NCBI GenBank assembly: GCA_014695175.1
Contig: JACJNV010000180.1
Location: 1 to 39,625 of the forward strand
Origin: Microcoleus sp. FACHB-DQ6
Lineage (GTDB): Bacteria > Cyanobacteriota > Cyanobacteriia > Cyanobacteriales > Microcoleaceae
Reading direction: 5' to 3'
Length of the DNA: 39,625 nt
Shown here: piece after piece, positions 1-39,625 of the stretch
Numbering within the stretch: position 1 is the first letter of the stretch
How the letters are laid out: every line of letters starts with the position of its first letter
Notes under the pieces: generated by a model
Told to the model about the DNA's origin: nothing
What the model saw: only the letters and a program-made list of their open reading frames with translations
Database searches by the model: none
Position numbers and translations under genes: made by a program

Positions 1-110
1 GGGTGATGCAAGGCTTTTGTACTATTTTACCTGTTTATCTTGCACACTTTCCTTGATCGGACGATCGCATAACCAAGCCGTGTAACCTTTCTGCACTTAT
101 CCAGCAAGCC

Positions 111-1061
111 CTATTTAGGGTCGATCGACTTAACAAATTGTTGCACAGGCTGTGGTAGAGCCGGCACAAAAGTCTTTCTAAAACCCCTAACATCGAACAC
201 TCGCCACAAAATACCTACCGCTACCGTTAAGAAAAATAACGCTCCCAAAAAATTGAACACAGTAGACAGAAAACCGCTGTTCCTTTTTTTCGGAGGTGTA
301 ATATGTTTCATGCGATATACAGCCGGCTCGTAATCTCTCGACTCCTCGCGACTGCGCCGCGGCGTTTTGGGGCGCGAACTCGCACTGCGCTTCTCAGTCA
401 AACCCGTTTTATTAGTTTTAGTAAAACTGCTAGCCGACTTCAATTCAGATGCGCCGCGGGTTCCCGTTAACTGGCTAGCAGAAGCCCCCGTTTTGCCTAC
501 AGCAGCATCCTGAATTCTGCTGTTAGGGCGCTGAGTCGATTTGCGTTCTGCGAGGGTACGCATCAAACTTTGCAATTGCTGAGTCGCCGCCGGCGGGCGT
601 TCTCCTTTCCTCGCCCAATTTAACAGCATCGCCCCGGTAATCCCGCAGAGATTCGTAGCGCCTACAGAAGCCAGCCGCTTCAGCAGAGGCTGGCTGTTGG
701 AAACAAAAATCACCAATGCCTCCGGGTGTTCCTGAGCCAAACCGTAAACGCACTGAGCCGTGGCCACCACGAGCATTGCTGGCTTGCTTTGATTTTTGAT
801 CGAAGGTTCGAGAGCTCGGTGTGTTTCCTGAGCGTCAGTTGCAATCCAGCCACTGTCGGCAAAAAATCGCATAAACTCTCTAGCTACTTGCTCTTGAGCT
901 TTTTCCACAGCTTGCCCTGTCAGACGATCTATTTCGTCATACACTACTTCTGGGATATAGCAAGTTCCCACCTTGGCATATTCTTGCCAGACTTGGGTTC
1001 TGCCAGTCATTAAAACATCTGCATCAAAAGTTACCAATACAGGAGGAAGTTGATTAGCCAT
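111..1061 (-). CDS. PIN-domain protein with C-terminal membrane anchor
   Basis: 316 aa. Residues 1-150 read as a PIN (NYN/PIN nuclease-like) fold: a first strand ending in FDADVL with acidic residues near 13 and 15, then EVVYDEIDRL around 38-47 supplying the second acidic cluster. The third acidic position usual in PIN nucleases appears as VSNSQP near residue 120, so RNase activity is uncertain. A basic, Ser/Thr/Arg-rich low-complexity linker (about 170-255) leads to one hydrophobic helix near 265-290 and a short tail, so the protein is probably tethered to a membrane by its C-terminus. It lies 241 bp downstream of the M50-like gene on the same strand. No antitoxin-like small gene is beside it, so a toxin-antitoxin role is not supported. 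The family call is from motif reading; the function is unknown. Confidence 0.75.
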   Translation of the reverse strand: MANQLPPVLVTFDADVLMTGRTQVWQEYAKVGTCYIPEVVYDEIDRLTGQAVEKAQEQVAREFMRFFADSGWIATDAQETHRALEPSIKNQSKPAMLVVATAQCVYGLAQEHPEALVIFVSNSQPLLKRLASVGATNLCGITGAMLLNWARKGERPPAATQQLQSLMRTLAERKSTQRPNSRIQDAAVGKTGASASQLTGTRGASELKSASSFTKTNKTGLTEKRSASSRPKTPRRSREESRDYEPAVYRMKHITPPKKRNSGFLSTVFNFLGALFFLTVAVGILWRVFDVRGFRKTFVPALPQPVQQFVKSIDPK

Positions 1062-1302
1062 GACTTTATCCTAGAGGCTCAGATAAGTTATTTAAACTTA
1101 ATCGCTCAAGTTTAAACAAATTTTGGGTTATAAAAAAATCAACTTTTGGTAGTAGATAAATTGCCCTGGGCGCGGGTCTTAATTGGAAATTAGTAGTTAG
1201 GAACCAGATCGCCCTTGAGTTCCCCAGTTCGATCGCTCAATTCCTAGATCCCACTAATTTACCGCAACCCAACAGCCTATTACCAAAGAGGCCCGACTGC
1301 TG

Positions 1303-2931
1303 TTAGTTCCCGATTCCCAGACGGCCGGCCAAAGCCGGAGTCAACGGCAACAGCGCAGCAATCATCAAGAACAAAGCTAGCAAACCCAAAGCCGCGCGAG
1401 CGTCGTCAGGCTCAGTCAGCTCGTTGAGGCTCGGCCGCTCCAGATTTCGCTGTAAAATCAGAATCACGATCGCCCAATACAGAGCCAAAGGATTAACTAA
1501 AGAAACGATGGCCAGCACCACAAAAGTCGCCAAAGTAGTGCGACTGGCTATTTTCCGACCGTAGATTGCTTGCACGATTCTACCCCCGTCCAACTGTCCC
1601 GCCGGCATCAAATTAATCGCCGTTATTACTAAGCCCAACCAACCGATAACTACCAGCGGGTGAACGTCAACAATCTGCTGCTGCAACGCCGAACCCAAAA
1701 CCACTTTTGCCAAAGTTCCCACCAAAACCGATCCCTTGAAAAATTCTGCGGGAATTTGAAACAAACTGCCGGGGTGAGACAGCAGCAAACCCGTTACCAG
1801 CATTAGCAGAGAAACTATTCCCCCAGCCGCTGACCCGGCAAAAGCGATGTCAAACAAAACTTTACGGTTGGGCAGCAGCGACTCAAAACGGTCGAGCGCT
1901 CCAAAACAACCTATCTGCAAAGTTGGTATAAAAAACGGCCAACTCAAGCTAACCTTGTACCGATTTGCCAGCACTCGGCGAGCAATTTCCCCAGCGCCTA
2001 AAACCGCCCAAATTCCGGCGGCAATTGGCAGAACTTCTAGATATCTAGCCGGCGAGTTAAAGAAATCGAAACCTAGCAACAAACCGCCTGTCTCAAAGCT
2101 AGTAGCAATTGTTGCCAGCAGCAGCACGACTGCTAGGATTTTTTGAGACACGGTTGTTGGCTGCGGGTCGTTGGTGCTGGGCAAGATAATAACTACAGGC
2201 TTGTCGTCCTGATTTTCTACTAAAAATAGGCGGTAGCGATCGTTTAATTTTTCTTCCAAACTGGCCGTCAAACGTGAGTGTACTTGTTCTGCGTCTCCCC
2301 GGAGATTGCCTTTGAGAATTACCCCATCTTGATAGGGAATCGTTTCTGTGGCAAAGAAAGTATCAATTCCAAAGATGCCTTTAATTGCCTTCAGGTCTTC
2401 AACTGGAACGGGAATTATTTCTGATTCCTTATTCGCAGGCGAGGGTGTCACGATTTTAATGGTTTCTGGGCCTGGTGTTCCCTGCGAGTCAGGAGCCGAG
2501 AAAGCATCGCTTTGAGACTTTACCTCAGCAGCATCCGGGCGCGGGATCACTGTATCCGATGCAGCCTTACGCAATTGCCTGCCCAGATAAATGTATAATC
2601 CCGTGGATGCCACGAGCAGCAACAATACCGCAACTAGATTGAGGTAAATTCCGGCGGCGAACAAACCAAAGAACAGCAGCCAGGGACTCATCAGCGCAAC
2701 AGACTGCAACCAAGCCAAAATTCCCAGTTTGCCAAAAGGTCTGGCGCGATAAAATCCCCAACCCAGAATTCCCACAGCAACCAATACGAGCGCAATTGTT
2801 GCCGTATTTTCCGATGCAACTATAGGCATTCCGGTTGCTTGCGCCAATAGGGGCTTTAATCGGTCGATCGCGCTGCGGTCGAGTAATAGCATTAAATTTT
2901 GGGGAATATGAAATAGAGTTGTTGGGAACAT
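1303..2931 (-). CDS. M50/site-2-protease-family membrane protein lacking HExxH histidines
   Basis: About 542 aa. The frame extends to a TTG at 2937, but the ATG at 2931 two codons later is the better start. Hydrophobic helices lie near 45-65 and 78-110, followed by a soluble domain (about 130-270) and then a polytopic C-terminal half. The C-terminal half has the layout of the cyanobacterial/plastid EGY group of site-2 proteases: GEIARR at about 316-321 (counted from 2937), FFIPTLQIGCFGA, FESLLPNR, then NLMPAGQLDGG near 440-452. In active members the first motif is HExxH; here the codons read G-E-I-A-R, so both zinc-binding histidines are missing while the glutamate and the LDG motif remain. 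I checked this on the nucleotide sequence. It may be a pseudoprotease comparable to plant EGY3, or an inactive chaperone-like paralogue. Confidence 0.85.
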   Translation of the reverse strand: MFPTTLFHIPQNLMLLLDRSAIDRLKPLLAQATGMPIVASENTATIALVLVAVGILGWGFYRARPFGKLGILAWLQSVALMSPWLLFFGLFAAGIYLNLVAVLLLLVASTGLYIYLGRQLRKAASDTVIPRPDAAEVKSQSDAFSAPDSQGTPGPETIKIVTPSPANKESEIIPVPVEDLKAIKGIFGIDTFFATETIPYQDGVILKGNLRGDAEQVHSRLTASLEEKLNDRYRLFLVENQDDKPVVIILPSTNDPQPTTVSQKILAVVLLLATIATSFETGGLLLGFDFFNSPARYLEVLPIAAGIWAVLGAGEIARRVLANRYKVSLSWPFFIPTLQIGCFGALDRFESLLPNRKVLFDIAFAGSAAGGIVSLLMLVTGLLLSHPGSLFQIPAEFFKGSVLVGTLAKVVLGSALQQQIVDVHPLVVIGWLGLVITAINLMPAGQLDGGRIVQAIYGRKIASRTTLATFVVLAIVSLVNPLALYWAIVILILQRNLERPSLNELTEPDDARAALGLLALFLMIAALLPLTPALAGRLGIGN

Positions 2932-3037
2932 ATCCAAACCTATCGGAAACTAGCCTGATTACTAAGGATAACCCCTGAGGGCTACTCGGCCCACAACCTG
3001 CTGCTGGTGCTGTTTGAACATCGCAGGAGCTATGCTA

Positions 3038-3066
3038 TTGACACAATAGACTTTTTATGATAACAC
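3038..3066 (+). promoter_or_regulatory. Predicted sigma70-type promoter for a small RNA
   Basis: A perfect -35 TTGACA (3038-3043) is followed after 17 bp by TAACAC (3061-3066), a weak -10. Transcription would start near 3072, at the first base of the first stem of the structured segment that follows. Confidence 0.4.
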
Positions 3067-3071
3067 ATCGG

Positions 3072-3158
3072 CTGGGGCAAACCTCTACTCAGGAGGGTAG
3101 CAGTGTCGATCCCCCAGAAGTAGGCAGATCCGCCCAGTTTGGCAGGCGGGGCTTTTTT
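3072..3158 (+). ncRNA. Candidate small structured RNA with intrinsic terminator
   Basis: No credible protein is encoded here. An outer stem CTGGGG (3072-3077) / CCCCAG (3112-3117) encloses an inner stem-loop around CCTC...GAGGG. A second hairpin CCGCC/GGCGG (about 3130-3149) follows and runs into a T-tract (3153-3157), which looks like a Rho-independent terminator on the plus strand; the minus strand has no T-tract. With the promoter-like TTGACA upstream this gives a transcript of about 87 nt. I do not recognise it as Yfr1, 4.5S or 6S RNA. Confidence in a transcript is moderate, and its identity is unknown. Confidence 0.42.
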
Positions 3159-3160
3159 AA

Positions 3161-3196
3161 GGATTTGTTTCCGAGTCGGGCATCGGAAACAAATCC
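3161..3196. repeat. Perfect 14-bp inverted repeat
   Basis: GGATTTGTTTCCGA (3161-3174) and its exact complement (3183-3196) are separated by 8 nt. No T-tract follows on either strand, so it is not a classical terminator. It lies between the candidate small RNA and tRNA-Arg and may act as an RNA 3'-end element, a protein site or a repeat remnant. Confidence 0.7.
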
Positions 3197-3276
3197 CAAG
3201 CAAATAAGATCTCAGCCTCTGTTTCCTTGGCGGCAGAAAAGTGCTGAAACCCTTGATATCATTAAAATTTGTGTAA

Positions 3277-3350
3277 CGGGTACGGCAGGACTTGAACCTG
3301 CGACTCGCTGCTTAGAAGGCAGCTACTCTATCCAACTGAGTTACGCACCC
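3277..3350 (-). tRNA. tRNA-Arg (anticodon TCT)
   Basis: Read on the minus strand from 3350: acceptor stem GGGTGCG pairs with CGTACCC (one G-T wobble), anticodon arm GCTGC-CTTCTAA-GCAGC with TCT in the loop, T-arm containing GGTTCAAGTCC, and discriminator G at 3277. The length is 74 nt. CCA is not encoded; TTA follows the discriminator. It decodes AGA/AGG arginine codons. Confidence 0.95.
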
Positions 3351-4195
3351 AACTCAAAAATCGCTAACAAGATTATTGTATCGGTGCAGTGTGCGATCGA
3401 GCAAGTAAATTATGTGATGACTTACGTAGAAAGCTCTGTGATGTACAAAAATATGGCGTGCAGCGCGATGGTTCGGGAAAAAAAACCAAGGTTATGAGAG
3501 TGTCTGTGCCTCCAAGACTGTATCTGACAAAAGCTGGAGGGACTCACCTGCAAACAGCACAATTGTAAATTTACAATCAAAACTAGGTAGGACGTGAACT
3601 CGGGTAAAGTATTTAGAGGTCGAGGTGAAACCCAACTATTTGGTCGATCGGATCTCTCTCCCAATTAAGACGGAACCCAGACAGCACAAGAGTCACAGGT
3701 GCTTTTTCCCAGATTTCTATTGGTTATGTTAACATCCCCTAGTGGCAAAGCCTAAAACGCTGACCGCATTATCTAAAAACCAGAGCTCGTTCCCTGATTT
3801 TAGGTAGGAGTTGAGACAGAATGACTAATTGGCTGATGTTTAGTTATGTTTGCTAACATTCTGCTCGACTTGATATTTAATAAAAATGTGGTAGAACTAG
3901 ATTGAAAGACTCAGGTGAAAATCCCTGATGGTACGGAGCCTCTATATAAGCTTCCTCTACGGCATCAAAGCAAAACAGTCAATCGCCCGCTCGGCACGAG
4001 CGCGAAAATCAAGCGTTGCCAGTACAGCAGTCATAAATTGTGCGCGGGGGATTTTCCTTCGTGCATTGATTTATACGCCAAGGCTGAGAGACAATCTCAC
4101 CTTAGATATTTGTTAGCATTTGTTAGCAAAAAAGTATCGGAACGCTTGAGGAGAGAACCATCTCTGGGTGATCGGGAGCAATCCTGCTAATTTAA
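3351..4195. other. Non-coding gap with a 16-bp palindrome
   Basis: About 850 bp with no convincing gene; short open frames here have no family resemblance and unlikely composition. It holds a perfect 16-bp palindrome, ATTGTAAATTTACAAT (3562-3577), and AT-rich stretches with TTAAC/GCTAAC motifs near 3725-3860. It ends in the transposon-end relic starting near 4196. Part of it may be the decayed interior of that element. Confidence 0.5.
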
Positions 4196-4246
4196 GTGGA
4201 CTCGCTGAATCAAGAATCCCTTCGCCTTTAGGCATCGGGAGTGTCA
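4196..4246 (+). mobile_element. Right-end relic of an IS200/IS605-type (tnpB) element
   Basis: The segment has the typical 3' end of cyanobacterial IS605/IS891-like elements: ...GAATCCC, an imperfect hairpin TCCC..GCC-TTTA-GGC..GGGA (4217-4240), then GTGTCAA. In intact elements this part lies just after tnpB and contributes to the omega-RNA. No tnpA or tnpB remains upstream, so only the end survives. It ends about 45 bp before the next gene and may have replaced that gene's original upstream region. The identification is by pattern memory, not by alignment. Confidence 0.45.
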
Positions 4247-4290
4247 AAAGCACAGCACCTCGGCCATGACAGGAGTCAAATCGCAGTGTC

Positions 4291-4965
4291 ATGTTTATTC
4301 TGAAACGGCAGGATGTTGAAATAACCAATTATCAACACCCAAAACGGGATCAACAAATTCCCATTCTCAATTATCAGGGGCAGACTTTTCGCCTGATCAG
4401 CGCCTTCAACGGCAAGCAAGCAGAAGACGCCAGAGCCTTGTGGCGGGACTTAACCGACAACCGAGGCAAAGCCTGTGTTCTGCTAGAAGAGCCGGATCGA
4501 TATAGCGTCTGGGGAAAAGTCCGTTTAGATCAGCTTGCCGGTGAAGAACCGGCAGGTAATGAAGCAGCGAAAGCACCGCTGTTCGCGCAGGGTTGTCTGC
4601 TGCTGCTCCAAGCTGTTTACTTCGATGTAGAAGACCTCTTAGGCGCAAGGCAAGCCACATCGTTTCAGAAAGATATCGCCAAGGTATTTCAGCAGGGAAA
4701 CTTCCCCCAAGCAGACTCCCCTGATGCGATCAAAAATTGGCTAACCGTTAGTCCCTTGCAAAATCACAAGGTGCCTGCTTGGCAAGAGCAGCATCTCAAG
4801 ACCTTATTGCAAGAACTCCACCGTTTGGGGAAATCATATTTTGGCAATACGGACTTCGCTGAGGGAGTCAGCGATGTGCTGCAAGATATGCCAGCCCCGG
4901 ATCGGACTCAGTTTCTAGATTGGTTGAAACAATCAGCCCTCAACAAATTGTGGATCGCAGGATAG
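4291..4965 (+). CDS. Npun_F0813-family cyanobacterial conserved protein
   Basis: 224 aa, soluble, with no signal peptide or membrane helix. The N-terminus (MFILKRQDVEIT, HPKRDQQIPILNYQGQTFRL) resembles the cyanobacterial conserved family annotated Npun_F0813, whose function is not known to me. The central part (about residues 70-130) is Leu/Ala-rich and the C-terminal 60 residues look helical. The ATG at 4291 is kept because the conserved start motif follows directly. No strong Shine-Dalgarno sequence is visible. The gene lies directly downstream of an IS605-type end. Nearby stem-loop CTCAG/CTGAG just after the stop (about 4990-5008) could end transcription weakly. Confidence 0.75.
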   Translation: MFILKRQDVEITNYQHPKRDQQIPILNYQGQTFRLISAFNGKQAEDARALWRDLTDNRGKACVLLEEPDRYSVWGKVRLDQLAGEEPAGNEAAKAPLFAQGCLLLLQAVYFDVEDLLGARQATSFQKDIAKVFQQGNFPQADSPDAIKNWLTVSPLQNHKVPAWQEQHLKTLLQELHRLGKSYFGNTDFAEGVSDVLQDMPAPDRTQFLDWLKQSALNKLWIAG

Positions 4966-5482
4966 AAAATCTTTGACAATTGCTCAGACAATTGGACTGA
5001 GATAATTTAGCTTAGATAATTGCACTGTAGGGGGTAGGGGATATACAGGTTGGATTGCCAACTTGTATTGATCGACCAAATTGTTGATTCGGTTTGGATG
5101 CCACCTATGGTCTGGCAATTTAACTCAGTGTCGATCGCAGTCCCCACCCAGAATTATTGATATGAGTGGGGGAGTGTGAAAGCAAAAAAACAGATACCTC
5201 AACCTTTGATGGTAGAATTTCAGAGATAGATAGGGTACTGTAAAAACCTTAAGGGTGGAGACATATACCGTATTTCTATCATTATATTTCCGGGTACAAG
5301 ATCGACTAACGACTAATTTATTGAATTAGTAAATAGATATTATTCTTGCTTAGTCTTTCGAGAGTGTACGAGGGCAAAAGCCCCGACGACACACTGAGGA
5401 CGCCAGTTATTCCGGAAGCGTCAGATCGAGGTTTTTTAAGGTTTTTTGGCGAAAGAATCCTCATCTCCAATCAAAGATTGAG
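4966..5482. other. Intergenic region with hairpins, long leader of the next gene
   Basis: No protein gene. TCCCCAC (5141-5147) pairs with GTGGGGA-like sequence at 5166-5173, followed by AGTGTGAAAG, slightly reminiscent of an IS605 right end. GACGC (5399-5403)/GCGTC (5418-5422) forms a hairpin followed 8 nt later by GTTTTTT (5431-5437), a weak terminator or attenuator. A further stem CAATC/GATTG flanked by CATCT/AGATG covers about 5462-5486 in the leader of the following gene. Confidence 0.45.
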
Positions 5483-5524
5483 ATGGGGTACGTTCAACCG
5501 CTAGTTAGGTCTCGTGGAATCCCT

Positions 5525-6580
5525 ATGAGTAGCACTTCAGAAAAGTCATCTACATCTTCATCTTTACTGTCAGCTCAGACCCTAGTGATTGCGGGCATTG
5601 TCTGGGCTGTCATGGCGCTGCTGTTCTTTTTGCTGTTCAGCGTCCCCCTCTCTGCAGAAGAGGGTTTACCTCTGTGGTACTCGATCGGCACTTATATTTT
5701 TGAATGCGGAGCATACTTCGGAGCGGCTTTAGTCTGTTTTAGAAACTGGCAAAGCCCCCACATGGTCAGTGGGCGCAACGTCTGGCTGGGCATAGGTCTG
5801 GGGATGCTGTTCTATTTCATAGCCGGTGTGCTGTTCGGGATTTGGGAACTCTATTTCGGTTTAGACCCGGACGTGTCTCCAGCAGATGCCTTTTATCTGG
5901 GCAGCTATGTGGTACTGATCGGGGGCATGGTTGTAGCTGTGACTTCCAAGCGGCTGAATCTAGAAATTTGGCAGTGGGCTTTGTTAGCGGGAATTGCAGC
6001 CTTCGGGATTGCTGTAGCTATATGGGTTGCTGCACCTGACTCTTGGAGGGCCCAGCTAGGAATGGCTCCGGCAGCCACTCAAGAAGTAGTGACAGAATCT
6101 GAACCAGCAACCACTGCCACAGGAAGAGCGCCTGCTTTGGACAATTCGTCCAAGTTACAGGCAAAAGCAGCAGCGACTGATGGTGCATCAGCACCCGAAG
6201 AAGAAGAAGCAGAAATCAACGCTCCGGCATGGGTGATGGCACTTGACAAGCAACTGTCGCCTTACGCCTATGCAATCAATTTGTTTTACATCGTTGGGGA
6301 CGTTTTTCTGCTGATTATTGCTACTGCATTGCTGCTGGCGTTTTGGGGAGGACGTTTTTCCCAATCTTGGAGAATGATTGCGGCTGCAACTTTTTCGCTT
6401 TACATCGCAGATATGTACTTTAAATGGCGCGATACTCAGACTGAGGGTACTTATCAAAGCGGCAGTTTGCTGGAAGTCTTTTTTGTTTTCAGTGCCATCC
6501 TGTTTGGGATTGGAGCTATCTTGGAACATGACATCTCAACCCGCTCTCGTCAGAGCAGGCGCAGTCGTCGCGCAGCCTAG
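5525..6580 (+). CDS. Polytopic membrane protein (about 8 TM helices), unknown function
   Basis: 351 aa from the ATG at 5525. The frame also allows an ATG at 5483, but that codon sits inside a stable stem-loop and adds 14 unlikely residues. After a Ser/Thr-rich N-terminus, five hydrophobic helices are followed by a soluble Ala/Glu/Thr-rich insert (about residues 190-245, numbered from 5483) and three more helices. The pattern SPADAFYLGSYVVL before the fourth helix resembles the DxxY/F segment of 7TM sensory modules found in front of some cyanobacterial GGDEF proteins or kinases, but no output domain is present. The basic C-terminal tail is RSRQSRRSRRAA. It may be a stand-alone sensor-like membrane protein; this is inference only. 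The HTH protein follows 154 bp downstream on the same strand. Confidence 0.75.
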   Translation: MSSTSEKSSTSSSLLSAQTLVIAGIVWAVMALLFFLLFSVPLSAEEGLPLWYSIGTYIFECGAYFGAALVCFRNWQSPHMVSGRNVWLGIGLGMLFYFIAGVLFGIWELYFGLDPDVSPADAFYLGSYVVLIGGMVVAVTSKRLNLEIWQWALLAGIAAFGIAVAIWVAAPDSWRAQLGMAPAATQEVVTESEPATTATGRAPALDNSSKLQAKAAATDGASAPEEEEAEINAPAWVMALDKQLSPYAYAINLFYIVGDVFLLIIATALLLAFWGGRFSQSWRMIAAATFSLYIADMYFKWRDTQTEGTYQSGSLLEVFFVFSAILFGIGAILEHDISTRSRQSRRSRRAA

Positions 6581-6734
6581 CGATTTGATATAGGGGTTGC
6601 TGTGGCAAGCGATGGGGACGCGAAAGCTTTTTTGCCCTTGTCGGCATCTCTGAGCTTGAACTTGAAAATGAAAAATCACAGTTCGCTGACTGCTAGCCTG
6701 CGTCTTTTCACGTCTTTTTGCTGGGAAACTTGGC

Positions 6735-7730
6735 ATGACGCCTACAAAACTCTCCGATTCAGACAAACGCGAACTCATCAGGCTGTACCGACAGTCAAAC
6801 GAGAATACTATCACTCTGGCAAAGCGCTACGGAGTGAGCAGTTCGACTGTGAGGCGCATCCTTCAGGGTGCTTTGTCGGAGCCGGAATACGAATTTCTAG
6901 TGCAGCAAAAACAAAAGCGTTTGTCCGATCGCAGCAGTGTTTCTGAAGCGACAGAGGCTGCTACTGAGTCGTCGGCAGATGGCGAAATCGATCCTGTAGC
7001 TGTCCCCCTGTCGGAGTCAGTTCCTGTCCAGCCGTCAGCCTCACATTCGAGACCGACGATCCGAAAGCGTTCTGAATCAGTCCCTAAACCAGTTGCAGAA
7101 CTCGAAATTCGAGGGAATGTAGAGTCGGATTTGGATGTCTCTGATGTGCCAGATGCCGCAGCAGCCCATGTTGCCGATCCAAGCCACCGCGCTGTTGTGA
7201 CTGGTGAACTAAAGGCAATGCTGCCAGCAGAAGGGCTGCTGGCAGGTGAAGACTTTAGGGATTTCGAGGACGACGACGAGGATGAGGAGGATGATGATGA
7301 GGATGAAGACGATTTAGATGACGACTTCGACGAAGATGTAGAGGATGAAGACTCTCTGTTTGAAGGCAGTCTCCTGGGTTCACTATCGTCGGGCGAGTTG
7401 ATCGAGCTTCGGGGTACAGGACAAATTCAAGTTTTGCCTTTAAGCCAAGCATCTCTGCCCAAAATTTGTTATTTGGTGGTCGATCGGGCAGCAGAGTTAA
7501 TCACCAGACCTCTAAAAGCTTTTGGCGAACTGGGTCAAATTCCGGCGGCGGAAATTCGCGAGAAAACCCTAGCAGTGTTTGACAATCACCGAGTGGCCCG
7601 CCGATTTGCTACTCGCAATCAAAGGGTTTTCAAGATTCCCGACAGCAGTATGCTGCAAAAAGCAGCGCCTTATTTGCGAGCTAAGGGAATTACTCGGCTG
7701 CTGATTGACGGTCAGGTATATTCTCTCTAA
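6735..7730 (+). CDS. HTH-domain protein with long acidic tract, conserved C-terminus
   Basis: 331 aa. Residues 5-45 form a helix-turn-helix of the Hin/transposase N-terminal type (KRELIRLYRQ..., then LAKRYGVSSSTVRRIL). A Ser/Pro/Glu-rich linker follows, then an almost uninterrupted Asp/Glu run at about 176-207 (DNA 7258-7345, mostly GAT/GAC/GAG codons). The last 100 residues (from about 225) form a compact-looking domain (IELRGTGQIQVLPLS..., ending RAKGITRLLIDGQVYSL). There is no DDE or DDD catalytic core, so it is not a transposase. It is more likely a nucleoid-type or regulatory DNA-binding protein whose acidic segment could mimic DNA or tune binding. The product is unnamed and the function unknown. 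Confidence 0.8.
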   Translation: MTPTKLSDSDKRELIRLYRQSNENTITLAKRYGVSSSTVRRILQGALSEPEYEFLVQQKQKRLSDRSSVSEATEAATESSADGEIDPVAVPLSESVPVQPSASHSRPTIRKRSESVPKPVAELEIRGNVESDLDVSDVPDAAAAHVADPSHRAVVTGELKAMLPAEGLLAGEDFRDFEDDDEDEEDDDEDEDDLDDDFDEDVEDEDSLFEGSLLGSLSSGELIELRGTGQIQVLPLSQASLPKICYLVVDRAAELITRPLKAFGELGQIPAAEIREKTLAVFDNHRVARRFATRNQRVFKIPDSSMLQKAAPYLRAKGITRLLIDGQVYSL

Positions 7731-7744
7731 GGGATCAAATCTAT

Positions 7745-8020
7745 TTAATATTGTACGGTGTCGGATTCTTCTGGATTTGCCTGAAATTTAGGACGTGAGT
7801 TTTGGGAATCTGAAATGTTCCACAGCGGTTGCAGTAGCGCACCTCCGATCAGTCCTGCACTCAGGCTCATTGCCAATACTACTCCTACGGGCAGTTGTAT
7901 CGATTGAAAAAAGATAAAGTTTAAGGATACTGGGGCGGCATTTTGCACGGAGATAATGCCGATCGCGCTTACTATAATTGCTACTAAAAAACTAATGACG
8001 AGCAGAGGAATTGTTTTCAT
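7745..8020 (-). CDS. LapA-domain (DUF1049) small membrane protein
   Basis: 91 aa with two hydrophobic helices (about 5-27 and 42-65) separated by QNAAPVSLNFIFFQSIQLPVG, the hallmark of the LapA/DUF1049 family (E. coli LapA/YciS is part of the lipopolysaccharide-assembly control module). Cyanobacterial members are widespread small inner-membrane proteins of uncertain role. The stop is 14 bp from the stop of the convergent HTH gene. The first codon is ATG; no clear ribosome-binding site is visible. Confidence 0.88.
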   Translation of the reverse strand: MKTIPLLVISFLVAIIVSAIGIISVQNAAPVSLNFIFFQSIQLPVGVVLAMSLSAGLIGGALLQPLWNISDSQNSRPKFQANPEESDTVQY

Positions 8021-8387
8021 AAACGGGTTGACAGGCTAATAATTTAAGTTGTATACTTGTTTTATAATTGAAATATGTGTAAAATTTTTATTTTTGCAAA
8101 CACCCCATTATTTAATAATATAGAATAACATTAGGGGAAAAGTCAAGTAGGGACGGAAAAAATAGAGATTTTTTTTAATTAATTAAAAATTAAACAAACA
8201 TAAATAAATTTACACTTCCCAAACTTAAACAAATCCAAGTGTATTGCAAATATATAACTGGCCCAGCAGTATCGATGATTAATGTTCAGAGGCTTTGCCA
8301 GATTTATCAAAAATACGTAAGGTGCGCCAAGCGCACCTCACAATCCCAAGCGCTAGGGGAAAAACCCCCGTTGGAATAGGTAGAAAA
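8021..8387. other. AT-rich intergenic region with a GGTGCGC hairpin
   Basis: Very AT-rich from 8040 to 8250, with no gene. GGTGCGC (8321-8327), loop CAA, GCGCACC (8331-8337) is a perfect hairpin. On the minus strand it lies about 50 bp after the mutase stop and precedes TTACGTATTTTT, so it may serve as that gene's terminator. The same hairpin recurs at 12839-12855. Confidence 0.55.
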
Positions 8388-9821
8388 TTAAACAGGTTCT
8401 AACTGAGAAATTACCTTTTCCATGTGTTGGGCAACTTGGCTTTCTTTGTCCACAGAATTGGTTTCCATGTAAACGCGCATCAAGGGTTCGGTTCCCGAAG
8501 GCCGCAGCAATACCCAGCCACCGTCTTCAAGATAAAGTTTAATTCCGTCTTTGCGGCCGATTTCCTTAACGCCGATACCTGCTACTTCTGTGGGGGGATT
8601 CTTGGTAAAAGATTCCAAAACGGCTGCTTTGTGGGCTTCTTCTAGGTGCAAGTCCAAACGTTTGTTGTACAGGGGGCCGTCGGCTTCTTTAATGGCTTCT
8701 TCGACTAGCTGAGAAAGCGGTTTGCCTTCATAGGCGATCGCCTCAGCAACTAGCATATCAGCCAAAATCCCGTCTTTTTCGGGAATGTGACCCAAAACGC
8801 TCAAACCGCCAGATTCTTCGCCACCGATGAGCACCGCAGTTTCCCGCATTTTTTCGCCGATGTATTTAAAACCGACTGCGGTTTCGTAGATTGTTAAACC
8901 GTACTTGGCGGCCAAATTGTCCAGCAAGTGGGTAGTTGCGACTGTACGGACGATCGCCCCAGTCAATCCTTTATTTTTAACCAAGTGACGCGCCAGCAGC
9001 AACAGTACCGTATTTGGAGTCAAGACATTTCCCAACTCGTCAACAATACCAAAGCGATCGCTGTCGCCATCGGTAGCTAAACCCAAATCCGCCGAATCCT
9101 TCTTAACAGCTTCCACCAACTCAACTAACTGTTCCCCCTTGGGTTCGGGCATTCCGCCCCCAAACAGCACGTCGCGGTAGGTATGAAAACTTTCGACATC
9201 GCAGCCGCAGTGTTCCAAAACGGCGTCGAGATAGCCGCGAGAAGTCGAGTAGAGAGCGTCGTACTTCACTTTCAACTTAGCAGAGCGAATCCGCTCCACA
9301 TCGATCAAAGTATAAAGAAACTTCAGATATTCGGGTTTCGGGTCAAAACTGGAGATTTTATCGTTGTGGCTGCCTTTGGCTGGGGCATCAGAAGCACCAG
9401 CAATATTTGCCACAATTGTATCAGTAATTTCCGGGGTTGCCGGGCCCGCGTAGTCGGGGATGTATTTGATGCCACAGTAAGGTGCGGGATTGTGCGAAGC
9501 CGTGAACATCAGGGCTCCTGCAGAGTTGAGATGCTTGGCGCTGTAAGCGATGACTGGTGTGGGGCAATCTCGATCGACCACTTTCACCGTCCATCCCAAA
9601 TCTGCCAATACTTCAGCCGCCGTGTGGGCGAACTCGTCTGCCAGAAAGCGGGTATCGTAGGAGACTAGGACTGGGCGGTCTTTTGGGTAAGCGGTTTCTA
9701 GGTAACTGGCGATCGCCCGGGTGACTTTTCGCACGTTGGCAAAAGTAAAGTCATGGGCAATCAGTCCTCGCCACCCATCGGTTCCGAACTTAATTTCAGT
9801 TGAATTGCTGCTAGCGCTCAT
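8388..9821 (-). CDS. Phosphoglucomutase/phosphomannomutase family protein
   Basis: 477 aa, the normal length for the alpha-D-phosphohexomutase superfamily. All four signature loops are present: phosphoserine loop TASHNP (Ser109), metal-binding DGDSDR (251-256), sugar-binding GGEESGG (333-339) and phosphate-binding RPSGTEP (440-446). It interconverts hexose-1- and hexose-6-phosphates or makes glucose-1,6-bisphosphate. The sequence looks closer to the shorter cyanobacterial form (Synechocystis Slr1334 type, described as a glucose-1,6-bisphosphate synthase) than to the main Pgm; that sub-assignment is from memory. The ATG at 9821 is preceded by a T-run and no clear Shine-Dalgarno sequence. The unusually structured region 9838-10380 lies just upstream on the same strand and could be its leader. 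Confidence 0.93.
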   Translation of the reverse strand: MSASSNSTEIKFGTDGWRGLIAHDFTFANVRKVTRAIASYLETAYPKDRPVLVSYDTRFLADEFAHTAAEVLADLGWTVKVVDRDCPTPVIAYSAKHLNSAGALMFTASHNPAPYCGIKYIPDYAGPATPEITDTIVANIAGASDAPAKGSHNDKISSFDPKPEYLKFLYTLIDVERIRSAKLKVKYDALYSTSRGYLDAVLEHCGCDVESFHTYRDVLFGGGMPEPKGEQLVELVEAVKKDSADLGLATDGDSDRFGIVDELGNVLTPNTVLLLLARHLVKNKGLTGAIVRTVATTHLLDNLAAKYGLTIYETAVGFKYIGEKMRETAVLIGGEESGGLSVLGHIPEKDGILADMLVAEAIAYEGKPLSQLVEEAIKEADGPLYNKRLDLHLEEAHKAAVLESFTKNPPTEVAGIGVKEIGRKDGIKLYLEDGGWVLLRPSGTEPLMRVYMETNSVDKESQVAQHMEKVISQLEPV

Positions 9822-9837
9822 AAAAAAACTCGGTAAG

Positions 9838-10380
9838 TGGGAAACTCAGCGGCACTTAGCCCTGAGAGGAAAACGGCGCGGCGATTTCAATCGCCTTGAA
9901 TCCCCTTTCGGGGTTGGAGAGGGAATTTAATCAACCTCTCCAGTGAGGTATGGTTGCCTCAATCTCCCTTTCGGGGTAAAGTTCGCTTCGCCAATGTTAT
10001 GAAGGCTTGTCACGCTTACAGCACTGTCGAGAGTGACTTTAAGACTGTTTAACTGTAAACAACAGAGCGGAAAACTAGCGACGTATTCTCCGGTGTTATG
10101 ACCTAAATAACGTAGTCAGTGAAGACTTAGGCTGGTCAGTACAGCTTGCCAGAGATCTCTGTTACAAGCTCAGTGGCTTTAGCCCTGAGTTACTGACTTT
10201 ATCCACTTCCTCTCGTCCTACTAATCCTACCCGAAGCCATAGCCTTAAAGACGTACTGGCCGTGCTGTTTGTGAGGATCGATCGCCCGTGGGGCCCGCAT
10301 CAACCTCATCCTATCGTTGTAGAGACAGGCTTCGGCCTCCGGCAGAGGACTCGAAAAACTCAGAGTTGGCCAAATGTGCG
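9838..10380 (-). ncRNA. Densely structured RNA region, possible HEARO/omega-RNA-like or long leader
   Basis: About 540 nt without a credible ORF but with at least twelve stem-loops. Plus-strand coordinates: GTCAGTA (10135-10141)/TACTGAC (10191-10197) closes a three-way junction holding CTTG..CAAG (10145-10168) and CTCAG..CTGAG (10169-10189). GTTAT/ATAAC (10095-10099/10107-10111) has a loop CCTAA that can pair with TTAGG (10127-10131), forming a pseudoknot. CCGAAGCC (10231-10238) pairs with GGCTTCGG (10328-10335). Nearer the mutase gene are CCCC/GGGG hairpins (9902-9913, 9966-9976), GGAGAGG/CCTCTCC (9916-9941), GGCGAT/ATCGCC (9880-9895) and a second CTCAG..CTGAG (9845-9866). The minus strand is favoured: both CCC/GGG loops become GAAA (GNRA) there, and CCTATC/GACAGG gains a wobble. 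Resemblance to IscB-associated HEARO RNA is a guess. Confidence 0.5.
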
Positions 10381-11081
10381 AGTGATCGGGCTAGTCAGTC
10401 GCTAATTCCGGTTGTGAAGGGTCGTTTGCCGATCGAATGGAGGACTATTAATTGGGCGTGATTCCCTACGGGATAGCTTCGCTTCACCGGGAAGCTAAAA
10501 AACCGATCGCAAAAAACGGCCCTGGCAATGGTATTAACTAAATGCACATAAATCAGATTCTCATCTCAAATTTAATTTTTTATTTAGAAAAGCCCCGCGT
10601 TAAATTTGTTAGGGTTTCCTAACAATCGCCCGACTAAAAATACATTTCTAATTCAGCTATAGAAATAAATTAACCAAAGTCGCCCCTAGATCGTGCTGTA
10701 GCCTAGCTTCTTAAAGAGATTAGGGCGCTCAACCAAAGCGCTTCAAAACAAAGATAAGGTATTTCAAGCAGCAGTTTTTTTTAAGCAGACTTAACTTTAA
10801 TTCTCAGTTTTTAACACAAATTAAATTTATTTCCAGCCTTCTTTATACGTCAAAAAAATAGATTAGGGTCGCGATCACAGGGTGATGGTGATCGATCGCA
10901 CAATAAATAACGTTATTAACGTGCAGCTTATAAAAGATGCAGGCAGTCGAGCCAAATGGCTTATAGCTTTAAGCGTAATGGCTGATGACTGTCAGCGTAA
11001 AAATGCAGAAAATTGTAGTTAACAACGTTAAAAATTAGGGGAATCGATCGGGTGCGACTTAATAAAAAAACGAGGTTTATC
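10381..11081. other. Intergenic region upstream of the 11.1-kb gene
   Basis: About 700 bp without a gene. It contains a partial dispersed-repeat-like segment TTCCCTACGGGATAGC near 10462, a hairpin GTTAGG/CCTAAC (about 10608-10623), and an AT-rich stretch (10540-10860) followed by AACGTTATTAACGT (10907-10920). I see no clear -35/-10 pair. Confidence 0.4.
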
Positions 11082-12176
11082 ATGACGGGTATTTCACAAA
11101 TATCTTCAAAATCTTTACCAGCCGCAGACAAACTTCAACAGGGCGCAAGTCAGGCGTCCCAAGGTATTACCCGACCGGACACTGACAAACTCCCAAAAGC
11201 TAAAGGGGCCAGCGTTTCTTCCTTCGCAGTTAGCTGGGCAAAAAAATATTACAGTACCGTTGCGACACGAGAGAAGAAAGCGCCACGCCAAATTCTCCCA
11301 AGCCTCGATTTAATTAATTTTGAGGGAAATAGAGCCCCAATAGTTGACAAATTGACAGATACCCTGAAATTAGCCAGCGAGATAGCTTGGAGTAGAGTAG
11401 AAGCTCTTTTAGGGAAACAAATAGAGCGGCACAGGATCGATAAGAGCTTAATTAATCCTTTAGAAATTTCCGCCGACACTCGTACCTTATATCAGAAAGC
11501 AATAGACGCTTATGCGGATAGAGAACCTGTTTTCCGGTTGTCAGTGCTGGTGGGAAAAGATATTATCAAAGTGAGGCGAAAATACTCAGAGACAGATCCG
11601 TTAGTGCTGGGATTTGTGACAATGGAGTTTCAATACACTAGCAAAATCTTGTTAGGATGTCTTTCGGACTCAGAGCGAGCGGAATTTGCGCCCTACTTAA
11701 AAGTTGTAGACGACTACCTGCACATTCCCTACGGAGAGATTAACGAGGCTGCAGCGAATCAGCCCCCGAATTCAAGAGCTCTATTAGCCGTTCAGCATTT
11801 GTTGCAGCACACGACTCAGATTGCCAGTGCAGTGTACGATCGAGCTAGTTCCCAGCATCAAGGATACCGCAGCAGCAGCGGGTATTTGAGCGATCGCGAG
11901 GTAAAAATTTCTGGTATCCGGGATGTCGAGATTTTTCAAAGCTATTTGTGCTGGTGCGTTTTGGAAGGTAGCATTCACCCGGTACAGCAAGAATTGTTTC
12001 CAATTTGCGTGATGTTGTACCCGAAACTTCATGTAAGTTGGGAGTTAGTGCAGGATATGCTGCTGATTTTATTTTGGGAAATATGCGAGCGGCTTCCTGC
12101 TGAAGATTTAACGGTATTTGTACCTTACTTGCGTACTCTGACTGAGATGTTTTCCAGCGATGTTTTTGAAAATTAG
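11082..12176 (+). CDS. Conserved cyanobacterial protein of unknown function
   Basis: 364 aa from the ATG at 11082, which has GAGG 7-8 nt upstream. A GTG at 11052 would add ten residues but has no ribosome-binding site. The protein is soluble with no signal peptide. The first 60 residues are low-complexity Ser/Gln/Lys-rich. Residues 80-360 look mostly helical with many Leu/Ile/Trp/Tyr positions, and a Ser-rich loop with RSSSGYLSDREVK sits near 285. I recognise no catalytic motif. The stop codon lies inside a 7-bp repeat array. No operon partner: the upstream gap is long and the next gene is convergent. Confidence 0.65.
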   Translation: MTGISQISSKSLPAADKLQQGASQASQGITRPDTDKLPKAKGASVSSFAVSWAKKYYSTVATREKKAPRQILPSLDLINFEGNRAPIVDKLTDTLKLASEIAWSRVEALLGKQIERHRIDKSLINPLEISADTRTLYQKAIDAYADREPVFRLSVLVGKDIIKVRRKYSETDPLVLGFVTMEFQYTSKILLGCLSDSERAEFAPYLKVVDDYLHIPYGEINEAAANQPPNSRALLAVQHLLQHTTQIASAVYDRASSQHQGYRSSSGYLSDREVKISGIRDVEIFQSYLCWCVLEGSIHPVQQELFPICVMLYPKLHVSWELVQDMLLILFWEICERLPAEDLTVFVPYLRTLTEMFSSDVFEN

Positions 12177-12205
12177 ATAATTGGAAATTGAGAATTGGGA
12201 ATTGC
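12171..12205 (+). repeat. 7-bp tandem repeat array (AATTGGN type)
   Basis: Five units in exact 7-bp register: AATTAGA, TAATTGG, AAATTGA, GAATTGG, GAATTGC. The stop codon of the preceding gene lies in the first unit. The same unit recurs at 17826-17853 and 31643-31684, like the short tandemly repeated repetitive (STRR) heptamers of cyanobacteria. Confidence 0.85.
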
Positions 12206-12223
12206 CTCAAATTTACCAATTGC

Positions 12224-12616
12224 CTATTTAAAACTAAAAGCTGCGACTGCCAAACATCCCCAACCAACAATAAAAGCAACTCCCCCCAGTGGCGTAATTG
12301 CACCCAGCCATTTGATGTCGCTCAAACTCAGGGCGTACAAACTGCCTGAAAAGATGATTGTGCCGGCAATAAAAGCCCATCCAGCCACTGCAAAAAAGGT
12401 TTGAGACTCTTGGGCGCGGCTCAAGAGTAAAGCTACGAGTAATAAAGCCAGGGCATGGTACATTTGATATCGGGCGCCAGTCTCAAAAATGGTTAAAGCG
12501 CGATCGCTCAATTGATTTTTCAAAGCGTGGGAGGCGAAGGCACCGCCTGCAACGGATAAACCTCCGAATACGGCTGCCGCTGCTATAAAAATGCGAATTA
12601 AAATTAGCGTTGACAT
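12224..12616 (-). CDS. DUF423 small membrane protein (YgdD/YwdK family)
   Basis: 130 aa from the ATG at 12616. The frame extends to a TTG at 12652, but those 12 residues precede the conserved start. Four hydrophobic helices fill almost the whole chain: about 1-20, a GAFASHALK turn, then 48-65, 72-93 and 100-125. The motif GGAFGAHALK-like (here GGAFASHALK) followed by FETGARYQMYHALALL is diagnostic of DUF423. The cellular role is not established. It is convergent with the preceding gene. Confidence 0.9.
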   Translation of the reverse strand: MSTLILIRIFIAAAAVFGGLSVAGGAFASHALKNQLSDRALTIFETGARYQMYHALALLLVALLLSRAQESQTFFAVAGWAFIAGTIIFSGSLYALSLSDIKWLGAITPLGGVAFIVGWGCLAVAAFSFK

Positions 12617-12660
12617 AATATTTATTGAATTGGGAAGAAGGAAGTTCGGCAACGGATTCT

Positions 12661-12712
12661 GTAACGGATGTAACGGATGTAACGGATGTCAGGAAGAAGG
12701 AAGAAGGAAGAG
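12661..12712 (+). repeat. Adjacent 9-bp and 7-bp tandem repeats
   Basis: Three exact copies of GTAACGGAT (12661-12687) are followed after 4 bp by GGAAGAA, GGAAGAA, GGAAGAG (12692-12712). It is low-complexity intergenic DNA upstream of DUF423. Confidence 0.85.
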
Positions 12713-12748
12713 GTCCGAGGGAAAAACATCTAATAGTTGATATCGAAG

Positions 12749-12855
12749 GTGCGCGGTGCGTGCCTTACTTGTCATTGCGAGCCTCCGCGAAGCAATCGCA
12801 TAGTAAAGAGGTTCATTGGCCTAAATCTGGGAAGGGAAGGTGCGCGGGGCGCACC
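12749..12855. repeat. Cluster of dispersed palindromic repeats
   Basis: A degenerate GGTGCGC..GCGTGCC copy lies near 12748-12764. The segment GTCATTGCGAGC..CGAAGCAATCGCA (12771-12800) is a common interspersed repeat type with self-complementary ends. GGTGCGC-GGG-GCGCACC (12839-12855) is a perfect hairpin identical in its arms to the one at 8321-8337. Confidence 0.6.
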
Positions 12856-12897
12856 CTAGGCTGATTATAAATTAGCTTTTTTGCAAATATTTTTAAC

Positions 12898-13584
12898 CTA
12901 TTTTCGCACAGCTTCCAGCAAGCGAGAATAGTAAAAGCTAGTGCTAGTCATCGCTGTTCTGTTAATAACAAAACCATTGTTTTCTAGGATTTTGATAATA
13001 TCAGCTTCGCGGTGCTGGTAAGCCCGAGTAGTTTTGCTCGGGCCGGGGAAAAGTTCACCAATTTTTTTGAGGGCGGTGAGTGCTAAAGTTTTGGGTGCAA
13101 AGCTAAGAATTAGTCGCGATTCGGCGATCGAACTCAGGTGAGCGATCATTTCCGCCGCCTTATTTTGAGGATAGTGGATGAGCACATCCAAACAAATCAC
13201 TGTGTGGAATTTGCCGGTTAAAGCTTCCAAATCTTGGGCGGCGAAGGAGATGTTGTAGAGCTTGCCGGGAACTGCTGTCGATCGATCGTAAGCTTCTGCT
13301 ACCATCTTTTCAGAGATATCGCTAGCGCAAACAATTGCCCCAGCGTCAGCCAGAGGAATGCTCAGAGAGCCTACACCGCAACCGGCATCGCAGACACAAA
13401 GCCCGGGCAAATTGCCGTCAGCTTGCAGCCATTCGATGACTGTATCCACCGTTTGCTGGTGGCCGGTGCGGATGTCTAGCTGAACTTTATTGACTTTGCC
13501 CTCGCCGTAAATTCGCTGCCAGCGATCGAATCCCGTCGAGTTAAAATACTGTCTAACTATAGTCTTGTCGTCTACCAAATTCAT
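12898..13584 (-). CDS. chlM: Magnesium-protoporphyrin IX methyltransferase
   Basis: 228 aa, the usual ChlM/BchM length. It transfers a methyl group from S-adenosylmethionine to Mg-protoporphyrin IX, the step after Mg-chelatase in chlorophyll synthesis. The Rossmann methyltransferase motif I is VCDAGCGVGSLSIPLA (about 64-79), the acidic end of strand 2 is CASDIS, and motif IV is TVICLDVLIHYP. The N-terminal VRQYFNSTGFDRWQRIYGEG and the C-terminal STSFYYSRLLEAVRK are characteristic of the family. The ATG at 13584 gives the expected N-terminus. It is a single gene with no operon partner in view; a long STRR-like AT repeat lies upstream. Confidence 0.93.
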   Translation of the reverse strand: MNLVDDKTIVRQYFNSTGFDRWQRIYGEGKVNKVQLDIRTGHQQTVDTVIEWLQADGNLPGLCVCDAGCGVGSLSIPLADAGAIVCASDISEKMVAEAYDRSTAVPGKLYNISFAAQDLEALTGKFHTVICLDVLIHYPQNKAAEMIAHLSSIAESRLILSFAPKTLALTALKKIGELFPGPSKTTRAYQHREADIIKILENNGFVINRTAMTSTSFYYSRLLEAVRK

Positions 13585-13667
13585 CGATCTGCCTGCTGCT
13601 GAGTTATTGCCAACGGTTAGATATTATATAGCAATCCGGTTCGGAAAATGTGCAACTTGCAACAACA

Positions 13668-13727
13668 GATTTTAGATTGGCGATTTTAGATTTTCGCTGA
13701 AAACGGCACATCTAAAATCTAAAATCT
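13668..13727. repeat. GATTTTA heptamers in inverted arrangement
   Basis: GATTTTA/GATTGGC/GATTTTA/GATTTTC units (13668-13695) are followed by reverse-complement copies AAAATCTAAAATC (13715-13727). GATTTTAGATTTT (13682-13694) and 13715-13727 form a perfect 13-bp hairpin, between chlM (upstream side) and nagA (downstream side). Confidence 0.8.
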
Positions 13728-13792
13728 ATCGGGTAATACCAGTTGACCGATTCCCACTTTTTCAATTCTTTAATCTCAAAGCGTATAACAGG

Positions 13793-15022
13793 CTAAAAGA
13801 GTCGATGCCAAGTCAATTCCTTTGTCGCCGCCTTTAAATTCCAGCGCAACAATTGAGTGGCAGATTTGCCAATAATTCCCGAAATTCCGATCGCCCTTCT
13901 CGGAGATTCAGTTGCCAGGGCGATCGCACTATCGGCGTCGCAAATTCCCCACTTTACCAAATTCTGCACTCCCGCCAACAGCGGCAGAGTCGTGCCTGCC
14001 AAAGTAGCAGATTCCAGGGGCGAATGGTAATCTAATCTTACCCAAGCCGTACCTTTTCTGACTTCAATTTGTCGGGAATCCCAAGGATAAACACCGTCAG
14101 GCAAACCCAAAGGAGCCAAAGCATCGCTCACTAAAAAAACGCCTTTTTCATACCTACCAGCGCGCAGCACAAAATCAATCATTGTCGGAGAAACGTGCTT
14201 GCCGTCAGCAATTAAACCGCATTTTACGCCCGGATAAACAATCGCCGCTCCCAATAAACCCGGTTCTCGGTGGTGCAAACTCGGCATCGCATTAAAAGCG
14301 TGAGTTACCATTGAAGCTCCCCGCTCAAATGCTTGCTGCGCTTGCTCTGCCGTCGCTTGGGAGTGTCCGAGACTGACGGAAATTCCCAAACTTTGCAAAT
14401 AGGAAATGACTTCGCCAGTGCTGTCTAACTCCGGCGCTAAAGTAATTATTTTGACAATATCGGCACAATCTCCTAAAACTTGCTTGACATTTTCTATAGT
14501 GAGCGGTAATAAAAACTCAACTGGGTGAGCTCCTCGCTTCTGGGGGTTGAGAAAAGGGCCTTCGAGGTGAACACCGAGAATTTCCGCTGTTTTGGGCTTA
14601 ATTGTTGCCGGAGCAGCGGTTTGTACAGTGCGGATATAATCAGCTATAGTCGAGAGCGATCGCCTAAACTTATCCAGCGAAGTTGTCACCAAAGTCGGCA
14701 AAAAAGCATCGACTCCCTGATTCCACAAAAATTGACAAATTTTCGGCAACATTTCCATATGCTTGCTTTCTAAATCGGGAAAAGCAAAACCTAGGGCGCC
14801 GTTAATCTGCAAGTCAACACCGCCTAGAGAAAGCCAATCGCCTGCTACATCAAGCACTTGCAAATCGGGAGGACAAATCCGTTTAAATACGGCGTCCATC
14901 GGGCAAACTTCTTGAATGATGCCCATTTCGTCAACAGCAAGCATCTGCAAATCCTTGCAACCGGGGAGGCGAACATTGAGAATATCTGTGCGGGCGGCAG
15001 TTGGGGTTGTGGCTTCAGTCAT
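13793..15022 (-). CDS. nagA: N-acetylglucosamine-6-phosphate deacetylase
   Basis: 409 aa amidohydrolase-fold enzyme that removes the acetyl group from GlcNAc-6-phosphate in amino-sugar and cell-wall recycling. Motifs are in order: GGVDLQINGA (68-77, the NagA variant of the first metal loop as in E. coli QLNG), GVHLEGPFLNPQKRGAH (metal-binding Glu154), LGHSQAT (metal His), THAFNAMPSLHHREPGLLG and VSDALAP with the catalytic Asp. All key residues are present and the length is normal. The ATG at 15022 is used. Heptamer repeats begin directly upstream (15025-15059). It is divergent from purE. Confidence 0.93.
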   Translation of the reverse strand: MTEATTPTAARTDILNVRLPGCKDLQMLAVDEMGIIQEVCPMDAVFKRICPPDLQVLDVAGDWLSLGGVDLQINGALGFAFPDLESKHMEMLPKICQFLWNQGVDAFLPTLVTTSLDKFRRSLSTIADYIRTVQTAAPATIKPKTAEILGVHLEGPFLNPQKRGAHPVEFLLPLTIENVKQVLGDCADIVKIITLAPELDSTGEVISYLQSLGISVSLGHSQATAEQAQQAFERGASMVTHAFNAMPSLHHREPGLLGAAIVYPGVKCGLIADGKHVSPTMIDFVLRAGRYEKGVFLVSDALAPLGLPDGVYPWDSRQIEVRKGTAWVRLDYHSPLESATLAGTTLPLLAGVQNLVKWGICDADSAIALATESPRRAIGISGIIGKSATQLLRWNLKAATKELTWHRLF

Positions 15023-15024
15023 CC

Positions 15025-15059
15025 GATTTTAGATTTTAGATTTTAGATTTTAGGTTTAA
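15025..15059. repeat. GATTTTA heptamer array
   Basis: Four exact GATTTTA units plus GGTTTAA in 7-bp register, immediately upstream of the nagA start codon. The unit is the same as at 13668-13727. Confidence 0.88.
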
Positions 15060-15256
15060 TATTCGCTACGGATAAATCCGGTGGCTGGCGATGAGGAGGG
15101 GGAGCTTTTTGCTTTTGGCTGGCTCGAGGGCTGCTCAGACGGGGGCTTGTGGCAAAATTGCTTTTAAGGGTCAGTTTTGGTACAAAATATCTAAATTTGA
15201 GTTAACGCAATCATTTAAAATTAGCATTTATCTGAAATCTCAAATCTGAAAATTTT

Positions 15257-15778
15257 ATGAATCAAGCGACAGTTGGAATTATCATGGGTAGCGATTCGGA
15301 TTTGCCAACCATGAAAGATGCGATCGCAGTTTGCGAAGAATTCAGTGTTGCTTGCTCCGTGGCGATCGTCTCGGCGCACCGCACCCCCGATCGCATGGTG
15401 GAATACGCCCAAACCGCGCATCAACGAGGCTTGAAAGTCATTATCGCAGGAGCCGGGGGAGCGGCGCACCTCCCGGGTATGGTAGCATCTTTAACGCCCT
15501 TGCCAGTAATTGGCGTGCCTGTACCCAGCCGCCACCTGCAAGGGGTAGATTCGCTGTACTCGATCGTGCAAATGCCAGCGGGGATACCCGTAGCCACAGT
15601 GGGGATCGGCAACGCTAAAAATGCTGGCTTGCTGGCAGTTCAGATACTGGCAGCTCATCAGCCGGAATTGCTAGATCGAGTCTTGCATTACCGCAAAAAT
15701 TTGTCTGAATCTGTACTGAAAAAACAAAATCAATTAGAAGAGCTAGGCTATCATAACTATCTCAATCTCAACAAATAA
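15257..15778 (+). CDS. purE: N5-carboxyaminoimidazole ribonucleotide mutase
   Basis: 173 aa class I PurE. It moves the carboxylate of N5-CAIR to give CAIR in purine synthesis. Motifs: [17 protein letters not shown] (6-22) with the substrate-binding [15 protein letters not shown] (about 43-52) with the catalytic His, and [15 protein letters not shown] (about 67-81). The C-terminal extension beyond 160 residues is short and helical. No purK neighbour is seen. The ATG at 15257 starts right at the family N-terminus. The amt gene begins 83 bp downstream, so read-through is possible. Confidence 0.96.
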
Positions 15779-15861
15779 TCCATAAACTTTTGTAGTAAGA
15801 TTGGAAAGTTTTCCGAATATTGCTGAGCTTACTAGCCGTAAAGAGGGTAAAAGTGATTAAA

Positions 15862-17463
15862 ATGACTGTCGGAAAGAAAAAGTCGAAACAAGTCAGGCGG
15901 GATGCTTTAAATTTGCCAGCAGCTAAATTTTTTACGAAAGTCAACAGGTTGAAGAAGTTACAACGGGCGATCGCCCGCCTCACTCCAAGTTGGCAAGCCT
16001 GCATACCTTTAGCTGCAATCATCGTCTTGGTGTGGGGATATGCGGCGGTAGCCCAAACCCCTGCCACGCCAACCACCGAGGAACAATTAGCAAGCCTTAA
16101 GGTGGGCATGGATACCATGTGGGTCATGGTAGCGGCGATGCTAGTGTTCTTTATGAACGCGGGTTTCTGTATGTTGGAAACCGGTTTTTGCCGCCAAAAA
16201 AATGCGGTTAACGTGTTGTCCAAAAACTTGATTGTTTTTGCGCTTTCTACGATCGCATATTGGGCGATCGGCTTTGCCTTAATGTTCAGCGACGGCAACG
16301 GTTTTATCGGCACCAGCGGCGGATTTTTTCTGTGGAATGTAGCCGACAACAGCCCCGCTACAGGAGAGGCTTATCAAGGCATTTTCGACTCGCTTAACTG
16401 GACGGGAGTGCCCCTCAACGCTAAATTCTTTTTCCAATTAGTTTTTGCGGGAACTGCTGCGACGATCGTTTCTGGAGCAGTTGCAGAGCGAGTTAAATTC
16501 ATTGACTTCTTAATTTTCAGCTTGCTGCTAGTAGGAATTGCTTACCCAATTACCGGACACTGGATTTGGGGCGGCGGCTGGCTGGCAAAAGCAGGCTTCT
16601 ACGATTTTGCCGGTTCGACAGTGATTCACTCGGTAGGCGGTTGGGCTGCTTTGATGGGAGCGGCATTTTTGGGGCCGCGGATCGGCAAGTACCGCGACGG
16701 CGATACTGTGGCGATGCCGGGACACAATATGAGCATTGCCACCCTGGGCTGTTTGATTTTGTGGTTGGGTTGGTTCGGGTTCAATCCCGGTTCGACAATG
16801 GCAGTAGATCCAAATGCGATCGCCCATATTGCGCTCACCACCAACACTGCCGGTGCCTTCGGCGGAGTTGCTGCAACCGTTACGGCTTGGCTGTACCTGG
16901 GCAAACCCGACCTTTCGATGATTATCAACGGCATCCTCGCAGGCTTAGTCGGGGTAACAGCGAGCTGCGCTTGGATAAACATCCCCAACTCTGCCATAAT
17001 CGGCACGATCGCCGGTATCCTGGTAGTTTTCGCAGTAACTTTCTTCGACAACTTGAAAATTGACGACCCTGTAGGCGCAACTTCAGTTCACTTAGTCTGC
17101 GGCATCTGGGGAACTCTGGCAGTTGGCTTGTTTGCTGACGGGCCTACAACTGGACTTTATACCACAGGCCCGGCAGCCGGATTGCTTGTGGGCGGAGGTT
17201 TCGGTCAACTCGGGGCGCAGTTGGTCGGCATTATCTCTGTAGGCGGGATGACCGTGCTGCTGAGTACGATTTTTTGGGCCGCACTCAAAGCTTTGCTGGG
17301 TATCCGCGTTTCTGCTGTAGAGGAGGCTGAAGGTTTGGATATCGGCGAACACGGGATGGAAGCTTACACCGGGTTTGTTAAGGAAACGAGCTTGGACAAC
17401 AGAATTGAGGGTGGCTACGGCGGTTATGCTGGGGGTTCTGGGGGTAGGACTACAAAACTGTAG
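15862..17463 (+). CDS. amt: Ammonium transporter (Amt family), copy 1
   Basis: 533 aa from the ATG at 15862. A TTG at 15820 would add 14 residues and has little support. A basic N-terminus and a signal-like hydrophobic stretch (about 63-80, counted from 15820, ending AVAQTPA) precede the mature protein, as in many cyanobacterial Amts. Eleven membrane helices follow. The twin pore histidines are seen in [11 protein letters not shown] and [13 protein letters not shown], and GWFGFNPGS and [10 protein letters not shown] are also typical. The C-terminal cytosolic tail ends ...[16 protein letters not shown], then a Gly/Tyr-rich extension ([12 protein letters not shown]). It takes up ammonium. I found no perfect NtcA box directly upstream. 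A strong terminator follows. Confidence 0.95.
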
Positions 17464-17590
17464 AGCGTGCGAAGAGATCGACCAATTCAGCTTTCGTATC
17501 CTACATTAGCTATTTATCAGCTAATTCACGCCTTTATTCAGAAAAACCACAATCTGAAATAGCCGCTAACTTATCGCTGTCTATCGTTGT

Positions 17591-17637
17591 GCTCGCGTTT
17601 CAATCTTCGATGCGAACGCGGGCATAATTTTATTTTT
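17591..17637 (+). terminator. Rho-independent terminator after amt copy 1
   Basis: GCTCGCGTTT (17591-17600) pairs with GAACGCGGGC (17614-17623), a 10-bp stem with two wobbles, followed by ATAATTTTATTTTT. It lies 128 bp after the amt stop. Confidence 0.8.
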
Positions 17638-17656
17638 AGTTGACCTTTAAGGGCTG

Positions 17657-17795
17657 ACATATGGCGTTGCACAATGTGAGGATGATTATGGTGGGGTGTC
17701 CCGCCTGCTGTGAAAATACACGCCTTCGGGGTGAGGATCTCATCCCACAAAAAAAATCAAAATCATGCCGCTATTATGCAACGCCTTACATATAG
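17657..17795. mobile_element. MITE-like element, about 139 bp
   Basis: Terminal inverted repeats TGGCGTTGCACAAT (left, 17662-17675) and the complement AGGCGTTGCATAAT (right, about 17773-17786) match at 12 of 14 bases, with GGCGTTGCA perfect on both sides. The interior has no ORF. The surrounding CATAT/ACATATA could be part of the ends. It looks like a non-autonomous transposable element. Confidence 0.55.
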
Positions 17796-17825
17796 TAGTT
17801 TCCGATTGCATGAGATGTGCGCCGG

Positions 17826-17853
17826 TAATTGGTAATGGGGAATTGAGAATCTG
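17826..17853. repeat. 7-bp tandem repeat (AATTGGN type)
   Basis: TAATTGG, TAATGGG, GAATTGA, GAATCTG in 7-bp register, the same family as 12171-12205 and 31643-31684. Confidence 0.65.
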
Positions 17854-17885
17854 TAACTGACGAGCTTTGTAAACTGGTGTATTGA

Positions 17886-18488
17886 TTAGAGTTTATCGCC
17901 AATTGCTTTAAGTTCTTCAACGATGCGCTTGTTCTTGGGATTCCTGCTGCCATCTAGGCGGGCGGAGACAACAGTGATTATTTCTAGTATATCTTTAGCT
18001 AAATCCTCGTCACAGCTAGCATTTTCGGTTTGATTTACAATCACTACCTCTGTCCCAAAGTGTTCGCACAAATTAAAAATTAGTTCAGAACCAAATCTCA
18101 GCAGTCTGTCTTTGTGAGTTAATACCAGCCTTTCTACTTGATTGTCTACGATCGCCCTAATTAGATGTTGTAAACCCCGCTTACTGTAATTAACCCCAGA
18201 ACCCACATCATCAATGATTTGGAATTGCCAGCCGTGAGATGCACAAAACAATTCCAAAACTTGTTTTTGTCTGTCTAAATCATCTTTTTGGTCGTGGCTG
18301 CTAACCCGAGCGTAAGCTATGGTTAAAGCGCCGTTGGGTTTTAAGCCGAGAAGATGAGCTAGGTCATACCGTCTGTGACCGTTAGCGGTGCGTTCCGGTA
18401 TTAGCTTGCCTTCGGCTTCCCACCTGCGTAAGGTGGAAGCGCTCACACCTTTAATTTTGGCTGCTTCAGTTATAGTTAATTTTTTCAT
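17886..18488 (-). mobile_element. IS607-family serine recombinase TnpA, full length, tnpB absent
   Basis: 200 aa. Residues 1-45 are a MerR-type helix-turn-helix (ITEAAKIKGVSASTLRRWEAEGKL, then TANGHRRYDL). From about 55 a serine-resolvase domain starts with IAYARVSSHDQKDDLDRQ, containing the nucleophile Ser in ARVSS. LVLTHKDRLLRFG and the tail SARLDGSRNPKNKRI are typical of IS607 TnpA. The length matches the family, so the gene looks intact. The usual partner tnpB should follow on the minus strand, but below 17886 there is only a heptamer repeat and a MITE-like element. This is either a solo insertion or a remnant. The ATG at 18488 is the start. Confidence 0.9.
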
Positions 18489-18770
18489 TTTTGGATTTTA
18501 GCATCAGAACTGAGTAAGTTCGATCACTTTTAGATATATTTTTGTGCTGTGCTGCAGCTTGGACAAATCCGATTGCGGTGCAAGAAAGTTTGGTAGGCAG
18601 ATTTTTTATGGTAAAGTAGTGCGAAAAAGCAAAGTTCTGCATCGCCGCCCTTGCCCAACACAGCACAGTGCTTGATTCTTACAAGAATTGAGGCTTTAAT
18701 TGAGCGGTAAAATTGGATGCAGCAATCAGTGCAAATTATTCGGTGTGAGGCCTGCAAATAGCTTGAGTTT

Positions 18771-19682
18771 ATGGAGAAGTTTGGAGGAGGTAGCAGAAGT
18801 AGAACTCATAAATCCCTCTTAGGGATGGAAGTTAGCCGATCGAAAGCTGTTCCGGTTTGGGCTTTGCTATCTTTGGTGACGAACGGGGTACTGATATTCA
18901 CACTTGCTCAACTACTCCTGGGGGGACAGAACTTGACAGAAAGCTTCCAGGCGAATGATGCGGTGACGGCAGAAGGCGCCCAGGAACAAATTGAGCAACC
19001 GGTGAGCTCTGCAAACCCAGTGCTAGACGTGCCGGTTCCAGGACCGCGACATAAATGGACTTACCAGCAGTGGGTGACGCAGTTGGGTCGCGAAGCTGAG
19101 GCGGCGGCGGCGAATCGACCCTCAAGGCTGAGTGTTTTGGCTGGGGATTCTCTGAGTATGTGGTTTCCGACCAAGCTGTTACCAGTCGATCGATTTTGGC
19201 TGAATCAAGGGATTTCGGGGGAGACTTCCGTGGGTTTGCTGAAGCGGTTGCAGTTGTTCGATCGGACTGCGCCGGATACTGTGTTTGTGATGATCGGGAT
19301 TAACGATTTGTTGCGGGGGGCCAGCGACGAAGGGATTTTGGACAACCAGCGGCAGATTATTCGCGATTTGCGCTGGGCTCACCCCAAAGCAGAAGTGGTT
19401 GTGCAGTCGATTTTGCCGCACAGCGGGGAACAAGCTACTTGGGAAAATCGCGATCGGCTGTTGGCGATTCCTAACAGTCGGATTCGGGCAATAAATCGGC
19501 GGCTCAAAGAGATTGCTAGTTCTGAAAATGTTTTGTATCTGGATTTGTACCCGCTGTTTGCGGATACTGACGGCAATTTGCCAACTGAACTCAGCACAGA
19601 CGGCTTGCACCTTAACGATCAAGGTTATCTGGTTTGGCGATCGGCCCTGCAACTGTTCAGTCAGATGCAGTTGAAAGATTAG
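18771..19682 (+). CDS. SGNH/GDSL-family hydrolase, membrane-anchored or secreted
   Basis: 303 aa. One hydrophobic helix (about 27-50) near the N-terminus acts as a signal anchor. A low-complexity linker (60-90) precedes the SGNH domain: block I AGDSLSMWF with nucleophile Ser127, the GISGET loop, block III MIGINDLL with the oxyanion Asn, and block V STDGLHLNDQGY with the catalytic Asp/His pair near 280. The family hydrolyses ester or acyl bonds of lipids or cell-wall/extracellular polysaccharides; the substrate cannot be told from sequence. An alternative ATG at 18825 would shorten the cytosolic tail. The stop codon merges with a 7-bp repeat array. Confidence 0.88.
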   Translation: MEKFGGGSRSRTHKSLLGMEVSRSKAVPVWALLSLVTNGVLIFTLAQLLLGGQNLTESFQANDAVTAEGAQEQIEQPVSSANPVLDVPVPGPRHKWTYQQWVTQLGREAEAAAANRPSRLSVLAGDSLSMWFPTKLLPVDRFWLNQGISGETSVGLLKRLQLFDRTAPDTVFVMIGINDLLRGASDEGILDNQRQIIRDLRWAHPKAEVVVQSILPHSGEQATWENRDRLLAIPNSRIRAINRRLKEIASSENVLYLDLYPLFADTDGNLPTELSTDGLHLNDQGYLVWRSALQLFSQMQLKD

Positions 19683-19715
19683 TCATCAGTCATTAGTTAT
19701 TAGTTATTAGTCCTT
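19681..19715 (+). repeat. AGTTATT heptamer array at a stop codon
   Basis: AGTCATC, AGTCATT, AGTTATT, AGTTATT, AGTCCTT in 7-bp register. The first unit overlaps the hydrolase stop codon (19680-19682). Confidence 0.8.
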
Positions 19716-19897
19716 CATCAGTTAGAAAGATCGAGGATGAAGTCATATTGTCCCCAACTCTCCCCCCCTCCTCCTCCCACTCTCCCCAACTCAAAACTCT
19801 CCCCCTATCCTCTACTAGCCCTCCCCGAATATTCTGCTGTCATGGGCTATGTCAAGTAGCGACGGATAGATTAAGAAATATGATCCTTAGATATTTA

Positions 19898-19911
19898 GTA
19901 TAGGGTGATAC
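19898..19911. promoter_or_regulatory. NtcA-binding box upstream of amt copy 2
   Basis: GTA-tagggtga-TAC matches the NtcA consensus GTA-N8-TAC exactly, 245 bp upstream of the amt start. I do not see a perfect TAN3T -10 at 22 bp downstream; TACAAAT at 19926 is the nearest. NtcA control of amt genes is established in cyanobacteria, so this site is a good candidate. Confidence 0.6.
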
Positions 19912-20134
19912 AGAATAACTGTGTGTACAAATGGTGCAATCCAAAAGGCACAGATCGTTGGATTGATAGTTGACGAATTTAGATGATTCCGGCTATACGA
20001 AGTCGGACGGTTGAGGATTGGGGAATTATCTATTGAAGATTTGTTCCGCTAAAACAGGGACTTAAAACCAAATAACTATTGCATCTAAAATCCTCACATC
20101 TAAAATCGGCTCGGTCTTCCCTGAAAATTGCTGA

Positions 20135-20148
20135 GTATGAAAAGGTAC
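20135..20148. promoter_or_regulatory. Second NtcA box at the amt copy 2 start
   Basis: GTA-tgaaaagg-TAC is also a perfect GTA-N8-TAC and overlaps the AAGG ribosome-binding site, ending 7 bp before the GTG start. At this place it could only block or sit within a leader, unless transcription starts later, so it may be fortuitous. Confidence 0.35.
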
Positions 20149-20155
20149 AACTAAC

Positions 20156-21595
20156 GTGATCAAAAAAAGTTTAACGATCGGCATCCTGGCGCTATGGCTG
20201 TTAAGCGTGCCGCTGACGGACAATGCCTTAGCTCAAGATGCTGCTGGTGCCGCTGCTGCGGTGGCGGCCAATCCGATCGACCCCGGCGATACGGCCTGGA
20301 TGTTGATCTCCTCAGCACTGGTATTGCTAATGACACCGGGGCTGGCGTTTTTCTACGGGGGACTGGTGCGATCGCGCAACGTCCTCAACACCATGATGAT
20401 GAGCTTAGTCATGATGGGAGTGATCGGCGTCACCTGGACGCTGTGGGGCTACAGTTTGGCTTTTGATGTCACCCGCAGCAACCTCAATGATAAAGGGTTT
20501 GGCCAAGGACTCGAAACCTTCATCGGCGGCTTGGACTGGATGTTCTTGAACAACGTCACGGCGGACACACCAGATCCGATCGGGTACGCACCGACAATAC
20601 CCCACCAAGTCTTCATGGTTTACCAGATGATGTTCGCCATCATCACTCCAGCCTTGATTTCCGGGGCGATAGTCGAACGGGTAACATTTAAAACCTATTT
20701 CTGGTTCGTGCTGCTGTGGTCTACCTTCATCTACTCTCCTTTAGCCCACTGGGTTTGGGGTAGAGGCTGGCTGCAGGCGATCGGATCTCTGGACTTTGCC
20801 GGGGGCACAGTCGTGCACATTAGTTCCGGCGTTTCTGCGGTTGTCGCAGCTTGGATGATCGGGCCCCGCAAAGACCACTTGAACAAGCCCCACACCCCCC
20901 ACAACGTACCCTACGTCTTGCTGGGAATTGGGATGCTGTGGTTTGGCTGGTTTGGCTTCAACGGCGGTAGTGCTTTGAGTTCTGGTTCTTTAGCAACAGT
21001 GGCTTTTGTCACCACGATGATTTCTGCAGCAGCCGGCGGTTTAACTTGGACAATTGTGGAATGGGTGCTCAGAGGCAAACCGACAGCAGTGGGAATTGCT
21101 AGCGGTTTCCTCGCGGGATTGGTGGGAATCACACCTGCAGCTGGATTCGTGCTTCCAGTGGGAGCGCTTTTGATCGGATCGATCACTTCGGTTTGCTGCT
21201 TCTTTGCCGTTAGTTTCCGGGCTAAGCTGGGATTTGACGACTCTTTGGATACCTTCCCGATTCACGGCGTCGGCGGAACTGTGGGCGCGCTTCTGACAGG
21301 TGTGTTTGCGACTAAAGCCGTTAACGATCTGGGAAATGACGGGCTGTTTTCGGGGAATCCGGGGCTAATCGTCACCCAGTTTGTAGGCGTTCTAGCTACT
21401 TACGTGTTTGCGGCTGTGGGCACTTTTGTGATCCTGAAAATTTTGGGGCAGTTTATGGAACTGCGAGTGCCGTTATCTGCTGAAGACCAAGGTTTGGATA
21501 TCGGCCAGCATGGGGAAGAAGCTTACGGTGAGGATTTTGCCGGCGGTTTCAGTTCGTTTGAATCGAGTTCTCCTTTTGCGCCTAAGAAGATTTGA
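20156..21595 (+). CDS. amt: Ammonium transporter (Amt family), copy 2
   Basis: 479 aa starting at GTG, with AAGG 10 nt upstream. A cleavable signal-like N-terminus (to about residue 27, ALAQDAAG) precedes PIDPGDTAWMLISSALVLLMTPGLAFFYGGLVR, a hallmark of Amt proteins. Eleven membrane helices follow. Pore histidines are in GGTVVHISSG and DTFPIHGVGGTVG; GHW-like HWVWGRGWL and WFGFNGGS are conserved. The C-terminal tail EDQGLDIGQHGEEAY is the conserved Amt regulatory tail, the place where PII (GlnK) proteins act in the family. It differs clearly from copy 1, so the two are not a recent duplication. NtcA-type boxes lie upstream and a strong terminator follows. Confidence 0.96.
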   Translation: MIKKSLTIGILALWLLSVPLTDNALAQDAAGAAAAVAANPIDPGDTAWMLISSALVLLMTPGLAFFYGGLVRSRNVLNTMMMSLVMMGVIGVTWTLWGYSLAFDVTRSNLNDKGFGQGLETFIGGLDWMFLNNVTADTPDPIGYAPTIPHQVFMVYQMMFAIITPALISGAIVERVTFKTYFWFVLLWSTFIYSPLAHWVWGRGWLQAIGSLDFAGGTVVHISSGVSAVVAAWMIGPRKDHLNKPHTPHNVPYVLLGIGMLWFGWFGFNGGSALSSGSLATVAFVTTMISAAAGGLTWTIVEWVLRGKPTAVGIASGFLAGLVGITPAAGFVLPVGALLIGSITSVCCFFAVSFRAKLGFDDSLDTFPIHGVGGTVGALLTGVFATKAVNDLGNDGLFSGNPGLIVTQFVGVLATYVFAAVGTFVILKILGQFMELRVPLSAEDQGLDIGQHGEEAYGEDFAGGFSSFESSSPFAPKKI

Positions 21596-21625
21596 AGCTG
21601 ATTTTCTGAATAAGTTCGATCGTGT

Positions 21626-21660
21626 AGAGACTCAGCTATCTGGGTCTCTAGGCTTTTTTT
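21626..21660 (+). terminator. Rho-independent terminator after amt copy 2
   Basis: A perfect 10-bp stem (one G-T) AGAGACTCAG / CTGGGTCTCT (21626-21649) with loop CTAT, followed by AGGC and eight T (21653-21660). Confidence 0.92.
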
Positions 21661-21670
21661 AAGTTTTTTT

Positions 21671-21720
21671 TTAACGAACCGCGAAGGCGCGAAGAGCGCG
21701 AAGAAGGAAGAGGAAGAAGG
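21671..21720 (+). repeat. Left inverted repeat flanking the GxxExxY gene
   Basis: Contains GAACCGCGAAGGCGCGAAG, then AGCGCGAAGAAGGAAGA. Its counterpart in reverse orientation is at 22125-22173. The core shared pattern is GAACCGC..GCGAAGA.CGCGAAG. Confidence 0.7.
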
Positions 21721-21734
21721 AGGAGGAAGAAGGG

Positions 21735-22124
21735 TTAAGAGGAGAGTATGATCCGTTTGATGCCTTCTTTGAGGATGGGAACGTTGAAGTTGATCAGAAG
21801 GCCCAAGCTGTTTTTGGTCATTTTAAGATAAGAGATAACTTGGGCTTCGTGGATGGGAGCTAGCTTTTCTACAGCTTTTAGTTCGACAATGAGGATATCG
21901 CCAACCATAAAGTCTAATTGACCTTCGCCGACTTGATGACCTTTGTAGGTGATTGCTACTGGCTTTTTAGGCTGACAAGGTATCCCCCGCATCCGAAATT
22001 CAACTTCTAAGGATTCCTGATACACTGATTCTAAAAATCCTGGCCCCAAAAGCCGATGCACCTCAATAGCCGCCCCAATCACTCTATAAGCCAACTGTTC
22101 TAGCTGTTCGCCCAATTGTCTCAT
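21735..22124 (-). CDS. GxxExxY protein (PD-(D/E)XK-like fold)
   Basis: 129 aa. The family signature GPGFLESVYQESLEVE is at about 27-42. The nuclease-like motif VGEGQLDFMVGDILIVELKAV (about 67-87) has the D..ELK pattern of PD-(D/E)XK enzymes. The length and the HRLLGPGFLE / LINFNVPILKEGIKRI end match the family. Function is not settled; the family is related to restriction/HJ-type endonuclease folds and occurs in many copies in cyanobacterial and other genomes. It is bounded on both sides by GCGAAG-rich inverted repeats, the arrangement I recall for many members, so it may move as a unit. The ATG at 22124 sits at the edge of the right repeat. Confidence 0.9.
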   Translation of the reverse strand: MRQLGEQLEQLAYRVIGAAIEVHRLLGPGFLESVYQESLEVEFRMRGIPCQPKKPVAITYKGHQVGEGQLDFMVGDILIVELKAVEKLAPIHEAQVISYLKMTKNSLGLLINFNVPILKEGIKRIILSS

Positions 22125-22173
22125 TCTTCTTTCTTCTTCCTTCGCGTTCTTCGCGTCGAAAGCGGTTCATTCC
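22125..22173 (-). repeat. Right inverted repeat flanking the GxxExxY gene
   Basis: On the minus strand it reads GGAATGAACCGCTTTCG, then ACGCGAAGAACGCGAAGG. It is an imperfect inverted copy of 21671-21720. Confidence 0.7.
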
Positions 22174-22300
22174 TTCTTCCCTCTCATGTGTCGATCGTAT
22201 AAATAGCATATCCCCTCTTCGCTCTGAACCCATAATCGCGATCGCACCCCAGGCATTCTAAAATCAAAGGTAATTAACCTAGATTTCAACTCGATACCGC

Positions 22301-23506
22301 ATGGATACTAAAGCTTTTAAACGATCGCTCCAACAGTCTGAAAACTACCACCGCAAGGGTTTCGGACACGAAGCTGAGGTAGCTGGGGTAATGCAGACGG
22401 CTTATCAAAGCAGTCTGATCCAGCAAATTCGCGACAATAATTACAGGCTAGAACGCGGCGCAGTTACGATCCGGCTAGCTGAGGCTTTTGGCTTTTGCTG
22501 GGGGGTGGAACGCGCTGTAGCTATTGCTTACGAGACTCGCCAACATTTCCCGTCTGAACGGATTTGGATTACTAATGAGATTATTCACAATCCGTCTGTA
22601 AATCAGCATTTGCGCGATATGGAAGTTGGTTTTATTTCTGTTGAGAAGGGACAGAAAGATTTTTCGGTTGTCGATAGCGGCGATGTGGTAATTTTACCAG
22701 CTTTTGGAGCAAGCGTCCAAGAAATGCAGTTACTTAATGATAAGGGCTGCAAGATTGTTGATACTACTTGTCCTTGGGTTTCTAAGGTTTGGAATACTGT
22801 TGAAAAGCACAAAAAGAGGAATTATACTTCGATTATTCACGGTCAATACAAGCATGAGGAAACTGTTGCTACGAGTTCTTTTGCTGATAAGTATTTGATT
22901 GTATTGAATTTCCAGGAAGCTGAATATGTCAGCAATTATATCTTGCATGGCGGCGACCGCGATGAATTTCTTGCTAAATTTAGCAAGGCTTATTCTGCTG
23001 GTTTTGACCCAGATGTGGATTTGGAAAGTGTTGGTATTGCTAACCAAACTACTATGCTCAAAACTGAGACAGAGAACATTGGCAAGTTATTTGAAAAAAC
23101 GATGATGCGGAAGTTTGGGCCTGAAAATTTGAACGACCATTTTCAGAGTTTTAATACTATCTGCGATGCGACTCAGGAACGCCAAGATGCTATGTTGAGC
23201 TTGGTTGAGGAAAAGTTGGATTTGATGCTGGTGATTGGGGGTTTTAATTCTTCTAATACTACGCATTTGCAGGAAATTGCGATCGACAAAACTGTTCCTT
23301 CTTATCACATTGATTGTGCGGAGCGCATTTTACCCGGAAATCGGATCGAACACAAGCCTTTGGGGGCAGATTTGATCGTAACTGAAGGTTGGCTACCGGA
23401 GGGTAAAATTGTAGTCGGCGTGACTTCGGGTGCTTCTACGCCTGATAAGGTTGTTGAAGATGCGATCGATCGAATTTTGGCGATGAAAGCCGCTGCGATT
23501 GTCTAA
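22301..23506 (+). CDS. ispH: 4-hydroxy-3-methylbut-2-enyl diphosphate reductase
   Basis: 401 aa, the longer cyanobacterial/plastid IspH type with an N-terminal extension of about 55 residues. It performs the last step of the MEP isoprenoid pathway, turning HMBPP into IPP and DMAPP with a [4Fe-4S] cluster. The three cluster cysteines are visible: Cys66 in [11 protein letters not shown], Cys157 in [11 protein letters not shown] and Cys288 in [23 protein letters not shown] and [13 protein letters not shown], with substrate-binding His and Ser/Thr, are also conserved, as is the end [15 protein letters not shown]. The ATG at 22301 is the natural start. A hairpin CTGCACTG/CAGTGCAG (23523-23554) follows the stop. 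Confidence 0.97.
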
Positions 23507-24240
23507 TTATATTGTTTCTGGACTGCACTGGGAATCATAATTTTCTCAGTGCAGCAGTTGCGTGATTCCTCGCCCGTGACATCGCTCGATCGCTCTGACG
23601 TAAGCCAAGAGAGTATAATTCCGATATAACCGGATTTGAGATTTCACTAATTTCCACCCATTAATTCTCCGCAGTTACCCGATTGCTCGAATTGTTGATA
23701 CTATTCACCCGCGCCATCGTTCCTGTGAATTTTTCCCCTGCGTCCAACAAATTATTTATTAAATAAAATATTAAAAATTCGCCTTTTTTTTTGCGGTAAA
23801 AACCTTGACGCTCTGGGCTTGACAAGGTATTATTTAATAATGGGAATCTTGGCAAAATTAAAATTTGTTTTACCACTCCCATTATCTAAAATATACCCCA
23901 AAAATCAACTTTAATCAATAGGTAAAAACTCCTTTTTTTGCGCCGCGATTTGAAACTGTAAAAGCAGCACGATCGATGCAACAAAACGCGGATAAAGCTT
24001 TGTTTGCCACCCTAGATTGTGTGGCGTTGGCCTGAATCACGAGACGCAAGAGAGCAATTTCTGGCATTTCTGGCTTAAGGGGGATGCGAAAAGAATCGAA
24101 ACTAAGTTACAAACAAGATCGAGCGCACATTGGAGCCTTAAATTTATAGTCTTTAGCCACCCTATAGGCCCGCGCCAAAATTCGAGTAGTCTGCATCCAG
24201 TTAAAATAAAAAAAAGCAGGACTCGCACAGGGACTATTTC
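23507..24240. other. Long intergenic region before the CHASE3 kinase
   Basis: 734 bp with no gene I can support. An 8-bp hairpin CTGCACTG (23523-23530)/CAGTGCAG (23547-23554) lies just after ispH. CCTTGAC and TTGACAAGG near 23802-23828 form a partly self-complementary AT-flanked element containing a TTGACA hexamer, without a matching -10 at 17 bp. The rest shows nothing distinctive. Confidence 0.4.
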
Positions 24241-26199
24241 ATGAAACAATCACTGACTCCCCAAATCACGGCAGGTATCGGAATGGTCGTGGCCCTGCTA
24301 ATTTTCAATGCGGCAACTTCCTACCGCAACACTGTCAAGTTAATCGAAAACGAACACTGGGTGAGCCACACTCACAAAGTTTTAACCGAACTCGAAGCTA
24401 CGCTTTCCACGTTAAAAGATGCTGAAACCGGACAGCGCGGTTATTTGCTGACGGGAGAAGAACGGTATTTAGAACCGTATAACAGCGCGATCGCCCGGAT
24501 CAACCAGCAAGTAGTCGGATTGCAGCAGCTAACGGCTGACAATAAGCGGCAGCAACAGCGCCTTCGCGATTTGAAAATTGCGATTGGCTCTAAATTAGCC
24601 GACCTTGAAAGAACCCTCAATGTGCGACGCAAACAAAACTTAGCAGCAGCCGTGCGGCAAATAAAAACGGGTAGGGGAAAGCAACTCATGGAGGACATTC
24701 GGCAGCAGATAGCCGCCATGACTGCCGAAGAAACTGAGCTATTGCAGCAGCGCGCCCGAGAATCTAAAAAAAGCGCTAATTTGACCATCCTGACTTTTAC
24801 CGTTGCGAGTTTAGTAAATTTCCTGTTGATGGTGTTGGTTTACTATTTGGTGAAGCGCGATCGAACTTTGCGCGACAATGCCGAAATTAAGCAAAATCAA
24901 CTTTTAGACCAGCTAGAGCACGATCGCCACTCCCTACAATTAAGCGAAGAACGTTTCCGCAGCGCCATTCTCAACGCACCGCTGCCCATTATGCTGCACG
25001 CTGAAAACGGAGAAGTTTTGCAAATTAACTGCGCTTGGACAGAACTCTCAGGCTACGAATACTCAGAAATTCCCACAATTGAAGATTGGACAGAAAAAGC
25101 TTACCACAGCCGCCAATCGCTAGTGCAAGCACATATCGATCGGCTGCACCAATTAAACGCCCGCATTTCTGAAGGCGAATATATGATTTCCACAGCCAGC
25201 GGCGAAACTCGAATTTGGGAGTTTTACTCCGCACCTTTAGGCCAGCTTTCCGACGGCAGAAGTCTAGTAATTAGTACCGCCCTTGACGTAACTGCGCGCA
25301 AACAAGCAGAAGCAGAAATTCGGATGCTCAACGCTACCTTAGAACGGCGAGTGGAACTCCGCACCAATCAACTTCAAGCAGCTAACGAAGAATTAGAATC
25401 TTTCGCCTATACCGTTGCTCACGATTTGCGTGCTCCTCTGCGGGGAATGCAGGGATTGGCTGAAGCTTTATTAGAAGATTACCGTCACATCCTCGACGAA
25501 CTCGGTCAAGAATACGCCCAGCAAATTGTTAATTCTGGGCAACAACTAGAAGAATTAATCGAAGATTTGCTAGCTTACAGCCGCCTGAGCCGCACTGATT
25601 TATCGCTGCAAGTTTTAGATTTAGAATCAGTTGTTGCCGAGGCAATTGCTATGGTAAAAGCTGACGCTAAATCCAGACACGCTCAAATCAGTGTTCAATC
25701 GCCCTTGCCTGCGGTAATTGCCCACCGCGTTACTTTAGTTCAAGTAATCGCCAATCTGCTCACCAATGCTATAAAATTTGTGGAAGGCGCACCGCCCCAA
25801 GTGCTGATCTGGGGTGAGGAAATAGAGCTGCCTCAAGAGGGAGAGACAGACAGCGAAACAGGGGGACAATTGGAAAGGCAAACTGTGGGACAGTGGGAAC
25901 ATTCCCAGTTACTTATGGCCAGCCCTGTATTGCCAGTCCCCATAATCCGTCTGTGGGTAGAAGACAATGGTATCGGTATTGCTCAAGAACATCAAAAACG
26001 CATTTTTCGGGTTTTTGAACGGCTGCACGGTATCGAATCTTACCCCGGAACAGGTATAGGATTAGCTATTGTAAAAAAAGGAGTCGATCGCATGGGCGGT
26101 CAAGTTGGAGTGGAATCTCAAGTAGGACAAGGCAGTCGATTTTGGATACAACTGAGGAAGCATGAGCCAAACGCAGACGATTTTGCTGGTGGAAGATAA
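24241..26199 (+). CDS. CHASE3-PAS sensor histidine kinase
   Basis: 652 aa. One membrane helix near 8-25, a CHASE3 extracytoplasmic domain (about 30-175, with LKDAETGQRGYLLTGEERYLEPY), a second membrane helix near 180-202, a coiled region, a PAS domain (about 238-355), then the kinase: H-box VAHDLRAPLRG with His394, N-box ANLLTNAIKF, and G-boxes DNGIGIA and GTGIGLAIVKKG. Between the N and G1 boxes (about 526-565) there is a polar insert of about 40 residues rich in Glu/Gly/Gln that the sister kinase at 26809 lacks. The 3' end overlaps the receiver gene by 38 bp, so the two are co-translated and probably form one two-component pair. Confidence 0.93.
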   Translation: MKQSLTPQITAGIGMVVALLIFNAATSYRNTVKLIENEHWVSHTHKVLTELEATLSTLKDAETGQRGYLLTGEERYLEPYNSAIARINQQVVGLQQLTADNKRQQQRLRDLKIAIGSKLADLERTLNVRRKQNLAAAVRQIKTGRGKQLMEDIRQQIAAMTAEETELLQQRARESKKSANLTILTFTVASLVNFLLMVLVYYLVKRDRTLRDNAEIKQNQLLDQLEHDRHSLQLSEERFRSAILNAPLPIMLHAENGEVLQINCAWTELSGYEYSEIPTIEDWTEKAYHSRQSLVQAHIDRLHQLNARISEGEYMISTASGETRIWEFYSAPLGQLSDGRSLVISTALDVTARKQAEAEIRMLNATLERRVELRTNQLQAANEELESFAYTVAHDLRAPLRGMQGLAEALLEDYRHILDELGQEYAQQIVNSGQQLEELIEDLLAYSRLSRTDLSLQVLDLESVVAEAIAMVKADAKSRHAQISVQSPLPAVIAHRVTLVQVIANLLTNAIKFVEGAPPQVLIWGEEIELPQEGETDSETGGQLERQTVGQWEHSQLLMASPVLPVPIIRLWVEDNGIGIAQEHQKRIFRVFERLHGIESYPGTGIGLAIVKKGVDRMGGQVGVESQVGQGSRFWIQLRKHEPNADDFAGGR

Positions 26200-26623
26200 C
26201 CCCGTTGATATTCTATTGATGCAGCGGGCATTTCGCAATGAGACTTTTGCTAATACTTCGCTGCAAATTGTCCGAGATGGAGATGCAGCGGTTTTTTATT
26301 TAAATGGGGACGGAGAGTACAGCGATCGCGATCGCTATCCTTTACCTGCGATAATTTTACTGGATTTGAAATTGCCCAGGCGCTCCGGTCACGAGGTTCT
26401 AATTTGGCTGAGGCAGCAGCCGGAACTAAAACGCTTGCCGGTGGTTATGCTTACTTCTTCTAGGCAAACACCTGATGTCAAGCGAGCTTACGATTTAGGG
26501 GTGAATTCTTATTTAGTTAAACCAGTCGGGTTTGCTTCTTTATTAGAAATGATGCAGAGTTTTAACGAGTATTGGCTCAACTATACCGAACTGCCGGAAT
26601 CTAGAGAAGTTTCTGGTTTGTAG
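26162..26623 (+). CDS. Rcp1-like single-domain response regulator
   Basis: 153 aa, one receiver domain. The acidic pair is LVEDNP (10-15), the phosphorylated Asp is Asp68 in ILLDLKLPRRSGHEV, Thr is in VMLTSSR and Lys in YLVKPVGF. The insert DGDAAVFYLNGDGEY and the C-terminal helix with FNEYWLNYTELP are typical of Rcp1-type regulators that pair with cyanobacterial phytochrome-like kinases. The start codon lies inside the kinase gene (38-bp overlap), which strongly suggests the overlapping kinase as partner. No output domain. After the stop, CTCGTTAC/GTAACGAG (26657-26685) forms an 8-bp hairpin. Confidence 0.94.
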   Translation: MSQTQTILLVEDNPVDILLMQRAFRNETFANTSLQIVRDGDAAVFYLNGDGEYSDRDRYPLPAIILLDLKLPRRSGHEVLIWLRQQPELKRLPVVMLTSSRQTPDVKRAYDLGVNSYLVKPVGFASLLEMMQSFNEYWLNYTELPESREVSGL

Positions 26624-26808
26624 TGGTCGTTTTCCCCGGTTTTTCTTCCTCGTTTTCTCGTTACCCGGCTGTTTATCGTAACGAGTGAATTAAGTTTTTA
26701 CTGAGGAAGCCCGTCATTTTTTATTTTAAAAGGGCAACAACATCCAACATTTTTATTAGGAGCGATCGCTCGGCACTCTAACTAACAGCCCAATTATAGA
26801 TTGTTAAA

Positions 26809-28284
26809 GTGGTACACATTCTGGTAATTGACGACAACCCAACGGATCGGCTGCTTGTAAAACGCGAGTTAGAGCGGCAATTCTCGCAATTGCAAATAAC
26901 AGAAATTCCCGACGATAAATTATTTGCGAAAGCACTGAATCGAGGCGGATTCCATCTGGTAATTACCGACTACCAACTACGCTGGACGAACGGTATAGAT
27001 GTGCTTAAAACTATCAAATCCAGTTATCCAGAATGCCCGATTGTAATGTTTACGAATACAGGCAACGAAGAAATTGCTGTAGAGGCGATGAAATCCGGAG
27101 TGGACGACTACATTATCAAGTCGCCGAAGCATTACGTCCGCCTTTGCGTTGCGGTTCGCGGCGTACTCGATAGAGTGGCCGCCTGGAAACGAGTCGCCCG
27201 ACTAGAAAATCAACTTAATTCTCTGCTAGAACGCTTAAATGTCGGAGTTTTTAGAGCGACTTCCGAGGGGAAGCTTTTGGAAAGCAATCAAGCTTTTTTG
27301 CGCTTGTTTGATGCCAGCAATTTAGCAGATGTCCAAGGGATTTATCTGCAGCAATTGTTTTTGCAACCGGTAGATTCAGGGGAGTCTCGGTGTCAAACTC
27401 TGGAAATTACATTTCCTTTGGCAGACGGTCGAGTAAAATGGATTCGGTTTACTCAATATCTCTACAGCGCAGAAGGTGAAAGTACGATCGACGGATTGGT
27501 GGAAGATATTACGGAACTCAAGCAAGCTGAACTTGCTTTGCGGGAATTTAATGAAACTTTGGAAGAGCGCGTGAGAGAGCGTACTGCTGAGTTACAAGAA
27601 GTTAACGCACAGCTCGAATCGTTTACCTATTCAGTTTCTCACGACTTGCGCGCTCCTCTGCGGGGAATTTCGTTTTTTGCTGAAACGTTGCTCCAAGATA
27701 GAACCAGCGAGTTGGATGCTACCGCCCAGGATTACTTGTATCGGATTAATGAAGCTGCAAGTCTGATGAATACTTTAATCGAAAATTTGCTAGAGTACAG
27801 CCGCCTCAGCAAAGCTAAGTTGCCGCTAAAAGCAGTCTCTCTGAATTTAATTGTGGCTGGCTCGATCGCGCAACTAGAGGCTGAAATTGCCCAAAAACAA
27901 GCTCGGATAACGGTTGTTGAACCGCTACCTACGGTGTTGGCCCATCCTCCTACGCTGCTGCAAGTCTTGGCTAACTTGCTCTCCAATGCTATTAAATTTG
28001 TGCAGCCTGGGATACAGCCGCAGGTGCGAGTTTATGCAGAAGCTGAGAAGCAATATATCTATCTTTGGGTAGAAGACAACGGCATTGGTATTGAAGAAAA
28101 ATTTCAAGAGAGAATTTTTGGGTTGTTCGATCGCCTGCACGGTCAAGAAGTGTATCCGGGGACGGGAATTGGGCTGGCGATAGCGAACAAAGGAGTCGAG
28201 CGGATGGGGGGTGCGATCGGGGTGAAATCGACTTTGGGAATCGGTACCCGCTTCTGGGTAAAATTACGCAAGTGCCAGAGTTGA
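26809..28284 (+). CDS. REC-PAS-histidine kinase
   Basis: 491 aa beginning at GTG. Receiver domain 3-120 with VIDDNP and phospho-acceptor Asp54 in ITDYQLRWTNG. A PAS domain (about 135-245) has a C-terminal segment VEDITELKQAELALREF, followed by a kinase core with His278 in VSHDLRAPLRG, N-box ANLLSNAIKF, and DNGIGI and GTGIGLAIANKG. There is no membrane segment, so it is cytosolic. The receiver is closely similar to the one at 28711 (DYQL.W..G, EEIAVEAMKSG versus EQVAVEAMKAG), and the kinase core is similar to the CHASE3 kinase. The neighbourhood therefore arose by duplication and domain shuffling. It probably receives phosphate from, or is modulated by, another kinase of the cluster. Confidence 0.93.
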   Translation: MVHILVIDDNPTDRLLVKRELERQFSQLQITEIPDDKLFAKALNRGGFHLVITDYQLRWTNGIDVLKTIKSSYPECPIVMFTNTGNEEIAVEAMKSGVDDYIIKSPKHYVRLCVAVRGVLDRVAAWKRVARLENQLNSLLERLNVGVFRATSEGKLLESNQAFLRLFDASNLADVQGIYLQQLFLQPVDSGESRCQTLEITFPLADGRVKWIRFTQYLYSAEGESTIDGLVEDITELKQAELALREFNETLEERVRERTAELQEVNAQLESFTYSVSHDLRAPLRGISFFAETLLQDRTSELDATAQDYLYRINEAASLMNTLIENLLEYSRLSKAKLPLKAVSLNLIVAGSIAQLEAEIAQKQARITVVEPLPTVLAHPPTLLQVLANLLSNAIKFVQPGIQPQVRVYAEAEKQYIYLWVEDNGIGIEEKFQERIFGLFDRLHGQEVYPGTGIGLAIANKGVERMGGAIGVKSTLGIGTRFWVKLRKCQS

Positions 28285-28710
28285 GGAAGCAAGTTCGGCA
28301 ACGCGCAGTGAATCGGGATTTAAAAAAAGATGAGGTTCTACGCAAGAGGGTTTTAACAGCAATATTCTGCTGTAGCTCAAAAAATCTATCAACCCGCTGG
28401 TTCACACCCGAAGACAGAATAAACAATTAGTATAATGATAGTTAAGTAATCTCTTGCACCGTTCCCGGCTGAGCAGGCTTTCCGCTCTGTTTTACAACAA
28501 CTTACTTAATTAATTTGCTTGTGGGCACGCCCCAAAAAAGCTGGTTGAGGATATTACAAGCTTGAAAATATAATAAAATACAAGCAAATACAATAAAATT
28601 ATTGGCAAGTCTAATTAACCCACCAAGTACATATTCAAATTGTCGAGATTGCTTAATAACATATTGTTAGATTTAAGAATGTTTGCGCCCCTACAAAAAC
28701 TAAAAGGCTA
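28285..28710. other. Intergenic region between two kinase genes
   Basis: 426 bp with no gene. AT-rich, with a run of AATAAAAT-like sequence (28560-28600). AAAGG 6 nt before the ATG at 28711 serves as ribosome-binding site. I see no clear promoter or terminator. Confidence 0.4.
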
Positions 28711-31629
28711 ATGGTGTCTATTCTGTTAATCGACGACAACCCGAACGATCGCCTGATGATCGAGCGAGAACTGAGGAAAACTTTTCCCGATTTAGAAATT
28801 AAGTCCGTTATTGATATCCAAACTCTAGAATACATCCTGGCAGCCGGCGGTTTTGATATAGTAATTACCGACTACCAACTGCACTGGAGCGACGGATTAA
28901 CTATTCTCCAAAAAGTTCACAGCCGCTACCCGAATTGTCCGGTAATTATGTGTACTGACAGCGGCAGCGAACAAGTGGCAGTCGAAGCTATGAAAGCGGG
29001 CTTAAGCGATTACGTGTTCAAAGGGCGGTACTTAAAGCGGCTGGCGGGGGCCGTGGGCGAAAGCTTGAAAAAACAGCAGTTGCGCGAGAACTACGCGAAA
29101 ACGTCGGCGCAGTTGGCAATTTCGGAGGAAAGGCTGAGATTGGCGATCGAAGCCTCGAAAATGGGAATTTGGGATTGGAATGTATTAACTGGCGAGGTCG
29201 TTTGGTCGGAGGGACAGGAACTGTTATTCGGGTTGGAAAAAGGCAGTTTTCCGGGAACTTATGAAGCGTTTTTTGCCTGCATTCACCCGGATGACCAAGC
29301 CTCGATCGCCGACGCTGTTGCCTTTGCTTTAGAAAACAAAATAGAATACAAGTACGAATTTAGAGTCCTTTGGCCCGACGGCAGCTTGCACTGGATCGCG
29401 GCTAGGGGCAAGTTTTTTGATGATGATACGGGTAAATCGGTGCGGTCGAGCGGCCTGGTTTGGGATATTACGGAGCGCAAATTATCGGAAGCGAGGGTGC
29501 AAGAAAGCGAGGAAAATTTGCGCTTTGCCCTAGAAGCAGCTAACACGATCGCTTTTACCTGGGATGTGGCATCGGGGGAAGTCCGCCGTTCGTCCAATGC
29601 CGAAACACAGATGGGTTTGGGCCCAAACAGCACCTTTGGTACTTTTGAGCAAAAAAAGAATGCGGTGCATCCAGAAGACCGTGAAAGGTTTTTGGCTGAT
29701 GTGGATGCCGCACTCACCGGGACGGGAGTTTACGAGTCGGAATACCGCAAAGTGCGACCCGACGGCTCAGTGATTTGGCTTCACGAGAAAGGGCGGGTGG
29801 TTTTTGACGCATCCGGCACACCCCTCCGGCTGTTCGGCGTGGCGATCGACATTACGGATCGCAAACAGTTAGAATACGACCGCTCGCGCGCGTTGGCCCG
29901 CGAGCAGTCGTATTTGCGCCGCCTGCAAAAGTTAACCTCCGCGTCAGTAGCTATTAACTCCACGCTGTCGGTGGCAGAAATACTTCAGTTAGCAGCAGAT
30001 AGCGCCCGCCACATTCTCGAAGTCCACCAGGTAGCAGTCAACCTCGACCCTGCCGCCACCTGGGATGCGGGAATTAGCAAGTTTTCCATGTCAGAAAAAT
30101 ACGCCGCGTGGCAAGATTACTGCCAAGAGCCAGACGGTACGGGCATTTACCAGGAAGTTTGCCAGCACCAACAGGCGATGCGGATGACTCAAACCGAGTT
30201 AGAGGCTCACCCGGCATGGCGGAAGTTCGGCAAGGCTGCGGGGAAGCACCCGCCGATGCGGGGCTGGCTGGCTGTACCGCTGACTACTCGGGACGGCAGA
30301 AATCTGGGATTGATTCAGTTGTCGGACAAGTATGAGGGGGAGTTTGCCGAAGATGATGAAACTATTTTAATCCAGTTGGCTCAGGCGGTGTCGGGGGCGA
30401 TCGACAATGCCCGACTTTACGAGGAATCTCAGCAGGCAAATCGCATGAAAGATGAGTTTTTGGCAACTCTTTCTCATGAGCTGCGATCGCCCTTAAACGC
30501 GATTTTGGGCTGGGCGCAACTGCTGCAGCAACGCAGTTTGAGTCCGGCTGCTACTGGGCGGGCTTTAGAAACGATCGAGCGAAATGCTAAATTGCAAACT
30601 CAATTGATTGATGATTTGCTGGATATTTCGCGAATTATTCGCGGCAAGTTGACTTTGAATCCTTGTGCGGTAAATTTGATTTCCCTGGTGGAAGGAGCGC
30701 TGAATACGGTGCGGTTGGCTGCCGATGCTAAGTCGATCTATTTGCGGTTTGCAATTGGAGATTTGGGTTTAGAGACTGCTGAATTTTCCAAGCTTGGGAA
30801 GGTTTCTGGCAATCCTGAATCTGAGTTAAATCCGAGATTTTGGGTATCAGGAGACCCTGGCCGCTTGCAGCAAGTAATTTGGAATTTGCTGACGAATGCG
30901 ATTAAGTTTACGCCGCGCGGGGGGCGAGTTGAAATCCGGCTTTCGAGAGTTGATTCGGAGGTTGAGCTGGCTGTTACCGACACGGGAATTGGGGTTGCAC
31001 CGAATTTTTTGCCTTACGTGTTTGACTCTTTCCGCCAAGCGGATGCTACGATTACTCGCAATTATAGCGGTTTGGGGCTGGGTCTGGCGATCGTGCGGCA
31101 GTTGGTGGAACTCCACGGCGGCACGGTTTGGGCCCAGAGTCCGGGACTGAATATGGGCTCGACTTTTACTTTCCGTCTCCCTGCGATGCAGGTAAATTCG
31201 ATCCCAGAGGAGGAAGGGCAGGTTTGGGCTGGCGCTGGTAATTTACTGGGAGTTAAGATTTTGCTGGTTGATGACGAGGTTGATTCGCGGGAATTTATGA
31301 GGTTTGTCTTGGCAGATTCCGGGGCCGCTGTCATGGTTGCATCGTCTGCTGCTGAGGCGTTTGAGGTGGCTTCGCAGTTTAGCCCGGATGTTGTGGTCAG
31401 CGATATCGGAATGCCGGAGGAAGACGGCTATTCGCTGGTAAGAAGGCTGCGTTCTTTGAACACACAGACAGGGAAATTTTGGGCGATCGCTCTGACGGCT
31501 TATGCTAGGGATGAAGACCGCGATCGTGCTTTTGCTGCGGGTTTTGACCGACATCTTTCTAAACCTGTGCAACCCGAGGTCTTGGTAGAGACTATAGTCG
31601 AGTTGAGGCAGCAAGGGCTAACAACTTAA
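28711..31629 (+). CDS. Hybrid histidine kinase REC-PAS-PAS-GAF-HisKA-HATPase-REC
   Basis: 972 aa, cytosolic. N-terminal receiver with Asp54 in ITDYQLHWSDG; two PAS_3/PAC modules (about 135-255 and 262-380, each with a HPDD/HPED..R motif and a W.ITERK or IDITDRK end); a GAF domain (about 405-575); HisKA with His589 in LSHELRSPLNAILGW; HATPase with N-box WNLLTNAIKF, DTGIGVA and GLGLGLAIVRQLVELHGG; and a C-terminal receiver (about 849-965) with LLVDDE and Asp898 in VSDIGMPEEDG. The kinase core is of a different subtype (SHELRSPLN) from the two upstream kinases (HDLRAPLRG). I see no bilin-binding Cys motif in the GAF, so light sensing is not supported. The input is unknown. Confidence 0.93.
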   Translation: MVSILLIDDNPNDRLMIERELRKTFPDLEIKSVIDIQTLEYILAAGGFDIVITDYQLHWSDGLTILQKVHSRYPNCPVIMCTDSGSEQVAVEAMKAGLSDYVFKGRYLKRLAGAVGESLKKQQLRENYAKTSAQLAISEERLRLAIEASKMGIWDWNVLTGEVVWSEGQELLFGLEKGSFPGTYEAFFACIHPDDQASIADAVAFALENKIEYKYEFRVLWPDGSLHWIAARGKFFDDDTGKSVRSSGLVWDITERKLSEARVQESEENLRFALEAANTIAFTWDVASGEVRRSSNAETQMGLGPNSTFGTFEQKKNAVHPEDRERFLADVDAALTGTGVYESEYRKVRPDGSVIWLHEKGRVVFDASGTPLRLFGVAIDITDRKQLEYDRSRALAREQSYLRRLQKLTSASVAINSTLSVAEILQLAADSARHILEVHQVAVNLDPAATWDAGISKFSMSEKYAAWQDYCQEPDGTGIYQEVCQHQQAMRMTQTELEAHPAWRKFGKAAGKHPPMRGWLAVPLTTRDGRNLGLIQLSDKYEGEFAEDDETILIQLAQAVSGAIDNARLYEESQQANRMKDEFLATLSHELRSPLNAILGWAQLLQQRSLSPAATGRALETIERNAKLQTQLIDDLLDISRIIRGKLTLNPCAVNLISLVEGALNTVRLAADAKSIYLRFAIGDLGLETAEFSKLGKVSGNPESELNPRFWVSGDPGRLQQVIWNLLTNAIKFTPRGGRVEIRLSRVDSEVELAVTDTGIGVAPNFLPYVFDSFRQADATITRNYSGLGLGLAIVRQLVELHGGTVWAQSPGLNMGSTFTFRLPAMQVNSIPEEEGQVWAGAGNLLGVKILLVDDEVDSREFMRFVLADSGAAVMVASSAAEAFEVASQFSPDVVVSDIGMPEEDGYSLVRRLRSLNTQTGKFWAIALTAYARDEDRDRAFAAGFDRHLSKPVQPEVLVETIVELRQQGLTT

Positions 31630-31642
31630 AAAATTCTCTTAA

Positions 31643-31684
31643 TAATTGGGAATTGGTAATTGGAAATTGGGAATTAGGAATTGT
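31643..31684 (+). repeat. 7-bp tandem repeat, six units (AATTGGN type)
   Basis: TAATTGG, GAATTGG, TAATTGG, AAATTGG, GAATTAG, GAATTGT in exact 7-bp register, starting 14 bp after the hybrid-kinase stop. Confidence 0.9.
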
Positions 31685-31965
31685 GTTTTTAGTGACCACT
31701 TTAATCCTCGTCAAACTCGCTCTTACTTGCATTCCTGACTACAAATGTATAATGCTAATTTTACCGGATACAACCTGATTAACGCGACTGGATATCGACG
31801 GAATGGCTCAACTGAAAAATATAAAAAATTTGTATTTTTCAAACTATTCAACTTCTTCTTGTGGGACCTTGCTTCTAGCCCGCCTAAAATATGCAATTTC
31901 TATGCCGATTAGGTGAGGGGTTTGTGTTAATATGCTAAAATATCCAACAACCACGCGGTAATTAG
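31685..31965. other. Intergenic region, nothing recognised
   Basis: No gene and no clear signal. It contains short A/T runs and separates the kinase cluster from the coiled-coil gene. Confidence 0.4.
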
Positions 31966-32463
31966 GTGGACAAACTTCAGACAGATATAGAGGCAATTTA
32001 CTCTCAAATAGAGGAATTGCGCCTGGAACGCCAGCAGCTTACTATTGCGGATGCTGTCCCAGCCGGTGATTCGCCCCAAGCGATCGCCGATGCTTATCGG
32101 CGTCACGCGAGGGAAACAGCACAAGTGTCTGCAGAAGTCAAGGGTATAGATGACGCGATCGCGGCTCTGTCTGCTCAACTGGCTCAGAAACAGCAGCAGT
32201 CGGTAAAGTTGCAAAGAATCACTCCGATGGAGCAGCAAGTTGAAGAAGGAAGATTGCTAGCTCAGGGACACGCGGAACGCATTAATGAACTGGCGGCGGA
32301 ACTGGCGGCGGAAGTGAAGGGACTCAAAGCTATCGCCGACCAAATTAGCCCCAGCTACTGGCAGGTTTATTACAAGCCTTTTATTACTGGTTTTAAGAGT
32401 ATATCTGTTCCCTACGTGCGATCGGACGGGGATGTTTGGACTATTGTCAATCGAGTAGTTTAG
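31966..32463 (+). CDS. Coiled-coil protein of unknown function
   Basis: 165 aa starting at GTG. Residues 1-30 (IEAIYSQIEELRLERQQL) and about 55-130 (VKGIDDAIAALSAQLAQKQQQ, ERINELAAELAAEVKGLKAIA) are heptad-like, Glu/Gln/Ala/Leu-rich and would form long coiled coils. The last 35 residues (SYWQVYYKPFITGFKSISVPYVRSDG...) are aromatic and probably a small folded end. No signal peptide or membrane helix. It does not match a family I can name. The receiver gene is convergent 66 bp away. The start is uncertain: other in-frame starts exist only well inside the coil. Confidence 0.6.
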   Translation: MDKLQTDIEAIYSQIEELRLERQQLTIADAVPAGDSPQAIADAYRRHARETAQVSAEVKGIDDAIAALSAQLAQKQQQSVKLQRITPMEQQVEEGRLLAQGHAERINELAAELAAEVKGLKAIADQISPSYWQVYYKPFITGFKSISVPYVRSDGDVWTIVNRVV

Positions 32464-32529
32464 AGAGGCTGCGGGAGCAGAAATAATAAGCGCTCAAGAC
32501 AATTTTTTTCCTGTCCCTATTCCTCAACC

Positions 32530-32895
32530 TCAACCTCGCAGCAATTGTTTAATAGTGCCGACCAATTCCTGAGGGTGAAATGGCTTGGCGATGTAAGCGT
32601 CGGCTCCTTGTTTCATCCCCCAATAGCGATCAAACTCTTCGCTTTTGCTCGAACACATTACCACCGGCAAATTTTGGGTTTTAGGGTCGCTTTTGAGCCG
32701 GCGACAGACTTCGTAGCCGTTCATCCGGGGCATCACGATATCCAGAACGACTAAATCTGGGCGGTTAGCCTTGATTTGCTCTAGAGCTTCTACGCCATCA
32801 CTCGCTACCGTGACGTTGAGTCCTCTACCTTTGAGCAAGTCGGCGATCATCTCCCGCAGAGTGACGCTATCATCAACAACCATAACTGTACTCAT
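32530..32895 (-). CDS. PilH/CheY-like response regulator
   Basis: 121 aa from the ATG at 32895. An open frame runs 65 codons further upstream, but that part is low-complexity (12-bp repeats giving a Val/Asn/Ser run) and not homologous. A receiver domain covers the whole length: VVDDSVTLREMIADLL, phospho-acceptor Asp52 in VVLDIVMPRMNGYEV, Ser/Thr in VMCSSKSEEFD and Lys in YIAKPFHP. The segment DRYWGMKQGADAY is typical of PilH/PixH-type regulators in cyanobacterial type-IV-pilus phototaxis systems. It is alone, with no pilG, pilI, pilJ or kinase gene next to it. It lies downstream of the exopolysaccharide genes on the same strand, which fits a link between slime and motility, but that is inference. 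Confidence 0.88.
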   Translation of the reverse strand: MSTVMVVDDSVTLREMIADLLKGRGLNVTVASDGVEALEQIKANRPDLVVLDIVMPRMNGYEVCRRLKSDPKTQNLPVVMCSSKSEEFDRYWGMKQGADAYIAKPFHPQELVGTIKQLLRG

Positions 32896-32925
32896 AGAAT
32901 AATCCCTACCAAGTTTCTGGGTTGA

Positions 32926-32961
32926 AACGTTCACATTAACGTTTACACTAACGTTCACCTT
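32926..32961. repeat. Three 12-bp tandem repeats upstream of the PilH-like gene
   Basis: AACGTTCACATT, AACGTTTACACT, AACGTTCACCTT in exact 12-bp register, 31 bp before the start codon on the minus strand. AACGTT is palindromic, so the array offers three evenly spaced sites for a dimeric regulator, or it is simple slippage. Confidence 0.75.
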
Positions 32962-33217
32962 CAAAAGTGTCTTTTCCTGATTGAGATTGCGCTCTGCTAG
33001 ATGTAGTTTACCCACTTTTGCTGATTTCTCAATCATTTTCTGAGTAATTACCGCAAAATTTAAAGATCCGCGCAATCTCGGTTGACACACAAGGCTACGT
33101 CCGTTAGTCTATCATTTTCTTTCTCAAATGGTACTATTATCACAAAATAAGGGTATAGCTTGGTTGTGCGTTTCCGGTTGAGGACGGCGGCGCTCGGCCG
33201 CCTGCATCAACATTTGT
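32962..33217. other. Gap between the PilH-like gene and the BY-kinase
   Basis: No gene. A hairpin GGCGGC (33186-33191)/GCCGCC (33197-33202) lies just after the BY-kinase stop but has no T-tract. Confidence 0.4.
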
Positions 33218-35554
33218 CTACTTAGGATTTTTCGTACCTAAAGCCGATAGTTTTTGGTCGTAGAGCGTCTCTAAAACGACGGGGCGCTGGCGGTAGCTCT
33301 GACCGGTGTTTTTGCAGCCGTTAGCTACGATTCCCAAGACGGAAGCTCCAGAAATTTTTAATTCTTCTAAAACTTTGCGAACTTGCGATCGGTCTGTTTG
33401 CCCAATTTGGACGACCATAATCGTAGCGTCTGTGTGAGCTGCGATCAAGTGGGTGTCTGCCAAGCCAGCTAGTGGCGGGGTGTCATAAATTACTAAATCA
33501 AAAAATGCTTGAAATTGCTCCATCAGATACTGCATTTTTTTGGAAGAAAGAAGCTTGATCGGATCGGGGGCAATTTGGCCGGCGGTGAGTACGAACAAAT
33601 TTTCTTGGTTCGGGGCTCGTTGAATCGCGTCGTTGAGGCTGAGATCCGTGGAGATGGCATCGCCCAGGCCACGCACGTTTGGCAGTCCTAATTTAGCGTG
33701 CAGTTGCGGGCAGCGCAAATCTGCATCTACTAACAATACTCTCTGTCCGACTGCTGCTGCTGTGGCTGCCAGGTGCAAAGCTACTGTAGATTTGCCGTCT
33801 CCGGCTACGGCAGAGCCGACTAAGAGCGATCGAATCGCCGTGCCTGCACTGAGCAAGTGAATGTTCGTGTAGAGCGATCGAAATGCTTCTAAAAATTGAT
33901 AGTCCAAGTCGCTCAAAATACTTGGTTCTCCAATCTCCTGACCAGTATGTCTAGCTTGACCCGGTTCGACTACTTCCACTTTCGAGTTCGATCGAGCCGA
34001 TGTTAGTTTTCTCTGTCTGGCGGGCCGTCTGCGCTTGACTTTCTTGGTAAACGGAATTACCCCGAGTATTGGCAATCTTGTGGCCATTCTCAGTGATTCT
34101 GGAGTGTGGAACACAGTATTTAGTACCTCTACGAGCAAGCCGACTGCTATGCCCAGCAGACTGCTTAAAATTACTGCCAGCACTAACTGTTTTTTGGTTT
34201 GTTTGACGGTAGCTGTTATAGGGTTGCCGAATTTGTCTAGCGGAATTTCCGGAGGATTTATCAGCACCCAGGGTATTTGCTGCTGAGCCGCATCAATCCG
34301 CAAGGCTTCTCGTTTTGCCAAGAAGTCCGACAAACTCTTAGTCACTACTTGGAGTTCTTGCTGTAAATTGTCGTATTGTCGGGTTGTAACGGAAAAGTTT
34401 CTAATTTTTTGGTTGAGAGCATTTTGCAAAGCGGTCATTTCGCGATCGCGCGCTTCAACTTCTTTGATTTGGCTCTCTAAATTTCCCATCACCACTTCTC
34501 TGGCTTGTTGAGTAGCGGTTAAAATCAGTTCTTCCCGACTTTTTCGCAGCGCTAAAACTGGCAAACTGTCTTCTCTGTACTGAGCTAATTTTAATGACAA
34601 TTCCGAGTCTATTCTCTGAATTTGACCTAATAGTCCGGCGTAACCTTGTCCTTGGGTCATCAGCAGCCCCTGGGGATTATTTTCGTTGAGTAGTTTTTCA
34701 TAGCTTTGGTAGAGGTTTCGCATCCCTTTTAGCTGAACTCTGATTTCTACTTGCTTGCCTCGAATGCTTTGAACTTGTTCAGACAGAGATTTTCCTTCTA
34801 GCTGCGGTTCAAATAAGTTGCTCTGCTGCCGCAGTTTTTGGACTTGCAGTTGGAGAACTTCCACTCTTTCTCGGAGCTTTGGCATCTCTGTATCTATAAA
34901 TTTAATACCTTGATTAATTCCCATCAGCCGTTGCTGCAAGCTGTACTCTAGATAAGCTTTAGAAATTTTATCCAAGACGCCGTAAATTTTTTTTTGGTTT
35001 GAATCTTTGTAGCGAACTTGTAAAATTTTTGTGCCTTGCTGTTTGCCATCTTTCGTGTAGGTGATGCGGTTGATCGACATTTTTGAGATCAGTTCGCTAT
35101 AAGTCATTTTGGGATACCAAGCCCGCAATTCCTCAATCACTGGCTGCATCATTTTGGGGCTTCGCAAAATCCTAATTTGGGTTTCGTAGTCTAGTAGGCT
35201 AATTCCTTCTATATTAATTTTGGCGAAGTCGGCAGCTTGGGTGTTGTTTAATAGTTTGGATTGCAAACCTTCAGCCGTGGCTGGTTCTACTAACAGGGAA
35301 AAGGAGCCTTCATACTCGACCGTTATGCTTTTAGAAGTGGCGACGATCGCTGTTCCTGCGAGGGCGCTCAAAGCTATGGTGGCTGCTGCCATGACCAGGA
35401 ATCGACGGCGCACTACGCCGAACAGCCAGGACAAGTCTAGCTTTTCTTCTTCTCTCTCCTCTACGAAGTTATCTCTGTAGTTCTGAGTAGATAAATCCGG
35501 CAGTTTGCCATTCGATTTGGGTGTGAAGGGTTGGTAATCTTGTCTGCTATCCAT
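33218..35554 (-). CDS. Polysaccharide co-polymerase/BY-kinase (Wzc/CpsCD-type tyrosine autokinase)
   Basis: 778 aa. The N-terminal Wzz-type part has membrane helices near 50-70 and 455-475 enclosing a long periplasmic coiled coil (about 190-420). The cytosolic C-terminal kinase has Walker A GSAVAGDGKST (about 580-590), Walker A' LLVDADLRCPQLH (about 607-620) and Walker B VIYDTPPLAG (about 685-695). The tail has tyrosines in QSYRQRPVVLETLYDQ, a short Tyr cluster for autophosphorylation. Such proteins set chain length and export of capsule or slime polysaccharide with the outer-membrane Wza-type protein. That partner is encoded 135 bp upstream on the same strand. A 15-bp tandem repeat lies directly before the start codon. 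Confidence 0.95.
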   Translation of the reverse strand: MDSRQDYQPFTPKSNGKLPDLSTQNYRDNFVEEREEEKLDLSWLFGVVRRRFLVMAAATIALSALAGTAIVATSKSITVEYEGSFSLLVEPATAEGLQSKLLNNTQAADFAKINIEGISLLDYETQIRILRSPKMMQPVIEELRAWYPKMTYSELISKMSINRITYTKDGKQQGTKILQVRYKDSNQKKIYGVLDKISKAYLEYSLQQRLMGINQGIKFIDTEMPKLRERVEVLQLQVQKLRQQSNLFEPQLEGKSLSEQVQSIRGKQVEIRVQLKGMRNLYQSYEKLLNENNPQGLLMTQGQGYAGLLGQIQRIDSELSLKLAQYREDSLPVLALRKSREELILTATQQAREVVMGNLESQIKEVEARDREMTALQNALNQKIRNFSVTTRQYDNLQQELQVVTKSLSDFLAKREALRIDAAQQQIPWVLINPPEIPLDKFGNPITATVKQTKKQLVLAVILSSLLGIAVGLLVEVLNTVFHTPESLRMATRLPILGVIPFTKKVKRRRPARQRKLTSARSNSKVEVVEPGQARHTGQEIGEPSILSDLDYQFLEAFRSLYTNIHLLSAGTAIRSLLVGSAVAGDGKSTVALHLAATAAAVGQRVLLVDADLRCPQLHAKLGLPNVRGLGDAISTDLSLNDAIQRAPNQENLFVLTAGQIAPDPIKLLSSKKMQYLMEQFQAFFDLVIYDTPPLAGLADTHLIAAHTDATIMVVQIGQTDRSQVRKVLEELKISGASVLGIVANGCKNTGQSYRQRPVVLETLYDQKLSALGTKNPK

Positions 35555-35566
35555 ATTCAGCCTGGG

Positions 35567-35607
35567 TATTTTTGAGGTTGATATTTTTGAGGTTGATATT
35601 TTTGAAG
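35567..35607. repeat. 15-bp tandem repeat before the BY-kinase start
   Basis: TATTTTTGAGGTTGA (35567-35581), repeated exactly (35582-35596), then TATTTTTGAAG (35597-35607). It lies in the 135-bp gap between the export-protein gene and the BY-kinase gene, 12 bp before the kinase start codon. Confidence 0.88.
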
Positions 35608-35689
35608 CGGCCCAGTCGCGGCTGGGTAATCTTATTGTTTAGTTTATTCTAGCCTTTGCCAGGAATTACCCACCTCACCCGCCGCCTTC

Positions 35690-37162
35690 TTACCTAAATA
35701 AAAATCGGAGAACGTTTATAAAATTTAACACTCCCGTAGCTGGCCCGACAGGTCCGATTACAGCGTTCATGCGATCGACAAAATTGACGAGCCCCCTGCG
35801 AGATACGATAATCATGTCGTTGTTGCGAAGTTGAGGATTGGTTTCTTCGTTAATTCCTTGACTTAAATCGACTTGGATCGTCCGTTTAGTAGCTGTACCG
35901 TCGTTATTCAGGCGGACTAGCTCAACTTTATCTCTTCTAGCTCTGGTATTCTCGTACCCAAAAAATCCTCTGGAAACTAAAGCTTGATTCAGCGTGGCAT
36001 TAGCTGGGAGTCTCAAGGGATCGAGGGATGTTCTGAGTTCTCCTACTACAAAAACGTTAATGCCAGTGGGAGCAAAGTTAGTGCTAGCGAGCACGCCAGC
36101 TTCTGCGGGGTTGACGATCGTAGCTTTGGGCACGATGATCGTGTCTCCCTCCTGGAGGATGGTATCTTGGGCGCCGTCGCCGGACTCTAGGAACTGCCAC
36201 AGGTTGACTGGGATAATTTGTTCGCCTCTTCTGGTGACGCGCCGCACTTGGATTTGCCGGATGTCGGCATCCGAGGTGATGCCGCCGGCTAGCTGAATAG
36301 CCCGGATGACGGTAGGGAAACCTTCGCGGCTGAGGTCGTTTGTGGTGTTGCCGCCTATGACGACGTAAGCCCCGGGGCGGGTGACTTGACCGACGATGGA
36401 GATCGATCGAGGTTTTTCTGGGGGTGGCGAAAAGTTGGCCGTCGCAAATTGACGAGCTTCTGCTTGGTTGAAGTTGGCAACTGTGGGAATCACGATTGTG
36501 TCTCTGTCTTGCAAAATGATGTCTTGAGAGATGTCTCCTTCTTGCAAGAATTTCCACAGGTTGACGTTGAGCACTTGATCGGGGCCGTCTCGTTGGGGAC
36601 GGCGGACGCGGATGTTGCGGATGTCGGCGACACCCGTGACGCCTTCTGCGAGTCTGATCGCTTGGGTGACGGTGGGGTACTGGACACTCGGCGCGGCTCC
36701 CGGCCCGGGAGTTAGGGTAATGGTGAAGTTTCCGGGCCTGGTGACTTCTCCGATGACGCCGACGTTGAGGGGGCGGGCGGCGACGAGGCTGACTGTGACT
36801 ATGGGGTCTTTGAGGACGCGGCGGTAGGCGTTACGGATGATGTTGGTGGCTTCTACTAAGGTGCGGCCGCGGATGGAGACCAAGCCGATCAGGGGCAGGT
36901 TGACTGAACCGTCGGAAAGGACTTCGTAGCCACGGCTAAGTTCGGGTACTTCGAGTATTTCTACTTGGATGCGATCGCCCCCGCCGAGTTTGTAGCTTTC
37001 GGGCGATCGCCTAACGGGCGCAACGTTCTGGGCTTGGTCTGTGCCTAGGGGGATGGGAAGCTGTGCCGGGGTGCTTCTGGCGTCAGCGATGACAGTGGAA
37101 GCAAACAAGACAACACCCACAACCGACGGGGCTATCTGTCTTGGAAAATGGGTGTTAACCAT
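35690..37162 (-). CDS. Wza-type polysaccharide export protein (PES + SLBB domains)
   Basis: 490 aa. A signal peptide (about 1-30, ending IADARSTPAQ) without an obvious lipobox Cys precedes the PES domain (about 52-135: YKLGGGDRIQVEILEVPELSRGYEVLSDGSVNLPLIG). SLBB-type segments follow: NVGVIGEVTRPGNFTI, SISIVGQVTRPGAYVV and INVFVVGELRTSLDPL, each with an RxI.VRR and DTIVIP end. The protein would form the outer-membrane/periplasmic channel for polysaccharide export together with the BY-kinase downstream. The lack of a lipidation Cys is usual for many cyanobacterial members. The start at 37162 is consistent with the signal peptide. Confidence 0.94.
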   Translation of the reverse strand: MVNTHFPRQIAPSVVGVVLFASTVIADARSTPAQLPIPLGTDQAQNVAPVRRSPESYKLGGGDRIQVEILEVPELSRGYEVLSDGSVNLPLIGLVSIRGRTLVEATNIIRNAYRRVLKDPIVTVSLVAARPLNVGVIGEVTRPGNFTITLTPGPGAAPSVQYPTVTQAIRLAEGVTGVADIRNIRVRRPQRDGPDQVLNVNLWKFLQEGDISQDIILQDRDTIVIPTVANFNQAEARQFATANFSPPPEKPRSISIVGQVTRPGAYVVIGGNTTNDLSREGFPTVIRAIQLAGGITSDADIRQIQVRRVTRRGEQIIPVNLWQFLESGDGAQDTILQEGDTIIVPKATIVNPAEAGVLASTNFAPTGINVFVVGELRTSLDPLRLPANATLNQALVSRGFFGYENTRARRDKVELVRLNNDGTATKRTIQVDLSQGINEETNPQLRNNDMIIVSRRGLVNFVDRMNAVIGPVGPATGVLNFINVLRFLFR

Positions 37163-37307
37163 ACACCACCTAATTTTATTGACTATGATTTATATAAGTG
37201 TAGCCTTTTTAGTGCTGGGCAAAAAGCTCATTATTTTAAGCTATCGCCGAAAAAAGGATGCTGTATTTTTGCTTTATCCCTAATTTCTGTGTTAGCGTGG
37301 TTGCGGG

Positions 37308-37336
37308 TTGACGGCTATATTTTATATCTATATAAT
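37308..37336 (+). promoter_or_regulatory. Sigma70-type promoter of the O-antigen ligase gene
   Basis: TTGACG (37308-37313), a 17-bp spacer and TATAAT (37331-37336), followed by AAGGAA 7 nt before the ATG at 37368. It is the clearest promoter in the window. Confidence 0.75.
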
Positions 37337-37367
37337 TTGAGCTTGTTTGTGGTAAAGGAAAGCAATT

Positions 37368-38789
37368 ATGACTCAACCAGTGTCTAAAGCGGCTATGCTG
37401 AAAGAGCTGATTTTAGGTAATTCTTTATTTATATGGATGCTAATTGCTATAGTCGCGATCGCGACTTTGCTATTATTTCAATTTGCCACCAGGAAAAAAA
37501 TAGGTTTGGCTTTAGAAAAAACCTTTGCTTATTTTTATATTTTCATTTCTCCCTCTCTGACACAACCTCCTTTTAATTACTTGCATCTTACTAATTTGCA
37601 AGATACATCGGGCAGTATTTTAAGTATGCTACCTTATTTTTTTTACCCGTGGATAGTATTAATTTTATTTTCTAGAATCAAAGCTTTTGGTACCAAGTTT
37701 ATAGATTTTTTTGCCAAAGTATTGAGCATGAACCCTTTCTTTTTACTTTATATATTACTGCCATCACTGTCTACATTATGGTCTATAGTTCCTGACGTAA
37801 CGCTAAGAGCCGGCCTAGCTTTTTCAGCATTTACTGCTTTCGGATTTTACTTAGCCGCGCAATATAAATGGCATGATTTATCTCGTTTTTGGCGGTGGGG
37901 ATACACGGCACTGGGTTTGGCAAGTTTTATAATGAAACCACCGGGAGCAGGCGACTTTGTAGGCCTGACGCTATCTAAAAATTCCCTCGGGCTAGTCCTA
38001 GCTTTATGTACGGCATTTTGGTATTTGCATTATTCTCAAGGAGCTAAAACTCACAAAGAACGCTGGATTTCTTTGGGAATGATGTTTTTTTCTTTTTACC
38101 TGGTGAGAGCTAATAAGTCGGGAGGGGCTCTAGTTGTTACTATCATATTAATATTGGCAGTGTCCTTGCTAAAAATTCTAAAAAAGTTAAGTTTTCAATG
38201 GGCATTTACTACGATTATATGTTTCCTGGTGGTCAGCATAATTATGACAGTTTTTGTAGTAGACAACCTAGAGGAGATTATTGTAGGTGGGTTAGGCAAA
38301 GACTTGACTCTAACTGGGCGGACAGAATTCTGGCCGCAGTTAATTGCTGCGGTCAATCAGCGCCCCTGGTTTGGCTACGGATACGATGGATTTTTTCAAC
38401 AAGATAAGTTAGGCGCCGCTACTCCTGCTTATTTTATTTATACTCCTAATGGATTTCAACCTAAAAATCCTCACAATGGCGCGATCGGAATATTGTTAGC
38501 CTTCGGTTGGCCGGGATTAATCTTAATGATGATTTCCCTGCTTCTTAATTTGGCTTACGCAGTCCGGTATTTGAGTCGTAGTAACCTGGAAGACGCGGGA
38601 ATGCCTATTTGTTTTCTGGTGTCTATTATTATGAGCAACATTACAGAAGCTCAGATCGTGGGAATCGCAAATGCTTGGCTGAGTTATGTAATGTTGACAG
38701 TTAGACTTGCCATAGACAATGCTAGTAACACTTCCAACACTAGCAGCAGCAACCCTCAAAGGCCTTCTGTAGCTCGCACTGTCGACTGA
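37368..38789 (+). CDS. O-antigen ligase/polymerase family protein (Wzy_C)
   Basis: 473 aa, very hydrophobic with about 11-12 membrane helices. A large loop (about 310-365) contains the Wzy_C signature LTGRTEFWPQLIAAVNQRPWFGYGYDGFF followed by NPHNGAIGILLAFGWPG, the H/N-containing motif of ligases and polymerases acting on undecaprenyl-linked glycans. The ATG at 37368 has a good ribosome-binding site and promoter. The gene is divergent from the export-protein gene, consistent with a polysaccharide locus. It is AT-richer than its neighbours, which is common for such genes and may reflect transfer. Whether it is the capsule polymerase or a ligase cannot be told. Confidence 0.9.
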   Translation: MTQPVSKAAMLKELILGNSLFIWMLIAIVAIATLLLFQFATRKKIGLALEKTFAYFYIFISPSLTQPPFNYLHLTNLQDTSGSILSMLPYFFYPWIVLILFSRIKAFGTKFIDFFAKVLSMNPFFLLYILLPSLSTLWSIVPDVTLRAGLAFSAFTAFGFYLAAQYKWHDLSRFWRWGYTALGLASFIMKPPGAGDFVGLTLSKNSLGLVLALCTAFWYLHYSQGAKTHKERWISLGMMFFSFYLVRANKSGGALVVTIILILAVSLLKILKKLSFQWAFTTIICFLVVSIIMTVFVVDNLEEIIVGGLGKDLTLTGRTEFWPQLIAAVNQRPWFGYGYDGFFQQDKLGAATPAYFIYTPNGFQPKNPHNGAIGILLAFGWPGLILMMISLLLNLAYAVRYLSRSNLEDAGMPICFLVSIIMSNITEAQIVGIANAWLSYVMLTVRLAIDNASNTSNTSSSNPQRPSVARTVD

Positions 38790-39301
38790 AGTAAAGTTCC
38801 TTGGGCGGATCGAAGATGTGCCAAGCTGTGCGATAATATCATCTGACGAGTCTGATTTTGCTCGATAGCCAAGCGTTCCACAACCGCCTTTATATTTTCT
38901 AAACAGTGAAAATCGGCGTTGCTGGATTGAGGTATGATAGAGAGTGATCGAGAGTAACAAAAAACATCAACCGAGAATTAAAATCAATGGAATGTCCTGA
39001 ATGTAAGCTGAAGGGGTGACATGAAAGCTAAGACGTAGACCAGAAGGGGTGACAACCCGCCCAAAACCCTGACTGGGTAAAGATTCAGCCGAGTTATGGT
39101 AACAAAAGATAGGCAGCAAAATGGTTACACACTTGCCTATCCCAAAAATAAATGTTACCAACATTTTACCTTGCCTCACTTGCAAAAACAACTGACGCAC
39201 TTGCAAAATCGGGATGCTCCCCCTTTAGACCTTGTAAATCTTCATGTAAATGGTAAGCAGCCCTCGCCGCTCTACCACTAATATCCGATGTATAGCCTTT
39301 C
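38790..39301. other. Insertion-sequence debris and hairpins
   Basis: No intact gene. ATGGAATGTCCTGAATGTAAG (38987-39007) would encode MECPECK, like the start of IS1-type InsA zinc-finger proteins, but it stops after ten codons. GAAGGGGTGACA occurs twice (39010-39021, 39043-39054). A nested palindrome GGTAACA..GATAGGCA / TGCCTATC..TGTTACC covers 39098-39159. CACTTGCAAAA is repeated at 21-bp spacing near 39178 and 39199. The end of the IS630 element probably lies around 39190-39240. Confidence 0.4.
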
Positions 39302-39625
39302 TCAAAAAGATGAGGTACAATAACAGCAGTGTGTAAACCAGTTAAAAATATTTGACGATGTAACTTGCCCCAACGCAAACTCTATGGCTTTTCCTAATTC
39401 TTGATAATTAGTAGTATTGATAGAACGGAGAATAATTTTAAGTTTTGACCACAGATTTTCAATTGGTGAAAAATCTGGTGAATAAGGTGATAAGTATATT
39501 AATTTGGCCCCTTTTTTTTCGATCGCTTTTTTCACTTCTTCTCCCAGGTGAATGGGACAATTATCCATCACTACACAAGCACCTTTCCATAATTTTGGCA
39601 CAAGTTTTCTGATAATAAAAGCTTC
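39302..39625 (-). mobile_element. IS630-family transposase, C-terminal part (runs off window)
   Basis: The frame is open to the window edge (…EAFIIRKLVPKLWKG), so only the C-terminal about 107 residues are present. The DDE signature is visible: VVMDNCPIHLGEEV (second Asp) and LIYLSPYSPDFSPIENLWSKLK (catalytic Glu), diagnostic of the IS630/Tc1 superfamily. The end NWFTHCCYC resembles the family end NWFxHCGYC. The stop is at 39302. The 5' part of the gene and the far end of the element lie beyond 39625. Confidence 0.9.

Follow-up and report, generated by a model that had tools for sequence, protein, structure and literature searches.

Background

As a non-coding stretch that folds densely just upstream of a phosphohexomutase gene, the locus examined here, in the cyanobacterium Microcoleus sp. 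FACHB-DQ6, raises the question of what kind of RNA it encodes and whether that RNA belongs to the gene that follows it. A sequence-only reading of the DNA had placed a single structured RNA of about 540 nt at positions 9838-10380 of the window (the whole stretch of 39,625 nucleotides that was analysed), and had suggested either an element like the HEARO or IscB omega-RNA without its nuclease, or a giant leader of the mutase gene.

IscB is a nuclease related to the ancestor of Cas9. The omega-RNA of IscB systems carries its guide, 16 nt in length, at the 5' end, and the adjacent motif lies 3' of the target. In insertion sequences of the IS200/IS605 type, hairpins are expected near both termini and are linked to transposase recognition. 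The HEARO elements of Weinberg et al. 2009 are said to integrate at ATGA or GTGA, and solo omega-RNAs were reportedly described from Ktedonobacter racemifer by Altae-Tran et al. 2021. The Ktedonobacter case is like the present one in that copies without an adjacent iscB occur in a genome with iscB elsewhere; we know of no report in that study of their siting at start codons. In the passages cited from a transcriptome paper on Limnospira, HEARO RNAs are set aside as relics and an analysis of their positions is called for (PMC8400943). Among the literature matches listed, no paper treats the siting of omega-RNAs at start codons, from which we claim no absence from print; the start-codon siting of solo copies is the part of this work that may be new.

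Identity and anatomy of the element

A search with the Rfam covariance models identified the RNA as HEARO, the IscB omega-RNA (RF02033), on the minus strand. The match covers the full length of the model (1-211 of 211) at 150.5 bits against a cut-off of 83 and includes the long-range pairing of the consensus, and the matched RNA forms the 5' part of a 376-bp insertion (Table 1). The element gave no IscB match, and only 154 nt separate the scaffold from the mutase start, so no iscB lies directly downstream of the RNA; the copy resembles its family in its full-length match and differs in that the name-giving HNH ORF is not adjacent. The suspicion of an omega-RNA without its nuclease was therefore correct, and the element shares both ends with iscB-bearing relatives. 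The window element is a solo HEARO/omega-RNA element, lacking iscB, and is related, as a short non-autonomous form, to the IscB-carrying insertion sequences of the IS200/IS605 type. Taken alone, the locus adds one more copy to an established RNA family, carried by a non-autonomous element of a kind already known, and we regard the anatomy of the element as nearly certain.

Table 1. Features of the mutase locus (positions in the window)
Feature	Position	Strand	Evidence
Whole inserted element, 376 bp: omega-RNA and right end, no iscB	9822..10197	-	27 orthologous loci of the genus show the exact empty site; flank joint unbroken in 10/10 genomes searched
HEARO / IscB omega-RNA scaffold	9976..10197	-	RF02033 match
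Presumed 16-nt guide, formed by the final 16 nt of the native leader and lying outside the element	10198..10213	-	Analogy with IscB omega-RNAs; matches the empty mutase allele beside ATGA
ATGA: mutase start codon, right-end flank and presumed adjacent motif of the empty allele	9818..9821	-	Sequence; same tetranucleotide after 79/81 called solo right ends, under a rule that prefers ATGA
Left-end hairpin CTCAGGGCTAAAGCCACTGAG, within the omega-RNA	10169..10189	-	Sequence; the right end of the related copy L212 repeats 24 nt from here without change
Right-end hairpin CTCAGGGCTAAGTGCCGCTGAG	9845..9866	-	Sequence; similar right end in iscB-bearing L211 and L229
Phosphohexomutase gene, 477 aa, start codon abutted by the element	8388..9821	-	ORF; NCBIfam matches
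Native leader of the mutase gene, outside the element	10198..10380	-	Directly before ATG in close relatives without the element; folding no better than shuffles

The hairpin of the left end recurs, altered, near the right end, so that similar subterminal hairpins stand at both ends. Several NCBIfam phosphohexomutase models match the abutted ORF, each under its own equivalog cut-off. In the whole window only HEARO and a tRNA scored over an Rfam cut-off; the latter, a tRNA-Arg at 3277-3350 found by both Rfam and ARAGORN, was the sole find of ARAGORN in the window, and both programs agree with the earlier failure to recognise RNase P, tmRNA or an intron. The only further Rfam match in 9600-10600, to a CRISPR repeat model at 9899-9915, was rejected as a bare hairpin (16.6 bits against a cut-off of 38).

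The limits and unity of the RNA had been drawn differently from sequence. The actual element is the insertion of Table 1, and about 180 nt of the supposed single RNA are native leader. Dense folding is found in the element, whose minus strand reaches -120.2 kcal/mol against -97.9 (sd 5.0) for shuffles (z -4.5, with none of 100 shuffles as good), and not in the leader, which shows no excess folding (z -0.82, 43 of 200 shuffles as good). The long-range 8-bp helix that had been drawn between CCGAAGCC and GGCTTCGG (10231-10238 with 10328-10335) falls within that leader and is not conserved, the CCGAAGCC partner being present only in the own genome and the closest relative (L052) when the own sequence and 25 relatives were compared. 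One RNA of 540 nt is rejected on these two grounds. The plus strand of the element also folds low (z -3.9, none of 100 shuffles as good), so the preference for the minus strand holds by the Rfam match and not by energy.

Several details of the proposed fold survive within the element. The 5' multi-branch is present, as are two C-GAAA-G hairpins (9902-9913 and 9966-9975); of the putative H-type pseudoknot the GTTAT/ATAAC helix is there, and the CCTAA/TTAGG helix is absent from the Rfam consensus, where other bases pair. Over 24 diverse solo copies, RNAalifold gave a structure of 42 pairs in which 95.8% of cells are paired, and in 25 of the 42 pairs one or more of the sequences have both partners changed. 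The expected covariation among relatives was found, with a score of 0.488 against 0.213 in shuffles (0 of 500 reach it) and 0.06-0.12 in slid versions, for a structure derived from the same alignment on which it is scored; one of five covariation measures, that of further pair types, was not above shuffles (158 of 500).

Empty sites and mode of insertion

The own genome (G000; 6.7 Mb in 402 contigs, the window being contig C91) was compared with the 28 other genomes of the genus. Orthologues of the mutase gene are present in 27 of these, G025 having only distant relatives, and the element is absent before the mutase start in all 27 orthologous loci found, two of which (L053 and L067) offer only 190 and 62 nt of upstream sequence for the comparison. 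In the closest relative, whose mutase protein is 99% identical (that of Microcoleus sp. CAN_BIN18 is 94% identical), GAGGAAGTGGATAAA runs directly into ATGAGCGCTAGC, and the window carries 376 bp at this junction. When the two mutase flanks alone were used as a query, one match ran across the joint in 10 of 10 genomes. The empty orthologous loci and the unbroken joints together define the inserted piece as 9822-10197, with no target duplication and with ATGA directly after its right end. The insertion sits exactly between the native leader and the ATGA start of the phosphohexomutase, in sense, and has moved the end of the native leader 376 bp away. The idea of a giant leader of the mutase gene is thus borne out in position, between the old leader and the start codon, but not in history: absence from the 27 orthologous loci means that the element is not the ancestral leader of the gene.

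The same empty-site test was applied in the 10 genomes to 7 of the 11 own solo copies examined, and every one of the 7 insertions has unbroken joints in 5 to 10 of the 10 genomes: the mutase and a rhodanese-domain gene (L268) in 10 each, a Crp-like gene (L271) and L279 in 9 each, L269 in 8, and L270 and a GH57 branching-enzyme gene (L274) in 5 each. Filled sites were seen at the Crp-like gene in G028, at the GH57 gene in G028, G003, G027 and G011, and at L279 in G011; in the remaining tests part of the joint was matched, or nothing. Insertion without target duplication beside a fixed short motif, as in elements of the IS200/IS605 type, is what these loci show.

Relatives, iscB and transposase genes

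Among the 121 copies compared (see below), the best match to the window element is L162 of G013, which is 96.5% identical over all 376 bp (373 bp there) and stands at the start codon of CP12. Two iscB-bearing elements of G011 (L211 and L229, about 1.6 kb) match the window element at both ends, with 74-77% identity over its positions 1-222 (the RNA) and 79-83% over 296-376 (the right end), and carry iscB between; the window element is therefore an iscB-less short form. It is like the IscB-carrying ISC or IS200/IS605-type elements in its ends, its lack of target duplication and its fixed flanking tetranucleotide, and unlike them in the deletion of iscB and in its length of 376 bp against about 1.6 kb.

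The own genome holds 17 HEARO matches, 11 of them over the cut-off, and four RRXRR-domain genes. Three of these are iscB, each directly after its own HEARO and with the RuvC and HNH motifs that were looked for; the fourth encodes a protein of 346 aa that is without the HNH motifs looked for and resembles IsrB by eye. As the window element has no iscB, an IscB could serve it only in trans. Since the own genome showed no element that combines iscB with this right end, and its nearest iscB-linked RNA is 76% identical to the window RNA over 51-222, a matching IscB is uncertain. Three hits to Y1 transposase were found in the own genome, of which one, at 107 bits over 108 of 121 positions, is fairly strong; G028 has no strong Y1 hit, yet solo copies are present there. 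In L195 and L228 of G003, one and the same foreign sequence interrupts iscB after about 54 aa; by eye it resembles another mobile insertion and may be a group II intron.

Siting at start codons

HEARO copies are carried by all 29 genomes of the genus, 2 to 42 in each. The 121 copies compared comprise 107 over-cut-off hits of six genomes chosen for contiguity or copy number (136 hits there, the 29 weaker left out) and 14 of the 17 own hits, the weak L014, L015 and L017 being left out. Twenty-three carry iscB or a piece of it, pieces being those of about 54 aa in L195 and L228, those cut by contig ends in L188 and L260, and one with an early stop in L213; the other 98 are solo. Right ends were placed by a rule that ignores ORFs and takes, after the right-end motif, the next ATGA, else GTGA, else TTGA. 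It placed 81 of the 98 solo right ends, 79 before ATGA and 2 before GTGA, a share that is partly built in by the preference for ATGA; these flanks are like those reported for the HEARO elements of Weinberg et al. 2009, as are the GTGA flanks in G222, described below.

An ORF of at least 60 aa begins exactly at the right end in 64 of the 81 placed solo copies, and one of at least 100 aa in 55. By comparison, an ORF of 60 aa or more starts at 77 of 427 intergenic ATGA (p = 3e-26), in a background made up of the window without the element and the right flanks, with ORFs of at least 100 aa taken as genes; among all ATGA of the flanks the figure is 333 of 1437. Some genes recur between species in the count of 64, and merging identical flanks gives 61 of 77. 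Five genomes supplied the 81 copies, G011 and G012 together 58 of them, and those at an ORF start number 26 of 31 in G011, 18 of 27 in G012, 7 of 9 in G013, 6 of 6 in G028 and 7 of 8 in G000. Among the 17 solo copies left unplaced by the rule, five stand at a start codon by eye (L172, and CP12 in L236, L242, L252 and L275) and 12 do not or are undecidable. Of the 64 copies at start codons, 11 have a Shine-Dalgarno-like core within the final 20 nt of the old leader and 3 have one within the final 20 nt of the element.

The abutted genes are of many kinds: 17 of 20 ORFs drawn at random match Pfam, with families such as ribosomal protein L19, lysyl- and threonyl-tRNA synthetase domains, an MnmA-type protein, PsbQ, ferredoxin-thioredoxin reductase and heme oxygenase, and chosen cases confirmed by Pfam include EF-G, GatB, trigger factor, ribosomal protein L18 and CP12. 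The CP12 start is occupied in 5 of the 7 genomes compared (G000, G003, G013, G027 and G028), by elements that differ in size or type. A short-type HEARO without a recognisable right end lies 56 nt before it in L275 (G000), L236 (G003), L242 (G028) and L252 (G027), and G013 (L162) has a near-copy of the window element at the same site instead; a fixed old copy and turnover are thus seen at one start codon. The start of the GH57 gene is likewise occupied in G000 (L274), G003, G011, G027 and G028, by insertions of varying size or type: the gap between the flanks measures about 0.4 kb in G011, and in G028, G003 and G027 it is 438, 1704 and 2780 bp, respectively. In L262, L263, L264 and L272 (G003, G028, G027 and G000) a HEARO with the same left flank, with no recognisable right end or start codon near, may represent an old copy that became fixed.

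Siting at start codons is not confined to solo copies. The right end could be placed by eye in 11 of the 23 iscB-bearing copies, and 6 of the 11 abut an ORF of at least 60 aa (p = 0.008 against the background); the difference from the solo copies has p = 0.12, and siting as a property of solo copies alone is therefore unsupported. In the order, a HEARO match was found in 130 of 243 genomes under stricter filters. Outside the genus, 40 high-scoring copies from 9 genomes comprise 11 with iscB and 29 solo, and 10 of the 26 solo copies whose end was placed by eye abut an ORF of at least 60 aa (p = 0.015), a weaker tendency than within the genus; another 25 loci were inspected only. In G222, from another genus of the family, six solo copies (L340, L341 and L345-L348) are all followed by GTGA and not ATGA, and 2 of the 6 abut such an ORF.

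Guide, adjacent motif and proposed mechanism

In the passages cited, a reprogrammable 5' spacer is described (PMC9755519), and NTG or NTGA motifs serve the related IsrB proteins, of which two have cyanobacterial names (PMC9581776). By analogy the guide of the window element would be AGAGGAAGTGGATAAA (10198-10213) and its motif ATGA, as they stand in the empty mutase allele, the motif being read from the flanks and from related IsrB. Positions 10198-10213 followed by ATGA match the empty mutase allele of relatives, which is the OMEGA arrangement of a 5' sequence that matches a target beside a motif. Within three mismatches, the own genome offers for guide and ATGA together the donor flank, which differs at two positions of the motif, and three sites that differ at 3 positions; it has no second perfect target.

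A guide outside the element would need a promoter upstream of the insertion if guide and scaffold are to form one RNA, and for an element directly before a start codon and in sense that promoter would be the host gene's own. An IscB made elsewhere in the genome would bind the solo RNA, and the complex could then cut copies of the mutase locus without the element, repair from the filled copy restoring it (retention, or homing). ATGA would serve as both transposase target and nuclease motif, and insertion before it would keep the start codon and so leave the protein intact. We propose that many copies stand at start codons because of the need for transcription together with this harmlessness; for the window element, beyond the observed anatomy, insertion, kinship and siting, transcription, use or binding by IscB, and retention are steps that we infer. 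The full-length RF02033 match, the covariation, the exact empty sites, the ends common with L211 and L229 and the three own iscB genes argue for this mechanism, as do the lack of a second perfect target in the own genome, the placing of 64 of 81 solo right ends at ORFs that mostly match Pfam, and the NTG or NTGA motifs of IsrB. Against it stand the lack of a sigma-70-like promoter in 9780-10560 by a simple scan, the uncertain IscB partner, the one fairly strong Y1 hit, the siting common to iscB elements and its weakness in other genera. Taken as one whole statement, a solo element before the mutase ATGA that is transcribed by the host, used by IscB in trans and retained is, on balance, a probable account.

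A transposase preference for open DNA at gene starts, combined with selection against intragenic insertions, would give a similar picture. The element might instead be an inert hitch-hiker: it would have moved recently, without iscB, no transcript would join its RNA to a guide, and nothing would bind that RNA. Start codons would then be no more than places where insertion before ATGA is tolerated or where the transposase meets open single strands. The element has no iscB, iscB elements stand at start codons as well, and ATGA by itself yields start codons at the intergenic rate given above; in contrast, the pairing of the RNA is kept across the 24 solo copies, which recent descent from working copies could explain, and the siting bias is four times the intergenic background. 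We consider this reading unlikely, if to be taken seriously.

A regulatory role fares worse. A role as cis-regulatory leader of the mutase mRNA, whether or not IscB binds, with the copies forming a regulon, would fit an element that lies in sense, adjoins the start codon and displaces the native leader end by 376 bp, as well as the HEARO at the CP12 start in 5 of 7 genomes, its short type common to four; yet at the mutase the element is unique to the own genome, the target genes are of many kinds, and flanks and subtypes vary between species at the same gene, which makes this quite improbable. A trans-acting regulator, whose guide directs an IscB- or IsrB-like protein to other genes, is very improbable indeed. 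In the passages cited from PMC13418256, TldR guide-RNA regulators likewise employ a transposon-derived guide RNA apart from transposition, and the window RNA lies apart from any nuclease gene while the RRXRR protein of 346 aa described above, in which the HNH motifs looked for are missing, is encoded at another locus. Unlike in the TldR case as those passages present it, the window guide has no second target site: the own genome offers only the donor flank and the three 3-mismatch sites, and TldR-like regulation by this guide, with no distinct matching site, is unsupported.

The genus-wide pattern outweighs the single locus in importance. Under the mechanism of host transcription and IscB in trans, it suggests a simple reason for the persistence of solo omega-RNAs, namely that the host transcribes the outside guide and IscB acts in trans. 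We tentatively extend this, as a possibility rather than a probability, to a swarm of iscB-less guide-RNA elements in this genus that would settle at ATGA starts since only a host promoter can transcribe an outside guide; housekeeping genes, such as those for EF-G, ribosomal proteins L18 and L19, Lys- and Thr-tRNA synthetases, GatB, trigger factor and CP12, would lend their 5' leaders to a shared pool of IscB guides that drives the element into empty alleles, and IscB binding may couple to expression. The natural pairs of filled and empty alleles at essential genes offer material for the study of RNA-guided retention. The genus-wide pattern also carries a warning, for many 5' leaders in genomes of this genus are mobile guide-RNA sequence and not the leader of the gene.

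Other features of the window

On the minus strand of the window, a 200-aa ORF at 17886-18488 resembles by eye a serine recombinase of the IS607 type, and a 99-aa ORF at 39302-39601 resembles by eye the end of a DDE transposase.
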